Shown here one piece after another: positions 1-64,000 of a stretch of 64,000 nt of DNA. The notes under the pieces were generated by a model. That model saw only the letters and a program-made list of their open reading frames with translations, did no database searches and was not told where the DNA came from. Position 1 is the stretch's first letter. Every line of letters begins with the position of its first letter. Location: NCBI RefSeq assembly GCF_018309085.1, contig NZ_CP070502.1, positions 620,001 to 684,000 on the forward strand. Reading direction: 5' to 3'. The DNA is from Sporosarcina sp. Marseille-Q4063 (GTDB lineage: Bacteria > Bacillota > Bacilli > Bacillales_A > Planococcaceae). The position numbers and the translations under genes were made by a program.

Positions 1-66
1 TTAAATGGCCCGTTTCTTTTAATCATATAGATCCTTATTCAACAACTGCGCCCGTCAGTTGAATAA
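1..66 (-). repeat. Cassette repeat, family B, copy 1
   Basis: Left arm TGGCCCGTTT at 6-15 and right arm GCGCCCGT followed by GTTGAAT near 48-64; ATTCAAC at 37-43 pairs with the closing GTTGAAT. It ends 17 bases downstream of the stop of the gene at 83-280. The two-arm layout recurs about ten times up to position 8,652. Similarity between copies is seen by eye only. Confidence 0.75.
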
Positions 67-82
67 TTAACTTCTATATGTA

Positions 83-280
83 TTACTGATTCATTACTAT
101 ACTGTATGAAATATTAAGTTTATCCCAAATCCAAGCCTGAAAGATTTTATCCATTTCTTTATCTAATGCTTTTTCATCCATATTCCCGTCAATGCCTAAT
201 TCTTCAAAAGTAAATGTTTCTGTCGCCTCTGCGCCTTCATAACTAGTACTACTAAATGAAAAAGTTACTGTTCTCTCCAC
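83..280 (-). CDS. Small acidic hypothetical protein (DUF7167-like)
   Basis: A 65-residue acidic protein whose centre reads ETFTFEELGID and whose end is rich in Trp, Ile and Tyr. It recalls small phage- or Bacillus-associated proteins grouped as DUF7167, but that is memory of the pattern, not a search. The start chosen is GTG at 280 because GGAGGAG lies six bases upstream; an in-frame TTG at 295 would overlap that ribosome binding site. No signal peptide or membrane segment is present. It is a single-gene cassette between B repeats. Function unknown. Confidence 0.6.
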   Translation of the reverse strand: MERTVTFSFSSTSYEGAEATETFTFEELGIDGNMDEKALDKEMDKIFQAWIWDKLNISYSIVMNQ

Positions 281-350
281 TACTTTCTCCTCCAAACTAA
301 CCTTGTATGAATTTGTATTTAATAACAGTAGTTTGGCATTCCTTCTTATT

Positions 351-446
351 GCAACAATCTGGCCCGTTTGTTTTAGATAGTTGCCTTTATGTCATCCCCA
401 CCACCTTAAGGCGATCCTTTTGCGTCTATTCCTTCGCCCATCAAAC
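351..446 (-). repeat. Cassette repeat, family B, copy 2
   Basis: Left arm CAATCTGGCCCGTTTGTT at 355-372, then a central block TAGTTGCC...CCTTAAGGCGA that can fold (GCCTT with AAGGC), then a degenerate right arm TTCGCCCATC. The same central block recurs in copies 6 and 9. It separates the small gene at 83-280 from the anti-sigma gene. Confidence 0.7.
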
Positions 447-461
447 CGGCCAATAGAATGA

Positions 462-551
462 AAAATTGAAAAAGGTACCTATGCACGAAACAATCATGAA
501 TGTTCAAACATTCATGATTGTTCCAACACAGCTACCTGAAAAACTATTTTT
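462..551 (-). repeat. Long imperfect palindrome, family C, copy 1
   Basis: The core is a perfect 14-bp inverted repeat (AACAATCATGAATG, 6-base loop, complement) at about 488-521. The symmetry continues outward with mismatches (GGTACCTATGCACG against its partner) so that about 90 bases form one imperfect palindrome overlapping the stop codon of the anti-sigma gene. There is no T-run, so it is not a classical terminator. The block CCTATGCACGAAACAA recurs as CCTGCGCACGAAACAA in copy 2. Confidence 0.75.
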
Positions 552-1635
552 CAATTTCAATGATGATTTCCTCTAACTGAAACTTCTCTTCCGCTGCTTT
601 GCTACCCTCATTTCGATAGATACTACCGTTTTTATCTGTGCCATCTGCTTCCAAAAACTGTACAACTGGCGTGACAATCAGCTTTGTCGCTTCAGGATTC
701 AACTTTTCGAATGTATTGGTATGGTGAAGTTGTGTGAACGAGTCGCTGTATCCACCATTATGTTTGTTCGTATACACATTGCCCAAATCGTCTTTTACGA
801 TAATATCGACTCTTACAAAATCCCACTTTTGCATTACATCATTTGATAGTTCCTCATCGTAATGGAGTAGAAATGACATCGGGGTATAGACGACTTTCTT
901 GACTGTCACATCAACACCATTACTATCAGCACTTACATCTACGATTTGCTCTATGTTATCTGTGGCACTCAGTTCAAAATTGAACGCCCAATTGCCCTTT
1001 ATTGCTTCGGTTCCTACTGCTGAATCTGGAACAATGCTTTCAATCATAAATTCAAATTTACCGTTATCCACTTGATCCACTTGATCCTCAGTTAATAGGT
1101 CAGCAATCGTCATGCCAACATACTGGTTTTCTCCGTTTTTTAAGAGTTCATGTCGAGTTGAATAAATCATTGAAGGTGAATCAAGAATAGTGGGTACACC
1201 AGTCAATTTAGGAGACTCCCCGAGATCCATTTCACTCTCAATCGTATACGTCATGTATAAAGCTTTTCCGTCGAATATGACTTCATTCATCGTCACGTTG
1301 ATACCGTGATCCTCATTTGCAATCGCAAGGGATTCGGAATTTTCCACGTAACTTCCATAAAGTCCGTCACCACTAAATAATTGAAACAAGTTGCCTAGTA
1401 GTGGAATTTCCTGGGCAAATGAAGTGTAAGATAATCCGAATAAAGAGGCTGCAGATATTCCGATGGAAATGGATGCTGCGGCAGCCATCTTCCTCCACTT
1501 GACGGGCTTTTGCTTTCTGATTTTCCCTTTCAACTGCATCTTCACTTTTTCTCTTTCCGCTTCACTGACTTCCCCTTCTTCAAATTGACTGACGTTCATA
1601 TCAATATCGTTTAAGTGTTCATATACGTCCTTCAT
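544..1635 (-). CDS. Anti-sigma factor-like membrane protein (DUF4179)
   Basis: A 363-residue protein with a cytoplasmic head of about 50 residues, one transmembrane segment at about 51-75 (AAAASISIGISAASLFGL), and a large extracellular beta-rich part, the layout of DUF4179 proteins that pair with ECF sigma factors. The expected role is to bind and hold the neighbouring sigma factor at the membrane until a signal arrives; this is inferred from family and context. The start at 1635 has AGGAGGGT at good spacing and overlaps the sigma gene by 17 bases, so translation is probably coupled. Its stop lies inside the family C palindrome. Confidence 0.85.
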   Translation of the reverse strand: MKDVYEHLNDIDMNVSQFEEGEVSEAEREKVKMQLKGKIRKQKPVKWRKMAAAASISIGISAASLFGLSYTSFAQEIPLLGNLFQLFSGDGLYGSYVENSESLAIANEDHGINVTMNEVIFDGKALYMTYTIESEMDLGESPKLTGVPTILDSPSMIYSTRHELLKNGENQYVGMTIADLLTEDQVDQVDNGKFEFMIESIVPDSAVGTEAIKGNWAFNFELSATDNIEQIVDVSADSNGVDVTVKKVVYTPMSFLLHYDEELSNDVMQKWDFVRVDIIVKDDLGNVYTNKHNGGYSDSFTQLHHTNTFEKLNPEATKLIVTPVVQFLEADGTDKNGSIYRNEGSKAAEEKFQLEEIIIEIEK

Positions 1636-2167
1636 ATAATACCCTCCTATTATGGCGAAGCTTCTTTTTCCCGCGGTAAATCCGATTGTCGACAGCGGAC
1701 TTGCTTAGACTGAGTTTTTCTGCAGTTTCCTCGGATGAAAAGCCTAAAAGGTATTTCATGATAAAAATCTTTCGATCGATTGGATCTAATTGATTGAGCA
1801 GGTCATTGACGGTGTCTCCCACATCTACTTCCATCCATTCCTGAATGGGGTTTTCCAAAAACTCGGAAGCAAATTCATGATTCTTTACTTCTTTTCGGTA
1901 ATAATCAATAGCCTTGTATTTTGCTACGGCACAAATCCAGTTCTTAAAACCATTTTCATCACCACTGCGAAACTTCTTGGCGTTCTGCCAAACTGATAGG
2001 AAAACATCATTCACGCACTCTCCGACTAGCTCTTCTCGTTGAATGGGTCTTAGAACTTGTTGAACAACACTTTTAATGAGTGGTAAATACTGATCAACAA
2101 TATAGTCTAAAGCATCTTCCTTTCCCGATTGGAGACGTTTGATAAAGTTGGATTCATTTGACTTCAT
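1619..2167 (-). CDS. ECF-type RNA polymerase sigma factor
   Basis: A 182-residue sigma-70 family protein. Region 2 is at about residues 15-85 (YLPLIKSVV, VFLSVWQ, WICAVAKYKAIDYYR) and region 4 at about 115-170, with the helix-turn-helix FSSEETAEKLSLSKSAVDNR. Start at 2167 is preferred (MKSNESNF, AGAGGCG upstream); an upstream in-frame start at 2239 would add 24 residues unlike the family. It is immediately followed by, and overlaps, a DUF4179 gene, the usual ECF/anti-sigma pairing. The target regulon is unknown; an ECF-like promoter precedes the deacetylase gene at 48,474. Confidence 0.9.
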   Translation of the reverse strand: MKSNESNFIKRLQSGKEDALDYIVDQYLPLIKSVVQQVLRPIQREELVGECVNDVFLSVWQNAKKFRSGDENGFKNWICAVAKYKAIDYYRKEVKNHEFASEFLENPIQEWMEVDVGDTVNDLLNQLDPIDRKIFIMKYLLGFSSEETAEKLSLSKSAVDNRIYRGKKKLRHNRRVLYEGRI

Positions 2168-2275
2168 AGTTTTCGCCTCTTTTTCTCTGTAAAAGCTTCT
2201 ACACCCTATATAACGAAAAGAAAATAGCTTTATTCGCAACTATAATAAAGTATTTATAATTCTATATGTAAAAAT

Positions 2276-2345
2276 GGGGCCTGCGCACGAAACAAGTATT
2301 ATAGTTATAACACTAACGATAGCTACTAACACAGGTACCTATGCC
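2276..2345 (-). repeat. Imperfect palindrome, family C, copy 2
   Basis: GGGGCCTGCGCACGAAACAA at the left and ACACAGGTACCTATGCC at the right are imperfectly complementary. Both ends resemble copy 1, and the two copies bracket the sigma/anti-sigma pair. The interior differs from copy 1. Confidence 0.6.
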
Positions 2346-2366
2346 AACTTACAACAAACTTGTACG

Positions 2367-2448
2367 CAATCACGGGTACTATAATTCAATAATAAAAAGC
2401 TGCCATAAAAGGCAGCCGAATTCTCACTAAAGCACCCGTTAGTTGAAT
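2367..2448 (-). repeat. Cassette repeat, family A, copy 1, with embedded terminator
   Basis: The right end is AAAGCACCCGTTAGTTGAAT, directly abutting the stop codon of the gene at 2449. The left end, with CGGGTAC and TTCAATAAT, is degenerate. Between them GCTGCC-ATAAAA-GGCAGC forms a hairpin that, read on the minus strand, is followed by TTTTT: an intrinsic terminator inside the repeat. Confidence 0.75.
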
Positions 2449-2805
2449 TTATATACCGCTTTCTTTCCCTTCTATAAATTCAAGAAATTGATCTTGTAGT
2501 TCTCCTTCTGTGTCAACAGAATTCAAGAGCAGTTTAGGTTCAATAGAATCATCATCATCATCTAAGGGGATGCTTCCATCAATGATTCCTAACATTGATG
2601 AAATAGTATCAACCATTGTTTGCTCTATTATATTCATTAAAACCACTCTTTTTTCCTCAGATATACTGTTGTAGAGATTAAGAGCTTCTTTATAGTATGG
2701 GTCAGTTTTTGAATCTACTACTGTCGTTTCATATAAGTCTTTATAGCTTTCAAGATTTTCTTTAACTATTAACTCAGAAAGCGACTTCACAAAAATTTCA
2801 TTCAT
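2449..2805 (-). CDS. Conserved-looking hypothetical protein, 118 aa
   Basis: An acidic, soluble 118-residue protein starting MNEIFVKSLSELIVKENLES, with a stretch DDDDDS near residue 82. I recall similar short proteins in Bacillus genomes, also found among miscellaneous small genes, but no function is known to me. The ribosome binding site GATGAGG precedes the ATG. It is a one-gene cassette with a family A repeat at its stop codon. Confidence 0.65.
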   Translation of the reverse strand: MNEIFVKSLSELIVKENLESYKDLYETTVVDSKTDPYYKEALNLYNSISEEKRVVLMNIIEQTMVDTISSMLGIIDGSIPLDDDDDSIEPKLLLNSVDTEGELQDQFLEFIEGKESGI

Positions 2806-2958
2806 AATTGCTGCCTCATCTCCAGGTAGTTTTGCTTAATACGCTAAGTTATATGTCATATTGGCGTGATAATTGTAGTGAATTGATCTGCTCTTTAGTT
2901 TTTTGTACCTCTGAACTGAACGGGTTACAACGTCATCTCATTCATTATATTTTTTATT

Positions 2959-3044
2959 CTTATTCAACTATTCTGCCCCTTTAGTTCAATAAGGAAAAAG
3001 GCTTTACTCCTTCTGGAAGTAAAGCACCACGTTAGTTGAATAAG
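2959..3044 (-). repeat. Cassette repeat, family A, copy 2 (best-formed copy)
   Basis: Outer ends TTATTCAACTA and TAGTTGAATAA are inverted repeats; just inside lie CTGCCCC TTTAGTTCAATAAG and AAAGCACCACGTTAG. ATTCAAC and GTTGAAT fit the 7-base attC core patterns RYYYAAC and GTTRRRY. On the minus strand GCTTTACT...AGTAAAGC followed by CTTTTTCC forms an intrinsic terminator. It ends 17 bases after the stop of the VOC gene. Confidence 0.8.
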
Positions 3045-3061
3045 AAACTTATTTTTTATCC

Positions 3062-3451
3062 TCAAATTCCCAAAATCATTTTAATACGCTCATTTTCTTC
3101 TTTCTTATCCAAATACTCAAAGAAACCCAGTTGATTCCCCCAAGGGTCAGTGAAAGAACCCCATTTTACAGTGACTTCTTCACGTGAAAATATCTCAAAG
3201 TTCTCAATTCCTAACTCTTTTACAAGTCTATCTCTTTCTGCAACTATATTAGTAACCCCTAAACGTAAAGGTCCACTACCCTCAGAAGGCATTCCTTCAG
3301 CAACTTGCAACCAACAACCAGTTAGAATCTCCCATTCGACGAATCCATCGTGTGGTATAAAATCAGGCTTTTTGTTTAGTAAAGTTTCATACCACCTCTG
3401 TCCTTCTTGAATATCAGTAACACGGACTTGATTAGTTATTTCAAAAATCAT
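3062..3451 (-). CDS. VOC (glyoxalase/bleomycin-resistance-like) protein
   Basis: A 129-residue single-domain protein with the paired beta-alpha-beta-beta-beta pattern of the vicinal oxygen chelate superfamily: VTDIQEGQRWYETLLNKKPDF at the start, VEWEILTGCWLQVAEG in the middle and WGSFTDPWGNQLGFFEY near the end, the last being the typical closing strand. Such proteins bind a divalent metal and act as lyases, dioxygenases or resistance proteins; the substrate cannot be told here. AGGAGGG precedes the ATG at 3451. It is a one-gene cassette between family A repeats. Confidence 0.85.
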   Translation of the reverse strand: MIFEITNQVRVTDIQEGQRWYETLLNKKPDFIPHDGFVEWEILTGCWLQVAEGMPSEGSGPLRLGVTNIVAERDRLVKELGIENFEIFSREEVTVKWGSFTDPWGNQLGFFEYLDKKEENERIKMILGI

Positions 3452-3517
3452 TTATTTCCCTCCTAAGTTTGTATATATCTATAAATTCTATAAGTCGAAA
3501 TAATACTCCTTCTTCTA

Positions 3518-3655
3518 AAACTAACCTGCACCATTAGTTCAATAAAGAAAAAGAGCCACATATGCAGCTCAATGATCTTCAAGTAAAGCACCGGGTTAGT
3601 ACAATAAGAACAAGCAATACTCCAGTTGAGGTAAAGCAGCACTTTTGTTGGACAA
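3518..3655 (-). repeat. Cassette repeat, family A, copy 3 plus a degenerate half copy
   Basis: CTAACCTGCACCATTAGTTC at 3521-3540, GAGC...GCTC hairpin (terminator on the minus strand, followed by TTTTTC), then AAGTAAAGCACCGGGTTAGT near 3580-3600. Immediately beyond, GAGGTAAAGCAGCAC...GTTGGACAAT at about 3627-3653 looks like a second, decayed right half. It ends just after the lipoprotein gene. Confidence 0.7.
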
Positions 3656-3669
3656 TTTCTCTTATAGTA

Positions 3670-4035
3670 TTACTCCACTTTTTCTAAAGTAAGCGTAACT
3701 ATCTGAACTGGCTGTGATTCCATTACACTACCGTTGTATCCAACTTTTACCTTATCACCAACTTGAAAAGTTTCATCTGGACTCACTGACAAATCTACCG
3801 ATATTAGTCCTGAAAATCCTTCAGATTCAATGACAAGAACTTTTGCATAATAATCCTTTATCTCCTCAATCGTTCCTATAAAAGTTGCTCTTACCTCACT
3901 CTTATCATCCTTTATCTCCTCAATCGTTCCTATAGAAGTTGTTCTTACCCCACTCTTATTGTCCTTAACTTCCTCTGAAGTACAAGCAAATAATAAACTG
4001 CTTAATAAAATTGTGATTAACAAACTTAATTTCAT
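3670..4035 (-). CDS. Small lipoprotein with internal 18-residue duplication
   Basis: A 121-residue protein with a lipoprotein signal peptide: Lys, a hydrophobic stretch, then LLFAC at the lipobox, so the mature protein would be anchored outside the membrane by Cys at about 18. The mature part is a beta-rich, OB-like segment (ATFIGTIEEIKDYYAKVLVI, GDKVKVGY). Residues about 27-62 contain two near-identical 18-residue blocks ending IGTIEEIKD, produced by a 54-bp tandem duplication. The start ATG at 4035 is favoured by GAGG upstream; an upstream TTG at 4041 is possible. Function unknown; it resembles the DUF3221 type. Confidence 0.7.
   Translation of the reverse strand: MKLSLLITILLSSLLFACTSEEVKDNKSGVRTTSIGTIEEIKDDKSEVRATFIGTIEEIKDYYAKVLVIESEGFSGLISVDLSVSPDETFQVGDKVKVGYNGSVMESQPVQIVTLTLEKVE
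3857..3964 (-). repeat. 54-bp in-frame tandem duplication inside the lipoprotein gene
   Basis: Two head-to-tail copies starting TTTATCTCCTCAATCG at 3857 and 3911 differ by only a few bases. Being 54 bp they preserve the frame and add 18 residues. The high similarity suggests a recent event. Confidence 0.85.
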
Positions 4036-4131
4036 TATCAATTTACCTCAATCCTTAAATGGTTTTTCATAATAACACCTTCCTTATTATTACATTAGAC
4101 GAAATCATATATAGAAAAGTTACGTTTTCTT

Positions 4132-4258
4132 GTTCAGCTAACCTGCCCCGTTAGTTCAATATGAAAAAGAGCTTTTTCCTTTCTTATTCAGTTTAACAAG
4201 TTCAACAATCTGGCCCGTTTGTGGGATCCTCTAATTCAGAATAGCGCCCAATTGCAGT
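4132..4258 (-). repeat. Half family A repeat followed by family B, copy 3
   Basis: GCTAACCTGCCCCGTTAGTT at 4136-4155 is the left half of family A. At 4201-4218 TTCAACAATCTGGCCCGT opens a family B copy that closes with TAGCGCCCAATTGC at about 4242-4255. A and B types are thus adjacent between the S66 peptidase gene and the lipoprotein gene, as if a cassette between them had been lost. Confidence 0.7.
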
Positions 4259-4261
4259 AGA

Positions 4262-5275
4262 TCAGCTTTTTATTCCTGTAAAGATATCTAACCAGTTTTC
4301 CGTACAAAGCACTTTTTTTCTTCCAGCATCTAACTTCACTTTCTTGCCAATAGCTAGCGGATGCATTGGATGGGTATGGCACGTATCAAATTCAGCTAAA
4401 ATCGGTATGTTTAATCCATCTAATTGCTCTATCAATAAGTCTAATGGCTGTTTGCCCGTACCTAAATCATCATATTGTTCATGTTTTCCCAAGATAATAC
4501 CAGCAACTTTATCAAAAATGCCTTGTACTTTTAACATGGCAAAGTTTTTTTCAACAACTGAGGCGTTTTTCATGCAATCTTCAATTAATAGAATATCTCC
4601 TTGCTCGATTGTAGGGAAATAAGGTGAACCAATAAATCCACACATAGCATTCACATTACCACCTATTAGTCTTCCTTCTGCAATGCCACTATGGCCAGTA
4701 ATCCATTCATTTTTGTAAAGTTTTTTCTCTGTCGTTTTTTCTAGCCAATTTACTAGCTCATCTGACCAAAATGGAGGAATTGGTACTTCATAAGGTAGCT
4801 CGTTCCCTTGCATGAAATATTGTTCAAAATAACGATATGTAGCATTTACTAAAGGCTCAAATTCACCAAATGAAGGAACTAAAGCAGGACCATAATATGT
4901 TGTAATACCTGTTTTTGCATAAAGAGCGAGTAAGATAGCTGTTGCGTCCGAATATCCAACAACTAACTTTGGATTCCGCTTAAATGCTTCATAATCGATA
5001 TATGGCAACATGCTATTGGAGTTCGTTCCACCAATAGTGGACATTATCATCTTTACGTTCGGGTTTCTTAGTAGCTCATTTAACTCCTCTGCACGCTCCT
5101 TGGGTGATCCTGAACGATATCCATCCGACCGTCCTGTCAATTTTCCTTCCATAAGAACAAAACCTTTTGCTTCTAAAAAAGATTTAGCCCGTTTAAAGCG
5201 CTGTTTTGCAGTAACTGTGGCAGGTGAAGATGGTGTAAATATACCAATTACATCTCCCTTTTTTAATGATTCCAT
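4262..5275 (-). CDS. S66 family peptidase (LD-carboxypeptidase / MccF-like)
   Basis: A 337-residue protein with the two-lobed S66 fold. Visible catalytic elements are Ser109 in VVGYSDAT, Glu232 in LLIEDCMKN and His300 in DTCHTHPM, the family's Ser-Glu-His triad. The length and the sequence near STIGGTNSNSMLPY match MccF, which cleaves the amide of microcin C-type nucleotide antibiotics, better than LdcA, which trims murein tetrapeptides. The actual substrate is not decided by sequence. GAGGTG precedes the ATG. It is a single-gene cassette, and a self-immunity or resistance role would suit such a setting. Confidence 0.9.
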   Translation of the reverse strand: MESLKKGDVIGIFTPSSPATVTAKQRFKRAKSFLEAKGFVLMEGKLTGRSDGYRSGSPKERAEELNELLRNPNVKMIMSTIGGTNSNSMLPYIDYEAFKRNPKLVVGYSDATAILLALYAKTGITTYYGPALVPSFGEFEPLVNATYRYFEQYFMQGNELPYEVPIPPFWSDELVNWLEKTTEKKLYKNEWITGHSGIAEGRLIGGNVNAMCGFIGSPYFPTIEQGDILLIEDCMKNASVVEKNFAMLKVQGIFDKVAGIILGKHEQYDDLGTGKQPLDLLIEQLDGLNIPILAEFDTCHTHPMHPLAIGKKVKLDAGRKKVLCTENWLDIFTGIKS

Positions 5276-5317
5276 GATAACTTTTTCACCTCGATTTTTT
5301 TCAAGAAATTGGTTAGC

Positions 5318-5379
5318 AACATGGCTCTATTCAAAAAGAGCGCACTCTTACTCAATTTGTGCGCCCGTTTGTTTATTTA
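5318..5379 (-). repeat. Cassette repeat, family B, copy 4 (degenerate left arm)
   Basis: The right arm GTGCGCCCGTTTGTTTATT at 5359-5377 is clear. The left arm is reduced to CAACATGGCTCTATTCAA at 5319-5336. It lies 7 bases beyond the stop of the GNAT gene. Confidence 0.6.
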
Positions 5380-5385
5380 GCTTTT

Positions 5386-5940
5386 CTATTCTGTTTGTAA
5401 AATCCATTTTAAAAACATATCTTTTTCTACCACGTTTAATATACAAGAGGCATTAACTTCGGACTCTAATTTCCTATGTTCATCTGGAAACTCTTTTTGG
5501 ACTTCGATCCGCATAAAAGGTAACTTCTCTTGGGATTTCATAGATCGTATATTAGAAGTTTTGGCTCCAGCGAATACATAATCCAAATTTAATTCTGTAA
5601 ATGCTTTATATAAGATTTCCCTTTTTGCTAATAAATTATAGCCTTGCCCCCAATATTGATTCCCTATCCAAGTACCGATATGACTAGTTTTATTGATGTT
5701 ATCAATGTCTTTTAGTGTTATTACCCCGATTAAATTTTCGGTTTCATTAAGGATGGCTCTTGAATATTGCTTTCCTAGTCTTTCTTGTTCCCGAATAAAC
5801 TCGATAAAACCAATAGTTCCTTCAAGAGAAGTTTGGTCATTGGTAAGTCCCAACGCAGCCTTTACTTGAGGTGATGACGAAAGTGCTGACATTGATTTTG
5901 CATAAATTTTATTATGTGGAACTAATGAAACTTTGGACAA
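5386..5940 (-). CDS. GNAT N-acetyltransferase, RimJ/RimL type
   Basis: A 184-residue acetyl-CoA-dependent N-acyltransferase. The core is at about residues 10-150: ENLIGVITLKDID (strand 4), HIGTWIGNQYWGQGYNLLAK, the acetyl-CoA binding stretch, where the usual QxxGxG/A reads NQYWGQGY, and FAGAKTSNIRSMKSQEKLPF, the region after motif A in RimJ-like enzymes. The substrate could be a protein N-terminus or a small amine. The start is TTG at 5940 with GGGGGGAT upstream. Single-gene cassette. Confidence 0.85.
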   Translation of the reverse strand: MSKVSLVPHNKIYAKSMSALSSSPQVKAALGLTNDQTSLEGTIGFIEFIREQERLGKQYSRAILNETENLIGVITLKDIDNINKTSHIGTWIGNQYWGQGYNLLAKREILYKAFTELNLDYVFAGAKTSNIRSMKSQEKLPFMRIEVQKEFPDEHRKLESEVNASCILNVVEKDMFLKWILQTE

Positions 5941-5979
5941 TCCAATCCCCCCAGAGATTAATAATATTTGAATCCCAAT

Positions 5980-6043
5980 CCAACAAAATGGCCCGATTGT
6001 TAAAAAAGGTGCAATCCCTGTGCAACAATCGCGCCCGATTGCG
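5980..6043 (-). repeat. Cassette repeat, family B, copy 5
   Basis: CAACAAAATGGCCCGATTGT at 5981-6000 and CAACAATCGCGCCCGATTGC at 6023-6042 are two direct near-copies of one arm. The copy ends 13 bases after the stop of the TraX gene. Confidence 0.75.
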
Positions 6044-6055
6044 GCATAAATAATT

Positions 6056-6844
6056 TTACTTTAAATAGATTCCAATCAAATATAAGATTAAGATGTGTCC
6101 TGGATAAAAAATATAAAAAAAGTGTTTTAAACCGGCTCCCCTTTTTCCGTTATAAAGCAGGATAAACGGTAATGCAGCAATCATAATCCATTGATATCTT
6201 GCAAATTGAACTAAATAAATATAAGGGGCATCTGGTCTCTGACCCCATTTAACGTAAGCTATATAACAAAACAAGGAAAACAAGCAATAGACGATAACAA
6301 TGCAGCTTATTTTTTTTCTGGTTAGATAAAGAAATAAGCCAAGAAGTACAAATAGTGGACCACCTTCTACGAAGAGAATGCTACCGAATGCAGATCCAAA
6401 AAACTGATAATTGATTGTAGTCTCACTAGTCAAGTCTAAACTTAATACTTCTACAAATAACACACTCAGAAACAAAGCTAATACTTGCCAAATGATAAGA
6501 TAAAATACATATTTGCTTTGCTTTTTTTCTAACAGATAAATTATCATCACAATTAAAAAAAGTGGTGCAAAAAAATTGTTTGTTATATACATTTGGGTTT
6601 CGTTAAAACTAATGTTGAAAATAAGATTTAATACTGCCATTCCAAAACTAAAAAGGTACAAACGAATGATGTAATTTTTTCTGTTTGAAGTATGTTGATA
6701 GCCTATAACTAAAGCATAAATAAAAATGGGAATTGCTATTCTGCCTATCCAATGAAACCAATCAGTCGTATTAGGAATAAATTGACCAATATGATCAATG
6801 AGCATTGTTATTAATGCAATAATTTTAAGTTTTGTATTTGTCAT
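6056..6844 (-). CDS. TraX family membrane protein
   Basis: A 262-residue integral membrane protein with about eight hydrophobic helices. The opening KIIALITMLIDHIGQ with the conserved Asp-His, followed by IGRIAIPIFIYALVIGYQHT, is the signature of the TraX family, named after the F-plasmid pilin acetylase. Chromosomal homologues in Firmicutes are of unknown role, probably acyl transfer to a surface polymer or peptide. AGGAGAG precedes the ATG. Single-gene cassette between B repeats; the C-terminus ILILYLIGIYLK is complete. Confidence 0.88.
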   Translation of the reverse strand: MTNTKLKIIALITMLIDHIGQFIPNTTDWFHWIGRIAIPIFIYALVIGYQHTSNRKNYIIRLYLFSFGMAVLNLIFNISFNETQMYITNNFFAPLFLIVMIIYLLEKKQSKYVFYLIIWQVLALFLSVLFVEVLSLDLTSETTINYQFFGSAFGSILFVEGGPLFVLLGLFLYLTRKKISCIVIVYCLFSLFCYIAYVKWGQRPDAPYIYLVQFARYQWIMIAALPFILLYNGKRGAGLKHFFYIFYPGHILILYLIGIYLK

Positions 6845-6870
6845 TTATTCTCTCCTACTATATTCCGTAA

Positions 6871-6953
6871 ATTGGCCCGTTTGTTTTATATAGTTGCCTC
6901 TAAGTCATCCCATCACCTTAAGGCGATTTATTCAATAATCGCTCCCATTTGTA
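6871..6953 (-). repeat. Cassette repeat, family B, copy 6 (long form)
   Basis: Left arm ATTGGCCCGTTTGTTTTATA, central block TAGTTGCCTCTAAGTCATCC...CCTTAAGGCGAT shared with copies 2 and 9, and right arm TTCAATAATCGCTCCCATTT. It lies 15 bases after the stop of the 52-residue gene. Confidence 0.75.
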
Positions 6954-6967
6954 CAAAATTTTCTTTT

Positions 6968-7126
6968 TCACTTGTTACTGTTTTCTTTATCTAGCAAAGT
7001 GATTAACTTATCTAATTTCTTTTCTATTCTCTTATTGCTTTGAATTTTTTTCTGTTGATTGCTCAGTAGAAAACTAAACATCAACGCAAGAAAACAAACG
7101 AATGAGATACCTAACAACACTTGCAT
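6968..7126 (-). CDS. 52-residue single-pass membrane peptide
   Basis: A short gene reading M Q V L L G I S F V C F L A L M F S F L L S at its start: one membrane helix at about 2-22. The rest is a charged tail with a short coiled-coil-like segment (RIEKKLDKLITLLDKE). This layout, a helix followed by KxxDxxxxLL, is seen in small Bacillus proteins such as DUF4083, but assignment is tentative. GGAG stands ten bases before the ATG. Its position between two B repeats, like every other gene in the array, supports it being real. Confidence 0.6.
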   Translation of the reverse strand: MQVLLGISFVCFLALMFSFLLSNQQKKIQSNKRIEKKLDKLITLLDKENSNK

Positions 7127-7220
7127 ATTTATCTAACTCCTTTTAGCCACTACCGAAAGAGAGATAGTTTTACAAAGCTATTTCCTGGCAAAGTAACCGA
7201 TCTTCTAGACTGTATCTATC

Positions 7221-7279
7221 CAACAATACTAGCCCGATTGCAGCACAACGTTGTAAGACAAAAGCGCCCGATAATTTAA
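7221..7279 (-). repeat. Cassette repeat, family B, copy 7
   Basis: CAACAATACTAGCCCGATTG at 7221-7240 and AAAGCGCCCGATAATTTAAT at 7261-7280. It overlaps the stop codon of the DUF4181 gene by a few bases. More decayed than neighbouring copies. Confidence 0.65.
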
Positions 7280-7683
7280 TACAGTAAATTAAATTTCGCC
7301 ACAACGATTACAACTACTAATAAAATAAAAATCTCCGTTAAAGTTAAAATAAACTGCTTTGGATACTTAGAATATTTCCATTCAAAAAATGCCCTAATCA
7401 TCATCCGTATGAATGTGAATATAAGAACCGTAATAATAAACAAGTTATAGGATTCGGGAAAATACACGAGATCTACCACTAAAACTAAAAATAAAATAAC
7501 CAATGAATAGTCTCTAAATGGTTTATCCACTTCCCGATGTAACTGCTTCACGTAATTGCGAGAAGAATCATCCTCACTTACTTTCGGTATGTTAAACATT
7601 CTTCGCATAAGGGACTTTGCTATATATATTAAAGCAAAAGTAACAATGAAAATTAAAGCAAGCCTTAGAAAAAACCAAATCAT
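7276..7683 (-). CDS. DUF4181 membrane protein
   Basis: A 135-residue protein with four hydrophobic segments at about residues 5-22, 60-78, 80-98 and 113-132. The middle loop YVKQLHREVDKPFRDYS and the segment IRAFFEWKYSKYPKQFILTL match the DUF4181 pattern as I remember it from Bacillus. No function is known for the family. AAGGAGGG precedes the ATG. Single-gene cassette. Confidence 0.75.
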   Translation of the reverse strand: MIWFFLRLALIFIVTFALIYIAKSLMRRMFNIPKVSEDDSSRNYVKQLHREVDKPFRDYSLVILFLVLVVDLVYFPESYNLFIITVLIFTFIRMMIRAFFEWKYSKYPKQFILTLTEIFILLVVVIVVAKFNLLY

Positions 7684-7699
7684 AGCACTATCCCTCCTT

Positions 7700-7758
7700 G
7701 CAATCTGGCCCTATTACTGAATAGGCGCTAATCCTTATTAAAGAATTGCGCCCGTTTA
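7700..7758 (-). repeat. Cassette repeat, family B, copy 8
   Basis: GCAATCTGGCCCTATTACTG at 7700-7719, then GCGCTAATCCTTATTAAAGA and ATTGCGCCCGTTTACG at 7745-7760. The TTATTAAAGAAT-GCGCCCGTTT half closely matches copy 10. Confidence 0.75.
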
Positions 7759-7779
7759 CGGAGATATTTCTATCTTTTA

Positions 7780-8121
7780 TTATAGATCGTTATTTTTTTC
7801 GTGAAAAGATAATTCATCAGCAAATACCTCAAGTTCATAGTTTTTCATAGAATGAGAATCTAAGAGGTCTTTAAAGTATGATTCTACTAGTTCTTTGTAC
7901 TGAGCTTCTTTAATTCTAACCGTCATCTTTTTTTCTTCTTGGCTTAATCCCATACCATACACAGTGAATTTATCTTGAGCGTCATTAAAAACTTGATTCT
8001 CGCTAGAAAATAATGTTTTATCAATACCATTTCCAGTCTTACTCATTTCAAGTGGATCTTGTACAAAAAATAGTACTATTCCAGCCAGAATTATAGATAA
8101 TCCGAAAATTATTTTCTTCAT
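7780..8121 (-). CDS. Hypothetical protein with N-terminal membrane anchor
   Basis: A 113-residue protein with a hydrophobic segment at about residues 4-20 (IIFGLSIILAGIVLFFV) preceded by two Lys, followed by a polar domain of mixed alpha/beta prediction, so it is either membrane-anchored or secreted. There is no lipobox Cys. The ATG at 8121 follows GGGGTGG; the longer frame to 8166 lacks a ribosome binding site. I do not recognise a family. Confidence 0.65.
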   Translation of the reverse strand: MKKIIFGLSIILAGIVLFFVQDPLEMSKTGNGIDKTLFSSENQVFNDAQDKFTVYGMGLSQEEKKMTVRIKEAQYKELVESYFKDLLDSHSMKNYELEVFADELSFHEKNNDL

Positions 8122-8168
8122 AATACCACCCCTAAATTCATTATGTTTTTTAAATAGATAGTTCATTA

Positions 8169-8252
8169 ACTTGGCCGATTGTTTTATATAGTTGCCTCTA
8201 AGGCAGCCACATCGCCTGAAGAAAATCTATTCAATAATCGCGCCCGTTAGCT
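8169..8252 (-). repeat. Cassette repeat, family B, copy 9 (long form)
   Basis: AACTTGGCCGATTGTTTTAT, then TAGTTGCCTCTAAGGC...ATCGCCTGAAG, then CTATTCAATAATCGCGCCCG to about 8246. The central block is shared with copies 2 and 6. Seventy bases separate it from the next gene's stop, more than usual. Confidence 0.75.
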
Positions 8253-8321
8253 TAAGTGAGCATATTCACAAACTGTTAATATTCAGAGGTTTGTTTTTAT
8301 AATTTTTTTCACTGTCGTTAC

Positions 8322-8540
8322 TCAAATTTCTCCAAGTTCTTGCAATTCTTCATACCCTTCTATAAAATAATCTCGGTCTTTTAAGCAAACAACTTTCTTT
8401 TCTGGACCTTCAGGCAACTCAACTTCACTAAGGAGTTCACCACATGTAAAACAATTACCCAATACTTCTTCAAGTGGGATTACATTCTTATCAGTATATT
8501 TTAAGTATTTTTCAATGTCGGCTTCACTAAAGATTTTCAT
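8322..8540 (-). CDS. Hypothetical 72-residue Cys-containing protein
   Basis: A small acidic soluble protein. It contains CFTCGELL at about residues 30-37 and a third Cys at about 52 (KVVCLKDRDYF), which could be part of a small metal site, though only three Cys are present. AAAGGAG precedes the ATG. I do not recognise a family. Single-gene cassette. Confidence 0.6.
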   Translation of the reverse strand: MKIFSEADIEKYLKYTDKNVIPLEEVLGNCFTCGELLSEVELPEGPEKKVVCLKDRDYFIEGYEELQELGEI

Positions 8541-8582
8541 GTAATTCTCCTTTCTTTTTCAAAAATTAATTTAGTAAATCAA

Positions 8583-8652
8583 CACAATCTGGCCGGTTTG
8601 TGTGATATGGACGCAATCGCTTATTAAAGAATCGCGCCCGTTTGTTGAAGAT
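8583..8652 (-). repeat. Cassette repeat, family B, copy 10 (well formed)
   Basis: CACAATCTGGCCGGTTTGTG at the left, CGCAATCGCTTATTAAAGAA in the centre, and TCGCGCCCGTTTGTTGAAGA at the right. It ends 12 bases after the stop of the YesK-like gene. It gives the clearest view of the direct arm duplication (ATCtGGCCGGTTTGT against ATCGCGCCCGTTTGT). Confidence 0.8.
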
Positions 8653-8663
8653 GTGCAACTTTT

Positions 8664-8933
8664 TTATTTTGCTTCAATGGTCTTCTTGGCCATTATAAAA
8701 GAAACTACTGCAAAACCAATTAGAAAGAAAGCGACAATTCCGTAAGCTGCACCTTCAAATCCCCTAATCTTTACAAAACCAATGTAAAACAGAACAATTG
8801 CCGTTATAGCTGTTAAGATTCCTGGTATTGTTCGGACAAAAAAAGAAAGGTGCATTTTCTTAAACCACCAAGTAATCAATAATATAATACTTCCCAATAT
8901 AACAGCTGTTAAAAAAGGTACTAAAATCATCAT
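8664..8933 (-). CDS. YesK-like small membrane protein
   Basis: An 89-residue protein with three membrane helices at about residues 1-22, 34-52 and 60-82. The segment FVRTIPGILTAITAIVLFYI followed by GFEGAAYGIVAFFLIGF is what I recall for YesK-like proteins of Bacillus, whose function is unknown. The start ATG at 8933 has AAGGGG nine bases upstream; the in-frame TTG at 8942 would abut it. It is the last cassette gene before the group II intron. Confidence 0.7.
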   Translation of the reverse strand: MMILVPFLTAVILGSIILLITWWFKKMHLSFFVRTIPGILTAITAIVLFYIGFVKIRGFEGAAYGIVAFFLIGFAVVSFIMAKKTIEAK

Positions 8934-9060
8934 ACTACTCAACCCCTTCTGTTTTTTAGTTCATCATATAATTACTCTACCTACCAATAGACTCCACGGC
9001 TACTTATTTCACAAAAGTAGCAATAGGTAAGCCTTTGAAGTCATCTCCAGCTTTTCCCCT

Positions 9061-9102
9061 GCTCCGCACCGAACGTGCTAGTTTCCCAGCATTCGGCGCT
9101 CC
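9061..9102 (-). ncRNA. Group II intron domain V
   Basis: On the minus strand GAGCGCCGAATGC-TGGGAAACTA-GCACGTTCGGTGCGGAGC folds as a hairpin with a GAAA-containing cap and a bulge, matching the catalytic domain V shape (AGC triad near the base, GNRA loop). It follows the maturase stop by about 50 bases, as expected. Confidence 0.8.
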
Positions 9103-9154
9103 ATCTATCGATGTATACTAGATTATAAGTTCTTCGTTCCTTTTTGACGTGAGA

Positions 9155-10952
9155 TTATACTACCGTTTCAAGCCCACATTCCATTCGGTATTGGTTTAGT
9201 TTTCTTATCATTGGAGCCGTTAATCCGAATTTCATTATCTCTGCCGAGATAATTTCTGTGTTTTTACGATGTACAAGGCGATGTATGTCTTTGTGAAGAA
9301 TACGGAGATTATTGAATTTGTCCGTTCCTCCAAGATGTGTTGGAATATAATGATGGCAGTGAACTTCTTGGAAGGTTAAACTCCAACCTGTGATTTCGCA
9401 TTTACCCATTTTCATACTGAAACGGCTAATGCGGTTATCCACATATTCAACCGTTCTATTGGGAAGCTTTGCCTTCATTAATCCGCTGATTTCTAAACTG
9501 ACATTCGGCTTTAATTTATCGTAAATTCTCTTTCTGCCTTCCTCCGTATAAAGAGAAAGCTTGCGGCTAAAGTTCATGGCATTTACAGTTCTGACATCTC
9601 CAATCGGAAATAAGTGTACTCCTGCGATTTTGAACGTTTTCACTTTCGTGCTATAGAACTTTTTATATGCCGAGCTAGGGTTGATTGGATGTCCATATTT
9701 CCCTACAGGACGAAGGCGGTTATACAGAAAGGCTTTTAATTCATAGGAGAGACGTGAGAACTCCAGGTTGACATGAGTTGCTCGGTTAAAGTAATTGTGA
9801 ATACCTAAAACAAAACTATTTGAAACGTAATGCATTTTGAGTGGTAGGCGGTTTCTTTATCCTTTGGATATGAAATTTAGCCTGTTCTTTTAATTTCTCT
9901 TGTTTCTTCTTTTTAATGCCCGTATGGGCAACTCTTTTGTTTCTCTTTGCATTCGCTTTGATTGTAAAGCCTAAGAATTCAGATTCTCGCTTTCGCAAAT
10001 TTACGATTTGCGATTTTTCCGGTGATATGTCTAGTTTTAAACGTTCTTTGAGATACATTCCAACTGCATGATACCACTTCTGAGCCGTTATCCCATCTCG
10101 ACAAAGGATTTTAAAATCGTCCGCATAGCGGACAAGGTATCCCTCTTTGAGGTTTGTACGTTTCTTTGCGTATCTTTCCCCAACTTTTGATTTGTAGTTT
10201 TTCGAGAGAGGGAAGAACTCCCATTGACCCGCGACCCACTGGTCTAGGTCGTTTAGTACAATGTTTGATAATAGAGTTGATAAGATACCACCTTGAGGAA
10301 CTCCTTTAGATGGTACTCCTTCTTTATCAATTTCGGCATTCAACATTTTGGATACGCAAGCCAATACTCTTCTATCATGGATTCCTAGATTCCATAATTG
10401 TTTGATGAGAAGCGTATGATTTACGTTATCGAAAAAGCCTTTAACATCAATGTCAACCACGTAATGTAGCTGCGCTTGATTAATTAAGAATTGTACCCTT
10501 GCCATAGCATGATGAGTAGACCTTAACGGTCTAAAGCCATAGCTGTGACTGTAAAAATGAGCTTCTGCAATAGGCTCAAGAACTTGTTTAAAACACTGTT
10601 GGATAACCCGGTCGAGAATACATGGAATACCAAGTGGTCTTAGTCCACCACTTTCCTTTTCAATCCATTTTCTTCTAACTTTCTTGGGTCGATAGTTTTC
10701 CAGTTTTGTTTGGATGGTTTCCACTAATTCATTTTCCGAAAGCCCTTTGATGTCATCGATGGTTTTACCATCCGTGCCCGGTGTTTTGGAACCTTTGTTT
10801 GTTTTGATTGTACGAAACGCCAATAAAATGTTCTCTCTTGAGATAATAATGTCATAGAGATGGCTGAACGTATTGTGATTATTGGCTTTTTCGTATAAAT
10901 CCGTGAAGGTTTCCGTCATATTGTAGTAATCCCAATATCTCAAAGTTGACAC
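9155..10952 (-). pseudogene. ltrA: Group II intron reverse transcriptase/maturase with HNH domain, frameshifted
   Basis: The first frame (about 10,952-9,816) holds the reverse transcriptase: GLRPLGIPCILDRVIQQ, VDIDVKGFFDNVNH, the PQGG motif and YADD, then the start of the X/maturase domain. It stops after TTQNALRFK. The second frame (9,835-9,155) continues the same family with NSFVLGIHNYF and ends in an HNH nuclease (CEITG, HCHHYIPTHLGGTDKFNNL). Removing one A from the AAA at about 9,817-9,820 restores a continuous protein of about 600 residues, so a one-base insertion splits it. Start GTG at 10,952 has AGGAGGGATGCCACA upstream. Confidence 0.88.
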
Positions 10953-11656
10953 TGTGGCATCCCTCCTAATGAGTGATGTTCCCACATTCCTACCCGATCG
11001 GTGTCATTCACGTGAAGAAAATAATCGTTTTACCTCGTTAGACTTGGGGCTGTTCCTCCGTTCCCATTACAGGAATTTCACAGGTCATACCCCTACCTTC
11101 ACAAGAGTGAATGCATTTCAGTTAATCCCTTATAGCAAACGTTTTGGATGACAGTCCTCGTTTCAACGTCTCTTGCTTCCCAAGTCCCTTACAACGTAGC
11201 TATCCATTCTAGACGTAGGTGCTTCCTTTAAGCCTGCGAGTTGGATACCGCCATTGTCCGGTATAGCGAATTTCAGAGGGCCAAGTTTTACTTTTCACCA
11301 CTCGCCCCATCGTTGGATGGGACATAGCTTTACACTATGTTCAAACTTTAGACCCTTAATTTCGGAAGTTTGTCAGTTCCTTTAGGAAGGAACATTCTAA
11401 CCGTATCTAGTTTTTCAGCCATCCGGCATATCAGTTGGCATACCTTTTCCATAGGAATGGCTTTAGCTTTCCTTCTGCCGACTCTACCTGTGCTTCGAAC
11501 CCCATGAACTGTCCTTCATGACGCACGCAGGAATCTTAATGGGATAGTTTCAGAAAACATGGCTTCCTCATTCCTATCCTCCGTTGTAAAGTTGAAATTT
11601 ACTTTATAAATTTCCTGTGTTTTCATGCCGAAGGCATTTATCACAGAACTTGTCGC
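10953..11656 (-). ncRNA. 5' ribozyme region of the group II intron (domains I to IV)
   Basis: About 700 bases without a credible gene lie between the putative intron 5' end and the maturase start. The size fits domains I-III plus the start of domain IV. The base composition is more GC-rich than the flanks and many short complementary segments are present. I did not fold it. Confidence 0.7.
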
Positions 11657-11677
11657 GCTGGCCCGTTTGCTGAATAA
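11655..11677 (-). repeat. Half family B repeat at the intron 5' junction (copy 11)
   Basis: GCTGGCCCGTTTGCTGAATA is one B arm. The expected CAATCT neighbour is replaced by the intron start. No matching second half is seen on the far side of the intron at about 9,000. The following 190 bases to the next gene show no convincing coding region. Confidence 0.65.
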
Positions 11678-11867
11678 GACGTCTTCTTATATCTCTATTT
11701 TAGCACAAAATCTTTTACTCCCTTTGATATCTTCAGTTAATTCTAAAATATTTTCTATCAATAATTGCCTAAACATTGATATAGCAACAAAAATGGGACA
11801 CCAATTCAATGTTTTCTCCCAGTGCACCGAACCCATAAATTTCATTGGAGGCCATCTTCACATTTTT

Positions 11868-12365
11868 TCACCCTGTATAGCTGACCTTTCCCGTTTCAAC
11901 TAATTCTTTCAGTCCCATAAACATTAGGTTCCAGCCATGTTCAGATCCATCGTGGTACTCTTTAATCGCCTTTTCGATATCGTCGCTTGTCCAATTTTCT
12001 TCATGCGGAACAATGATAGCTTGTGAAAATGTCATTTCGCAACCCTCTGGAATTTCTTTTAACTCGACCCTAATCGTGTCTACTGTATCGCTAAACTGTG
12101 GCATTTCAAACGTAAATACCAATTTTTTCGACGGACTAATTTCAACATACTCCCCAATCGCACGGTAATCCTTACCATCGCGACGGTCAACGATTTCCCA
12201 TGTTCCGCCTACCTCAGGATTGTTAGTTGCCACTTTGTTTGTTCCTTCCAATGTGAATAACCACTTTCTTATCATTTCGGGATTCAACCATGCATCAAAG
12301 ACCTTTTCAGATGCTACATCAAAATTCCTTACCATTGTTAATATCGTTGTTGAATAATTGCTCAT
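11868..12365 (-). CDS. SRPBCC / AHSA1-like protein
   Basis: A 165-residue protein of the START/Bet v1-like fold, family AHSA1 (activator of Hsp90 ATPase homologue). It opens with a strand (ILTMVRNFDVASEKVFDAW), then PEMIRKW, GGTWEIVDRRDG, GEYVEISPSKKLVFTFEM and a long C-terminal helix (HGWNLMFMGLKELVE). These small proteins bind hydrophobic ligands; the ligand is unknown. AAGGAGAG precedes the ATG. It lies just upstream of the B half repeat and is the first gene clearly outside, or the last in, the cassette array. Confidence 0.85.
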   Translation of the reverse strand: MSNYSTTILTMVRNFDVASEKVFDAWLNPEMIRKWLFTLEGTNKVATNNPEVGGTWEIVDRRDGKDYRAIGEYVEISPSKKLVFTFEMPQFSDTVDTIRVELKEIPEGCEMTFSQAIIVPHEENWTSDDIEKAIKEYHDGSEHGWNLMFMGLKELVETGKVSYTG

Positions 12366-12392
12366 AAAATCTCTCCTTGTAGTTAAATCAAT

Positions 12393-13574
12393 TCATTCCG
12401 TCAAAAAGATTTCCTTATCATTCTTCCCATGTAAAATATAGTAAAGCGGTATCACTAGTATTATGAGAGCCACCATCGATAAGTATAACCCTCCATAACC
12501 AATTAAGGGAACCATGATTCCAAGTATGAAAGGACCTAATCCAAGGCCAAGCTCAAGGAAAATAAAATACGTTGAGTTTGCTAATCCCATTCTATGCGGC
12601 GGTGTAACTTTTATAGCGATCGCCTGTGTACTTGATTGAAAATTACCGTACCCTAACCCAATAATCGCAGCTGCCACTAAAAAGATGATGCTCGATTGGG
12701 CTTGACTTAACACTAACATTCCAATCGCAAATAAAACAAGACCAGGGTAAACAACGCTATTTCCGCCTTTTAAATCCATCAATCTACCCGTAAATGGTCG
12801 TGAAATTAAAATAATAATCGCATAAACAAAGAAATAAAACCCGCCAGCTTGAACTAAATTTATTTCCTTGGCATAGGCCGCAATAAACGAAAGAATTCCG
12901 GAATAAGCAAAAGCTCCAGCTAACATCACAATGGAAATCGGCAATGCTTTCGGTTCAAAGTAATTGGACAACTTAAATCCTTTGTTATCCGAACTTGTTT
13001 TATACTTAATTTTCGGTGCTTTTATAGGAAGTGCAATGAGGAAACTAACAATTCCCATAGCCAATGTAAATACAAAAATACTGGAATAACCGATAGAGTT
13101 GATCAATGCGATTCCGATTAACGGTCCCACTGCTGTTGACAATACTGCACTCAAGCTAAAATAACCGATTCCTTCACCGCTTCTGGTAGACGGAATTACA
13201 TGCGCTGCAATTGTTCCGGTTGCCGTTGTCGCAAATCCAATCCCTATTCCATGAAAAAAACGAATCGCAATTAAACCGTAAACGTTTGTGGGAAGGAAAT
13301 AAAACAATGTGACAATGATAAATAAAAGGGTCCCGCCCAATAATATTTTCCGGCTTCCCATTCTCTCCATTTGTTTACCCGCGAAAAATCGACCTGTTAA
13401 CGCACCTAATATAAATATACTTGCTACAAGGCCCGCGGTGCTTGAAGATGCATTATATTCTTCTGTCGCATATGTTGCCATTGTCACTAACAATAAATAC
13501 ATCGACAACATCAGAAAAAAGTTCACGACTGATATTGATATAAATTCCTTTGTCCATAATTTTTCTTTATTCAT
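12393..13574 (-). CDS. MFS transporter
   Basis: A 393-residue protein with about twelve membrane helices and the major facilitator loop motif GRFFAGKQMERMGSRKILL after helix 2, so probably a drug or metabolite exporter driven by protons. ATG at 13,574 is chosen: GAGGATGG lies just upstream, and the first in-frame ATG (13,583) overlaps that site. The start overlaps the stop codon of the marR-type gene (ATGAATAA), so the two are co-translated and the transporter is probably under control of that regulator. Confidence 0.88.
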   Translation of the reverse strand: MNKEKLWTKEFISISVVNFFLMLSMYLLLVTMATYATEEYNASSSTAGLVASIFILGALTGRFFAGKQMERMGSRKILLGGTLLFIIVTLFYFLPTNVYGLIAIRFFHGIGIGFATTATGTIAAHVIPSTRSGEGIGYFSLSAVLSTAVGPLIGIALINSIGYSSIFVFTLAMGIVSFLIALPIKAPKIKYKTSSDNKGFKLSNYFEPKALPISIVMLAGAFAYSGILSFIAAYAKEINLVQAGGFYFFVYAIIILISRPFTGRLMDLKGGNSVVYPGLVLFAIGMLVLSQAQSSIIFLVAAAIIGLGYGNFQSSTQAIAIKVTPPHRMGLANSTYFIFLELGLGLGPFILGIMVPLIGYGGLYLSMVALIILVIPLYYILHGKNDKEIFLTE

Positions 13575-14007
13575 GCAACCCATCCTCGTTAATGTTAATT
13601 CTTGCTGATATTTTCCTTAAAACATCCGCGACCAGTAATTGATCGGCTTCCGGTATCTCTTCCAATAGATAGCTTTGATACGCGCTTAACCTTTCTTGAA
13701 CTTGCTCACACACTGCTTGTCCGTTTTCAGATAATCGAATAAACCTTGTACGTTTGTCTTCTCCAGGCTGCGCTTCAACATAATCTAGCTCAGTTAATCT
13801 TTGAACCATTTTTGTGATTGTTGGTCTCTCGACATTGTGATATATGGAAACATCACTAATTGTATGTGCGCCTTCGAGTAAGATAAAATGCAGTATCGCC
13901 CACTGAGAACTAGTAAGATTGAACGGCGCTAGCTGTGCATTTAATTGGTTAAAATACGGTCGATATAAAGCCGAATACGCATAAAAAAGTTGCTTATGTG
14001 GTTTCAT
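13567..14007 (-). CDS. MarR family transcriptional regulator
   Basis: A 146-residue winged-helix repressor: LTSSQWAILHFILLEG, then the recognition region VERPTITKMVQRLTELDYVE and the wing EDKRTRFIRLSENGQAVCEQ. These are the MarR hallmarks; such proteins dimerise on a palindrome and are released by small phenolic or drug ligands. The start at 14,007 (MKPHKQLFY) is preferred because GAAGGCGGG lies upstream; a start at 14,025 has no site. A perfect 7-bp-arm palindrome lies 22 bases upstream, suggesting autoregulation together with the MFS gene. Confidence 0.88.
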   Translation of the reverse strand: MKPHKQLFYAYSALYRPYFNQLNAQLAPFNLTSSQWAILHFILLEGAHTISDVSIYHNVERPTITKMVQRLTELDYVEAQPGEDKRTRFIRLSENGQAVCEQVQERLSAYQSYLLEEIPEADQLLVADVLRKISARININEDGLHE

Positions 14008-14029
14008 AGACTCGCCCGCCTTCATTTAG

Positions 14030-14046
14030 TTAGTTTGTGAAACTAA
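14030..14046. promoter_or_regulatory. Putative MarR operator
   Basis: TTAGTTTGTGAAACTAA is a perfect inverted repeat (7-base arms, 3-base spacer) directly upstream of the marR-type gene. Size and position fit a MarR dimer site. Assignment is by context only. Confidence 0.6.
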
Positions 14047-14077
14047 TTAATAGCATACCTTTATTTTCATTCGAAAA

Positions 14078-14101
14078 CAAAAAAAGAACCCGAAGGTCCT
14101 T
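14078..14101 (-). terminator. Intrinsic terminator of the EamA gene
   Basis: On the minus strand AGGACC-TTCG-GGTTCT is followed by TTTTTTTG. It overlaps the stop region of the transporter gene. Confidence 0.85.
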
Positions 14102-14978
14102 ATTCGATAATTTCTCTTTCTTGTTTAACAATTGTATAAACAATCCCGCCGAAAATGAGAAGGATTCCTATAGCTTGTAGATTAGTAGGCTTAAAATCCA
14201 AGATAATCGTATCGAGAAGAATGGCTACGACTGGATCCACAAACACCAAAGCGGATATGACAACTGTCGATAATTTACGCAGGCTATTGAAAAATAAATA
14301 ATAAACAAAACCGGTATGTATCAAGCCCGTGCCAATTATGTAAAACCAATTCGAATCACTCAACCCGATGAAAACACTGAAGTTCATAAACGGGAATAAC
14401 ATGAGAATCCCGATTGAAGACTGCACAAACGTCATCGCGTATGCACTAAGTCGCGTAATTCCTTTTCCAAGCAACATCGTCATCGCAAAACATATCGCCG
14501 AAAGGATTGCCCAACCGAAACCCGAACTTACGAAGTCGGTTAAGGAATTGAAGTTATGGATGCCGATTATTAATACGCTTCCCAAGAAACAAGTGACTAT
14601 CGCTAATATTGATGTAACTGTCATCTTCTCTTTTAGAAACAAACCGCCTATAATGATTACAAAAATTGGCGCTAAATTATAGAGAGTAATCGTAATTGTA
14701 ATCGACATCACTTCAAATGCTTTGAATAAAAACACCCAATTCAAAACTAAAAAGATGCCGCACAAAATCGTTTGGACGACTTCTCGCTTTTGCCAAACTT
14801 CCACCTTATGAAGACCGGAGATTAACCAGAAAGCGCCTAAAAAGAACGTGGCGCAAATGCAGCGAACAAACACTAATTCCACTGCTGGTATTCCTGTTTG
14901 TATTGTGAAAAAACCGATCGAACCGAAAATCGCCATCGCTAACGCCATTTGCAACATTGGAACTCTATTCACACACAT
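14100..14978 (-). CDS. EamA (DMT superfamily) transporter
   Basis: A 292-residue protein with ten hydrophobic segments in two repeated EamA halves of about 140 residues: the first ends near VTCFLGSVLIIG, the second near IGILLIFGGIVYTIV. Members export amino acids, nucleosides or other metabolites; the substrate is not predictable. ATG at 14,978 is adjacent to GGGGGAAG; a GTG at 14,981 is in frame. Transcribed away from purU's terminator as a single gene. Confidence 0.85.
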   Translation of the reverse strand: MCVNRVPMLQMALAMAIFGSIGFFTIQTGIPAVELVFVRCICATFFLGAFWLISGLHKVEVWQKREVVQTILCGIFLVLNWVFLFKAFEVMSITITITLYNLAPIFVIIIGGLFLKEKMTVTSILAIVTCFLGSVLIIGIHNFNSLTDFVSSGFGWAILSAICFAMTMLLGKGITRLSAYAMTFVQSSIGILMLFPFMNFSVFIGLSDSNWFYIIGTGLIHTGFVYYLFFNSLRKLSTVVISALVFVDPVVAILLDTIILDFKPTNLQAIGILLIFGGIVYTIVKQEREIIE

Positions 14979-15021
14979 CACTTCCCCCGCTATTCATTCT
15001 AATTTTTTTCGGGAAATTAAT

Positions 15022-15070
15022 AAAAACACCAACATCTACAACAATAATTAATTGTATAGATGTTGATGCT
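15022..15070 (-). terminator. Intrinsic terminator of purU
   Basis: On the minus strand a long AT-rich hairpin (CAACATCTA...TAGATGTTG) is followed by GTGTTTTTATT. It lies between purU and the EamA gene. Confidence 0.8.
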
Positions 15071-15082
15071 TTAAAGCGTTTA

Positions 15083-15991
15083 TTAATGAAACACGATTGT
15101 TTTGTTGTTTTTAACAATAATTCGATTTTCAAGATGCCATTTTACAGCTTTCACAAGAACGCGTCGCTCGATTTGACGCCCTATCTTTTTCAAATCAATC
15201 ACATGATCACGATGATCTACACGCTCTACGTCCTGCTCAATAATCGGTCCTTCATCGAGATCATTTGTTACATAATGAGAAGTAGCGCCAATCAGTTTTA
15301 CACCACGGTCATATGCACGTTCATATGGTCCTGCTCCGATAAATGCTGGAAGGAAAGAATGGTGAATATTAATGATTCGATTCTCAAAATGTTCAACAAA
15401 ATTAGGTGTCAAGATTTGCATATAGCGCGCAAGTATTAGTAAATCAACGTTATATTCTTCCATCAAGCGAATTTGTTCGGCTTCGACTTCTTCCCGAATT
15501 TCTTTGTTTGCCGGAATATAATGAAAAGGAATTCCTAACGCCTCCACCATATCTCTTGCTACTTCATGATTACTAATAACAACGACAATATCTGTATCCA
15601 AATCGCCATTTTGCCATTCCCACAAAAGTTCTACCAAACAATGCGGTTCTTTTGAAACAAATATCGCTGAACGTTGTCGTTCATTCGCATAGGTAAATTG
15701 GAACTCCATTGAATGGCTGCCCGCAATCTCCTCAAAATCCTTCTCAATCTGTGCCGCTTTCTCCAATAGATTCTCGCAATGAAACTCGATACGAATGAAA
15801 AAAGTTCCATTCTCTGGATCGCTAGAATACTGGCTGGATTCAACAATATTAGCATCATGATTATATAAAAATGTCGACAATACCGATACGATACCGGGCT
15901 TGTCCGGACATTTCACTAATAGCCGTCCCTGATTCTCTAGTTTATTGTTTTGATTCTTTGATTTCATATTCACTTCTGTACTGATAGACAT
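15083..15991 (-). CDS. purU: Formyltetrahydrofolate deformylase
   Basis: A 302-residue enzyme that hydrolyses 10-formyl-THF to formate and THF, balancing one-carbon units. An N-terminal ACT domain (RLLVKCPDKPGIVSVLSTFL, residues about 23-100) precedes a formyltransferase-like catalytic domain from about 105 with LILARYMQILTP, INIHHSFLPAF, and ATSHYVTNDLDEGPIIEQ. The Asn/His/Asp catalytic set (N in ISNHE or INIHH, H in IHHSF, D in LDEGP) is present. AGAGGG precedes the ATG. The genome also has fhs at 57,870, the reverse source of 10-formyl-THF. Confidence 0.95.
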   Translation of the reverse strand: MSISTEVNMKSKNQNNKLENQGRLLVKCPDKPGIVSVLSTFLYNHDANIVESSQYSSDPENGTFFIRIEFHCENLLEKAAQIEKDFEEIAGSHSMEFQFTYANERQRSAIFVSKEPHCLVELLWEWQNGDLDTDIVVVISNHEVARDMVEALGIPFHYIPANKEIREEVEAEQIRLMEEYNVDLLILARYMQILTPNFVEHFENRIINIHHSFLPAFIGAGPYERAYDRGVKLIGATSHYVTNDLDEGPIIEQDVERVDHRDHVIDLKKIGRQIERRVLVKAVKWHLENRIIVKNNKTIVFH

Positions 15992-16103
15992 TGCAAAAAC
16001 CCTCTATTCATAAAGATATTAACTTCCTATTATGCAACATCTTGGGCAACTTCTCAACGATTTACCCTATTCAAGAAGATGATAAATAATTAATTAAATT
16101 GCG

Positions 16104-16676
16104 TCACATCTTTTTTAAATTTTCAACTAAAGTAAACAAATCATTCGATATGATTGAATACATATACAAATCATCGAATTTACCACAAGTGAATTCATAA
16201 TGCCTCAGTAGTCCTTCTCTGATAAAACCTTGCTTTTCTACTAATTTTTGCGAACGGAGATTAGCAGGTTCGATTAATGCTTCAATTCTTTCTAATTGAT
16301 AGTGATGAAATCCATATTTAACGATGGCTTCCAAAGCTTCACTAGCTAGCCCCTGTCCCCAGTATTCTCGGCATAATTCATAGCCAATTTCAGCCCGATG
16401 ATGCTTGTGAATCATATTCAGAAAACCACAACTTCCGATAACTTTACGGGAATTCTTAAGTGAAATTCCCCATCTAATCCCTGTACCTTCAACATAGATA
16501 GTTTTGTACCAATTAATTTCATCCCACACATCTTTCTCTGTTTGGAATGGTTCTAGCCCCATTGATGCCACAACTTCTTTATCAGACAGATACTTTAACA
16601 TATCACTAGCATCTTCTTTTGTTATTTCTCGTAAGATTAGCCTGTTTGTTTCAATAATAGGAAATTCTTTTTGCAT
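16104..16676 (-). CDS. GNAT N-acetyltransferase, RimJ/RimL type
   Basis: A 190-residue acetyltransferase: IIETNRLILREITKEDASDML at the start, KVIGSCGFLNMIHKHHRAEI, YELCREYWGQGLASEALEAI (acetyl-CoA binding, ending in the QGxA form), and NLRSQKLVEKQGFIREG, typical of ribosomal-protein-type acetyltransferases. The start at 16,676 has AAGGAGGAG; the longer frame begins inside the upstream DUF1801 gene region. Third gene of a run with DUF1801 and yjjG-like genes on the same strand. Confidence 0.88.
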   Translation of the reverse strand: MQKEFPIIETNRLILREITKEDASDMLKYLSDKEVVASMGLEPFQTEKDVWDEINWYKTIYVEGTGIRWGISLKNSRKVIGSCGFLNMIHKHHRAEIGYELCREYWGQGLASEALEAIVKYGFHHYQLERIEALIEPANLRSQKLVEKQGFIREGLLRHYEFTCGKFDDLYMYSIISNDLFTLVENLKKM

Positions 16677-16710
16677 TTGAATCTCCTCCTTCTTTAGCTT
16701 TTTAATTAAT

Positions 16711-17064
16711 TCAAGCTTTAAATTCAATTGCTGATTGAATTAATGCTTTAATTTTTTCGGGTTGAATCTCTTCTACTTTTTTGATTCTTACATGTCGCAT
16801 TTGTTTGCCTGTTCCTTCTAGTAGATTGTCTTCATCTATAAGGCTTGCCCCAAAATAGAATCCTAAATTCACGTGATTTTTGGATGGTTGTAGATAACAA
16901 ATATTTTTTTGTATGCCGTAAGATGGCATTCCCCATTTAATTTCCTCTGTGAAATTTCCGGATGTTTCAAAGAGAAGGTTACGCAGGCAAGTTGTTATTT
17001 CTTGAATATTTTCTGGTAATTTTTCAATGAATTGATCAACTTTTTCGTTTATATTAGGTTTCAT
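16711..17064 (-). CDS. DUF1801 (YdhG-like) protein
   Basis: A 117-residue protein matching the DUF1801 shape: VDQFIEKLPENIQEITTCLR, then EEIKWGMPSYGIQKNICYLQ, NHVNLGFYFGASL and RHVRIKKVEEI. The fold is a small alpha/beta domain of unknown biochemical role, often next to DinB or acetyltransferase genes. AAGGAG precedes the ATG. Same strand and 34 bases before the GNAT gene, so probably co-transcribed. Confidence 0.85.
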   Translation of the reverse strand: MKPNINEKVDQFIEKLPENIQEITTCLRNLLFETSGNFTEEIKWGMPSYGIQKNICYLQPSKNHVNLGFYFGASLIDEDNLLEGTGKQMRHVRIKKVEEIQPEKIKALIQSAIEFKA

Positions 17065-17094
17065 TTTTTCAATTCACTCCTTATATTTTTTCAG

Positions 17095-17778
17095 TTACCC
17101 CACAATCTTTAGAAGATCTTTTAGCTCTTGAATTTCATATGTCGGCTCAATTCCTAACTTAGTTTCTTTACCATGCGGATTAAACCAGCAAGTGTCAATC
17201 CCGTAATTCATTCCCCCACGAATATCAGAGGTCAACGAATCACCCACAATCAATACTTTTTCTTTATCTTTAATTTGCAGCTTAGAAAACGCATGATCGA
17301 AGATTTCCTTTTCAGGCTTTTGAAAACCAACCTCTTCAGAAATAATAATATGCTCAAATAGATTACATAGAGGAGAACCTTCAATTCTTGATTTCTGTAC
17401 GTCTGTGAATCCATTTGTAATAATCGCCATCCGGTAACCCGAAAGATTTTCACATAATTCCACAGCTCCTTGTACGAGATGTGTTTTATTACCCAAGTGT
17501 TTAAGATAAGCAGAGCTAAATGCTTCTGCATTAATTTCAAGTTCATGCGAAAGGAATAATCTCTTAAATCTCTCTATCCCCAAATCAGTTATCGTGATTA
17601 GTCCATTTTCCAAATCTCCCCATAAAACTTTGCTGATTTCTTGGTAAGCGACTTCATAATCAAACAATCCTGTTGGCAATCCAAACTCTGTAAAAGTTTT
17701 GTGCAGAGCTTGTTTTTCCGACTTACCGAAATCGAACAAAGTGTCATCAACATCAAATAATATAATTTCGTATTTCAT
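17095..17778 (-). CDS. YjjG-type HAD pyrimidine nucleotidase
   Basis: A 227-residue HAD superfamily phosphatase. Motif I is DVDDTLFDF at residues 9-17, motif II IITNGFTDVQ near 117, motif III Lys in GFQKPEKEIFDHAF near 150, motif IV VGDSLTSDIRGGMNYGIDT near 178. The YjjG group dephosphorylates noncanonical pyrimidine nucleotides, protecting DNA. GGAGGT precedes the ATG. First gene of the run ending with the GNAT gene. Confidence 0.88.
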   Translation of the reverse strand: MKYEIILFDVDDTLFDFGKSEKQALHKTFTEFGLPTGLFDYEVAYQEISKVLWGDLENGLITITDLGIERFKRLFLSHELEINAEAFSSAYLKHLGNKTHLVQGAVELCENLSGYRMAIITNGFTDVQKSRIEGSPLCNLFEHIIISEEVGFQKPEKEIFDHAFSKLQIKDKEKVLIVGDSLTSDIRGGMNYGIDTCWFNPHGKETKLGIEPTYEIQELKDLLKIVG

Positions 17779-17852
17779 AATTACCTCCAGTATCGTAAAT
17801 TTGTATAAAAAATCAATCTAGGAACAATAATAAATGAAAGGTGGTGTTAGCA

Positions 17853-18314
17853 TTGAGAAAAAACATTATTGTTCCCGCTATCCTCATTTTAGCATTAATG
17901 ACTTCAATACCATCTCATGCCAAACAAGATTATTATCAACCAGCTGAAAAGTCTGAAGAAGAACTAATGATGGATTTATTTTTTTCATTAATGTCACCGA
18001 CTATTGATAAGGTTGTTTGGGATTATTACGCTAATTTTCTTAATGAACGCCCTACAGTTTATCCTTATCAGATAAACATTATAAATATGGAGAGACTTGG
18101 TGAATATCGTTCATTTGAATTATTAATTACCCTTGAGGTTACTCCTGTAGTCGGCCCGCATATTGAAGTTGGTAAAGACCAATTAACATTTTATATTACT
18201 CCAAGTACAGTAAAACTCAGCAATTTTAAGCATATAGAAACATACGAACTTCCTCCAAATTGGAAACATATCAAGAAGGCAAAATTAGGTGATTCTGGCT
18301 TGGAGACTTATTAA
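17853..18314 (+). CDS. Secreted DUF3888 protein
   Basis: A 153-residue protein starting at TTG 17,853, seven bases after AAAGGTGGTG; an in-frame GTG at 17,841 overlaps that site. Residues 1-24 form a signal peptide (LRKNIIVPAILILALM...SHA, cleavage after Ala). The mature part has LMMDLFFSLMSPTIDKVVWD and an alternating beta pattern (YRSFELLITLEVTPVVGPHI), which fit DUF3888, a family of Bacillales exported proteins of unknown role. Convergent with pheT across a shared terminator. Confidence 0.8.
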   Translation: MRKNIIVPAILILALMTSIPSHAKQDYYQPAEKSEEELMMDLFFSLMSPTIDKVVWDYYANFLNERPTVYPYQINIINMERLGEYRSFELLITLEVTPVVGPHIEVGKDQLTFYITPSTVKLSNFKHIETYELPPNWKHIKKAKLGDSGLETY

Positions 18315-18324
18315 TTCAGAAAAA

Positions 18325-18368
18325 ACAAACCGATCCAATTCGCAATGAAATGGACCGGTTAGTTTTTT
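18325..18368. terminator. Bidirectional terminator between the DUF3888 gene and pheT
   Basis: AACCGATCCA...TGGACCGGTT with T-runs on both sides (TTTTTTAT on plus; TTTGTTTTTTC on minus). Confidence 0.88.
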
Positions 18369-18375
18369 ATTTAAT

Positions 18376-20787
18376 TTATCCGCGAAGCTGTGCCCCTGCT
18401 TCACTTGTCAATGCTGCTAATACTTTTTCATGCGCTTTGACGACTTCTTCGTCTGTTAATGTGCGTTCTGAATCTTGATATTTCAAGGAGAATGCAACTG
18501 ATTTCATGCCGCTTTCAACATTATCTCCTTCGTAAAGGTCAAACAACTTAACGCCAGTTAATAATTTGCCTCCAGCGCGTCGGATGACGTCTTCAAGTGT
18601 CCCAGCTGATGTATCACTCGAAACAACAAGTGCAATGTCTCGTGAGATCGATGGGTGACGTGGAACAGGTACATAAAGTAATTCTTCCGTCTCGATAGAA
18701 AGGATTTTATCAAGATTCATTTCTAAGACATAAGTCTCTTTCAAGTCACGCTTATTTTGTTCCGTCGGATGAATTTGGCCGATGAAACCAATGCGTTTAT
18801 TGTCGTGATAAATGTTTGCTGTACGTCCAGGGTGCATTCCTTCTAGAACTGCCTGTTCGAAAGTTAATCCATCGATAAGGCCTAGACTATCCATCAGCCC
18901 TTCGACAATTCCTTTCAATACGAAGAAATCAACTTTTTTCGTATCCGCTTGCCACGCATGATCAACCCAATTTCCTGTGATGACTGCTGCAACATGTGCC
19001 GTTTCTTTCGGAAGACCGTCTTCCTCTTCATCAAGGAATACTGAACTAATTTCATAAAACCCTACAGATTCATTACGACGCGCAACGTTATACGTAGCTA
19101 CCTCGAGTAAATGAGGAATAATGCTTTGACGAAGCGTGCTTCTTTCTTCACTAATCGGCATTAGCAAGTTCGTAACCGGCGCTGTTTCAAGCGCATAGGT
19201 CTGTGCTTCTTTCGCTGACGTTAGTGAATACGTTAATGTTTCATATAATCCAGCGCCTTCTAAAAACGCTTTTACAGTTCTGCGTTTTTGCTGATAAGGC
19301 GTAAGGCCGCCTGGATTTGATTCGGTAATAGGAAGAGTCATTGGAATATTATCATACCCATACATTCTAGCAATTTCTTCGATGACATCTTCTTTAATAC
19401 AGATATCTTGTCTACGCGTCGGCGCATCAATCACTAATCTTCCATTGATCGCCTCGGTTGGAAACTTCAATCTCTCTAAAATCGAAAGCATATCTTCTAA
19501 TGAAATTTTCATGCCGAGTCGATTGTTAATGTAATCCGGCGAAATCGTAATTTGCACTGGTGTTTTGTCGAGCTCATCAATCATGACGGAACCAGTGAGC
19601 ACTTCCCCATCCGCAATTTCTGCGATAAGTTGTGCCGCACGTTCAGCCGCTGCAATAACGCGCTCTGGGTCCACGCCTTTTTCAAAACGCGTACTCGCAT
19701 CGCTGTGCAACCCATGCTCTTTAGAAGTTCTACGTACAGTTGCTGGTGTAAAGTATGCTGATTCAATGACAACCGTCGTCGTTCCTTCGTGTACTTCTGA
19801 ATTCGCTCCGCCCATCACACCTGCGATAGCGACCGGTTCTGTGCCGTTCGTGATCACAAGTTGATGCGATTTCAATGTGCGTTCAGCTTCATCAAGCGTC
19901 GTGATTTTCTCGCCTTCTTCTGCAAGACGCACGACAATTTCACCTGTTTCGAGTCGATCATAATCGAACGCATGGAGCGGCTGACCATACTCAAGCAAAA
20001 TAAAGTTCGTAATGTCAACAACGTTATTATGCGGACGAATACCAGAAGCCATCAAGCGATTTTGAAGCCATAATGGTGACTCGGCAATTTTAACGTTTTT
20101 CACGACTTTTGCTACATACATCGGATTTTCATCTTTCGCATCGATGCGAAGCTTAAGCATGTCTTCTGCCTTTTCAGCCGATTCTTCATAAGCAATTTCT
20201 GGCAATTTCACTTCTTGAGATAATATCGCGCCTACTTCATAAGCGACACCTAACATGCTTAATGCATCCGAGCGATTCGGCGTCAAATCAAATTCAAAGA
20301 CTGTATCGTCTAACTCAAGAATTTTAAGCGCATTTGAACCTACTACCGCGTCTGCCGGTAGAACGTAAATCCCTTCCGCATATTCTTTGGGAACGAGTCT
20401 ACCTTCAATGCCAAGTTCTTGTAGCGAACAAATCATTCCGTTTGATTCTTCACCGCGAAGTTTCGCTTGTTTAATTTCAAATCCGCCCGGAAGAACTGCT
20501 CCAGGTCTTGCGACAATCACTTTTTGTCCTTCTGCAACGTTCGCTGCTCCGCAGACGATTTGTGTCGTTTCCATTCCGACATCAACTTGACAAACGTTTA
20601 GTTTATCAGCATCTGGATGTTGAACGCATTCCAGTACATGCCCCACAACAACATTCGTCATGCCTTTTGAACGTTCAATAATCGCATCCACTTCAATTCC
20701 TGAACGTGTAATGCTTTCCGCCAACTCAGGAGCGGGAATTCCATCTATATTCACATAATCTTTTAGCCATTCTGTAGAAACTAACAT
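18376..20787 (-). CDS. pheT: Phenylalanine-tRNA ligase beta subunit
   Basis: An 803-residue subunit of the (alpha-beta)2 enzyme that charges tRNA-Phe and edits mischarged Tyr. Domains in order: tRNA-binding EMAP/OB fold at about 40-150 (VVVGHVLECVQHPDADKLNV), B3/B4 with the editing site (IRPHNNVVDITNFILLEYGQ near 245), B5 near 400-475, the inactive synthetase-like core, and a C-terminal anticodon-binding ferredoxin fold (VPRHPSISRDIALVVS near 710 onward). AAGGAGG precedes the ATG. Twelve bases downstream of pheS, one operon. Confidence 0.97.
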   Translation of the reverse strand: MLVSTEWLKDYVNIDGIPAPELAESITRSGIEVDAIIERSKGMTNVVVGHVLECVQHPDADKLNVCQVDVGMETTQIVCGAANVAEGQKVIVARPGAVLPGGFEIKQAKLRGEESNGMICSLQELGIEGRLVPKEYAEGIYVLPADAVVGSNALKILELDDTVFEFDLTPNRSDALSMLGVAYEVGAILSQEVKLPEIAYEESAEKAEDMLKLRIDAKDENPMYVAKVVKNVKIAESPLWLQNRLMASGIRPHNNVVDITNFILLEYGQPLHAFDYDRLETGEIVVRLAEEGEKITTLDEAERTLKSHQLVITNGTEPVAIAGVMGGANSEVHEGTTTVVIESAYFTPATVRRTSKEHGLHSDASTRFEKGVDPERVIAAAERAAQLIAEIADGEVLTGSVMIDELDKTPVQITISPDYINNRLGMKISLEDMLSILERLKFPTEAINGRLVIDAPTRRQDICIKEDVIEEIARMYGYDNIPMTLPITESNPGGLTPYQQKRRTVKAFLEGAGLYETLTYSLTSAKEAQTYALETAPVTNLLMPISEERSTLRQSIIPHLLEVATYNVARRNESVGFYEISSVFLDEEEDGLPKETAHVAAVITGNWVDHAWQADTKKVDFFVLKGIVEGLMDSLGLIDGLTFEQAVLEGMHPGRTANIYHDNKRIGFIGQIHPTEQNKRDLKETYVLEMNLDKILSIETEELLYVPVPRHPSISRDIALVVSSDTSAGTLEDVIRRAGGKLLTGVKLFDLYEGDNVESGMKSVAFSLKYQDSERTLTDEEVVKAHEKVLAALTSEAGAQLRG

Positions 20788-20799
20788 GTATTTTCCTCC

Positions 20800-21837
20800 T
20801 TATGCTTCTGTCCGGTGAAATTGCGATACAAAACGAACGTCATTCGTATAGAAATGACGAATATCTTCCACACCGTATTTCAACATTGCAATTCGCTCAG
20901 GTCCCATTCCAAATGCAAAACCTGTAACGACAGATGGATCATAGCCTGCCATTTCCAACACATTCGGATGCACCATGCCGGCACCTAGAATTTCAATCCA
21001 CCCCGTCTTTTTACAAACGTTGCAGCCATCGCCACCGCATTTGAAACAAGAAATATCCATTTCAACGGATGGTTCTGTAAACGGGAAAAAACTGGGACGC
21101 AGACGAATTTCACGATCATCTCCGAACATTTTCTTTGCGAATAAAGAAAGCGTACCTTTTAAATCGCTCATGCGAATATCATCGCCAATGACAAGCCCTT
21201 CAATTTGCGTAAACTGGTGAGAGTGTGTCGCATCATCGCTATCCCGACGGTATACTTTCCCCGGACAGATGATTTTGATCGGCGCGCCGCCTTTTGCTTC
21301 CATCGTGCGCGCTTGAACAGGTGACGTATGCGTACGAAGAAGAATATCCTCTGAAATATAAAATGAGTCTTGCATATCACGTGCTGGATGGCCTTTCGGC
21401 AAATTAAGCGCTTCGAAGTTATAATAATCTTTCTCAACTTCAGGCCCTTCCGCAACTTCGTAACCCATGCTGATGAAGAAATCCTCGATTTCTTCGACCA
21501 CGCGAGTCAACGGATGGTGATTTCCAGTACGCGCAGGTCTACCTGGCAATGTCACGTCTATAGATTCTTTCGCGAGTTGTTCGTTAATCGCGTCTTCTTC
21601 CAGTTTTGCCATACGTTCTTCAAGTACTGCAGTAACGGTTTCACGAATGACGTTAACAAGCGCACCCATTTTTGGACGCTCTTCGGCTGGTAATTTCCCC
21701 ATACCTTTTAAAGCATCTGTAATCGGTCCTTTTCTTCCTAAATAAGCGACACGGACCTCGTTCAATTCCTTCACATTCGTCGCTTTTTGAATTTTCGCTA
21801 ATGCTTGATCTTTTAATTCATTCAACTGTTGTTCCAT
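20800..21837 (-). CDS. pheS: Phenylalanine-tRNA ligase alpha subunit
   Basis: A 345-residue class II synthetase subunit with an N-terminal coiled coil (residues 1-85) and a catalytic domain from about 105: motif 2 region [20 protein letters not shown], a [17 protein letters not shown] stretch typical of PheS, and motif 3 [17 protein letters not shown]. The true start is ATG at 21,837 with AAGGAGAC upstream; the frame is open to 21,972 only because it reads through a repeat in the leader. It is controlled by a T-box. A repeat of family E lies between terminator and start. Confidence 0.97.
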
Positions 21838-21867
21838 AATAAGTCTCCTTTCGAAATTCACCAAAAG

Positions 21868-21972
21868 TGTTGGGCGCCCGCTCAGACGCGACAAGCACAA
21901 GGCGAGCCTGCGGAGCGGCGCTTTTTGCCGCACCGCAGGATTGACTTGTGACCTCGAGCGTTTGGCGCCCAT
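21868..21972. repeat. Dispersed palindromic repeat, family E, copy 1, in the pheS leader
   Basis: GGGCGCCCGCTCAGACGCGA at 21,872 and GCGTTTGGCGCCC at 21,958 are inverted ends; the centre has CGGCGCTTTTTGCCGCACCG. Layout and wording match copies near 23,700 and 51,735. It lies between the T-box terminator and the pheS ribosome binding site, so it is transcribed into the 5' untranslated region. Confidence 0.75.
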
Positions 21973-21982
21973 AAACTAGATG

Positions 21983-22250
21983 CAAAAAATCCCCGCCCCT
22001 ATAAAAGGGACGAGGACGTAAATTCGCGGTACCACCCTGATTACCATACGTTAAATAAAACCGTATGATCTCTCAAATCGGTTAACGGTCCGGTGCCGGC
22101 ACGCCTTTATAGATTTCTCTAGTCCCGGCGGCAGCTCATGGGGTGAACATAAACAAACAAAACCAATTCACGCTTTCAGTCAAGGCGCAAACTTCCTTTT
22201 GGCTTTTCCTATTGTTTACTTTTCCCAATCAAAGCTTTTTTTATTTCAAT
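21983..22250 (-). promoter_or_regulatory. T-box leader (tRNA-Phe) of pheST
   Basis: On the minus strand the T-box core AGGGTGGTACCGCG is at 22,039-22,026. It is followed by a terminator (CCTCGTCCC...GGGGCGGGG then TTTTTT) at 22,017-21,983. Upstream is a Stem I-like region. The probable specifier codon is TTC (Phe) at 22,147-22,145, in ATGTTCACCCC. Uncharged tRNA-Phe pairing with the specifier and with the T-box bulge would favour the antiterminator and raise pheST expression. The specifier position is read by eye. Confidence 0.92.
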
Positions 22251-22258
22251 TATCTTTA

Positions 22259-22287
22259 AGTATACCCGAATGGCTAAGGTTATTCAA
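22259..22287 (-). promoter_or_regulatory. Sigma-A promoter of pheST
   Basis: Minus strand TTGAAT (22,287-22,282), 17-base spacer, TATACT (22,264-22,259), directly upstream of the T-box leader. Confidence 0.8.
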
Positions 22288-22316
22288 CAACATACCCTTC
22301 TTTAAACGGCTCGGGT

Positions 22317-22420
22317 GGTTTTGCTTGCACTTATAGGCGGTTTGCTTGCACTTCAACGCGTTTTGGTTGCACTTGTAAGTGTTTTGGTTGCACTCAATTG
22401 ATTTTGCTTGCAAGTCGGGA
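22317..22420. repeat. Five direct repeats of about 21 bp upstream of the pheST promoter
   Basis: The unit TTTTGCTTGCACTT (variants GGTTGCACTT and GCTTGCAAGT) starts near 22,319, 22,340, 22,361, 22,382 and 22,402. The period is about 21 bp, two turns of the helix. No gene covers it. It begins about 30 bp upstream of the pheST -35. Confidence 0.8.
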
Positions 22421-22494
22421 CCATATGCTCACCCAAACTAATATCCAAGCTTTAAAGATAATAGGATAACCCTAAATAAATTTCCCAGTATAAT

Positions 22495-22570
22495 GAAATT
22501 AGTTGATTGGAGTGCAGGCCGCCGCCCGGAACGCCGGAAAGCGTCCGCCCGGAACGCAAATCAACGGTCA
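22495..22570. repeat. Dispersed repeat, family D, copy 1
   Basis: GAAATTAGTTGATTGGAGTG at the left and CGCAAATCAACGGT at the right give inverted ends GTTGATT/AATCAAC. Inside, CCGCCCGGAACGC occurs twice in direct orientation. A related copy is at 28,519. I recall longer elements of this wording in many Bacillaceae intergenic regions. Confidence 0.7.
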
Positions 22571-22627
22571 TTTATTAAATAATCACTTGAATAATGAACT
22601 TTTCAAATACTCGGTAGCAGTAGCAAC

Positions 22628-23392
22628 TTATTTTTCAGCATACGTATACAAAAGTATCCCAGTAGCAACAGCAACATTCAACGATTCAGCTTTTCCGTAT
22701 AAAGGTATTTTCACAACGTTATCAGCCAATGCTAATAAATCAGGACTGACTCCGCTTCCTTCATTCCCAACAATAATTGTAAACTTCGAGTCAATCTCAA
22801 CATCCGTATAATTCGATGCATTCGTTAACCCGGTTCCAATCACTCGAACTCCTTCAGCTTTCAAATTCTGAACCCACTGAACAAGATCCCCTCTTACGAC
22901 CGGAATATTGAAATTTGAACCTTGCGCAGCACGCACGGTTTTCGGATTATATGGATCCGCAGTTCCCTGCCCCAGAATGACCGCATCCATTCCCGCAGCA
23001 TCCGCTGTCCGAATCATCGTTCCCACATTACCGGGATCCTGCACGGAATCGATTAACAATAATTTTGTCCATGATGAATACATTTCTTCATCATATTCCG
23101 GTTGACGGCAATATGCGAAAACGCCTTGCGACTGTTCTGTTTCTGCAATTTCTTTTGCAACCGCCTGATTGATTTCAACCATTTGCACGTTTTCAGTATT
23201 CCAATTATCCGGAAGTTCAACGCCTTCACGAACAATCAATGAAAGAACCGCATTTTCCGATTTTAAGGCTTCTTCAACAAGATGAAACCCTTCGACTAGA
23301 AATTCTTTCGATTTATCTCGTTCTTTCCTTGTTAACACAAGTTTTTTCCAATGTTTCACGAGCGAGTTTTGGATTGATTCAATGCGCTTCAT
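22628..23392 (-). CDS. ysgA: TrmH/SpoU family RNA 2'-O-methyltransferase
   Basis: A 254-residue SPOUT methyltransferase. An N-terminal substrate-binding domain (KRIESIQNSLVKHWKKLVLT) precedes the knotted domain with motif 1 LLIDSVQDPGNVGTMIRTAD near 110-130, motif 2 IIVGNEGSGVS near 195, and motif 3 IPLYGKAESLNVAVATGILL near 228-247. It probably methylates ribose in rRNA using S-adenosylmethionine; the target base is not known for YsgA. AAAGGTGG precedes the ATG. Its position between pheST and sspI matches the order in Bacillus. Confidence 0.92.
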   Translation of the reverse strand: MKRIESIQNSLVKHWKKLVLTRKERDKSKEFLVEGFHLVEEALKSENAVLSLIVREGVELPDNWNTENVQMVEINQAVAKEIAETEQSQGVFAYCRQPEYDEEMYSSWTKLLLIDSVQDPGNVGTMIRTADAAGMDAVILGQGTADPYNPKTVRAAQGSNFNIPVVRGDLVQWVQNLKAEGVRVIGTGLTNASNYTDVEIDSKFTIIVGNEGSGVSPDLLALADNVVKIPLYGKAESLNVAVATGILLYTYAEK

Positions 23393-23483
23393 AAATATAT
23401 ATCCACCTTTTTCTTTTCAGTGTATCAAATGACCGTATAATTGGCGATAAATGTGTACAAAATGATAGCGGGAGGCTGATGCT

Positions 23484-23693
23484 ATGGATTTTCAAATAAG
23501 GGATGCAATCACAGCAAACATGACAAACAACTCAGCAGAAGATATACGCGGAGTTGTAGAAGATGCCATCAAGCGAGGTGAGGAACACTTATTACCTGGA
23601 CTTGGAGTCTTTTTTGAAAAACTCTGGAATAGTTCAGGTGAACAAGAAAAATCACAAATGACGAACGAACTCGCGAAAGTATTTGCCGGTTAA
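23484..23693 (+). CDS. sspI: Small acid-soluble spore protein I
   Basis: A 69-residue SspI: MDFQIRDAITANMTNNSAED, then GVVEDAIKRGEEHLLPGLGV and FFEKLWNSS, nearly the whole family pattern. SspI is a minor spore-core protein made in the forespore. It is divergent from ysgA, as in Bacillus subtilis. GGGAGG precedes the ATG. Its presence is direct evidence that the host forms endospores. Confidence 0.95.
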   Translation: MDFQIRDAITANMTNNSAEDIRGVVEDAIKRGEEHLLPGLGVFFEKLWNSSGEQEKSQMTNELAKVFAG

Positions 23694-23696
23694 CCA

Positions 23697-23836
23697 AAAG
23701 CGTAAGCGCCTTGTTCAGCCCCGACAGGCACAAGACGTTTTGTGAGGAGGCGTACTTCAGCCACCAAGGAAGGATGCAGTTCAATCCTTCCCTAGCAAAA
23801 TGGCTTGTGACCCGAGGGGCTAGGCGCTGAAACTGG
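23697..23836. repeat. Dispersed palindromic repeat, family E, copy 2
   Basis: AAGCGTAAGCGCCTTGTTCA...CCCCGACAGGCACAAG at the left and CTTGTGACCCGAGGGGCTAG GCGCT at the right are inverted ends. The middle contains a second stem (GGAAGGATGCAGTTCAATCCTTCC). Same type as 51,733. Confidence 0.8.
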
Positions 23837-23882
23837 ACGTGAAATATAAGTATTTCACAATTTTATAACTTTATAGTATATC

Positions 23883-23932
23883 CAAAAAGTCCATTCCATC
23901 AATTGAAAGCAATTGACGAAATGGACTTTTTC
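23883..23932. terminator. Bidirectional terminator between sspI and treR
   Basis: AAAAAGTCCATT...AAATGGACTTTTT, with an inner CAATTG palindrome. It can end treR transcription and anything coming from sspI. Confidence 0.88.
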
Positions 23933-24645
23933 TAATTCCGCGTTCTGCGAGCAAAATCTACAAATTGAAATTTATCAGGACGGTGGCGGGATTCGGTATA
24001 TTGAAATAAAGTTGTGTCATCCAAATAGACCATGCTCTTAATAATGACAATATTAAAGTGTCCCTCTAAATCTAATAATTCACGATCCTCATCAGTCGGT
24101 TCTTCAACTGTGATTTCTTTTCGAGCGTAACTGATTTTCAAGTTCAGCTTATTTTCCAAGTATTCATAGATGGAATCTTCACATGCTTCCTTTGTCAAAA
24201 CAGGGACGATGCTTTTATTAAAAAAATCTTTGTCCAAAATTACTTTATCCCCGGCTATTTCTCGGATGCGCGCAACTTTCCATACCAATTCTTTCGGCTC
24301 TAAATCCAATTTAACCTGTAGTTTTTCATCCGCTTCAACAAGCGACAATTCATTTACAATAGTCTTCGTCGGAATTTGCAAATTTGTCGCAAGTTCTTTG
24401 AAACTAACGATTCCAGATACGGGAAAGTCGAATTTATTTACATTGAGAATGACTGATCCTTTTCCGCGCACTTTTTGAATATAGCCATTTTGGGCAAGTA
24501 AATCGAGCGCTTTTCGAATCGTTTCACGAGATACATCATACTTCACCGTCAAACTATTTTCAGAAGGAAGCATTTCTGCTTCCCCCCAATAGTTACTTTT
24601 TGTTTTATCGACCAGGTCATGATAAATCGCTAAATATTTTTTCAT
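23932..24645 (-). CDS. treR: Trehalose operon repressor, GntR/UTRA
   Basis: A 237-residue regulator with an N-terminal winged helix (LPSENSLTVKYDVSRETIRKAL near 26-48; YIQKVRGKGSVIL is the wing) and a C-terminal UTRA ligand domain from about 85. TreR of Bacillus represses the tre operon and is released by trehalose-6-phosphate. Last gene of the EIIA-treP-treA-treR run, 13 bases after treA. Two operator-like palindromes lie before the first gene. Confidence 0.93.
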   Translation of the reverse strand: MKKYLAIYHDLVDKTKSNYWGEAEMLPSENSLTVKYDVSRETIRKALDLLAQNGYIQKVRGKGSVILNVNKFDFPVSGIVSFKELATNLQIPTKTIVNELSLVEADEKLQVKLDLEPKELVWKVARIREIAGDKVILDKDFFNKSIVPVLTKEACEDSIYEYLENKLNLKISYARKEITVEEPTDEDRELLDLEGHFNIVIIKSMVYLDDTTLFQYTESRHRPDKFQFVDFARRTRN

Positions 24646-24658
24646 TTTGACAACCTCA

Positions 24659-26317
24659 TTATCTTACGTAATACACAACTGATTCATAAGGTCTTAATGT
24701 TAATTCATCTAATGTGCGTGCGGAGTCCTTATAGTTTGAATTCAGAATTTCTACATCTTCAGTAGCGTCCAAATTGAAACCGACCGTTACTTCCTCACCA
24801 TAAAAGTTGTTGACGACAAGAACAGTTTCATTCTCCCAATTTCTTGTATAAGCAAACACGCTTTGATGATCTTCCAAAAGCATTTTAAAGTCGCCGTGAA
24901 CAATAATCGGATATTGCTTTCTTAGCGCTATCAAATCTTTATAGTGGTTAAATATTGAATCTGGTTCTGATACTGCTTTTTCCGCATTAATTTCGGGATA
25001 GTTTTCCGCAACTGAAATCCACGGCTTTTCGGTAGTAAATCCAGCATTTTGCTCCGCCGACCACTGCATTGGCGTTCTCGCGTTATCACGTGATTTTTGT
25101 TGCAAAATCTCGATAATTTCTTGATCCGATTTTCCATCGTTTTTCATGATTTGATAAGCATTTAACGATTCAACATCACGATAGTCACTAATGTCTGCGA
25201 AATTAGGGTTCGTCATGCCGATTTCTTCACCTTGGTAAATATAAGGCGTTCCATTCATCATGTGGATTGTCGTCGCAAGCATTTTTGCTGATTCGGCGTG
25301 ATAATTCTCGTCATCGCCTAATCTAGATACAATCCGAGGTTGGTCATGGTTGCACCAGAACAATGCATTCCAACCTTTACCCTCATGCATTCCAACTTGC
25401 CAATGCGCAAGAATCTCTTTTAGTTGAATAAAATCGAATGGCGCTTTTGTCCACTTTTCTCCTTCGGGATAATCTACTTTTAAATGATGGAATTGGAACG
25501 TCATGTCTAATTCTTTTCGTTCTTCCCCCGTATACAAGATACAACTCTCAAGCGTCGTCGAAGACATTTCGCCTACAGTCATTAGCTGATTCGGTGAAAG
25601 AGCTGCCTGATTCAGTTCATGTAAATACTTGTGAATTTTAGGTCCGTCCGTATAGAATCTGCGGCCATCCCCAATATCATCATTCGGGAATTCTTGGTTT
25701 TTAGATACTAAATTGATAACATCCAAACGAAAACCATCGATGCCCTTATCCGCCCAGAATTGAATCATTTCATAAAGTTTTTTACGTACTGTTTCATTTT
25801 CCCAATTCAAATCGGCTTGCGTTTTGTCAAATAGGTGCAAGTAATATTGATCCGTGTTTTCATCATAACCCCATGCCGATCCTCCGAACTTGGACTGCCA
25901 ATTATTCGGTTCTTTACCATCAACCGGGTCTTTCCAAATATAGAAATCGCGGTATTCGCTATCCTTGGAACTAGCGGATTTTTTAAACCATTCATGTTCT
26001 GTTGATGTGTGATTAATCACAAGGTCCATAATTAATTTCATGCCGCGTTTATGGGTTTCTTCTAGCAATTCCTCAAAGTCTTCCATTGTACCGAATGACT
26101 CATCAATCGAATAATAATCGCTGATGTCATACCCATTATCATTTTGTGGGGACTGATAAACCGGTGTTAACCAGAGAACATCCACGCCTAATTCTTTTAG
26201 ATAATCTAATTTTGTAGTGATTCCTTTAATATCGCCTGTTCCACTTCCCGTTGTATCCATGAAACTTTTAGGATAAATTTGATAAACGACTGAATCTTTC
26301 CACCATGTATTACTCAT
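24659..26317 (-). CDS. treA: Alpha,alpha-phosphotrehalase (GH13)
   Basis: A 552-residue cytoplasmic enzyme that splits trehalose-6-phosphate into glucose and glucose-6-phosphate. The GH13 barrel starts at once (WWKDSVVYQIYPKSF). Catalytic nucleophile Asp199 (GFRLDVINL), acid/base Glu250 (TVGEMSS) and the conserved His324-Asp325 (WCNHDQPR) are all present. GAGGTG precedes the ATG. The phosphotrehalase rather than oligo-1,6-glucosidase assignment rests on operon partners treP and treR. Confidence 0.94.
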   Translation of the reverse strand: MSNTWWKDSVVYQIYPKSFMDTTGSGTGDIKGITTKLDYLKELGVDVLWLTPVYQSPQNDNGYDISDYYSIDESFGTMEDFEELLEETHKRGMKLIMDLVINHTSTEHEWFKKSASSKDSEYRDFYIWKDPVDGKEPNNWQSKFGGSAWGYDENTDQYYLHLFDKTQADLNWENETVRKKLYEMIQFWADKGIDGFRLDVINLVSKNQEFPNDDIGDGRRFYTDGPKIHKYLHELNQAALSPNQLMTVGEMSSTTLESCILYTGEERKELDMTFQFHHLKVDYPEGEKWTKAPFDFIQLKEILAHWQVGMHEGKGWNALFWCNHDQPRIVSRLGDDENYHAESAKMLATTIHMMNGTPYIYQGEEIGMTNPNFADISDYRDVESLNAYQIMKNDGKSDQEIIEILQQKSRDNARTPMQWSAEQNAGFTTEKPWISVAENYPEINAEKAVSEPDSIFNHYKDLIALRKQYPIIVHGDFKMLLEDHQSVFAYTRNWENETVLVVNNFYGEEVTVGFNLDATEDVEILNSNYKDSARTLDELTLRPYESVVYYVR

Positions 26318-26349
26318 AAAACAAACACCTCAATAATCTAGTTGTATAA

Positions 26350-27756
26350 TTAGTCTTTCTTCCGTTTTGCGATCAAAAATGTGATTACGAATGGAACAAT
26401 GATAACAATAACCATTCCAATGATGAATGAAACCCAGCCATTCGGAATTATCGAGAATATTCCAGGGACCCCGCCAACACCAATGGAAGTTGCGAGCACT
26501 TTCTGGAAAGTGATAAATGCAGCTGCAATGGATGAACCGATGATAGCCGCTATAAACGGATATCTGAACCGTAAGTTAACACCGAACATCGCGGGTTCCG
26601 TAATACCGAGCCATGCGGAAATTCCAGATGTCCCGGATAGACCGCGCAATCTATCATCTCTCGTTGCAAGCATCATCGCAAATGCGGCAGATCCTTGTGC
26701 AATATTTGATAAAGCCAGTATTGGCCATAAGAATGTTGAACCAGTACTTCCGATTAACTGTAAATCTACTGCCAGGAACGTATGGTGCATACCCGTTATA
26801 ACCAATGGCGCATAAATTGCTCCATATACCAATCCGCCAATTAATGCATACGAATCAAAGATTGCTACTAAACCGTCGGTAATAAAATTACCAATGACGA
26901 ATGTGATCGGACCGATAATGATAAATGTTAAAACACCTGTTACTAGTAAAGCGATTGGCGCAACGACCAATAATTGCAATGAATCGATAACGCGTTTTCT
27001 AAGCCCGATTTCTAGTTTAGCTAGTATCCAAGATGCAAATAATACAGGTAAGACTTGACCTTGATAACCAATTTTATTAATTTCTAAACCGAAGAGATTC
27101 CATGTCGGAATACCATCTCCAGCTAGCGCTTCACCATAAGCCCATGCATTCAGTAAGTCAGGATGAACTAATATCAGCCCTAAAACGACCCCTAATATTT
27201 CACTTCCGCCAAATCGTTTAACTGCCGACCAACCGATTAAGGCAGGTAAAAAGACGAAGGCGGTATTCGCGATGATATTAATCATATCAGCTACGCTAGC
27301 CCATTGCGTATGCACGTCAATAATGGATTGTGTTTTATAGAAAATTCCTTTATTCGTAAGAATGTTGTTGATTCCCATTAATAATCCAGCTGTAACGATG
27401 GCTGGTAAAATTGGTATGAATATATCTGCTAACGTTTTAATAGCACGTTGCAATGGATTTTGTTTTTTAGAGGCGGCTTCTTTCACTTCATCTTTTGAAG
27501 ATTCCCCTATCCCGCTCTCTTTGTTCATTGCTGCAAAGACTTTATCGACTGTTCCTTGTCCAATGACAACTTGATATTGTCCGTTCGCTGAAAATGTTCC
27601 TTTGACAATTTTTAAATCACTCAATGCCTCCGAGTCCACTTTTGACTCATCATTCAAAGCAAATCGTAGCCGAGTGACACAATGTGTAACGGCTGCAATA
27701 TTATCTTTCCCACCAACAGCTTCGATTATCTGTTTGGCTTCTTTCGAAAATTCCAT
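26350..27756 (-). CDS. treP: PTS trehalose-specific EIIBC
   Basis: A 468-residue permease that imports trehalose and phosphorylates it. The EIIB domain (residues 1-85) carries the phosphorylated Cys26 in VTHCVTRLRFAL; the EIIC domain from about 105 has about ten helices with GITEPAMFGVNLRFRYPF near 385-402, the family signature. It has no EIIA part; the upstream gene supplies one. GGAGG precedes the ATG. Confidence 0.94.
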   Translation of the reverse strand: MEFSKEAKQIIEAVGGKDNIAAVTHCVTRLRFALNDESKVDSEALSDLKIVKGTFSANGQYQVVIGQGTVDKVFAAMNKESGIGESSKDEVKEAASKKQNPLQRAIKTLADIFIPILPAIVTAGLLMGINNILTNKGIFYKTQSIIDVHTQWASVADMINIIANTAFVFLPALIGWSAVKRFGGSEILGVVLGLILVHPDLLNAWAYGEALAGDGIPTWNLFGLEINKIGYQGQVLPVLFASWILAKLEIGLRKRVIDSLQLLVVAPIALLVTGVLTFIIIGPITFVIGNFITDGLVAIFDSYALIGGLVYGAIYAPLVITGMHHTFLAVDLQLIGSTGSTFLWPILALSNIAQGSAAFAMMLATRDDRLRGLSGTSGISAWLGITEPAMFGVNLRFRYPFIAAIIGSSIAAAFITFQKVLATSIGVGGVPGIFSIIPNGWVSFIIGMVIVIIVPFVITFLIAKRKKD

Positions 27757-27778
27757 TCTAATTCCTCCAAATTAATTC

Positions 27779-28282
27779 TTATTTTATATGCACTTGTAAT
27801 AATGTTGTTTCACCGGCAACAACGGCGGATTCTTCGGTAACCGTAAACGTCTCAACAATATCACCGTTAGTTAACGTGATTGGAGTTACAAGACTATTTG
27901 CGTTCTCATTAACAAAATCCATGTCAAACTTGACGAGTTTATCTCCAGCAGCAACTTTGTCACCTTGTTTGATAAATGCTTCAAATCCTTCTCCATTTAA
28001 CGCGACCGTTTCCAATCCGATATGGATCAAGACTTCAAGCCCAGACTTCCCGCGTAAACCGATTGCGTGTTTAGTAGGGAATAATTGAACGATTTCTCCG
28101 TCAAATGGAGCAACAACTGTTCCATCTGTAGGCATGATTGCAATCCCATCCCCCAACATCTTCTGCGAGAAAACAGGATCTGGTACATCCTCAAGCTGAA
28201 CGACTGACCCAGTAAGCGAAGCTATAATCGTTTCTTCTTTAATAACTTCTTTTTTCCCAAATAGTTTTTTCAACAATGACAT
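27779..28282 (-). CDS. PTS EIIA component, glucose family
   Basis: A 167-residue single-domain EIIA(Glc)-type protein. The two histidines of the active site are His72 (FPTKHAIGL) and His87 (LEVLIHIGLETV), the latter accepting phosphate from HPr. DGIAIMPTDGTVVAPFDGEI is the typical biotinyl-like hammerhead segment. Being first in the tre operon it probably serves TreP. AGAGGAG is only two bases before the ATG, so a TTG two codons later (28,276) may be the real start. Confidence 0.92.
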   Translation of the reverse strand: MSLLKKLFGKKEVIKEETIIASLTGSVVQLEDVPDPVFSQKMLGDGIAIMPTDGTVVAPFDGEIVQLFPTKHAIGLRGKSGLEVLIHIGLETVALNGEGFEAFIKQGDKVAAGDKLVKFDMDFVNENANSLVTPITLTNGDIVETFTVTEESAVVAGETTLLQVHIK

Positions 28283-28293
28283 CTCTCCTCTAC

Positions 28294-28354
28294 TTGTCTA
28301 TACATGTATTGCTTTTATTATAACTTGTATATACATGTTATGCAACCGCTTCCA
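28294..28354 (-). promoter_or_regulatory. tre operon promoter with two TreR-type operators and a cre site
   Basis: Minus strand TTGCAT (28,345-28,340), 17 bases, TATAAT (28,322-28,317). An operator-like palindrome CTTGTATATACATG at 28,324-28,338 sits between -35 and -10, and a second (CTTGTCTATACATG) at 28,294-28,308 lies near the transcription start. TGGAAGCGGTTGCA (28,354-28,341) fits the catabolite-responsive element and overlaps the -35. Together they predict repression by TreR and by CcpA. Confidence 0.85.
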
Positions 28355-28518
28355 CGCATATTCCAAGTTTTACATACTACTAACACTATTTCCTTATTCC
28401 TATTTTCATAAACAAATTGGGGAATCGCCGGCTTTGTCTATGTATAGAAGTTGCTGCTTTCGTTCTCTATAGTTAATGAGTGGATGTTGTTGCAATCTAA
28501 ATAACTTTTTCTGTGTAG

Positions 28519-28590
28519 TGAAATTAGTCGATTGCAGCGTAGGGCGGCGAGACCCTGGACTGAGCGTAGCGAGGGAAATCGACGGTTGCA
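28519..28590. repeat. Dispersed repeat, family D, copy 2
   Basis: GTGAAATTAGTCGATTGCAG at the left, GGGAAATCGACGGTTGC at the right (GTCGATT/AATCGAC inverted). Interior GGCGGCGAGACCCTGG...GAGCGTAGCGAGGG. The ends match copy 1 with C/T and G/A changes that keep pairing. The rest of the 28,355-28,620 gap shows nothing else. Confidence 0.65.
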
Positions 28591-28621
28591 ATAATAACCA
28601 GATACTTGATCAAGAAACAAG

Positions 28622-28660
28622 AAAAAAAGCAAACCATCTTACAACGGTTTGCTTTTCCAC
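28622..28660 (-). terminator. Terminator of the carnitine operon
   Basis: On the minus strand AAGCAAACCG...GGTTTGCTT followed by TTTTTTCTTG, just after the hydrolase remnant's stop codon. Confidence 0.85.
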
Positions 28661-28673
28661 ATTATTTATTCGA

Positions 28674-28850
28674 TTATTTCGGTATAACCAGAAGTACCAC
28701 ATGAGAAGGATACTCAGCCCCATGGTATATCGTTTGTTTTGCTGGGAACATTTCTACTGTATCCAATGTTGTGTCGCCAGTATTCGGATTCACATCAAAT
28801 CGCGGGAAATTACTAGACGCGATTTCGACGAATACCGATTTTCCTACCCA
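28674..28850 (-). pseudogene. C-terminal remnant of a CocE/NonD-type hydrolase
   Basis: In a frame other than the thioesterase's, the minus strand reads GKSVFVEIASSNFPRFDVNP, then NTGD and QTIYHGAEYPSHVVLLVIPK before a stop at 28,674. This is the characteristic last part of the jelly-roll domain of CocE/NonD X-Pro peptidase-like hydrolases (IASSNFPRFD.NPNTG). The other roughly 500 residues are missing. It is joined to the 3' end of the thioesterase gene, so a deletion has probably fused the two. Confidence 0.8.
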
Positions 28851-29292
28851 CTTGTTTCGGAGTTTCTATTTTTTTATCCGCTTGGGATAGCTTCTCAATT
28901 GTTGCGGCAATCGGGGACGGAAAAGCCGCGGCTTTTCCTTCGTTGGTATCGATTCCCATTAACATTTGTTCACTCGTTGCAATGATGTCGCCGCCGTTAT
29001 TTTTCATCGTGAAAAATACATGCAGACGTTTGTCATCAACATCCAATAATTGCACGGAAACTTGAAGTCCTTCCCCTTCATTCGCTTCTTGTAAATAACA
29101 TAAGTGTGTTTCAAGCGTAAAAATCGTATAAGCATGCTTTTCGCGCGCCGCTTCAGCTAATCCTATAAAATCCATAAACGCATCCACTGCAAGACTAAAT
29201 ACTTGTGCATAGGCAGCGTCGTTCATATGTCCGTTATAGTCAACCCATTCTTTTTTTACATTACTTTGAAAGGTAAAAGTATTATGTTCCAT
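28813..29292 (-). CDS. Thioesterase (hot-dog fold) of the carnitine cluster
   Basis: A 159-residue hot-dog protein: KKEWVDYNGHMNDAAYAQVF carries the Asp and the 'GHMN' pattern of 4-hydroxybenzoyl-CoA-type thioesterases, followed by ETHLCYLQEANEGEGLQVSV. In carnitine operons this enzyme is thought to release betainyl-CoA as betaine. ATG at 29,292 follows AAGAGGTG. The last residues (VGRKIGIRRNRV) run into a hydrolase remnant and may not be native. It follows the dehydrogenase by 26 bases. Confidence 0.88.
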   Translation of the reverse strand: MEHNTFTFQSNVKKEWVDYNGHMNDAAYAQVFSLAVDAFMDFIGLAEAAREKHAYTIFTLETHLCYLQEANEGEGLQVSVQLLDVDDKRLHVFFTMKNNGGDIIATSEQMLMGIDTNEGKAAAFPSPIAATIEKLSQADKKIETPKQVGRKIGIRRNRV

Positions 29293-29318
29293 CTCAAACA
29301 CCTCTTTTCAATAATAAA

Positions 29319-30284
29319 TCAGACAGACACTTTGTTTGGCTCATGCCAATACTCTTCTACCAGATTAAGTAATTTCACGAGAAACTCATTCCGTTTCTCT
29401 TCTAATTCCGCAATTGATACATCTCCCGCATGGGTTTCACAGCCCTCAATAACCTTCTCCTTCAAGTTCTCAGTTAATTCAGGCGCTTCTAATTTTGTCC
29501 ACGGAAGCTTAAGCGCAGGGCCGAACTGTTCAAGCATATGACGCATTCCTTTGTCTCCACCCGCTAAATGGAAAGTCAAAAATGGTCCCATTTGCGCCCA
29601 GCGAAGCCCGGCACCGTAAATGATTGAAGCATCAATTTCTTCAGTCGTTGCAATTCCATCATTCACCAGATGTAAAGACTCGCGCCATAAGGCTTCCATT
29701 AATCGATCCGCCACATGCCCCTCGATTTCTTTTTTGACAATTAAAGGCTTCATTTCGATTGCCTTGTAGAAAATCTTAGCTGTCTCCATTATTGAAGGAG
29801 ATGTTGCGCGACCCCCTACCAGTTCTACAAGCGGTAAAATATAAACAGGATTAAATGGATGCGCTACAATTAAGCGTTCTGGGTGATGAAGGCCCTCTTG
29901 TAGAACGCTTGGCATGATTCCGGACGTGCTCGATGCGATAATTGCATCAGGTTTCGAAAATCTGTCAATCGACTGCAAAACACTTTTTTTCAGTTTTTCC
30001 CTTTCAGGAACATTTTCTTGAATTAAATCGGCATCCTTAACTGCTTCTTCAATTGTCGAAACGAAGATAACATTGTCAGTCGACGCATTCGGCGCTAATC
30101 CCATTTGTACCAGAGAAGGCCACGCCCGTTCAATCGCTGAGCGTGTTCGTTCCTCCGCTCCTTCGCTCGGATCAAAAGCGACTACTTGGTATCCTTGGGC
30201 CAAAAACCGTGCAATCCAACCGTTTCCAATAACACCGGTACCAATTACAGCAAGTTTTTCGACAGGTTTGATGTTCGCAGCCAT
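29319..30284 (-). CDS. lcdH: L-carnitine 3-dehydrogenase
   Basis: A 321-residue NAD-dependent enzyme of the 3-hydroxyacyl-CoA dehydrogenase superfamily that oxidises L-carnitine to 3-dehydrocarnitine. The Rossmann motif is VIGTGVIGNGW near 13-23; ASSTSGIMPSVLQ and the His-containing VAHPFNPVYILPLVEL near 140-156 form the active-site region. It overlaps the BKACE gene by one base, and the pairing with a DUF849 enzyme and a thioesterase is what identifies carnitine as substrate. GGAGGTG precedes the ATG. Confidence 0.9.
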   Translation of the reverse strand: MAANIKPVEKLAVIGTGVIGNGWIARFLAQGYQVVAFDPSEGAEERTRSAIERAWPSLVQMGLAPNASTDNVIFVSTIEEAVKDADLIQENVPEREKLKKSVLQSIDRFSKPDAIIASSTSGIMPSVLQEGLHHPERLIVAHPFNPVYILPLVELVGGRATSPSIMETAKIFYKAIEMKPLIVKKEIEGHVADRLMEALWRESLHLVNDGIATTEEIDASIIYGAGLRWAQMGPFLTFHLAGGDKGMRHMLEQFGPALKLPWTKLEAPELTENLKEKVIEGCETHAGDVSIAELEEKRNEFLVKLLNLVEEYWHEPNKVSV

Positions 30285-31177
30285 TATAGAACACCTCCGT
30301 GAGGGTTTCTTAATTCGTAGTAAACTCGCGCCTCTTGCGGCGTCATTACTTCGATTCCATTGCTGTGCAACATTTCAACCGCTTTATCAACGAGTTGTTC
30401 GTTACTTGCCGGAACGCCTCTTGAAATGTACAGGTTATCTTCCAAACCGACGCGGATGTTTCCGCCTAGCATTGCGGTTTGCATGGCAATCGGCAATTGC
30501 ATGCGACCTATCCCGAATGCTGACCAGTGCCCATTTTCAGGCAAACGATTTTTAAAGTACATGATTGTTTCCGCATCTGCTTCCGCACCCCATGGAATTC
30601 CTAGGCAAAATTGAAACATTGGATCTCCATCGATTAATCCTTCGTCAATTAATTGTTTTGCAAAACGAAGATGTCCTGTATCAAAACATTCCAATTCAGG
30701 TTTCACGCCACTTTTTTGAATGAGCCTCGCATGATCTCTCAACCATTCAGTCGGGCTCATATAAATCGTATCGCCAAAGTTGACACTTCCGCAGTCCAGC
30801 GTGCACATTTCAGGAAGTAGTTCGCCTACTGGTTTATGACGTTCTTCAGGCGTTTGTATAAATGTTCCATTTCCACCTGCAGCAGGTGTATCTAAACTAG
30901 GGATAAAATCGCCGCCGCCACCCGCAGTGATATTGATAACAACATCAACTTCCGATTCACGAATGCGATCAACAATCTCACGGTAATGATCCATATCATG
31001 ACTTACGCCACCTGTTTTTGGATCACGTGCATGAATATGAGCGACTGTCGCACCTGCTTTTGCTGATTCGATAGCCGAGTCCGCAATCTCTTTTGGCGTG
31101 ACTGGCACCAAATCGCTAATTCCAGTTGTGTCCCCTGCACCTGTTACAGCAGCTGTTAGTAATACCTTGTTCTTCAT
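30284..31177 (-). CDS. BKACE (DUF849) enzyme, 3-dehydrocarnitine cleaving
   Basis: A 297-residue zinc-dependent beta-keto acid cleavage enzyme: TAAVTGAGDTTGISDLVPVT, then AGATVAHIHARDPKTG with the two metal-binding His, INITAGGGGDF, and ELECFDTGHLRFAKQL. The family condenses a beta-keto acid with acetyl-CoA; next to lcdH the likely reaction gives betainyl-CoA and acetoacetate. GGAGGAG precedes the ATG. A perfect palindrome upstream may be the operator for the adjacent TetR protein. Confidence 0.9.
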   Translation of the reverse strand: MKNKVLLTAAVTGAGDTTGISDLVPVTPKEIADSAIESAKAGATVAHIHARDPKTGGVSHDMDHYREIVDRIRESEVDVVINITAGGGGDFIPSLDTPAAGGNGTFIQTPEERHKPVGELLPEMCTLDCGSVNFGDTIYMSPTEWLRDHARLIQKSGVKPELECFDTGHLRFAKQLIDEGLIDGDPMFQFCLGIPWGAEADAETIMYFKNRLPENGHWSAFGIGRMQLPIAMQTAMLGGNIRVGLEDNLYISRGVPASNEQLVDKAVEMLHSNGIEVMTPQEARVYYELRNPHGGVL

Positions 31178-31213
31178 ATTTATCTCCTCCGATACGATTA
31201 TTTACATCACTGT

Positions 31214-31227
31214 ACCGTCCAGACGGT
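31214..31227. promoter_or_regulatory. Putative TetR operator before the carnitine genes
   Basis: ACCGTCCAGACGGT is a perfect inverted repeat 37 bases upstream of the BKACE gene. A related half (CCAGACGGT) lies before the tetR-type gene itself. Confidence 0.6.
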
Positions 31228-31330
31228 TTTAGCTTTCTTCCACACTATACATGCGGAAGTTTTCGCTTTCAACCCCCAAATATAAATTCAAAGAATTTCG
31301 TATTCTTGATGTTACTAACAAGCCAACATA

Positions 31331-31867
31331 TTATTTCTGCGTCCAATTTCTCAACGTATTATAGACCAATTCTTTTTGCTCATCTTCAATCGGATTGATT
31401 TCAAAAAGATCAGCTAACCAAATTCCATCCGTCGCCAGGCGAATAATCGTCGCCATGGTCGGGTCTAAGCCGTCGTTTTCAATATTGGATTGCCATTTCG
31501 AATAAGCTTCATGAATCGGATCCAGCAAGTCTGGATTGACTGCTTTTGCTGCAAGTAATCCGGCATGCATATCCTTGTTGTGATAGGTGTTTTTAAAAGT
31601 GACATCCAGATAGGCACGTGTCCATTTACCTTTTTCTTCGGGGTCTTCAGTAGCGTGGTTATCTATTTTGCTTTGATAATTAGTGGCCAGATGCTCAACC
31701 ATTTTCTCGACTAATACTTCTTTCGATCGATAGTGATATAGCAAGCCGCCCTTACTAATTCCCGCTTTCTCCGCTACCGCATCCAGCGTTAAATAAAAGA
31801 TGCCTTTTTCAGCAACAATTTTAGATGCGGCGTTCAGAATGGCTATTTTTCTAGGTATACTATCCAT
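31331..31867 (-). CDS. TetR family regulator of the carnitine cluster
   Basis: A 178-residue repressor. The helix-turn-helix is at about residues 24-46 (LDAVAEKAGISKGGLLYHYR), followed by a ligand domain with several Trp (DGIWLADLFEIN). It is directly upstream of and on the same strand as the three catabolic genes. GAGGAGGG precedes the ATG. Palindromic half-sites shared between its own leader and the BKACE leader suggest control of both. Confidence 0.87.
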   Translation of the reverse strand: MDSIPRKIAILNAASKIVAEKGIFYLTLDAVAEKAGISKGGLLYHYRSKEVLVEKMVEHLATNYQSKIDNHATEDPEEKGKWTRAYLDVTFKNTYHNKDMHAGLLAAKAVNPDLLDPIHEAYSKWQSNIENDGLDPTMATIIRLATDGIWLADLFEINPIEDEQKELVYNTLRNWTQK

Positions 31868-31904
31868 TCAGCTTCCCTCCTCAAATTGCATATCTATACA
31901 TTAT

Positions 31905-31920
31905 ATCAACCAGACGGTAG
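31905..31920. promoter_or_regulatory. Second, imperfect TetR-type site
   Basis: ATCAACCAGACGGTAG shares CCAGACGGT with the palindrome at 31,214. It lies 38 bases upstream of the tetR-type start. Confidence 0.45.
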
Positions 31921-31928
31921 AAACTACA

Positions 31929-31974
31929 TAAAAAGCCTTAAGGACTCCCATTTAAGTAGGAAGAACTTAAGGCC
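31929..31974 (-). terminator. Terminator of the small multidrug export gene
   Basis: Minus strand GCCTTAAG...CTTAAGGC followed by TTTTTATG. Confidence 0.85.
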
Positions 31975-31978
31975 TCTT

Positions 31979-32425
31979 CTAAAAGTTCCGTGTGAAAAGA
32001 TCAAATCCGAGCGCGGTGGCAATTCCGAATACTAGCGACCAAAGCGCGATGCTGATAGACATCCAAACTGTGGCATTTGTTTTATTCGCACCGAAAAGCA
32101 GTCCGATGAAGGCCGCGATATGTGTTCCAATTACAATTGGTCCTAGTAGAGCAACGCCTGGCATGCCGTACTTATTCCAAATTCGTTTGCCACGCTCCGT
32201 TCGTTTAGATTCTGCTTTTCCTTTTTTACGATTTCTGGACTCCATCCATTCTTTTACTTTTTGGAATCCAACAATTACAACTAGAACTGTCAACATATTC
32301 CCAATGAATGCAGTTAGAATCACCCAAACGGGAGATAGACCGCTTATTATGCCTAATGGTATCACTAGCGCTATTTCCAACCACGGAATTGCCGCGCCTA
32401 AAAACACTAAAAAATACTCAAACAT
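31979..32425 (-). CDS. Small multidrug export family membrane protein (COG2426)
   Basis: A 148-residue membrane protein: LGAAIPWLEIALVIPLGI near 9-26 carries the conserved Pro-Trp-x-E, then a basic loop (ESRNRKKGKAESKRTERGKR), and GMPGVALLGPIVIGTHIAAF. This matches the Sm_multidrug_ex family, whose name comes from one export report; the real substrate is unsettled. GGAGG precedes the ATG. It closes the run xre, membrane protein, this gene, with only four bases of spacing. Confidence 0.85.
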   Translation of the reverse strand: MFEYFLVFLGAAIPWLEIALVIPLGIISGLSPVWVILTAFIGNMLTVLVVIVGFQKVKEWMESRNRKKGKAESKRTERGKRIWNKYGMPGVALLGPIVIGTHIAAFIGLLFGANKTNATVWMSISIALWSLVFGIATALGFDLFTRNF

Positions 32426-32429
32426 CTAA

Positions 32430-32921
32430 TTATTCCTCCGTGATATACTTTCTGATTTCCAAATAATAAATTAAGTACTGCATGAATCCCAATAACAATA
32501 ATCCAATAACCATCCACATCTTCCCAATCGGCAATAAAAGGTATAATACCGCAAGTACTGGGATGGCTGTTACAAAAAATGTATACACTTTTTTTGTCGC
32601 CTGACCTGTTGCCTGTTGAAATAATTCATCGTCTTCTAGGTATTCCGGGGGCGTCAAGTATAATGGCGAAAGTTTTTTATCGGGATATTTTCGATTATGC
32701 TTAAATAATTTGATGAAAAAGGTGATTAGGGTGCCCCAAATCAGAACAAACAAAATAGCAAATAACATTAGATTAGACTCCAAGCTTAAACTAAATGTGA
32801 ATTCGTCCATTCCATTGCCCTCGATAAGCGCAGTCGTCCCGATAAAATAAATAGACACGGCGATTAATAGAATAAAGTTCATAATCCATAATGGAAACGT
32901 AACCCTCATATCACTTTTCAT
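32430..32921 (-). CDS. Four-helix membrane protein paired with an Xre regulator
   Basis: A 163-residue protein with membrane segments at about 9-27, 45-68, 107-122 and 128-148, and a charged loop (FKHNRKYPDKKLSPLYLTPP). I do not recognise a named family with confidence. ATG at 32,921 follows GGGGAGG and overlaps the end of the Xre gene by 11 bases, so the two are translationally coupled; the frame open to 32,981 lies inside that gene. A similar arrangement is at 46,015-47,169. Confidence 0.7.
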   Translation of the reverse strand: MKSDMRVTFPLWIMNFILLIAVSIYFIGTTALIEGNGMDEFTFSLSLESNLMLFAILFVLIWGTLITFFIKLFKHNRKYPDKKLSPLYLTPPEYLEDDELFQQATGQATKKVYTFFVTAIPVLAVLYLLLPIGKMWMVIGLLLLGFMQYLIYYLEIRKYITEE

Positions 32922-33126
32922 TTTCTTCCTCCCCTTCCAACCAAAATAATTCATTAATACTACACTTGAGTTCACGGGCAAGTTTCAATGACAATGTAAC
33001 GGACGGCGAAAATTCTCCTTTTTCGATAAAACCGATGGTCTGTCGCGTAACCCCCACGCGTTTTGCAAGTTCTATTTGCGTAAAATCATGCCGCGCTCTT
33101 AATTCTCTGACCCTATTCTTCAGCAT
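32911..33126 (-). CDS. Small Xre-type HTH regulator
   Basis: A 71-residue protein that is almost only a Cro/C1-type helix-turn-helix: LRARHDFTQIELAKRVGVTR then QTIGFIEKGEFSPSVTLSLK. It is about 60% identical by eye to the one at 46,015. Such minimal regulators commonly control themselves and the membrane protein downstream. Promoter at 33,149-33,177. Confidence 0.88.
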   Translation of the reverse strand: MLKNRVRELRARHDFTQIELAKRVGVTRQTIGFIEKGEFSPSVTLSLKLARELKCSINELFWLEGEEENEK

Positions 33127-33148
33127 GATAACACCACCTCATATTAAT

Positions 33149-33177
33149 AATGTACACTAAACTTAACTGGATGTAAA
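33149..33177 (-). promoter_or_regulatory. Promoter of the Xre/membrane operon
   Basis: Minus strand TTTACA, 17-base spacer, TACATT. The spacer contains CAGTTAAGTTTAG, which resembles the AT-rich spacer of the paralogous promoter at 45,955. Confidence 0.65.
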
Positions 33178-33207
33178 GTATTTATTACATTAAGTTATGT
33201 TGACCGA

Positions 33208-33243
33208 ACAAAAAGAGCCTAGGCTAAGCACCTAGACTCTTTA
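33208..33243 (-). terminator. Terminator of argF
   Basis: Minus strand AGAGTCTAGG-TGCTTAG-CCTAGGCTCT followed by TTTT. Confidence 0.88.
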
Positions 33244-33257
33244 GAAACTTTTCTTTT

Positions 33258-34220
33258 TTATAATAATGTCGCTAATACGGCTTTTTGCGCATGCAATCGA
33301 TTGCCTGCTTGTTGGAATACATAAGAATTCGGCCCGTCGATAACCGATGTCGCGACCTCTTCTTCACGATGTGCTGGCAAGCAATGCAAAAATATATAGT
33401 CCTTTTTTGCGTGCGCTATTAATTCATCGTTAATTTGAAAATCTTTAAATGCTTCAAGACGTTGGAACATTTCTTCCTCCTGCCCCATGCTGGTCCAAAC
33501 ATCTGTATAAATTGCATCTGCTCCATTTACAGCTTCAATCGGATTCGTTGTTTCTAGGACGCTGCCCCCATTAAACAAGGCTAATTTCTTCGCCTGTTGT
33601 ATTATTTCATGGTCACACGTGTATTCTTCAGGCGTTCCAATTGTTACGTGCATTCCAGCATGAGCTGCTGCGATGACTAAGGAGTGCGCAACATTATTCC
33701 CATCACCAATATACGCCAATTTCTTACCTTTTAATGATCCTTTTACTTCTATAATTGTAAGTAGATCAGCTAACGCTTGGCATGGATGAAAAATATCTGT
33801 TAACCCATTGATGACTGGAACAGACGTATGTTCCGCTAATTCTTTTACCATTTCATGAGAATTTGCACGTATCATCACGCCGTCCAAATACTCCGAGAGG
33901 ACTTTTCCCGTATCTGAAATCGACTCGCCGCGCCCGATTTGTAAATCGCGCGCATTCATAAACATCGCATGCCCGCCTAAATGAATCATCCCTACTTCAA
34001 ATGAAATACGCGTTCTCGTCGAATGCTTCTCGAAAATCATCCCTAACGTTTTCCCCGCCAAAACCTGGTCAAGTTTGCCATCCGTTGTATCTTTTTTAAG
34101 CTTGATTGCCTTATCAATCAAATATAAAACTTCCTCGCTCGTTAAATCAAGTAAACTAAGAAGATCTCTTCCTTTTAATCCCGCTTCTAATTCCTTATCA
34201 CTTTCCGCTAATTTAATCAT
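33258..34220 (-). CDS. argF: Ornithine carbamoyltransferase
   Basis: A 320-residue enzyme making citrulline from ornithine and carbamoyl phosphate in arginine synthesis. The carbamoyl-phosphate site STRTR is at 67-71, HPCQALADLLTI in the middle, and the ornithine-binding HCLPAHR at about 279-285. The start at 34,220 is chosen: AAGGTGATG is just upstream, inside the longer frame that opens at 34,241. It stands alone, not in an arg operon, behind a strong promoter. Confidence 0.96.
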   Translation of the reverse strand: MIKLAESDKELEAGLKGRDLLSLLDLTSEEVLYLIDKAIKLKKDTTDGKLDQVLAGKTLGMIFEKHSTRTRISFEVGMIHLGGHAMFMNARDLQIGRGESISDTGKVLSEYLDGVMIRANSHEMVKELAEHTSVPVINGLTDIFHPCQALADLLTIIEVKGSLKGKKLAYIGDGNNVAHSLVIAAAHAGMHVTIGTPEEYTCDHEIIQQAKKLALFNGGSVLETTNPIEAVNGADAIYTDVWTSMGQEEEMFQRLEAFKDFQINDELIAHAKKDYIFLHCLPAHREEEVATSVIDGPNSYVFQQAGNRLHAQKAVLATLL

Positions 34221-34261
34221 AAATAAATCATCACCTTCCATAAATTTTGAATGTATGTTTT

Positions 34262-34290
34262 AGTATATGTGTGTATAATTATTAAGTCAA
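34262..34290 (-). promoter_or_regulatory. Sigma-A promoter of argF
   Basis: Minus strand TTGACT, 17 bases, TATACT. The spacer TAATAATTATACACACA is AT-rich like arginine-repressor boxes, but no confident ArgR site can be claimed. Confidence 0.82.
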
Positions 34291-34367
34291 GTGTATTATT
34301 ATAATTAGTTAGAAAGTTAGGTGTTTATTGTGAAAGGGTATTTTCGACTTATATCGTTAGAAAATAT

Positions 34368-34592
34368 GCGGTGCGAGAATAAACCTGGGAGCAACGAGAG
34401 CAACCAGGAACGCAGCGAAAGCAAACTTACGTAGTACGAGAGAAACGAGCGGCGATACGATAATAAAGTTACGAGAAATCGCGATACGAGAATAAACGAG
34501 GGAGCAACGAGAGCAACCAGGAACGCAGCGAGAGCAAACTCTACCAGTACGAGAATAACGAGTGACGATACGGGAACAAACAAAAAGCCTTG
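34368..34592. repeat. Tandem duplication of a 113-bp purine-rich unit
   Basis: GAGCAACGAGAGCAACCAGG occurs at 34,389 and 34,502, and the flanks on both sides also match (GCGAGAATAAAC..., GTACGAGA...AACGAG), giving two head-to-tail copies with period 113. Within each, ACGAGA/GCAACGAGAGC motifs recur. It lies between the argF promoter and the M42 peptidase terminator and encodes nothing credible. Confidence 0.85.
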
Positions 34593-34619
34593 TTACCCCA
34601 ATAAGGAATAACAAGGCCA
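34579..34619 (-). terminator. Terminator of the M42 peptidase gene
   Basis: Minus strand GCCTTGTTA...TAACAAGGC followed by TTTTTG. Confidence 0.88.
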
Positions 34620-34632
34620 CTCGATTTAATTT

Positions 34633-35721
34633 TCATTCAAAAGTAATTTTATTAACTGTTTCACGGTCTAACTTTTTAATCACTTCAATGATCAGTTTTA
34701 CTGTGTTTTCGTAATCATCACGATGCAAGATTCCCGCGTGTGAATGGATATAACGTGTTGGAATACAAATTGCTAGTGATGGAACGCCGCTTCCGGAAAT
34801 ATGGATGGCACCTGCGTCTGTACCGCCGCCAGGGATTGTTTCGAACTGATATGGAATTCCTTTTTCTTCAGCCGTATCGACAACTAGATCTCGCAAGCCT
34901 TTATGCGATACCATCGATGCGTCAAAGAGTAAAATTTGCGGGCCATCGCCCATCTTTCCAGTTGCTTCTTTCGATGTAATTCCAGGTGTGTCTCCTGCAA
35001 TCCCGACGTCTACTGCAAATCCGATGTCTGGCTGGATTTTTGTTGCAGCAGTGCGTGCACCGCGGAGACCGACTTCTTCTTGAGCTGCTCCGACGCCGAA
35101 TACTACGTTCGGATGATTTTCACCTTTCAACCCTTTGAGAACATCGATTGCAATCGCAATCCCAATTCGATTATCCCATGCTTTCGCAAGCAACAGCTTT
35201 TCATTGTTCATCACGGTGAATTCGAAATAAGGTACAACCATATCTCCCGGTAAAATTCCCCACTTCATTGCTTCTTCCTTGGAAGTTGCACCAACGTCAA
35301 TAAACATATCTTTAATATCAACTGGTTTCTTTCTCGCTTCCGGAGAAAGAATATGCGGAGGTTTTGATCCGATAACGCCTGTTACAGTATCTCCACTGCG
35401 TGTGACGATTGTGACGCGTTGTGCCAGCATTACTTGTGACCACCAACCGCCAACAGTTTGGAATGATAAGAATCCTTTATCATCAATCTTCGAAATCATA
35501 AAGCCAACTTCATCAAGATGACCTGCAACCATTATTTTCGGGCCCTTGTCATCACCAGTTTTCGAAGCAATTAGAGAACCTAGTCCATCTTGCTCAACTT
35601 TATCACTAAACGGTTCGATATACTTTTTCATGACATCCCGCGCTTCACGCTCGTTACCCGGAATGCCTTTCGCGTCCGTTAAATCTTTGAGCATCGTTAA
35701 TGTTTCGTCAAGTTTTGTCAA
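34633..35721 (-). CDS. M42 family metallo-aminopeptidase (YtoP-like)
   Basis: A 362-residue enzyme with a two-metal centre: metal ligands in [37 protein letters not shown] and the late His in [10 protein letters not shown]. The family forms dodecameric tetrahedral aminopeptidases acting on peptides left by proteases. The start is TTG at 35,721 (L-T-K-L-D-E) with GGAGGT eight bases upstream; the frame opens earlier at an ATG with no site. Single-gene unit. Confidence 0.9.
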
Positions 35722-35818
35722 ATTACTTCGACCTCCTAAATAAATCATACATAAGTAGTATATTCGAAATGGATGCTATTATCAAAACATTTCGGGTTTA
35801 AATAAAAAAGAAAGCTGC

Positions 35819-36268
35819 CTATTTTTTCATATATGATGATCTGCCAATTTCTCTAAGAATATATGGAACCTTCGTTTTGCTGTTTATCACCCCCTCATAT
35901 TCCATTGTTATATGTATATATTTTTCTGCCAGTTGGGGGTCCATCCAAGTAATTTCCTCAATTTCTTCCGGAATCGAGATATTTATTTCTCCACCAGTTA
36001 TTTGTCCCAGGAAAGTAAAGAATATAGCATGATGTCCTTTTTCTTGAAAAAACGCTTCACTAACGGTAAAAACGCCATCTATTTGGACATCTAATCCTGT
36101 TTCTTCTTTTACTTCACGAATAGCAGCTTCTTCAAGCGTTTCGCCCTTCTCTACCGCTCCACCAGGAAGTGTATAATAAGACGCTGCTTCTCCTTTATTT
36201 TTCACTAATAATACATTCTTTTCGTGTTTATCAAATAGAAGGACGTATACAACATCAACCCTTTTCAT
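35819..36268 (-). CDS. Nudix hydrolase
   Basis: A 149-residue protein. The Nudix box GGAVEKGETLEEAAIREVKE followed by ETGLD is complete (Gly, Glu, REVxEE). It hydrolyses a nucleoside diphosphate linked to something unknown. AAGGAGG precedes the ATG. A second Nudix gene and a HIT gene follow upstream on the same strand, so three nucleotide hydrolases are neighbours. Confidence 0.9.
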   Translation of the reverse strand: MKRVDVVYVLLFDKHEKNVLLVKNKGEAASYYTLPGGAVEKGETLEEAAIREVKEETGLDVQIDGVFTVSEAFFQEKGHHAIFFTFLGQITGGEINISIPEEIEEITWMDPQLAEKYIHITMEYEGVINSKTKVPYILREIGRSSYMKK

Positions 36269-36332
36269 CTACTGTAATCCTCCTTTTTGTTTCATTAAAC
36301 GGTGACAAAATTCGGGTTATTCCACCGCATCA

Positions 36333-36818
36333 TTAGGGTGTTAATTCTTCAGTCAGAGCCTTAATAGCGTTCATTACATCTTTCATATTTTCTTCAATAT
36401 TCATTTCATTCCTAGCGTGGAGTAGAACAGGTCTAATCGATTCTACTGAACGGCCAAATTCGTACATCCATTCATAGCGCGGAACCATCCATGTATGGAA
36501 ATGATGCGTTGTATCTTCATTGTAAAAATAATAAACATATTCAATTCCCAAAACTTCCCTTTGCGCCTTTCTAATTTTTGATAGAATATTTATATAATCA
36601 ATCTTTTCTACCTCGGTTAATTCATCAAAACATTTAATATGACGCTTGGAAGCTAAAATAATTAGTCCTTTTATCGGGTATGCAACATCTTGATGAGCAT
36701 GGAAGAATTCAGTTTCAATTACCACTCCTCCATCTGGTTCGATAACTCCACTTGTCAATGCACAACTTAAACATTCAACTTCAACTGTTTTTCCGTTTGA
36801 TAAAGTTATTCTCCTCAT
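36333..36818 (-). CDS. HIT-like nucleotide hydrolase/transferase
   Basis: A 161-residue HIT superfamily protein. The catalytic stretch is THHFHTWMVPR near 108-118 (His-x-His pattern); the entry segment CLSCALTSGVIEPDGGVVIE and FHAHQDVAYPIKGLIILASK resembles diadenosine polyphosphate hydrolases. The substrate is not clear, and the triad is shorter than in standard HIT enzymes. GGGAGGA precedes ATG at 36,818. Confidence 0.78.
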   Translation of the reverse strand: MRRITLSNGKTVEVECLSCALTSGVIEPDGGVVIETEFFHAHQDVAYPIKGLIILASKRHIKCFDELTEVEKIDYINILSKIRKAQREVLGIEYVYYFYNEDTTHHFHTWMVPRYEWMYEFGRSVESIRPVLLHARNEMNIEENMKDVMNAIKALTEELTP

Positions 36819-36899
36819 GAATGTTCCTCCCAATCTTTAATTGATAACTTATAGATAAAAAGGTTTTCTGTCGTCGTACAATAACACACTTGAATAAAT

Positions 36900-37346
36900 T
36901 CAAACATAATCTACTATCTTTAAGTCCACCTCATCTATAACACCAATTTCCTCATTTAAATCCCAAAGCATTATTTCCGTTGTTTCTTCATTTCCCATAA
37001 ATGGTTGTAATGTTTCAATGACAGCGAAGTAAACTGGATTATATTTAATGAATCCATTCATTGTATTTTTCACCTTTAATAACCCTTTGAACTCGAGATT
37101 AGCCACGACTTGTCCAGTCTCTTCATAAAGTTCTCTCATAGCGCATTCTTTTGGCGTCTCATCCTGCTCTCTATGACCTGCCGGAAATTCCCATTGTTGA
37201 CGCCAAACGTTATAACAAAGAAGATATTTCCCTTCACACTTTACGATTGCAAAAGAACCTGCTACTGGCTGATAAAACTTTATTTCTATTTCTTTAATAT
37301 TAATAAATTCAAGAAACTTAAAGCCATTATTCTTAGTGCTATTCAA
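36900..37346 (-). CDS. Nudix hydrolase
   Basis: A 148-residue protein. FPAGHREQDETPKECAMREL then YEETGQ is a Nudix box with His in place of the usual second Gly-Gly region. It begins with FYQPVAGSFAIVKCEGKYLL. The start TTG at 37,346 lies seven bases after GGGGGGA; the frame stays open to 37,397 without a better site. Substrate unknown; it might act on modified nucleotides or sugar nucleotides. Confidence 0.85.
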   Translation of the reverse strand: MNSTKNNGFKFLEFINIKEIEIKFYQPVAGSFAIVKCEGKYLLCYNVWRQQWEFPAGHREQDETPKECAMRELYEETGQVVANLEFKGLLKVKNTMNGFIKYNPVYFAVIETLQPFMGNEETTEIMLWDLNEEIGVIDEVDLKIVDYV

Positions 37347-37570
37347 TATGAATTCCCCCCTTAACCAGTGGCTTCTATAACGGTTTGACATTAACAATTG
37401 ACCATCGAACCTTTTAAGTTAACCCAGACCAGTGTCATTTTGTGCAACTGAAGCAGTTTAATGGGAAATTCTTAGTTCCGTTTATTATAGTTTACTTTTT
37501 AGTTTCAACCCATAACTGCATGTACAATAAGAGATTCTACGTTTTATCTAGAATACCTTTATATAAATAA

Positions 37571-37606
37571 AACAGCGTTACCCGTTTAAGAGGTATCGCT
37601 GTTTTC
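37571..37606 (-). terminator. Terminator of ddh
   Basis: Minus strand ACAGCGATACC...GGGTAACGCTGT followed by TTTATTTA. Confidence 0.85.
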
Positions 37607-37632
37607 ACTAATTCAAAGTTTTGCGGCTGTGA

Positions 37633-38619
37633 TTATAGCAATTCTTTCCGTAGATCTGCCGCAGTTTTCTTCGACAATAATCCAGGCGCGACATCAAAAA
37701 CAGTTTTCGCACCAAAATCACCGTTTTGATTCAACCGATAAGCTGCCCGTGCATATGCAACGAGAACACTTGATGTGAACTCAGGATTGCTATCGAGCTT
37801 CATAGAATACTCCATCACTTGATTGGTATCGTTACCTGTTTTACCGCTACGAATGACAAATCCTCCGTGTGGCATCGCTGCATGATCTCGCTTCAGTTCT
37901 TCCTCTGTAATAAACGTCACTGTCGTATCATAATCTGAAAAATAATTCGGCATCGTTACAATTGCTTGTTCCACTTCATTTGCATCTGCGCCTTCTTCAA
38001 GGACTACGTAACATTCGCGTGTATGCTTTTCGCGGGTTGATAGTTCCGGAAGTGTTCCACTACGAACTTGATTCACTCCATCTTCATTAGGAATCGTATA
38101 TTGCACTGCTCCTTTAACACCAGGAACTCTTCTTACTGCATCAGAGTGTCCTTGGCTAAGTCCTTTACCCCAAAATGTATAAGTAGTTCCTTCGGATAAA
38201 ACAGCTTCTCCGTACAGACGATTAATCGAAAATAAGCCTGGATCCCAACCAACCGATATGATCGAAGTATTTTTGTTTGGTTTTGCGGACTGATCCACTG
38301 CTTCGTAATAATTTGGGATTTCTGCATGTGTGTCAAAACTATCAATGGTAGAGAAATGTTTTGCCAATTCAGGTCCTTGTTCTGGCAAATCATTTTTGGA
38401 TCCGCCGCATAAGATCAATACATCAATTTTCTCTTTAAACTCTAGAATTGAGTCGTGTGCATACACGGGAATTTTATCGTTTAGTAATGTCAGGTCATCT
38501 GGATTTCTTCTCGTAAAAACACCGATTAATTCCATATCATCGTTCTGTGCAATTGCCGACTCGACACCCCTGCCTAAATTTCCATATCCAGCTATTCCGA
38601 TTCTAATTTTCTTCGTCAT
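37633..38619 (-). CDS. ddh: meso-Diaminopimelate D-dehydrogenase
   Basis: A 328-residue NADPH enzyme that makes meso-diaminopimelate from tetrahydrodipicolinate in one step, a shortcut in lysine and peptidoglycan precursor synthesis. The NADP fold is IRIGIAGYGNLGRG; the conserved ILCGGSKNDLPEQGPELAKH, SVGWDPGLFSINRLYGEAVL and GKGLSQGHSDAVRRVPGVK blocks are all present. Known from Lysinibacillus sphaericus and related Planococcaceae but absent from Bacillus subtilis. GGAAGGA precedes the ATG. Confidence 0.96.
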   Translation of the reverse strand: MTKKIRIGIAGYGNLGRGVESAIAQNDDMELIGVFTRRNPDDLTLLNDKIPVYAHDSILEFKEKIDVLILCGGSKNDLPEQGPELAKHFSTIDSFDTHAEIPNYYEAVDQSAKPNKNTSIISVGWDPGLFSINRLYGEAVLSEGTTYTFWGKGLSQGHSDAVRRVPGVKGAVQYTIPNEDGVNQVRSGTLPELSTREKHTRECYVVLEEGADANEVEQAIVTMPNYFSDYDTTVTFITEEELKRDHAAMPHGGFVIRSGKTGNDTNQVMEYSMKLDSNPEFTSSVLVAYARAAYRLNQNGDFGAKTVFDVAPGLLSKKTAADLRKELL

Positions 38620-38740
38620 TTAATCTCGTCCTTCCAATTATGTATTTGTCATGAATTGTTCACAGTCAAAGCTGTCCTTCTCAAGTATAAACAATGATAA
38701 ACTAAAAGTATTGTTCGAAACTATGAAAAGAGGCTTTCAA

Positions 38741-39904
38741 ATGCGAAACTTTGTTTATCTCATTGTATTTATTTCCTTCTTCGATTTATTTTCCCAACTT
38801 CCGATAATGAGCCCTTTCGCTGATTCATTAGGCGCAACTCCTTTTGTTATTGGACTTGCAGTTGGTATTTATTCGTTTTCTAATATGATTGGTAATGTTA
38901 TTTCTGGATTTATGACTGATAAACGCGGCCCATTTCTAATTTTGGTTTTCGGATTATTTGCGTCAGCGGTTTCTCTACTCTTATACTTCGCAATCACTGA
39001 TCCAGTCAGTTTGCTTGGCGTTCGTTTCATTCACGGTTTTATGGAAGGTCTGATTGTTCCAGCAGCATTTACTTTTTTAGCGAACCGTACGGAGGAAACT
39101 AATCGCGGAAGAAGCGTTGCCATTTCGGGCGCATTTGTCGGATTGGCTGCCATTATAGGGCCTGCATACGGCGGGATTGTCGCAGCAAAAACCAGTCCCG
39201 CATTCGTCATGGCGATTAATGGGATTATGATGTTCTTAATCGCGGTTGCCGCATTCTTCGTTCTCCGTTCATTTAAATATGTTCGTAAGAAGCAAATTTC
39301 AAATAACCAAACGCGAGTCAGACATTTATTTCGTTCACCTGGTATGGTTCGTTCTTTTACCGGCGCCTTCTTCCTCATGTTCTCACAAGGGGTTTTAGCA
39401 CTGGTCTTGCCGTTAAAAGTTGTCTCGCTCGGTTTTGATGCCAAAACAAGCGGCATGTTGCTAAGCGCATTCGGCGTGACGGCAGTTCTGATCTTTTTAC
39501 TCCCGGTCAACCGAATATTCGACCATGTTCGCCCGATTATAACGCTCGCATTCGGATTGTCAATGATGGGCATTAGTATGCTGTTCTTAAGTCAACTAGA
39601 AGAATTGAACTTCTTATACATTTCGATGATTATTTACGGTATCGGATTTGCATTTTTATTCCCTTCCATCAACTCTTTGCTGATCGATTCGTCTTCTCCC
39701 GAGTTTCGCGGGAAAGCGTATGGCTACTTTTATGCATTCTTTTCAATTGGGGCTGTCGTGGGATCAAGTGTCATCGGTTTATTAGATTTAGAATTCTCGG
39801 GTTCTTTCCTGTTAACCGGCATTATTTTAATTGTCATCGCTGTTTATTCCCTCATCGGGAATACGAAAAAAAATTCGTTTGACAATGCGCCGCCTATCAG
39901 CTAA
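38741..39904 (+). CDS. MFS transporter
   Basis: A 387-residue protein with twelve helices. MSPFADSLGATPFVIGLAVG and SGFMTDKRGPFLILVFGL give the MFS loop signature between helices 2 and 3. Probably a drug-type efflux protein. The start at 38,741 is preferred (AGAGGC upstream); the frame is open from 38,651 but the extra 30 residues are polar and unlike the family. Divergent from ddh. Just upstream of the preQ1 riboswitch, without an obvious terminator of its own. Confidence 0.87.
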   Translation: MRNFVYLIVFISFFDLFSQLPIMSPFADSLGATPFVIGLAVGIYSFSNMIGNVISGFMTDKRGPFLILVFGLFASAVSLLLYFAITDPVSLLGVRFIHGFMEGLIVPAAFTFLANRTEETNRGRSVAISGAFVGLAAIIGPAYGGIVAAKTSPAFVMAINGIMMFLIAVAAFFVLRSFKYVRKKQISNNQTRVRHLFRSPGMVRSFTGAFFLMFSQGVLALVLPLKVVSLGFDAKTSGMLLSAFGVTAVLIFLLPVNRIFDHVRPIITLAFGLSMMGISMLFLSQLEELNFLYISMIIYGIGFAFLFPSINSLLIDSSSPEFRGKAYGYFYAFFSIGAVVGSSVIGLLDLEFSGSFLLTGIILIVIAVYSLIGNTKKNSFDNAPPIS

Positions 39905-39935
39905 TGTTTTAGAAGGAAATGCATTTAAATGTTCG

Positions 39936-39972
39936 GGAGAGGTTCATAGCGACCCTCTATAAAAAACTATGG
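39936..39972 (+). promoter_or_regulatory. PreQ1-I riboswitch
   Basis: AGAGGTTCATAGCGACCCTC followed by TATAAAAAACTA is a near-perfect PreQ1 class I aptamer: stem AGAGG/CCTCT, loop with CATAGC, and the A-rich tail that docks back. It stands before queF and a queuosine-precursor transporter, whose expression would fall when preQ1 is plentiful. Confidence 0.93.
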
Positions 39973-40020
39973 ATGATGAAAAATGAATCTCAAACGATTA
40001 CATTATTTCTACATTTATGG

Positions 40021-40054
40021 ACCTCCCTCGACATAATTAACGGGAGGTTTTTTT
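40021..40054 (+). terminator. Terminator hairpin whose 3' arm is the queF ribosome binding site
   Basis: ACCTCCC-14 bases-GGGAGGT then TTTTTT. GGGAGG is also the only Shine-Dalgarno for the TTG start at 40,057. So folding of this hairpin would both end transcription and hide the ribosome binding site. Confidence 0.85.
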
Positions 40055-40056
40055 AA

Positions 40057-40554
40057 TTGGCTGGAAGAGATGAATCAACATTGACAGGTTTAACATTGTT
40101 AGGAAATCAACATACGGAGTACAAAGACACCTATAATCCAGGAGTTTTGGAAGCGATTGACAATTTACACACAAAACGTGATTATTTCGTGAAATTCAAT
40201 TGTCCAGAATTTACATCATTGTGCCCTCAAACAGGTCAACCAGACTTTGCAACAATGTACATTAGTTTTATACCCGATAAAAAACTTGTTGAAAGTAAAG
40301 CATTGAAATTATATTTATTCAGCTTCCGAAATCACGGTGATTTTCACGAAGACTGCGTCAATATCATCATGGATGATTTAATCGAATTAATTGACCCTAG
40401 ATACATCGAAGTATGGGGAAAGTTCACGCCGCGTGGCGGATTATCCATTGATCCTTACTGCAATTACGGGAAACCAGGAACAAAATATGAACAGATGGCC
40501 GAGCACCGGATGATGAACCATGATATGAATCCGGAAAAAATCGATAATCGCTGA
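40057..40554 (+). CDS. queF: NADPH-dependent 7-cyano-7-deazaguanine reductase
   Basis: A 165-residue QueF of the T-fold family, reducing preQ0 to preQ1 for queuosine in tRNA. Catalytic Cys56 ([12 protein letters not shown]) and Asp63 match Cys55/Asp62 of Bacillus subtilis; [13 protein letters not shown] and the QueF motif are intact. The start is TTG at 40,057, nine bases after GGGAGG. First gene of the preQ1-controlled operon. Confidence 0.96.
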
Positions 40555-40570
40555 TGGAGGATTCGAAACC

Positions 40571-41212
40571 ATGTTGTATTATTTAAATGGCCTATTTGTC
40601 GGATTATTGATTTTGTCCAATGTATTGGCAGTAAAGTTATTCAGTATCGGCGATTGGATTGTGTTGCCTGCTGCCGTCATTATTTATGTTTTTACCTATC
40701 CAATTTTGGATGTCATAACAGAAGCTTACGGAAAAAAAGCCGCACGACGTACCGTTTTGACGGGTTTTCTGGCACAGATTTTGGCAATCGTGTTCATATG
40801 GATCGCTATTAAATTGCCTGCTGCGTCTTTCTATGAAAACCAACAATCATTTGAATTAATCTTTACAGCCGGCTTCCGTGTCACAGTCGCAAGTCTTGTC
40901 GCTTATCTTGTCAGTCAGAACTTAGATGTAACGATTTTTGACAAGTTGAAAAAACGGCATGGCGAAAAGAAATTGTGGGTCAGAAATAACCTATCGACGA
41001 TGGCGAGTCAACTTGTCGACACGGCTATTTTCATCTCGATTGCTTTTTACGGCACGATGCCGTTAGGTGTACTCATTGGAATGATTTTCAGTCAGTATAT
41101 TTTCAAATTCCTTGTCGCGATATTGGATACGCCGGTTGTTTATGCGCTTGTTGCAATTTGCAGAAGAGCTGAGAAAAAAGAAAAATTGGATACAGCAACT
41201 GCACGCATTTGA
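40571..41212 (+). CDS. Queuosine precursor transporter (YhhQ/COG1738)
   Basis: A 213-residue membrane protein with about six helices: ILSNVLAVKLFSIGDWIVLP, then AAVIIYVFTYPILDVITEAY, the conserved block of COG1738 (VUT family), and SQLVDTAIFISIAFYG. Family members import preQ0/preQ1 or related bases. It lies 16 bases after queF and under the same riboswitch, which supports the role. Confidence 0.92.
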   Translation: MLYYLNGLFVGLLILSNVLAVKLFSIGDWIVLPAAVIIYVFTYPILDVITEAYGKKAARRTVLTGFLAQILAIVFIWIAIKLPAASFYENQQSFELIFTAGFRVTVASLVAYLVSQNLDVTIFDKLKKRHGEKKLWVRNNLSTMASQLVDTAIFISIAFYGTMPLGVLIGMIFSQYIFKFLVAILDTPVVYALVAICRRAEKKEKLDTATARI

Positions 41213-41229
41213 AAAAAATGATGTTTGAC

Positions 41230-41270
41230 CCTCCCCCTTTCAAGGAATTAATGAAGAGGGAGGTTTTTTT
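41230..41270 (+). terminator. Terminator hairpin whose 3' arm is the ribosome binding site of the DUF488 gene
   Basis: CCTCCCCCTT...AAGAGGGAGG then TTTTTTT immediately followed by ATG. GGGAGG is seven bases before the ATG. Same design as the hairpin before queF. Confidence 0.82.
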
Positions 41271-41816
41271 ATGGATATTTTTACAGTTGGACACTCCACA
41301 CATACAGAAGAAGAGTTTTTACAACTACTGCAGGATGGTGATATTGATTTCCTTGTCGATGTGCGCGCGTTTCCGGGCAGTCGAAAGTTCCCTCATTTTC
41401 ATAAAGATCGAATGAGTATTTGGTTACCTGAATCTGGAATCGACTATAGTCACATCAAAGAACTTGGCGGTCGGCGCAATAAATCCAAAACGATCGATAA
41501 TGAAATAAATGACGCATGGGAAAACCGCTCATTTCATAATTATGCGGATTACACTTTGGAAGAAGATTTTCAAACGGGCCTAGAAAAACTAAAGGAAATA
41601 GCCGAAAACAACACAGTAGCCTATTGTTGCTCTGAACGTCATCCAGCACGTTGTCACCGCCTATTGATTAGCAATTGGCTTTCACTTAACGGTTGGACCG
41701 TTCGACATATTCTCGATGGACCAAAAGGAAGCACAAAAATTGAAGATCACGTTCCCGGACAATGGGGTGCCCCACCAGTTTTGAATAATGATGGTACTGT
41801 TATTTATCCTAAATGA
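41271..41816 (+). CDS. DUF488 family protein
   Basis: A 181-residue protein: MDIFTVGHSTHTEEEFLQLL, then VDVRAFPGSRKFPHFHKDRM, GIDYSHIKELGGRR and AYCCSERHPARCHRLLISNW. The Cys-Cys-x-E-x-x-P-x-x-C-H-R pattern near 125-137 is the family's possible metal or catalytic centre. Function is unknown. It follows the queuosine operon across a terminator that also supplies its ribosome binding site. Confidence 0.88.
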   Translation: MDIFTVGHSTHTEEEFLQLLQDGDIDFLVDVRAFPGSRKFPHFHKDRMSIWLPESGIDYSHIKELGGRRNKSKTIDNEINDAWENRSFHNYADYTLEEDFQTGLEKLKEIAENNTVAYCCSERHPARCHRLLISNWLSLNGWTVRHILDGPKGSTKIEDHVPGQWGAPPVLNNDGTVIYPK

Positions 41817-41923
41817 ATTAGTAGATTAGATCCTTCCAGTGTAGTACGTGCGAACCGGTCTAATATAGTGACTATAAAAGAGTTACTTTTCTTTAATGTT
41901 TTTAAGTAGTTTTTGAAAATCAT

Positions 41924-41956
41924 AAAAAAGCCGATTTCTATGAATTCGGCTTTTAA
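41924..41956. terminator. Bidirectional terminator between the DUF488 and ynfA genes
   Basis: AAAAAGCCGA...TCGGCTTTTA, T-run on either strand. Confidence 0.85.
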
Positions 41957-41959
41957 AAC

Positions 41960-42286
41960 TTATTGTCGTGGTGCAAACAATATCACCGAAACCCCAATAA
42001 GGCATATAGCTGCACCTATCCACTCGTATAAATCTGGCGTATTTTTATCAATACCCCATCCCCATAAAACTGAAATAACTATAAATACTCCGCCATAAGC
42101 GGCATAAACTCTTCCGAATGATGGAAACGACTGAAATGTAGCAATAACACCATATAAAGCTAATATTATTCCGCCACCTATTCCCCAATAGTATGGCTTA
42201 CTCTCTCTTAACCATAGCCAAATTAAATAACCACCACCAACTTCTGCTAATCCTGCAACTATAAATAAAACAAATGCATAAAGAAT
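41960..42286 (-). CDS. ynfA: UPF0060 / YnfA membrane protein with a non-standard start
   Basis: The minus strand between 42,286 and 41,960 encodes 108 residues of a complete Ynf[61 protein letters not shown], ending [10 protein letters not shown]. Four helices, family of unknown role (small multidrug resistance-like). There is no ATG, GTG or TTG in the first 100 codons: the frame begins with TAA then ATT CTT TAT GCA. AGGAAGTGG lies nine bases before that ATT (42,286-42,284), so AUU may be the initiator, as in infC, or the start was lost. Length and ends fit the family. Confidence 0.8.
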
Positions 42287-42453
42287 TTAGACCACTTCCT
42301 AACACTAATAGATACAATCAAGTATAACTTTCTTTAGGCTACAAATGCTTTCTCTATGTGAAAGGTGTTTCAAAGCTAAGATGATTGGGAATAACAAGTT
42401 GGTCAATGTTTCAACTCTTAACAACTGAAAGGAGCACTAAAGGTTAATTCATC

Positions 42454-42588
42454 ATGAAAACTTTATCAGACGAAGAACTCAAAAAAGCTTATTTTCAATC
42501 TAAGAAATTAGGTCTTGATCCTAATTTCATTCAACTACTAAAGTCAGAAATCGAACGACGCCTAATCACCATACATAAAGGCAAATAA
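42454..42588 (+). CDS. sda: Sda-like sporulation inhibitor
   Basis: A 44-residue peptide, MKTLSDEELKKAYFQSKKLG and then LDPNFIQLLKSEIERR, with the two antiparallel helices of Sda. Sda of Bacillus blocks the sporulation kinase KinA when replication is impaired. AAAGGTT is at good spacing; a stronger AAGGAG is further upstream. Convergent with recQ across a terminator. No clear DnaA boxes were seen upstream. Confidence 0.85.
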   Translation: MKTLSDEELKKAYFQSKKLGLDPNFIQLLKSEIERRLITIHKGK

Positions 42589-42589
42589 C

Positions 42590-42619
42590 AAAAAAGGGTA
42601 GCGATTGCCACCCTTTTTT
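42590..42619. terminator. Bidirectional terminator between sda and recQ
   Basis: AAAAAAGGGTAGC-GATT-GCCACCCTTTTTT. Confidence 0.9.
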
Positions 42620-42621
42620 CT

Positions 42622-44403
42622 TTACGACGTTTCAACTTGTTCCTGTTGAAACGCACGAATCTCTTCCAAAAATGCTTCCCCGTAACGCTCCAGTTTAGCC
42701 AGTCCAACACCGTTGACTTCTAGGAACTCCTCTTCCGTAACAGGCATTTTACTAATCATATCTTGCAAAGTTTTATCCGAGAACACAACAAATGGCGGTA
42801 CGCCAGCTTCTTGAGCTAATTGCATTCGGAGTGCGCGTAGTTGTTCGAATAATGGATTGTCTTTTGTAATTTGTTTTGTAACAACCGATATTTTGCGGAA
42901 CACCTGCACTTTTCCAGTCAACACGTCTTTACCAAGTTCACTCACATAAATGGTTGGATATTGTCCATTTTCAACACCTAAGTAGTTTTCCGAAATAATA
43001 AATTCAATGAAATCGGAAACTTCCTTGGCGCTTTGGTTTCTCATGATTCCGTAGGTAGTTAATTTATCAAAACCGAAATCAAACATTTTCTTGCTGCGAG
43101 ATCCTGTTAACACTTGTGCAATCATCGTTTTCCCAAAGCGTTGGCCCATTCGAATGACACAAGACAATACCATTTGAACCTCTGTCGTGACATCTGAACT
43201 TTCACGTGTATCTGTACAGTTCGCGCAATGTCCGCAATCTTTCGTTTCCAATTCACCAAAATACGTAATGATAAATTTCTGAAGACAAGCTTCCGTATGA
43301 CAATAGTCAATCATCGACTGCAATTTTTCGAGTTCCATCGGTATGCGCGTTTCGTCTTGCGATAGGTCTATTAAAAATCGTTGTGTTTGAACATCTTGGG
43401 ATGAAAATAACAATGTGCAATCACTATCAAGTCCATCACGGCCAGCACGGCCCGCTTCTTGGTAATAGCTTTCCATCGTCCGCGGCATTTGATAATGAAT
43501 GACATAACGTATATTCGATTTGTCGATTCCCATTCCAAACGCATTCGTGGCAACCATTACTGAAATTTCATCATTTAAAAACTTTTCTTGGCCTACGCTG
43601 CGTTCATCATCCGATAAACCCGCATGATATTTAGCGACAGGCACCCCTTTTTTCTTCAGCGTTTCGTAAACTTGGTCTACCGCTTTTCGAGTAGCTGCAT
43701 AAATGATTCCAGCTTCGCCCTCGTTCTTTTCTACATAATCGACTACAAACTTGTCCCGGTTCTGTCCTTTAACAACTGAAAAAGTTAAGTTTTCTCTTTC
43801 AAAACCAGTCATAACGGTATTGTCTTCAGTAATCCCGAGTTGGTCGCAAATATCTTCACGTACCGCCGGTGTTGCTGTGGCAGTTAAAGCAAGAACGACT
43901 GGTTTATCATGAAACAGTGAAATCATATGCCGGATATTTCGGTAACTCGGTCTGAAATCATGACCCCACTGCGAAATACAATGCGCTTCGTCGATTGCTA
44001 CCATTGGAACGTTCATCAATTGTAATCGATTCGTAAACGACGGGGAATCAAGACGCTCCGGGGCAATATATAATAGATTATATTCGCCACGAATCGTCGC
44101 ATCCATTGTCATCTGGTATTCTTCGCTTGTCATTGTACTATTAATATATGCAGCGGAAATTCCTGCTTCATGGAGCGCATCCACTTGGTCCTTCATTAAA
44201 GAAATAAGCGGAGATATTACAATGACAGTGCCTTCCATTACAAGTGCAGGAACTTGATAACAAACGGATTTCCCTCCACCCGTTGGCATTACACATAGTG
44301 AATCTTTACCGTGTAGAACATTTTCAATTACATTTTCTTGGCCTTTACGAAATGAATCATATCCAAAATAATCTCGTAGTACAGATGTTGCTCCAGTCAG
44401 CAA
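42622..44403 (-). CDS. recQ: ATP-dependent DNA helicase RecQ
   Basis: A 593-residue helicase for recombination and fork repair. Walker A TGGGKS with Lys45, DEAH at 138-141, motif VI QEAGRAGRDG near 312, a zinc site with four Cys (CHTEAC, CGHCANC) near 369-392, winged-helix RQC, and C-terminal HRDC from about 515 (LRALRMQLAQEAGVPPFVVF). The start is TTG at 44,403 after AGGGGGAA. Single-gene unit. Confidence 0.96.
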   Translation of the reverse strand: MLTGATSVLRDYFGYDSFRKGQENVIENVLHGKDSLCVMPTGGGKSVCYQVPALVMEGTVIVISPLISLMKDQVDALHEAGISAAYINSTMTSEEYQMTMDATIRGEYNLLYIAPERLDSPSFTNRLQLMNVPMVAIDEAHCISQWGHDFRPSYRNIRHMISLFHDKPVVLALTATATPAVREDICDQLGITEDNTVMTGFERENLTFSVVKGQNRDKFVVDYVEKNEGEAGIIYAATRKAVDQVYETLKKKGVPVAKYHAGLSDDERSVGQEKFLNDEISVMVATNAFGMGIDKSNIRYVIHYQMPRTMESYYQEAGRAGRDGLDSDCTLLFSSQDVQTQRFLIDLSQDETRIPMELEKLQSMIDYCHTEACLQKFIITYFGELETKDCGHCANCTDTRESSDVTTEVQMVLSCVIRMGQRFGKTMIAQVLTGSRSKKMFDFGFDKLTTYGIMRNQSAKEVSDFIEFIISENYLGVENGQYPTIYVSELGKDVLTGKVQVFRKISVVTKQITKDNPLFEQLRALRMQLAQEAGVPPFVVFSDKTLQDMISKMPVTEEEFLEVNGVGLAKLERYGEAFLEEIRAFQQEQVETS

Positions 44404-44426
44404 AATTATTCCCCCTTATCAAATAA

Positions 44427-44458
44427 AAAACGCCTATTCGTAGGCGTTTTCATTTTTT
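44427..44458 (-). terminator. Terminator of the hemerythrin-like gene
   Basis: AACGCCTA-TTCG-TAGGCGTT with T/A runs on both sides. Confidence 0.85.
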
Positions 44459-44477
44459 AGTCTGGTCCATCAGACCA

Positions 44478-44894
44478 TTATTCAGCAAATAACAAACGCT
44501 CTTCGTCGCGGCTGTGAATTGCATTAACAACTTTTAAAGCATGAAATTTATGTAAAACACTTGGGCTTAACCCTTCATCCGCACGGAGCTCTTCGATATC
44601 TTTCACAATAATTCGGAGTAAATCATGATCACGAGTTAGCTTGGTTATCGCTTCTTGGAGTTGGGGGTTCTCCTGGGCGATTTCCTTGTAAAATCCGCTT
44701 TCTTCCGCATCTGCATGGCTAATCACACGTGTCTTCCAATAATCTATTAAATCATCAGCTGCTAGGTTAGCAGTTTCAAGCTCGCCTTGTCGCAAATAAT
44801 CCATCATATCTCTAGTTTTCGTAACTGCTCCAGATAATCCGCCTTCGTGAATTGCTCTGTGTGCATGAAGTTGTCGCAATGCCGGTCCTGACAT
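44478..44894 (-). CDS. Hemerythrin-like domain protein
   Basis: A 138-residue all-helical protein. LRQLHAHRAIHEGGLSGAV, ISHADAEESGFYKEIAQE, LTRDHDLLRIIVKDIEEL and FHALKVVNAIHSRDEERLLF place His and Glu residues as in HHE hemerythrin domains that bind a di-iron centre, though the pattern is loose. A role in oxygen, NO or iron sensing is possible. GGATG precedes the ATG. Confidence 0.75.
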   Translation of the reverse strand: MSGPALRQLHAHRAIHEGGLSGAVTKTRDMMDYLRQGELETANLAADDLIDYWKTRVISHADAEESGFYKEIAQENPQLQEAITKLTRDHDLLRIIVKDIEELRADEGLSPSVLHKFHALKVVNAIHSRDEERLLFAE

Positions 44895-44972
44895 TATAAA
44901 TCATCCTTTCCAGTTGTTCCTTCTAGTTATAAGAATACCAGATTCGGTCGCCTTTTGGAATGAAACACTTCA

Positions 44973-45800
44973 TTAATCGTTAATAATTGATGCTTTTCCG
45001 GGAGAACTAAATAGACTCGCTACGAGTAACCCAATGAAGAATGTCAGGATACTCATGACAAAAAAGCTTCCATCTTTCGGGAACCCTGGATACATGACAA
45101 ATACCGACCCAATAATCAATCCAATAATCACTGCAAAAGTGACATATGTAAAATGAGTGAGTAAATAATTGATGATTTTACTGCTTACAATAAAACCAAC
45201 GACTACTCCCGCACCTATCACTGCAATGATTGGTAAATTCAAATTTGATAATGCCCCGATAGCTGTTGAATAAACGCCTAGCAATAATAAAACAAATGAT
45301 CCACTTATTCCCGGTAACAACATCGCCATACTTCCAGCCCATCCTGCAAAAAATAATCCAACTGCATTAGAGGCAGTTAATGTCGTAATGGGTGTCGATT
45401 CTTGCGGATTGATCAAGGCCAATGATGCAAGCGCCGCCCCGACTATTAAAATCACTAGAAAATGACCGATCTTAAAATTCTTTCTTACATTTGCCTGTCT
45501 TGCGATAAACGGCAGCACACCAATTACGAGCCCTAAAAAGAAAAATTGTGTCTGTGCATGGTAATTTTTCAGTAAAAACTCGATAACTCTACTGAATAAT
45601 AATAATGTCGCGCCCATGCCGATAGCTAGTGGCAATAAAAACCCTATATGTTTTTTCCAATCACGGCTGAAAAATCCGCTGATTGACGCTAATAATTCAT
45701 CGTAAATGCCAAGGATGAATGCGATGGTTCCCCCGCTCACTCCCGGTATAAGATCGCTAATTCCGATAAAGAATCCGCGATATAAATTTCTCCATTGCAT
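44973..45800 (-). CDS. DUF368 membrane protein (PopT-type undecaprenyl-phosphate transporter)
   Basis: A 275-residue protein with about nine helices. The signature GISDLIPGVSGGTIAFILGI is near 12-31 and its repeat AMLLPGISGSFVLLLLGVY near 160-178, the duplicated half of the family. DUF368 proteins were shown to recycle undecaprenyl phosphate across the membrane for cell-wall synthesis. ATG at 45,800 has GGAGGA upstream; the frame open to 45,848 lacks one. Confidence 0.88.
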   Translation of the reverse strand: MQWRNLYRGFFIGISDLIPGVSGGTIAFILGIYDELLASISGFFSRDWKKHIGFLLPLAIGMGATLLLFSRVIEFLLKNYHAQTQFFFLGLVIGVLPFIARQANVRKNFKIGHFLVILIVGAALASLALINPQESTPITTLTASNAVGLFFAGWAGSMAMLLPGISGSFVLLLLGVYSTAIGALSNLNLPIIAVIGAGVVVGFIVSSKIINYLLTHFTYVTFAVIIGLIIGSVFVMYPGFPKDGSFFVMSILTFFIGLLVASLFSSPGKASIIND

Positions 45801-45954
45801 TAGATTTGTTCCTCCATTTAAATTCAGGTGTCTTAAGTATACCATCATACATCTATTTGGTACGCATAGAAAGTGTCTGATTTTTTAAGGTTTATGATTT
45901 ATCATTGATTTCACATGTGTTAGTAAAGTCAACTAAACAATATGTATACTCAAC

Positions 45955-45984
45955 TTTACAAATAGATTGGTCTACTATACAATT
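45955..45984 (+). promoter_or_regulatory. Promoter of the second Xre/membrane operon
   Basis: TTTACA at 45,955, 18-base spacer, TACAAT. An inverted pair GTAAAGT/ACTTTAC flanks the -35 and could be the operator of the encoded regulator. Confidence 0.65.
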
Positions 45985-46014
45985 AAATTAAGAAATAAGT
46001 AAGGAGGACCTATT

Positions 46015-46212
46015 TTGTTAACAAATCGAGTACGAGAACTTCGGGCGCGTTTTAATTTAACTCAAGGCGAATTAGCTGACCGGGTCGGTGTAACAAGACA
46101 AACGATAGTGTCCTTGGAAAAAGGCAGCTATACGCCTTCCCTGCTTCTGGCAATGAATATTGCTGAAGAATTTGATATGCCGATTGAAGAGATTTTTAGA
46201 AAAGGAGGATAA
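46015..46212 (+). CDS. Small Xre-type HTH regulator
   Basis: A 65-residue Cro/C1-type helix-turn-helix protein: LRARFNLTQGELADRVGVTR then QTIVSLEKGSYTPSLLLAMN. It is a close relative of the regulator at 32,911, with identical VRELRAR and GVTRQTI. Start TTG at 46,015 after TAAGGAGGACC. It begins a three-gene operon with two membrane proteins. Confidence 0.88.
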   Translation: MLTNRVRELRARFNLTQGELADRVGVTRQTIVSLEKGSYTPSLLLAMNIAEEFDMPIEEIFRKGG

Positions 46213-46215
46213 AAA

Positions 46216-46698
46216 ATGAGGATTTACATCACGATTTTTTTAAGAATCATGCTTTTTGTCTCACTTGCTGTTCTGGTTTTTGATTATTTGAGAGTTGAAC
46301 AATTGCTTATTCAGATGGAACGAGGCTTTATCAATGAAATCTATCTTGGGGTAAATACATGGACAGTTTTTGTTTTTATCGGTGTTGTTTTTCTCTTAAT
46401 CGTTAATGAAATTTTTCAGTTCTTTCAGGTTCGGAAAAATAAAAACTCAATCTTGAGTGCTTATTTAACCGCGGAATACGATGTTTCTGATGAACGTGCC
46501 GTTGAAAACACACATAAAGCAGTCAGTTTAGCATTTGTTGTGATATTATCCTATTCATTTTTCATGATTGGATCCTACTTATTTATCCCTAATTATTTTA
46601 TCGACCATATTTGGTTCCCATTGTTTACGACTGCATCTATTCCAATTGTCGGTCTATTAACGTATTTGATAACTTATAAAAGTTTGGCAAAAATCTAA
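46216..46698 (+). CDS. Four-helix membrane protein, tandem paralogue 1
   Basis: A 160-residue membrane protein with helices at about 4-24, 48-66, 100-122 and 132-154. It carries YDVSDERAVENTHKAVSLAF and ends TTASIPIVGLLTYLITYKSL, both shared with the next gene, so the two arose by duplication. The DERA segment recalls DUF2178-type proteins. No function known. Four bases after the regulator stop, ribosome binding site AAAGGAGG. Confidence 0.7.
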   Translation: MRIYITIFLRIMLFVSLAVLVFDYLRVEQLLIQMERGFINEIYLGVNTWTVFVFIGVVFLLIVNEIFQFFQVRKNKNSILSAYLTAEYDVSDERAVENTHKAVSLAFVVILSYSFFMIGSYLFIPNYFIDHIWFPLFTTASIPIVGLLTYLITYKSLAKI

Positions 46699-46713
46699 AA
46701 GGAGCTGTTTACT

Positions 46714-47169
46714 TTGAAAAATTTAACCATCGCTATTTTGTTACGTGTGTCGCTCCTAATAATTATATGCTTTTATCTGTCTGAAATTATAAATTTTAGC
46801 ACATCCAAATATTCAATCGGAATTAATCCATATATATTTATTGCTTTCATAATTTTACTTCTGCTCATGTCAAGACAGCAGCATGTCTACAAAAAAAGTC
46901 GTCCAAATGAGACGATTCGGTACAGGGAAAAGATTTTACCTGAATTCAACATAAAAGATGAACGAGAAGCCGAAATTACAGGATATGCTGCGAAGAACGC
47001 ACTATCATTCATTCTAATGTTTACCCCATTTGCTATGGCTTTTGTCGCGTATTTACTTTATTATGAAAAGCCATTTTCAATGATATTAACCTTTTTAACA
47101 ATGGCTAGCATTCCTATAATAGGTCTAGTTGTCTACTACATCACCTATCGCAATGATTATTTAAAATAA
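46714..47169 (+). CDS. Four-helix membrane protein, tandem paralogue 2
   Basis: A 151-residue protein with the same helix layout as the preceding one; shared blocks are NIKDEREAEITGYAAKNALS and MASIPIIGLVVYYITYRND. Start TTG at 46,714 with AAAGGAGC upstream. The paralogues may form a heteromer in the membrane under control of the regulator at 46,015. Confidence 0.7.
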   Translation: MKNLTIAILLRVSLLIIICFYLSEIINFSTSKYSIGINPYIFIAFIILLLLMSRQQHVYKKSRPNETIRYREKILPEFNIKDEREAEITGYAAKNALSFILMFTPFAMAFVAYLLYYEKPFSMILTFLTMASIPIIGLVVYYITYRNDYLK

Positions 47170-47211
47170 AAAATCGTCTAGACGAAGTTAATTCCGTCTA
47201 GACGATTTTAT
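47170..47211. terminator. Bidirectional terminator between the membrane operon and trhO
   Basis: AAAATCGTCTAGACG...CGTCTAGACGATTTT with T-runs both ways. Confidence 0.9.
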
Positions 47212-47212
47212 T

Positions 47213-48187
47213 TTAACCTACATGTGTTTCATTTCGATGTTTTTCTATCGCAGCCATTCGTTCATCAAATTGTTCTACAGTCATATTATGTTCTGTGAAA
47301 TATCGATTACGCGGGTGTACGCGACATTCGTCCGTACAACTGCGCATATAGAAGTGCTCATTTTCTTCTGAACATAAGATTTGTGCATTGCATTCCGGAT
47401 TCGCACAATTTCTATAGCGTTCGCATGGTTCTCCGTCAAAATGATCGCGTCCTACGATGACGTGCTCTACCTGATTGACAGGAACAGCTAAACGTTCATC
47501 GAATACATAACATTGTCCATCCCACAACTGCCCTTTGGCAACCGGGTCTTTTCCGTAAGCAACAATCCCGCCGTGTAACTGACCAACGTCTTCGAATCCT
47601 TCACGTACGAGCCAACCGGAAAACTTCTCACAACGAATTCCACCCGTGCAGTATGTCAGAACTTTCTTTCCTTCTAACTGCTCTTTATTGTCTCGAATCC
47701 ACTGTGGTAAATCGCGGAAAGTTCTGATGTCTGGACGAATAGCGCCGCGGAAATGTCCTAGGTCATATTCGTAATCATTTCTTGCATCGATTACAACTGT
47801 ATCTTCTTCTTGCATTTGTTCTAAAAATTCTGCAGGACTTAAGTAGTTCCCTGTCAATTCGTTCGGATCTATATCATCCTCTAAACTTAGGTTTACAATT
47901 TGACTGCGCACACGAACGTGCATTTTCTTGAATACATGGCTCGCGGCATCATCGACTTTATATACTATATCTTTAAATCGCTCGTCTTTTTGCATCATTG
48001 CAATATAAGCATCGGTTTGTTCAATCGTTCCCGAACATGTTCCATTAATACCTTCAGTGCCGATAAAAATACGGCCCTTTAATCCAATTTCCTTACAAGC
48101 TTTTAAATGCTCGGCAACTAAGGTCTCTGGATCTTCAACATGAACATATTTGTAAAATAAAAGAACCCGATATCGTCCCTTTTCCAT
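47213..48187 (-). CDS. trhO: tRNA uridine-5-hydroxylase TrhO (rhodanese)
   Basis: A 324-residue protein that uses oxygen to hydroxylate U34 of certain tRNAs. An N-terminal acylphosphatase-like domain ([20 protein letters not shown]) precedes a rhodanese domain with catalytic Cys at about 180 in [13 protein letters not shown], and a C-terminal Cys-rich tail ([18 protein letters not shown]). ATG at 48,187 is preferred (GGTGG upstream). Convergent with the membrane-protein operon. Confidence 0.93.
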
Positions 48188-48413
48188 TACTACTTCAACC
48201 ACCTTGTTTGATTTGTTACATTTTTTATTCCCATAGCAAAGATGTTGTCAGTATATCATAAAAAATGGGTTGAAAAAAGAGTTATTGCTTACGTTTTTGT
48301 GTCCAATATTTAGTTTTAATAATTTTCGATAAGTCCTTTTTACTACTGGTACAAAAGTAACTCTTCATCTATAATTGAATTAGCTAATTTTTTGTAGATT
48401 TATAGATTATTTT

Positions 48414-48440
48414 GTAACTATTAAGCGTTTATTTGCGTCT
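48414..48440 (+). promoter_or_regulatory. Possible ECF-sigma promoter before the deacetylase gene
   Basis: TGTAAC at 48,414, 17 bases, CGTC at 48,437 fits the extracytoplasmic-function consensus (TGAAAC...CGTC/A). The remaining 48,188-48,413 intergenic sequence shows no gene. Confidence 0.5.
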
Positions 48441-48473
48441 ACTACATATAGAAAACTTAAAGGGGCCTTCGTA

Positions 48474-50024
48474 ATGAGAAAAACACATAAAAAACGTCGT
48501 CCGGTCTGGATTGACCTTGTATTCTCCACAATCATCTTTTCTATTATTTTAGCAGGAATAATTATTATATTTACTTCAACTAAAAATAAAGCGACGTCCC
48601 CGCCTAAAAACACAAGTAATTCAGCTGACACGGAATTTCCGATATTAACCGAAACCATTAATTCCAATTATCCAGGTATTAAAATCATTACAAAGATTTC
48701 TAATGATCCCAATGCACCTTTTGCGCTTCAATACCCGCAAAGCATTCATGATTCTTTCAATACTAAAGTTAAAAACTATATTACGGATTTAAAAGATCGT
48801 TATTTAGCAGAAATCGCCGATTACAACGCTCTTGGTGGCGGTCAAACAGGTGAATTGAACATTTCATTTGAAACTTTTCCGCATCATTCTGGATTTTATT
48901 CTTTTGTTTTACTGAATTCGACTTATATTGGCGGCGACAGCGGTTTTACAGAAATTAATTCTTTTCGATTGAATCCTGAAACCGGCAATGAAATTACGAT
49001 AGAAGATGTATTTGAAGGAGATCAAAAGCGGCTTAATAAGGTATCTGAATCTGTTCGAGAAATTTTATTTAATGACGAATCATATAAAGATAAATTATTT
49101 ATAGAAGAAGCAACATTGCACACCGAACCTGAATGGGATAACTTCCAAAACTTTGCCATGACAAATGAATCCATAGTTTTTTATTTTAATAAATATGAAA
49201 TCGCCTTAGGGACAGCCGGGATTCCGATTGTCTCCGTCCCACTGGAACGATTGAGTAAATTTGTAGCAAAAGAATTTAAATTAAGCATAGAAAAAAATGA
49301 TGATGACATCGCAATTGACAATAAATTAGATTTGCAAGAAGAAGACAAGACGATTGATGACTATCCTGATACTGCAGAAAAACCTGCAGCACCAGAAACA
49401 GATGATGCTGAAATTACCAAAGAAGAACCGGCTAAAGATAATGAGGAAGAAGATAAAGCAGAGCTCCCATCTGTCAAAAAAGTAGCGCTAACCTTTGACG
49501 ACGGACCTGATCCAAAAGTGACAACAAAAATCCTTGCTACATTAGAAAAATACAATGCCAAAGCTACTTTTTATATGCTTGGAAGTCGGGTCGAATATTA
49601 TCCTGAAATTGCGAAAGATGTTTCCAACGCGGGGCATGAACTCGGAAATCACACATGGACACATCCCGACCTGACCAATGCAAGCATCAAAAAGATAAAC
49701 AGCGAGATTACTAGAACTTCTTCAATTATCGAGAAAGTCACAGGAGAAAAAGCAATTTCGTTCCGCCCGCCTTATGGCGCAATAAATAAAACGGTTCGAC
49801 AACAAACAAATTTACCGGTCATTTTGTGGGATGTAGATACACTAGACTGGAAGCATCGAAATGCAAACCAACTACTTGCCCATGTGAAGAAAAATACACG
49901 AGACGGCAGTATCATTCTCATGCATGATATTCACCAATCAACAGCTGACGGGCTTGATGCAGTTCTTGCCTATTTAAACGGCGAAGGCTATACTTTCGTG
50001 ACTGTATCTGAATTAGAGGACTAA
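48474..50024 (+). CDS. Membrane-anchored polysaccharide deacetylase, PdaC-like
   Basis: A 516-residue protein with an N-terminal membrane anchor (residues 12-35), a DUF4163/DUF3298 module at about 60-265 (GGDSGFTEINSFRLNPETG), an acidic linker about 280-330 (many Glu/Asp), and a NodB domain: Asp342-Asp343 in TFDDGPDP, His393 and His397 in HTWTHPD, FRPPYGA, and a closing HDI. It probably removes acetyl groups from peptidoglycan, giving lysozyme resistance. The start follows AAAGGGGCC. A possible ECF promoter lies upstream. Confidence 0.92.
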   Translation: MRKTHKKRRPVWIDLVFSTIIFSIILAGIIIIFTSTKNKATSPPKNTSNSADTEFPILTETINSNYPGIKIITKISNDPNAPFALQYPQSIHDSFNTKVKNYITDLKDRYLAEIADYNALGGGQTGELNISFETFPHHSGFYSFVLLNSTYIGGDSGFTEINSFRLNPETGNEITIEDVFEGDQKRLNKVSESVREILFNDESYKDKLFIEEATLHTEPEWDNFQNFAMTNESIVFYFNKYEIALGTAGIPIVSVPLERLSKFVAKEFKLSIEKNDDDIAIDNKLDLQEEDKTIDDYPDTAEKPAAPETDDAEITKEEPAKDNEEEDKAELPSVKKVALTFDDGPDPKVTTKILATLEKYNAKATFYMLGSRVEYYPEIAKDVSNAGHELGNHTWTHPDLTNASIKKINSEITRTSSIIEKVTGEKAISFRPPYGAINKTVRQQTNLPVILWDVDTLDWKHRNANQLLAHVKKNTRDGSIILMHDIHQSTADGLDAVLAYLNGEGYTFVTVSELED

Positions 50025-50030
50025 AACCAT

Positions 50031-50076
50031 ACAACCCCCATCAACAATATTTTTCATTGTTGATGGGGGTTTTGTT
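50031..50076 (+). terminator. Terminator of the deacetylase gene
   Basis: AACCCCCATCAACAA...TTGTTGATGGGGGTT followed by TTGTT. Confidence 0.9.
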
Positions 50077-50106
50077 ATAGATTTATTATAACAGTTTTGT
50101 TATACT
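50073..50106 (+). promoter_or_regulatory. Operator/promoter region of the GntR gene
   Basis: TGTTATA (50,073-50,079), 7 bases, TATAACA is a palindrome, followed by another TTGTTATA and a -10-like TATACT at 50,101. Suits autoregulation by a YtrA-type regulator. Confidence 0.55.
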
Positions 50107-50137
50107 CAATATAGAACACAAAGGAGTGATAATTCGA

Positions 50138-50518
50138 ATGTTCATCAATATTGAAATGGATTCCGATATTCCTATCTATACACAATTAGCAAATGGATTA
50201 ATCGAAGGGGTTGCGGGTGGCTCCCTTAAACCTGGTGACTCTCTACCATCTGTTCGTTCGCTTGCCAGTGACCTTGGCATTAATATGCATACCGTCAATA
50301 AAGCGTATCGTGAATTAGACAAAAAAGGTATTATTCGAATCATTCCAAAGTCCGGCGCTGTCGTTAACATATTATCATCGGATGAAGTTTCCCGATTGCG
50401 GGTTGAAACCGCGATGCGCCCCGTGATTGCTGAAGCAATGGCAGTAGGTTTATCAAAACATGAAATTACTGAAATGATGAAAGAACTTTTTTCTAAAATT
50501 AAGGAGGAACGACAATGA
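50138..50518 (+). CDS. GntR family regulator, YtrA type
   Basis: A 126-residue protein. The winged helix IYTQLANGLIEGVAGGSLKP, then GDSLPSVRSLASDLGINMHT and VNKAYRELDKKGII, and a short C-terminal helix region without a large ligand domain define the YtrA subfamily, which usually controls an adjacent transporter or membrane protein. ATG at 50,138 follows AAAGGAG. It overlaps the next gene (ATGA). Confidence 0.9.
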   Translation: MFINIEMDSDIPIYTQLANGLIEGVAGGSLKPGDSLPSVRSLASDLGINMHTVNKAYRELDKKGIIRIIPKSGAVVNILSSDEVSRLRVETAMRPVIAEAMAVGLSKHEITEMMKELFSKIKEERQ

Positions 50519-51624
50519 CAAGTTTACTAATGGTTGGTATGGCTATTTTCATCATCGCTATTCAAGCTGCTATACCGTATTTAATAAAGCCAACAATTGT
50601 TTTCGGTGTTACAATTCCTGATACTTATACTAAAAATCATACCTTATTATCTTATAAGAAAATCTATTCATTAATGACTGCAGGGCTGGGCGTACTGATA
50701 ATTACTGCTTTTCTTATTTGGATTCCTGTTTCAAATGCCAGTGAAGAGAACATCGTATTGTTTGGCGTCGCTGCCCAGTTCGCACTGTTATTTAGCAGTA
50801 TGATTCTATATTTTCTTTTTCATGCGAAAACATCACGCTTAAAACGCGATAATAATTGGGGAGCGAATTTAAAACAGATTCGCGTAACGGATCTCGCTGC
50901 TCGAACAGCTGACGAAATGCTACCTTGGTATATTTATATTGTTCCAATGATCATAACAATTGGTTTAATGGCATATATAGCAATCCAATTTGAAAATTTA
51001 CCCGACTTAATTCCTACGCATTGGGGAATTGATGGCCAACCTGATGCTTTTAGTGAGAAAACAGTTTTATCAGTAATGGCACTTCCTTTAATGATACTCA
51101 TTATGCAAGGAATGATGCTAGTAATTAATGAAATGACAAAAAGATCCGGCATTAAAATAAATGCGACAAACAGAAAAAGGTCACGTGCTCAACAATTGTC
51201 ATTCAGAAAATATTCGAGTTGGTTTTTATTTGCAATTACGACTTTACAAACAATCCTATTCGCTTTTCTGCAATTAAGCACGATTCATACTGATATCGGA
51301 AAACCTTCACTTCTATTTGCACTGCCTATCGGCTTTTTAATTGTTACTTTTATCATGACTGGCATTTATGCGTTCAAAGTTGGTCAGGGCGGATCCCGGC
51401 TTGAAGTTGACGTCGTTGATGAGGATAAGCTTGAAGGAATCACTAACTATGATGATGACGAGCACTGGAAAGCCGGTATTTTCTACGTCAATAAAAATGA
51501 TCCTTCCATCTTTGTTGAAAAACGATTTGGCGTTGGATGGTCGATAAATTTTGGTAATCCCATAGGTTATTTCATCATATTCTTACCAATCATATTAATT
51601 CTAGCCATTTCATTTCTTTTATAA
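50515..51624 (+). CDS. DUF1648/DUF5808 membrane protein
   Basis: A 369-residue membrane protein with about eight helices. The central loop FENLPDLIPTHWGIDGQPDA is the DUF1648 mark, and the C-terminal DEHWKAGIFYVNKNDPSIFV with KRFGVGWSINFGNP is the DUF5808 mark. These domains occur in SdpI-like immunity and other bacteriocin-related proteins, but a role here is not established. Translationally coupled to the YtrA-type regulator. Confidence 0.88.
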   Translation: MTSLLMVGMAIFIIAIQAAIPYLIKPTIVFGVTIPDTYTKNHTLLSYKKIYSLMTAGLGVLIITAFLIWIPVSNASEENIVLFGVAAQFALLFSSMILYFLFHAKTSRLKRDNNWGANLKQIRVTDLAARTADEMLPWYIYIVPMIITIGLMAYIAIQFENLPDLIPTHWGIDGQPDAFSEKTVLSVMALPLMILIMQGMMLVINEMTKRSGIKINATNRKRSRAQQLSFRKYSSWFLFAITTLQTILFAFLQLSTIHTDIGKPSLLFALPIGFLIVTFIMTGIYAFKVGQGGSRLEVDVVDEDKLEGITNYDDDEHWKAGIFYVNKNDPSIFVEKRFGVGWSINFGNPIGYFIIFLPIILILAISFLL

Positions 51625-51631
51625 AAATAGT

Positions 51632-51668
51632 AAAGGCAGCTAACATTTTTCTTGTTAGCTGCCTTTTG
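51632..51668 (+). terminator. Terminator of the GntR/DUF1648 operon
   Basis: AAGGCAGCTAACA...TGTTAGCTGCCTT then TTGTT. Confidence 0.9.
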
Positions 51669-51732
51669 TTATGGTTTAAGAAACTATAAAATCTCGGACT
51701 GTGGATATCTTCCGACTAAGAGATTTCACGTC

Positions 51733-51843
51733 TAGCTCCAGGCGCCAGCCCCTCGGGTCATAAGCAATCGAGCGATGCGGCAAAAAGCGCCACCTCGTTC
51801 GATTGCTTATGCCTGTCGGGGCTAAACGGGCGCCTTGCGCTTT
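51733..51843. repeat. Dispersed palindromic repeat, family E, copy 3 (best formed)
   Basis: GGCGCCAGCCCC at the left and GGGGCTAAACGGGCGCC at the right, with an inner stem CATAAGCAATCGA/TCGATTGCTTATG and centre GCGGCAAAAAGCGCC. About 110 bp. Same architecture as copies at 21,868 and 23,697. Confidence 0.85.
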
Positions 51844-51849
51844 TGTTCA

Positions 51850-52833
51850 TTAACTAAAAATGCTTGTACTATGAAGCGGTTGTAGTCTTGCTTTAGGGTC
51901 TATATGTGCTTTGGCATGGTTCACTGCGATTGGCGCTTCGCCGAGTCCTACGGCAATGAGCTTAACTTTACCATCATATGTGGTAACGTCACCAGCTGCA
52001 TAGATTCCTTCAATATTTGTTTCCATGCGGCTATTGACAATAATCGAGTTCCGATCCATGTCAACACCCCAGTCTTTCAATGGTCCCAATGAAGAAATGT
52101 TGCCGTAGTTAACGATTAAGTGATCAACAGAAACGCGTTCTTCGCTGCCATCTCTGGATGCAAGAACGAGTTCTTTAACGTTTCCGTCTTCCCCTTCAAT
52201 CGCTTTCACATTCAATGAAGTTTTTACATCTACTTTAGACTCCATCAATTGGTTAACGCTTGTCTCATGCGCCGTAAAACGTTCTCTGCGATGTACGAGC
52301 GTTACGCTTGATGCGATATCTTCAAGCATTAATGCCCAGTCAACTGCTGAGTCACCGCCACCACAAACAACAACATTTTTTTCTTTAAAAATAGAAAGAT
52401 CTTTTATACCATAATGAAGCGTCTTTTCTTCAAATTCAACTTCTTCTTTCAGGCCGATTTTTCTTGGACGAAATGCACCTATTCCAGCTGTTAGAACTAT
52501 CGTACGTGTTAGATGAACGCCTTTATCTGTTTTCAGTATAAAATGATCTCCATCGCGTTCTACTGAGAGCGCAGTTTCACCAAGCAGTATTTCCGGTTTT
52601 GCATAATGCGCTTGCGTCACTAAATTCGCTACAAAGTCTTTCGCGAGTATTTTAGGAAATCCTCCGACGTCGTATATATATTTATCAGGATACAGTTCGA
52701 TTAACTGCCCGCCAAGTTGTGGTAAGCTATCGATAATTTTTACCGACATTTCGCGCATCCCAGCATAAAACGAAGCGAAAAGACCAGTAGGCCCGCCTCC
52801 GATAATTGTAATATCAACAATTTCGTTATCCAT
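51850..52833 (-). CDS. Ferredoxin-NADP reductase (YumC type)
   Basis: A 327-residue flavoprotein of the thioredoxin-reductase-like group without the redox Cys pair. FAD motif IIGGGPTGLFASFYAGMR at 9-28, NADPH motif VVVCGGGDSAVDWALML near 155-171, second FAD motif GIYAAGDVTTYDG near 280. It reduces ferredoxin or flavodoxin with NADPH. The upstream region has AGTGTTTAATTT before ATG; no strong ribosome binding site. Single-gene unit. Confidence 0.92.
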   Translation of the reverse strand: MDNEIVDITIIGGGPTGLFASFYAGMREMSVKIIDSLPQLGGQLIELYPDKYIYDVGGFPKILAKDFVANLVTQAHYAKPEILLGETALSVERDGDHFILKTDKGVHLTRTIVLTAGIGAFRPRKIGLKEEVEFEEKTLHYGIKDLSIFKEKNVVVCGGGDSAVDWALMLEDIASSVTLVHRRERFTAHETSVNQLMESKVDVKTSLNVKAIEGEDGNVKELVLASRDGSEERVSVDHLIVNYGNISSLGPLKDWGVDMDRNSIIVNSRMETNIEGIYAAGDVTTYDGKVKLIAVGLGEAPIAVNHAKAHIDPKARLQPLHSTSIFS

Positions 52834-52963
52834 AAATTAAACACTCCAATTAAAATAGTAAGTACGAAATACGTAAAATTTACCCCATAACTATATTATC
52901 TACTAACAGGACGAAAAAAACACATAATTTGTTTCCATATTTCAATAGAGTAGGATTCACTTT

Positions 52964-53248
52964 TTATTCTTGGTAATGCTGTTTGCAAAATTTCTCGACT
53001 TCCAAAAGTTCATCTTCATCTAATTGAAAATCAATAAAAGCATCCGTTTCCCGTTCGAAAAAGTGAGCAACGACAACACGTTCACCTTGTTCATCCACAG
53101 CAAAAATTGTACGAACACCAATGCCGGCTTCCGTGTATAGATCGTCATCTTCATCAAGCGTTATATATAATCGAAATTCATAGCGATCACCTTGGATCAA
53201 ACCTGTTGGATCAACAAGTTGTTCAACAATATATTCATTTATTTCCAT
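52964..53248 (-). CDS. DUF6509-like acidic protein
   Basis: A 94-residue acidic soluble protein: EQLVDPTGLIQGDRYEFRLY, ITLDEDDDLYTEAGIGVRTI, FAVDEQGERVVVAHFFE and DEDELLEVEKFCKQHY. It resembles DUF6509 of Bacillales as I remember it; function unknown. GAGGATG precedes the ATG. It lies between yumC-like and ATPase genes, same strand. Confidence 0.7.
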   Translation of the reverse strand: MEINEYIVEQLVDPTGLIQGDRYEFRLYITLDEDDDLYTEAGIGVRTIFAVDEQGERVVVAHFFERETDAFIDFQLDEDELLEVEKFCKQHYQE

Positions 53249-53326
53249 TTAAAAATCATCCTCACATTCAACTATCTATTCTAACACGAATCCCATTTTG
53301 AACATAATACAATGAATGAATTACAT

Positions 53327-55953
53327 TTACCGTTTCGCTAATTTTACTATTTCATTTATGACGATCGGTAAAATGCTTAACCCCAGGATTGTCAGCCAAT
53401 TCGCCATTGATAATGACTGCACACTAAATATAGAAGCAATCGGGCCAACCGATACAATCGTTATTTGTAGGACTATCCCCAATAATATCGAATAAATCAA
53501 GAATTTATTCTTGAAAATACCAGCTTTAAATATGGATTCTTCCCTCGATCTAAAATTTAAGGAATGGGCTAGTTGTGCGAAGCTGAGCGCTATAAATGCC
53601 ATTGTCTGCCCATGAATCAGTGCTGATTCTGAAATTGTTTCCCTAAACATTGAAAGAAAACTCCCTGTATACTGCCTTGATGAATAAATTCCAATCATAA
53701 ATGCAATAAGTGTAATTGCACCTATAAGAAGTCCATTGAAAAATAAAAACGGCAGTGCATCTTTAAATATGGTTTCTTTTTGGTTCCTAGGCTTTTCCTT
53801 CATTACGCCAGACTCTTCCGGGTCAACTCCTAAAGAAAGTGCAGGAAACATATCTGTTACAAGATTTATCCACAAAATATGGATGGGTCTTAAAATTAGT
53901 GGCCATCCAAGTGCAATAGCTGTAAATAATGCAATGATTTCACCTAAATTACACGATAACAGAAATAAAATTGACTTTTTAATATTTCGATAGATGGTGC
54001 GTCCTTCTTCAATCGCTTTAACAATAGATGAAAAGTTATCGTCTGTTAACACCATATCTGATGCGCCTTTTGCGACATCAGTACCGGTGATTCCCATAGC
54101 TACACCAACATCTGCAGATTTTAACGATGGTGCATCATTTACCCCGTCACCCGTCATTGAAACGGTGTTCCCTTTCGTTTTCAAGGCTTGGACAATTCTT
54201 ACCTTGTGTTTTGGTGAAACACGTGCGTAAACATTTAGATGCTCACTTTTTTCAAGTAATTCTTCTTCGGATAAACCATCAAGGATTTTCCCTTCAATTA
54301 CTTCCATTTTATCTGTAGCGATTCCTAAATCGCTCGCAATCGCAAATGCCGTATCTTTATGATCGCCTGTTATCATCACGGTTCGGATGCCAGCATTTTT
54401 CGTCAACTTAATGGATTCTTTAACTTCTTCACGAGGTGGATCAATCATACCCACTAAACCAATAAACGTCATTTCCTCTTCGAATGATTCAAGATCAATA
54501 CCGTCCAACTTATCTACCTTTTTATAAGCTGACCCCAGTACTCGTAATGCCTCGGAAGACATCGATTCAGCAGCTTCTTCAATTGTTTTACGCATAGCCT
54601 CTTTCAACAAGACCGGTCCATCATTTGTTTCAATATATGTACACCTTGGCAGTATGCTATCTATCGCCCCTTTCGTTTGAGACAAAACTTTGGAATCATT
54701 CTCATGAATGGTCGTCATCAATTTGCGTGTTGAATCGAAGGGTATCTCGGCAACTCTCGGAATACTTCGTTCGAGTTTCGCTTTGTTCAGACCAAACTTC
54801 TCGCTCGCAACAAGTAATGCGATTTCAGTAGGATCGCCCGTTTCATTAGTTGGCGTATAAGTCGAATCATTACAAAGTAAAATGTTTTTGAAAAGACCTT
54901 GTTGAAGATAATCTTCAGAATTGGTTTCGGATAGATTAAATAAATTATTTCCAACAAAGAACTTTGTTACTGTCATTCGATTTTGTGTTAACGTACCTGT
55001 TTTATCAGAACAGATGACATTGACGGACCCTAACGCTTCAACAGCAGGCAATTTTGAATGATGACATTTTGCTTAATCATTCGTTGCACACCAATTGCAA
55101 GGACAATGGACACGATAGCCGGCATTCCTTCAGGTATTGCCGCAACAGCTAAGCTCACCGCTAACATAAACATTTCTAAATACCCGCGGCCTTGGAAAAC
55201 GCCAATTATGAAAATAACCGCACATATTGTTAATGCGGCAATCCCTAGATACTTGCCTAACTGAGCAAGATTTTTCTGCAAAGGGGTTTCTTCGTCTTTT
55301 GCTGTATGGAGCATTGTCGCAATCTTACCTATTTCTGTTTCCATTCCGGTCGCAATAGCGATACCCGTTGCCCGACCATTTGTGGCCAATGTAGACGCAA
55401 ATGCTAAATCTTTTCTGTCTCCTATTGGCATTGATTCGTCTCCAATAAAATCTGCATTTTTATCTACCGGAACAGATTCACCCGTCAGTACCGCTTCTTC
55501 AACTTTTAGATTCACAGATTCAACCAACTTTAAGTCACATGGAATGTATCTGCCTGCGTCTAGTATAATGATATCGCCAACAACAACTTCTTCCGAGGAT
55601 ATTTCTTGTTGCTTACCCCCTCTTCTGACCAATGCTTTTGGCGTAGACATATTTTGTAACGCTTCAAGTGCTTCTTCAGCTTTGGATTCTTGAATGACGC
55701 CAACAATGGCATTAATGACTACAACGACTCCGATTATAATTGAATCTGTTATTTCACCTAAAATACCAGAAATGACAGAGGCGATAATCAGAACGTAAAT
55801 TAAGGCGTTATTAATTTGGGCAAAGAGACGCTGGAATATTGAAACTCGTTTAGAACCTTGTAATTTGTTCGGACCGAACTCTTTTAATTTTCGAGCCGCT
55901 TCTTCTTCGCTTAATCCAACCGATGGATTTGTTTCAGGTAGCTGATTATGCAC
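53327..55953 (-). pseudogene. Calcium-type P-type ATPase, frameshifted
   Basis: Two frames together cover a whole P2A ATPase of about 875 residues. The first (55,953-55,030, GTG start after AGGAGG) has the N-terminal domain, LTGESVPVDK and the PEGMPAIVSIVLAIGVQRMI helix, then ends in an unrelated tail. The second (to 53,327) begins LPAVEALGSVNVICSDKTGT with the phosphorylated Asp, then TGDGVNDAPSL and six C-terminal helices. One missing base in ATTC-AAAATTG at about 55,050 accounts for the break. Without a shift the product lacks its phosphorylation site. Confidence 0.9.
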
Positions 55954-56118
55954 TGCAGATTGCCTCCTATTTCTGTACTATTATCAAGTCTCTAATAAAC
56001 ATATGATTATATTATATAGCCATGAAAACAACTTTTGAATAAGTATTGCTTTTTTTATAAAAGTAATGAAGAATAGTAATTGTGCGGCATTTCACTTAAT
56101 ACTTAGGAGGTAATAGAG

Positions 56119-57816
56119 TTGTTGAAATTTGAAGATTTTCAATATGTTAGACCCGACATGAATGAAATTAAAAATGAATTTAAAGTTTTTCTTGCAGAAT
56201 TCCGAAATGCAAGCTCGTTTGAACAGCAAAATGAAGTTATTGAAAAAATCATTGCCATCGGAAATGAATTTTCAACACAAGCCAATCTTGTTTACATTCG
56301 TGCTTCCATTAATACAAATGATGAGTTTTATCAAAAAGAACGTGATTATTTTGATGAAATTGAACCTGAATATCAAGAACTTGATACTGCATATTACAAA
56401 GAACTTGTATCCACTCCATTTAGAAAACAACTCGAAGAAAAATGGGGTGCACAATTATTTGCACTCGCAGAAAACTCTATTAAATCTTTTTCGCCAGAAG
56501 TTCTGCCTCTTTTACAACAGGAAAATAAATTGGCTTCTGATTACTCGAAACTCGTTGCTTCGGCACAGATTGAGTTTGACGGTAAAACATTGACGCTAGC
56601 ACAATTAGCACCATATGCTGAGTCAACAGAACGCTCAGTTCGAAAATCTGCCATGGAAGCTTCTTATAAGTTCTACGCTGACAATGGCGACAAGTTTGAT
56701 GAAATATACGACAAGCTCGTTAAACTACGTCATGAAATCGCAACGACTTTAGGGTTTAAGAACTTTGTAGAACTTGGCTACTTACGTATGAATCGAATTG
56801 GTTACAATGCTGAAATGGTTAAAAACTTCCGCGATCAAGTTAGAGACCACATCGTTCCTCTAGCGAATCGTTTATATGAACGCCAAGCGGAACGAATCGA
56901 AGTTGATACATTAAAGTTTTATGATCAATCCCTTAACTTCTTAACCGGAAATGCAACACCGCAGGGCAGTCCTGAGTGGATTATTGAAAACGGTAAAAAA
57001 ATGTATGCCGAGTTATCACCTGAAACAGATGAGTTTTTCCGGTACATGACTGATAAAAACTTGATGGACCTTGAAGCGAAAACAGGCAAAGAGGCAGGCG
57101 GTTATTGTACCTTTATCGATAATTATGACTCCCCTTTTATCTTTTCAAACTTCAATGGTACTTCTGGAGATATCGATGTATTAACACATGAAGCCGGGCA
57201 TGCCTTCCAAGTCTATTGCAGTCGCAATATCGGTATTCCTGAATACATGTGGCCGACGCATGAAGGTGCAGAAATCCACTCGATGAGCATGGAATTTTTC
57301 ACTTGGCCTTGGATGGAATTGTTTTTCAAAGAACAGACTGATAAATATAAATTCGCCCATTTAAGTAGCAGTCTTCTATTTTTACCGTATGGCGTAGCAG
57401 TTGACGAGTTTCAACATGCTGTATATGAAAATCCTGAAATGACACCAGCTGAACGTAAAGCTGCATGGAAAGAAATCGAAGCGACTTATTTGCCTTCACG
57501 CGATTATGATGGCATTCATTACTTGGAATCGGGCAGTGTTTGGCAACGCCAAGGTCATATCTATCAATCACCGTTTTATTATATCGACTATACACTTGCA
57601 CAAATTTGCGCGTTCCAATTTTGGAAACGTTCACAAGAAGATCAAGAGAGCGCGTGGAAAGATTACTTGCATCTTTGTAAACTTGGCGGATCAAAACCAT
57701 TCACGGAGCTAGTTGCTGAAGCCAATCTGATTTCACCGTTTGCAGATGGCTGTGTTGAATCAGTAATTGGAACAATAGAATCTTGGTTAGATTCAGTAGA
57801 CGATAAAGCATTATAA
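56119..57816 (+). CDS. M3 family oligoendopeptidase (PepF-like)
   Basis: A 565-residue zinc peptidase that cleaves short peptides in the cytoplasm. HEAGH at 357-361 (LTHEAGHAFQVY) binds zinc, and the downstream Glu is in THEGAEIHSMSMEFF near 381-395. Length and N-terminal helices fit the bacterial M3B oligoendopeptidases. Start TTG at 56,119 (a second TTG follows), AGGAGG upstream. Single-gene unit. Confidence 0.93.
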   Translation: MLKFEDFQYVRPDMNEIKNEFKVFLAEFRNASSFEQQNEVIEKIIAIGNEFSTQANLVYIRASINTNDEFYQKERDYFDEIEPEYQELDTAYYKELVSTPFRKQLEEKWGAQLFALAENSIKSFSPEVLPLLQQENKLASDYSKLVASAQIEFDGKTLTLAQLAPYAESTERSVRKSAMEASYKFYADNGDKFDEIYDKLVKLRHEIATTLGFKNFVELGYLRMNRIGYNAEMVKNFRDQVRDHIVPLANRLYERQAERIEVDTLKFYDQSLNFLTGNATPQGSPEWIIENGKKMYAELSPETDEFFRYMTDKNLMDLEAKTGKEAGGYCTFIDNYDSPFIFSNFNGTSGDIDVLTHEAGHAFQVYCSRNIGIPEYMWPTHEGAEIHSMSMEFFTWPWMELFFKEQTDKYKFAHLSSSLLFLPYGVAVDEFQHAVYENPEMTPAERKAAWKEIEATYLPSRDYDGIHYLESGSVWQRQGHIYQSPFYYIDYTLAQICAFQFWKRSQEDQESAWKDYLHLCKLGGSKPFTELVAEANLISPFADGCVESVIGTIESWLDSVDDKAL

Positions 57817-57822
57817 GAAAAC

Positions 57823-57860
57823 AATGGGACTGTCCAAATTATATCGGACAGTCCCATTAT
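57823..57860. terminator. Bidirectional terminator between the M3 peptidase gene and fhs
   Basis: AATGGGACTGTCC...GGACAGTCCCATT. Confidence 0.88.
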
Positions 57861-57869
57861 TAATTCACG

Positions 57870-59555
57870 CTACATCAAACCGATCGCATTTCCATTTTCA
57901 TCAACATCCATATTTAATGCTGCCGGTGATTTTGGTAACCCTGGCATCGTCATAATATCGCCTGTTAGGCAGACTAAGAAACCTGCGCCGAGTTTAGGGA
58001 TAATTTCGCGCACAGTAATTGAAAAACCTTCAGGCCGTCCCAAAAGTTTAGGCTCGTCTGAAAATGAATACTGTGTTTTCGCCATGCAAATCGGCAAGAC
58101 GTCCCACCCATTTCGTTCGATGTCTTTCATATTGCGTTGTGCTTGGTCAGTAAAAATAACATCTTCCCCGCCGTAAACTTGTTGTACAATTTTACGAACT
58201 TTATTGTAGATGGATTCTTCGACATCATATAAAGCAGCGAAATTGTTTGGTTCGTTAAGCACATCGAGCACCTCTTTCGCTAGCTCTATGCCGCCTTCTC
58301 CTCCGTCTTCCCAAACATTTGCGATTGCCACACGAATCCCCTTCTCTTTACACCAATTTAGAATGGCATCTATTTCAGACGGGGAGTCCTTGATGAAACG
58401 GTTGATCCCGACGACAGGCTCTACTCCGAAAGTACGAATTGTCTCAATATGTTTTGCTAAATTTGGAAGCCCTTGAATGACTGCTTCTGTATTTTCAATG
58501 GCCAGGTCACTTTTTAATACACCACCGTGCATTTTAAGGGCACGAACGGTTGCTACGACCACGACCGCATCTGGTGAAAAGCCCCCTTGCCTTGCTTTAA
58601 TATTCATGAATTTTTCTGCGCCTAGATCTGAACCAAATCCCGCTTCTGTAATGACAAAGTCAGCAAGGTGCCTTGCAGTATTCGTTGCAATTAAAGAGTT
58701 GCAGCCATGCGCAATATTCGCGAAAGGTCCTCCGTGAATTAATGCCGGCGTGCCTTCAATCGTCTGCACCAAGTTCGGTTTAAATGCTTCTTTAAGCAAT
58801 AACGTCAACGCGCCTTCAACGCCAAGATCAGCGACTGTAACCGCTTCCTTTTTATATGTGTAACCGATGACAATGCGTGAAATACGTTCTTTTAAGTCAA
58901 TTAGGTCCTTTGCTAAACAAAAGACTGCCATGATTTCAGAGGCGACTGTAATATCAAAACCATCTTCACGCGGAATTCCTTGTGCGGGTCCGCCGAGGCC
59001 TATTGTCACATGTCGCAACGCTCGGTCATTCATATCAAGAACTCGTTTCCATGTGATTCTACGAGGGTCTAATTGCAACTCGTTACCCCTATGTAGATGA
59101 TTATCAATGAGTGCACTTAAAGCATTATTTGCTGTTGTAATTGCATGGATATCACCATTAAAATGTAGATTAATTTCCTCCATTGGAAGCACCTGAGCAT
59201 ATCCGCCGCCAGTGGCTCCGCCTTTCATGCCCATGACAGGCCCGAGTGAAGGCTCGCGCAATGCAATCATCACTTTTTCATTAAGTTTTGTAAATGCATC
59301 AGCAAGTCCTACAGTTACTGTCGATTTTCCTTCACCAGCCGGAGTCGGGCTAATTGCTGTGACAAGAATAACTTTTCCTTTTGTTGTTGTTTTCTTTAAT
59401 TTTGTAACATCAATTTTTGCTTTATATCTGCCAAATGGTTCAACTGCTTCCTCAGGAATACCTGCCGCGAAAGCAATATCCCAAATTGATTTCATTTCAG
59501 CGCGTGTTGCAATTTCCAAATCAGTGAGCGGTTCAACTTTTCTAGTCATTTCCAT
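57870..59555 (-). CDS. fhs: Formate-tetrahydrofolate ligase
   Basis: A 561-residue enzyme joining formate to THF using ATP. The P-loop [14 protein letters not shown] is at about 71-84, followed by [40 protein letters not shown] and [19 protein letters not shown] at the end. ATG at 59,555 is used; ATG at 59,549 and GTG at 59,561 are alternatives. Its upstream side is occupied by the TnpB element, whose end abuts the promoter. Confidence 0.96.
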
Positions 59556-59576
59556 CCCCACTTTCCCTTTTCTTCT

Positions 59577-59605
59577 ATTATATCGCTCATTTCATAGGAT
59601 AGACA
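59577..59605 (-). promoter_or_regulatory. Probable fhs promoter
   Basis: Minus strand TGTCTA (59,605-59,600), 17 bases, TATAAT (59,582-59,577). The -35 is weak. The TnpB element ends only about 10 bases upstream. Confidence 0.6.
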
Positions 59606-59611
59606 GACATA

Positions 59612-59758
59612 TTGTCAGCTACCCCACGACTAAGTCGGGGGCTTGTAACCGCCCGGTAGTATAGCGTTCCTTCGGAACTCCTACCTTTACAATGGCCAAA
59701 AAAACCACTGGCGTTACATCATGGGCAGACTGACATCCACCCTACCTGGCTAGCAATG
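59612..59758 (-). ncRNA. Probable TnpB guide RNA (omega RNA) region
   Basis: In TnpB systems the RNA covers the 3' end of tnpB and the element's right end, and its last bases, taken from flanking DNA, act as guide. Here the region has several hairpins (GTAGGAGTTCCGAAGGAACG; CCCGACTTAGTCGTGGGG). If the end is at GTAGCTGAC, the guide would begin AATATGTCTGTC in the fhs promoter region. Inferred by family. Confidence 0.5.
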
Positions 59759-60877
59759 CTAGGCAGATACTCTACCAAGGTACTTCAAACTTCCCTTATT
59801 ATAGAGATTCATAGCTCCAATGCGATCATCATTAGAGCTATAATTACATTTCTTGCAAGTAAAAAGTCGCAGCCTTTTGTTCCTATTGTTTTTATCTCTA
59901 TGGCTACATTTCGGACAATCTTGCGAAGTGTATTTAGGATCCACTAATAAGACCTCGGATTTACAAAGCTGCGATTTATAAGTTAAGAAGTCTCTAAATT
60001 GGGCAAAAGCCCAAGAAACAGAGGTATATCTATTTTTTCTACGTACTTTTTCGAGGGATTTTCTGATGCCCGATAAATTTTCCAAAACAAAAAGCGTATT
60101 TTCGCCATATTGGTTTACGAGTGTCTTAGTTATCTGATGATTTACATCAGTCATCCAACGGTTCTCTCGTCCACCAATTTTCTTCAGTCTTCGGCGAGCA
60201 GAAGGTGTCCGCTTCCTTTGAAGTTCTTGTCGCAACATTTTAAAGTGGGCTCTTTTTTGTTTAATTTGCTTACCGCTAAAAAATTGTGTTTTCCCACTAT
60301 TATCATAGATGGTGGCGATGAAATTGATGCCTAAATCAACACCCACCAGATTCATAAGGTTATTTTGGTCTAAAGTCGGAACTTTTTTCGACATAGGGAT
60401 GTGCAAATAATACTTATTCTTCCTTGCAATTAATTTAGCTGTACCAAATTTCCAAGTGCCGTTGAAAAAGTTTTTCATACCTTTGGTATTGTAATTCGAA
60501 ACAACTCGACCATAGATAGTGTTTAAGGAGATTGTATCTCCTCTAAAGCTGTAATCACGATTACGAACCAAATCATATTCAGAACGCTTATAAATTGCTA
60601 GAGTATTTTTGACTCCATTTGAGTCCATAGATTTATATTTCGCTACAACAGACCTACTTACACTACAAGCCATTTGAGATTTCAATTTGAATTTTTCTCT
60701 TAATGATTGATAGGTTATTTTTTGCAAACTACTATTCACTCTGATGTTGGACCTATGTGCGATCCCCGATGCAAAATTAAGAGCTTCTCTAAAAGCGCGG
60801 GCCGTATCTAATAATTTAGGTTTATCCTTTTCATTAGGATAAAGTCTGATTTTAGCGGTAATAGTAATATCCATCAT
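59759..60877 (-). CDS. tnpB: RNA-guided endonuclease TnpB
   Basis: A 372-residue TnpB. The RuvC triad is Asp181 (LVGVDLGINF), Glu266 (FVLENLSG) and Asp350 or 351 (SNDDRIGAMNL). A zinc ribbon has Cys321, Cys324, Cys341 and Cys344 (CPKC, CKKC). The N-terminal wedge is complete. It appears intact and probably active as an RNA-guided nuclease that favours element retention. AGGAGGTG precedes the ATG. Confidence 0.93.
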   Translation of the reverse strand: MMDITITAKIRLYPNEKDKPKLLDTARAFREALNFASGIAHRSNIRVNSSLQKITYQSLREKFKLKSQMACSVSRSVVAKYKSMDSNGVKNTLAIYKRSEYDLVRNRDYSFRGDTISLNTIYGRVVSNYNTKGMKNFFNGTWKFGTAKLIARKNKYYLHIPMSKKVPTLDQNNLMNLVGVDLGINFIATIYDNSGKTQFFSGKQIKQKRAHFKMLRQELQRKRTPSARRRLKKIGGRENRWMTDVNHQITKTLVNQYGENTLFVLENLSGIRKSLEKVRRKNRYTSVSWAFAQFRDFLTYKSQLCKSEVLLVDPKYTSQDCPKCSHRDKNNRNKRLRLFTCKKCNYSSNDDRIGAMNLYNKGSLKYLGRVSA

Positions 60878-61115
60878 CTTCTGCTACACCTCCTTGAATA
60901 TTATTTAAGGGTATAAATGAGTTGCCCTTAAGGTATGGTATATTCTATTCTCATTATACCAAACATTAACACTGTATTGCGACAATTCCTTCCACGGATA
61001 AATCCTTAGGCTTCCTAGCCTGCACTTGGTGAAAATATATCGACGAAAATAAGAAGGCTCTGATAATTGAAATAAGTAAATAAAAAATATATAGTTAAAG
61101 AGATTGATAATTTGA

Positions 61116-62558
<1,443 letters not shown>

Positions 62559-62565
62559 AGGAAAT

Positions 62566-62603
62566 CCTCCCATGAATGAATTCATTCACACGGGAGGGTT
62601 TTT
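62566..62603. terminator. Terminator between tpl and the dehydrogenase gene
   Basis: CCTCCC...GGGAGG followed by GTTTTT; inner GAATGAATTCATTC palindrome. Confidence 0.85.
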
Positions 62604-62606
62604 CAC

Positions 62607-63590
62607 TTATTCGCTTATTCGAAATGCAACCTTGCCAAAGTTTTTACTCTGTTCGAGATAATCAAACGCCTTAACTGCATCATCTAGTGTAAATGTCTTA
62701 TCAACAACCGGATGTGTTTCGTATTTCTCAATATGGGCAATCATCTCACGTAACTCTTCCCTGCTTCCCATAGTAGAACCGAGTAATTGAAATTGGCTGT
62801 AGAAAAAGTTTCGTAAATCCAACTCTACAGTGTCTTCCGTAGTTGCCCCGAATACAACGATTCGTCCGCCTTTTTTTAAGACTTCCAAAGAACGATTAAA
62901 TGTCGCTCGACCAACACTTTCAATTACTAAATCAATAGTTTCTCCATCCAATTCTTGTTTCCAATCGCCATTCGTATCTAGCGCAATATCCGCACCTAAT
63001 TCAAGTGCATGTTGACGCTTTTCCTCGCTTCGAGATGTCACGATAACGCGGGCCCCGATATTTTTGGCAAATGAAATTAAATAAGTGGCCACGCCGCTAC
63101 CCGCACCTGGTATGAAAACTGTTTCCCCTTCTTTCAAATTTCCTTTTGTAAATAAGGCACGGTAACCCGTTAATGCGGACAAGGCCAGTACGCCAGCCTC
63201 TTCCCAAGTTAGGTGCTTCGGTTTTAATTCAACTTGCTCTGAAGAGATGACAATCTTTTGGGCAAACGTGCCATTGTCTGGCATGCCTAAAATATCAAAC
63301 CCTTCTGGCGGGGCAACACTATTAGTCTCCCATCTTAAAGCCGGATTTATAATTACTTCGTCACCAACTGCAAAGTCTGTTACACCTTCTCCAACTGAAT
63401 CGATAACGCCGGCACCGTCAGAACCTAACACGAGGGCATCTGCCTCATCCCCGCGACGATTAGGTATGTATAAATCGCGTCGATTCAAGCCTGCAGTGCG
63501 GAGTTTAACGACTACCTCCCTTTTATTTGCTACTGGTTCATTCACTTCACTAATTTTTAATTCGCCGAGTTCATGTACAAATGCTTTCAT
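62607..63590 (-). CDS. Zinc-type medium-chain dehydrogenase/quinone oxidoreductase (YogA-like)
   Basis: A 327-residue MDR protein: GREVVVKLRTAGLNRRDLYI-like N-terminal barrel (residues 1-120), VLGSDGAGVIDSVGEGVTDF, then Rossmann fold with VFIPGAGSGVATYLISFAKN near 160-180. It lacks the usual structural zinc Cys cluster, so it is closer to quinone oxidoreductases. Substrate unknown. The start at 63,590 is seven bases after the ArsA-type gene stop; the two are probably one transcript. Confidence 0.87.
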   Translation of the reverse strand: MKAFVHELGELKISEVNEPVANKREVVVKLRTAGLNRRDLYIPNRRGDEADALVLGSDGAGVIDSVGEGVTDFAVGDEVIINPALRWETNSVAPPEGFDILGMPDNGTFAQKIVISSEQVELKPKHLTWEEAGVLALSALTGYRALFTKGNLKEGETVFIPGAGSGVATYLISFAKNIGARVIVTSRSEEKRQHALELGADIALDTNGDWKQELDGETIDLVIESVGRATFNRSLEVLKKGGRIVVFGATTEDTVELDLRNFFYSQFQLLGSTMGSREELREMIAHIEKYETHPVVDKTFTLDDAVKAFDYLEQSKNFGKVAFRISE

Positions 63591-63597
63591 TTTTCAA

Positions 63598-64000
63598 TCA
63601 TCCTTTTCCAAAGTATTCACTGAACAATGCCAGTTGCTTTTCACTAATAATATCTTGTGAGAATAGAGGTACAAAAATCAGTTGTTGCCTGGTAAAAGTT
63701 TCTTTAATCAATTCAATATATTGTTTCTCATGTTTTTTCCGTTCCATGATAAAATCGCCATCAGCCTCTTCAGGCAGCACTTTATTGATAATAAGCGTCG
63801 ACACGACTAACTCGTATTTATTTAAAAGTTCAATTGCTTTCTTTGTTTCCAGTATCGGTAAACGTTCCGGATTCAGAACGAAAATAAATCCTGTTTGCTT
63901 CTTATCGAGCAGTACTTCTCTCGCCTCCGAAAAACGCGATTGTCTAATACGTAAAACATCGTATATCGGATCCTCTACGGGTTCGCCGTCATTGATAAGT
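63598..64000 (-). CDS. ArsA/GET3-type ATPase, 3' part (cut by the window edge)
   Basis: The frame is open from the window end (64,000) to a stop at 63,598: LINDGEPVEDPIYDVLRIRQ, then SEAREVLLDKKQTGFIFVLN, PERLPILETKKAIELLNKYE, LVVSTLIINKVLPEE and a C-terminal QLIFVPLFSQDII. NPERLPILET and LIINKVLP are typical of the second half of ArsA/GET3 anion-transport or tail-anchored-protein ATPases. The P-loop lies outside. About 133 residues are visible. Confidence 0.82.
   Translation of the reverse strand, partial: LINDGEPVEDPIYDVLRIRQSRFSEAREVLLDKKQTGFIFVLNPERLPILETKKAIELLNKYELVVSTLIINKVLPEEADGDFIMERKKHEKQYIELIKETFTRQQLIFVPLFSQDIISEKQLALFSEYFGKG

Follow-up and report, generated by a model that had tools for sequence, protein, structure and literature searches.

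A putative integron-like array of gene cassettes, separated by simple dyad sites, in the chromosome of Sporosarcina sp. Marseille-Q4063

A row of small genes in the chromosome of Sporosarcina sp. Marseille-Q4063, designated array 1, probably belongs (at a probability of about 0.75) to an integron-like gene-capture system of the Bacillales that does not use IntI and that is present here without its enzyme. The system appears to work like an integron, though assembled from different components, because relatives carry rows of cassettes together with a Xer-like recombinase of their own. Array 1 spans 616.9–631.7 kb of the 3.98-Mb chromosome, and a second array is found at 699–704 kb; the window, that is, the whole stretch of 64,000 nucleotides analysed (positions 620,001–684,000), starts inside array 1.

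The first-pass annotation had described a row of small genes on one strand, with a repeat behind each of them, that ran off the left edge of the window. Both observations hold: the cassette row was confirmed, with 13 units on the minus strand at window positions 1–8,950, arranged head to tail and with a repeat after each gene (Table 1), and the array continues for ca. 3.1 kb beyond the window to its left limit at 616,899, where there is a box followed by a terminator-like hairpin. An ORF of at least 60 aa was present in 12 of the 13 units, the remaining one (ca. 6,957–7,140) containing only an ORF of ca. 51 aa, identified by eye. Most units hold a single gene, as had been proposed, except for that at 544–2,239, with genes for an ECF sigma factor and a DUF4179 protein. 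The cassette row had also been taken to extend to position 11,700, which is correct for 1–8,950 but not for 9,017 to ca. 11,658, occupied by a group II intron. Two cassettes have further copies in this genome: array 2 contains another copy of the DUF4181 cassette, with 83% identity at the protein level, as well as a broken one, and the cassette of the 72-aa gene has a lone second copy at 1.4466 Mb (93.8% identity over 373 bp).

Table 1. Features of array 1 in the window, with their window coordinates, strand and basis of identification.
Feature	Coordinates	Strand	Basis
Double core site with linker; ends 5 bases left of the window	1..63	-	R1, 48.8 bits at 619,996-620,063
Cassette gene, 70 aa	83..295	-	ORF list
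Degenerate site	350..460	-	One box at 350, 3 mismatches
Two-gene unit: ECF sigma factor, DUF4179/DUF5643 protein	544..2239	-	Protein-family search
Degenerate family-B site with terminator-like hairpin	2330..2453	-	Repeat search
Cassette gene, 118 aa	2449..2805	-	ORF list
Remnant of the mobile platform's 25-bp terminal inverted repeat	2901..2925	-	92% over 25 bases
Family-B double core site, long imperfect inverted repeat I1	2957..3046	-	Fold z -3.87
Cassette gene, 129 aa, without family match	3062..3451	-	Family-model search
Family-B core sites	3510..3655	-	Repeats D4, D7
Cassette gene, DUF3221-like, under the Pfam cut-off	3670..4041	-	Pfam
Family A and family B core sites	4127..4257	-	R1, 36.7 bits at 4,201-4,257; repeat D4
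Cassette gene, LD-carboxypeptidase (Peptidase_S66)	4262..5275	-	Pfam
Degenerate site	5310..5380	-	One box at 5,351, 5 mismatches; remainder by eye
Cassette gene, GNAT acetyltransferase	5386..5940	-	Pfam
Double core site with linker	5979..6046	-	R1, 51.1 bits
TraX-family cassette gene; cassette shared with G122 at 96% identity	6056..6844	-	Pfam, cassette comparison
Double core site, long linker	6863..6956	-	R1, 38.8 bits
Cassette with short ORF, ca. 51 aa	6957..7140	-	By eye
Double core site with linker	7219..7279	-	R1, 37.5 bits
Cassette gene, DUF4181	7276..7683	-	Pfam
Double core site with linker	7697..7762	-	R1, 53.6 bits
Cassette gene, 128 aa	7780..8166	-	ORF list
Double core site, long linker	8162..8255	-	R1, 40.7 bits
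Cassette gene, 72 aa	8322..8540	-	ORF list, cassette comparison
Double core site with linker	8583..8649	-	R1, 55.6 bits
Cassette gene, 92 aa, no Pfam family	8664..8942	-	Pfam search
Group II intron with RT/maturase ORFs; 3' end provisional	9017..11658	-	RNA and protein models
Left half of first core site (attI-like), TTATTCAGCAAAC-GGGCCA	11659..11677	-	Sequence reading
Extended -10-like promoter box TGCTAAAAT, ahead of first site	11697..11705	-	By eye

Each repeat consists of two directly repeated 28-bp dyad sites, separated by a linker of ca. 43 bp, with a median distance of 42 between their centres (range 25–86; n = 104 units, from this genome and its relatives). The centres, GGGCGC and GGGCCA, alternate in order; homology over a full 6-bp overlap is lacking because they differ in their last two bases. 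We discarded the idea that box, linker and box make up one attC-like unit: the linker seems, from the alignments, to be a segment of its own, since the match between the TraX cassettes described below, like several others, stops at the first core after the gene.

The repeats had been read as attC sites, and the array could accordingly be a genuine integron that lacks an integrase (CALIN) and came from a Gram-negative donor, with attC sites that are degenerate. The outer ends do resemble RYYYAAC and GTTRRRY and the unit length is within the attC range; however, homology breaks at the GGGC centre and not at G|TT, and there is no coordinated R''/R' pairing, the outer arms of the two boxes pairing no better than shuffled sequences (z −0.04, n = 104); for L''/L', z was 3.5 in the 104 units and 2.1 in 51 representatives. 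The break point and the lack of R''/R' pairing, together with a recombinase that scores far under the IntI cut-off and has a Xer-like catalytic spacing (see below), make the attC reading untenable and a CALIN origin highly improbable. A search for IntI in 250 genomes of the family gave no match at E ≤ 1e-40, which is no proof of absence because no control genome matched either.

No consensus structure was obtained with RNAalifold from 15 seed units of this genome, and the search model built from them (R1) is therefore based on sequence only. It matched 19 places in the genome at E ≤ 1e-4, 16 of them within the two arrays, which make up ca. 20 kb of the 3.98-Mb chromosome; all but one of the 16 were its own seeds, the non-seed matches being at 616,899, 1,222,409, 1,222,897 and 2,928,252. 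Repeats equally common away from the array, which would have spoken against a cassette system, were not what we found: they exist elsewhere, but are few, and those inspected were small sets or single-cassette platforms. In a phylum-wide sample of 299 genomes, only this one and G525 (best E value, 3.6e-5) had a match at E ≤ 1e-4, and among plasmid records there was one weak match to array DNA. A loose one-box pattern, with 26 matches in the genome and 17 in the reversed control, was too weak to be used. The DUF4181 cassette has homologues in 28 of the 61 genomes examined from the genus; a strict box pattern missed nearly all of these loci, and of those inspected by eye two had degenerate boxes and two others had none.

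Comparisons among genomes point to the exchange of cassettes at the cores. Among 1,620 internal homology ends, which are not independent of one another, there were 222 end-site pairs at 15 nt or less from a core, against 17.5 expected from an even spread, with peaks at the first G of the core for 5' ends and at +5 for 3' ends; ends were also frequent at 16–40 nt around the cores (local excess ca. 3-fold). The TraX cassette is 96% identical over 908 bp to one from another species of the genus (G122) and the identity breaks at the cores; its neighbours in both genomes are unrelated, and the xerC and xerD regions of these genomes are only 72–80% identical. Under a strict rule, we found ten distinct core-to-core matches. 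Likewise, three Lysinibacillus loci, 95–98% identical over ca. 1 kb, split at or just past the site and have different first cassettes. By contrast, several recombinase loci diverge before the site, some of them at the stop codon. As judged from these alignments, the same cassettes occur in other contexts and in another species, homology breaks at GGGC, and related loci differ in their first cassettes at the same site. The first-pass annotation had named a conserved gene content and order among relatives as evidence to the contrary; loci from sister species, the closest available for comparison, differ in their cassettes at the same site. Capture of cassettes at the site beside the recombinase gene is likewise indicated by sequence only.

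Cassettes might alternatively move only by homologous recombination or by transposition of platforms, the repeats being MITE- or terminator-like intergenic sequences. Indeed, five cassette-bearing copies were found of one kind of platform, an element bounded by 25-bp terminal inverted repeats, and some sites lie beside hairpins that, by eye, resemble terminators. Nevertheless, terminal inverted repeats and dispersed copies, as in MITEs, were found only for the platform element and not for the cassettes; two platform copies share near-identical flanks but hold different cassettes. Breaks cluster at one point within the 28-bp site, whose arms come from different partners, and ordinary homologous recombination is disfavoured because such a site is too short; besides, the centre types alternate in order and a recombinase is tied to the sites. 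We thus regard this alternative as very unlikely.

The recombinase present in relatives belongs to a distinct Xer-like clade (support 99/99) of proteins of ca. 286 aa, encoded within the arrays and with conserved catalytic residues in the 30 proteins aligned. Integron integrases are described as carrying an insertion in the catalytic domain (PMC8138268). As judged by the spacing between the catalytic R and H, which was 90–92 in 53 of 56 proteins (95 in XerC and 97 in XerD), the clade does not have this IntI-type insertion (I2). Two members scored 108.5 and 99.8 bits with the integron integrase model TIGR02249 (cut-off 265), below the host XerD (152.7 bits). The best NCBIfam model, NF040815 (tyrosine recombinase/integron integrase, XerA type), scored two members at 218.2 and 214.4 bits, just short of its cut-off of 220, and does not define the clade because the host XerC (227 bits) and XerD (237.9 bits) also reach it.

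Cores were found upstream of 30 and downstream of 31 of 78 recombinase copies, including 14 with cores on both sides, compared to 2.3% of shuffled windows; 31 copies had no core on either side. GGGCGC was the centre of 19 of the 30 upstream forward cores and of none of the downstream ones, and GGGCCA that of 22 of the 31 downstream cores and of none of the upstream ones. With a strict matrix and a limit of 420 nt, a downstream core appeared in 31 of 87 non-redundant copies and an upstream one in 2 of 86; among copies with less than 69% identity, none of 24 had the strict downstream core and 8 of 24 had an inverted core. Recombinase genes in arrays can thus be seen, by core matching, to have a GGGCGC-like core upstream, a GGGCCA-like core downstream, or both. 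Recombinase and sites also appear to co-occur: in a sample of the family, not corrected for kinship, sites (E ≤ 1e-4) were present in 55 of 60 genomes with the recombinase (five had none) and in 68 of 140 without it, and the one other genome with sites in the phylum-wide sample of 299 was also the sole carrier of a recombinase of more than 70% identity. Matches to the recombinase were also found in 23 plasmid records, seven of them at 60–80% identity, and in four phage records, all below 60%.

No dedicated recombinase was found in this genome, whose tyrosine recombinases are XerC, XerD and two prophage-type integrases. This, the sites of the 68 genomes without the clade and an 11-6-11 layout, which is that of Xer sites, would fit dif-like modules moved by the housekeeping XerC and XerD, as proposed for pdif, with the clade as a passenger of the arrays. 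Such a scheme is unlikely: the clade co-occurs with the sites and, in many loci, lies within arrays in a fixed order between the two centre types. A Bacillus-type dif consensus had no match in this genome at 3 mismatches, although the real dif of the genus, with which the arms would have to be compared, may differ from it.

The first site of array 1 is interrupted by the group II intron, its right half being split off. The intron was recognised by RNA models RF02004 (84.9 bits) and RF00029 (62.4 bits) and by protein model TIGR04416 (308.2 bits, cut-off 300), with RT/maturase ORFs at 9,155–9,835 and 9,816–10,985 in two frames. Among known introns, those of the group IIC-attC type come closest: the present one lies in the first recombination site of an array, a likeness of position seen in a single case. 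A -10-like box similar to that ahead of the first site was seen by eye ahead of the sites in loci L052–L055 of this genome; the signal across relatives was weak, with 9 of 30 compared to 15% in shuffles.

In the integron-like system that we favour, gene cassettes would sit between directly oriented 28-bp dyad cores, with a dedicated Xer-like tyrosine recombinase binding the 11-bp arms and carrying out strand exchange within the central GGGC. A gene flanked by two cores would be released in circular form and integrate at another core, preferably the one immediately downstream of the recombinase gene or the one that follows a promoter in small platform elements. We infer that the recombinase of the clade performs this exchange through a circular cassette intermediate, that cassette differences reflect entry rather than loss, and that cassettes are expressed from the upstream promoter; the arrays of this genome would be relics or be served in trans. 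We also lean, with less confidence, towards the view that the Bacillales have a second, separately assembled kind of integron, with a Xer-derived recombinase without the IntI insertion, capture of single genes at simple dyad sites, a recombinase gene that takes a linker's place within the array, and entry sites also spread around the chromosome by miniature elements with a promoter, one site and a terminator. If so, cassette capture arose more than once, or this is a living model of its early state, and the movement of small accessory genes among Gram-positive soil species would be explained.

Surveys find complete integrons to be almost absent from Firmicutes (PMC9024848), and the way in which Xer-like enzymes may have led to IntI is discussed in PMC7790495 without a living intermediate. 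We found no description of such a cassette system among the open-access papers searched. That the cassette system may be undescribed or convergent, as suggested earlier, is supported by the cassettes shared across contexts, the breaks at the repeat and the recombinase clade in the arrays of relatives. Like pdif modules, whose genes between sites have been proposed to be moved by XerC and XerD, the arrays have genes between directly repeated 11-6-11 dyads and a Xer-like enzyme. In contrast to them, these arrays are long (10 or more genes), with sites unlike the Bacillus-type dif consensus, and whereas pdif has no dedicated recombinase, here there is one in the arrays that co-occurs with the sites, yet is absent from this genome. 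The likeness to integrons and CALINs lies in the head-to-tail, mostly single-gene cassettes in one orientation and in the existence of arrays with and without the enzyme; as in integrons, there are a tyrosine recombinase gene with an adjoining entry-like site and small accessory genes of mixed function, in cassettes common to several species. Unlike in integrons, the recombinase is of a Xer-like clade without extra residues between the catalytic R and H, the sites are simple dyads with apparent exchange at GGGC and a separate linker, and the recombinase gene is itself located within the array and has the same orientation.

The contig of 3,978,257 bases carries the window as its positions 620,001–684,000, and the cassette array in it (array 1) does run past the left edge, as the first-pass annotation had supposed, reaching position 616,899. 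The thirteen head-to-tail units of that annotation are there, all on the minus strand (window 8,950–1), and most of the remainder of the stretch that it had assigned to them is a group II intron, whose RT/maturase is split across two frames. Twelve of the 13 units contain an ORF of at least 60 aa and the other one, by eye, of ca. 51 aa. A second array (array 2) lies further right and includes a 71-aa cassette twice (96.7 % identity over 395 bp). Both arrays occupy the strand that is locally richer in genes (17 stretches sampled), and no box with up to five mismatches occurs outside them in the 324 kb examined (520–844 kb). Two-gene units coding for a sigma factor and a membrane protein occur at window 544–2239 and at L010:17072–18620, a fetched locus, both in one array; a perfect 16-bp inverted repeat, AACAATCATGAATGTT, directly follows the DUF4179 gene (window 489–522).

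Features and their locations
Feature	Location	Orientation or locus	Remark
Group II intron	window 9017–ca. 11658	minus	lies within the first core site of array 1
Array 2	699.1–703.8 kb	same as array 1	
Miniature platform copies, this genome	0.30, 1.52, 2.00, 2.34, 2.80 Mb	L225, L054, L052, L053, L055	
Opposite-orientation downstream sites		L171, L174, L176, L178, L179, L183, L184, L186, L188	recombinase copies below 69 % identity

Consensus boxes drawn from this genome and related ones (104 full units, none identical; lower case, under half of the units) are aTTCAACAATC-GGGCGC-aATTcTTGAAT for the box proximal to the stop codon and aTTCaaCAATC-GGGCCA-gtTTGTtGAAt for the distal one, both being 11-6-11 dyads in direct orientation. 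A two-box matrix found 2,012 cores in the fetched loci and 122 in shuffled loci, the centre not being classifiable in 984 of the former, many of which are the palindrome read backwards. Named by their centres, CA-to-GC segments have a median length of 560 bp (n = 160) and GC-to-CA segments one of 43 bp, 77 % of the latter being under 90 bp (n = 168). In locus L114 (12,031–13,492; genome G049) sites at 12,031, 12,509, 12,987 and 13,465 follow each other in 478-base steps, and the segments between them are 100 % identical, that is, the same cassette in tandem.

The first-pass annotation had likened the outer ends of the repeats to attC core patterns; homology between loci breaks at the GGGC centre of the cores. 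Among 848 alignments of fetched loci (80–2,500 bp, at least 80 % identity, 12 redundant locus pairs removed), 1,620 internal ends gave 222 end–site pairs within 15 nt of a core, against 17.5 expected if evenly spread; another 123 ends fell at 16–40 nt from cores, which leaves a local excess of about 3-fold. The commonest position is the first G for 5′ ends (19) and +5 for 3′ ends (22), and a strict rule left ten distinct core-to-core matches (11 rows, one present on both strands). Individual cases show the breaks more clearly. The window's TraX cassette shares 96 % identity over 908 bp with one from genome G122, the high identity starting at the box2′ core and ending beside the box1′ core, with a different linker beyond; the xerD and xerC regions of both genomes show 72–80 % identity. 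Likewise, three Lysinibacillus loci (L163, L218, L220) share ca. 1 kb of recombinase and leader at 95–98 % identity and diverge at or just beyond the site (e.g., ATTGTAGG/TACAG vs. ATTATAGG/GCCAT), and those of B. horikoshii and Sutcliffiella (L141, L145 and L135; 91–92 %) split at AATCGGG/CAGG, AATAGGG/AGAA and AATAGGG/AGTT. In further pairs of recombinase loci the divergence sets in a few bases to either side of the site, or as early as the stop codon of the recombinase. Taken together, layout, breaks and shared cassettes suggest site-specific recombination as the probable mode of exchange.

A repeat model built from 15 seed units matched 19 places in this genome (E ≤ 1e-4), 16 of them within the two arrays, including the 15 seeds. 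Small sets of sites exist near 1.22 and 2.93 Mb, and the loci read contain single cassettes or pairs at 1.45, 1.52, 2.00, 2.34 and 2.80 Mb; by eye, the last four consist of a promoter-like box, a left half site, the gene, a right half site and a terminator-like hairpin. The flanks at 2.34 and 2.80 Mb are near-identical, whereas their cassettes differ (one gene vs. two), and a search with this flank located the element also at 0.30, 1.52 and 2.00 Mb, with a different cassette in each. This miniature platform element, holding one or two cassettes per copy, has 25-bp inverted ends (ACCCGTTCAGTTCACTGGTACAAAA), of which there is a solitary copy at 2.23 Mb and a relic inside array 1.

As first noted, there is no integrase in the window: the PF00589 places in this genome, all of them away from the arrays, correspond to XerD, XerC, two prophage-type integrases and a fragment. 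PF00589 places in 20 genomes chosen for many sites led to a clade of Xer-like tyrosine recombinases, initially a protein from genome G017 and five others with 76–81 % identity to it, one truncated by a stop. Scanning 84,980 species genomes, with two short peptide patterns as the restriction, yielded 103 relatives, of which 80 were retained, from hosts including Sporosarcina, Filibacter, Lysinibacillus, Ureibacillus, Neobacillus, Peribacillus, Fictibacillus, Lentibacillus, Virgibacillus, Gottfriedia, Rossellomorea and Sutcliffiella. K168, H235, R238, H261 and Y270 do not vary across 30 aligned proteins, and R144 hardly does; we take these six to be the catalytic residues. The clade separates from host XerC and XerD with 99/99 support in a tree that has several long branches flagged and contains no IntI sequence. 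Plasmid records H11–H21 (Lactococcus, Ligilactobacillus, Enterococcus, Latilactobacillus, Lysinibacillus) hold relatives at 36–39 % identity, mostly annotated as xerA or integron integrase, and loci L116 (genome G006; sites 2–7 kb off) and L122 (G018) contain rows of several tyrosine recombinases, presumably Tn554-like.

Two of 80 non-redundant recombinase copies had too little flank; around the other 78, forward cores were found on both sides in 14, only upstream in 16, only downstream in 17 and on neither side in 31 (shuffled windows, 2.3 %). Upstream centres were GGGCGC in 19/30 and never GGGCCA, and downstream centres GGGCCA in 22/31 and never GGGCGC, at median distances of 157 nt before the first aligned recombinase base and 82 nt past the stop; with cores on both sides, the gene occupies the position of the linker. 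A stricter matrix found cores downstream in 31/87, on the other strand in 7/87 and upstream in 2/86. All 31 strict downstream cores belong to the 63 copies with at least 69 % identity; in eight of the remaining 24 an inverted site follows within 200 nt of the gene on its downstream side, so that an array there would face the recombinase gene.

Among 200 family genomes (sites, E ≤ 1e-4; recombinase, E ≤ 1e-60), 123 have sites and 60 the recombinase, with sites in 55/60 genomes with it vs. 68/140 without it (odds ratio 11.6, p = 1.6e-9, uncorrected for kinship). The five with recombinase and no sites are G054 and G094 (ca. 40 % identity) and G070, G149 and G152 (64–76 %). Across 299 phylum genomes, sites appeared only in this genome and G525 (best 3.6e-5), and the recombinase in G525 (74 %, two copies), G324 (49 %) and G341 (44 %). 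From its position and its co-occurrence with sites, this clade is the putative enzyme of the exchange.

Searches of the open literature brought up no publication describing a Bacillales system of this kind; the papers drawn on are PMC9024848, PMC9668308, PMC7790495 and PMC8138268. The closest solved relatives of the recombinase are XerC-like 4a8e and XerD 1a0p, IntI4 (2a3v) being sixth, and catalytic spacing is 90–92 residues in 53/56 proteins (XerC, 95; XerD, 97). An integron by family is ruled out by IntI score, catalytic spacing and exchange point. By its place in the first core site, the intron of array 1 is reminiscent of those group IIC introns that use attC sites. The array system would function like an integron, but by family it lies outside integrons.
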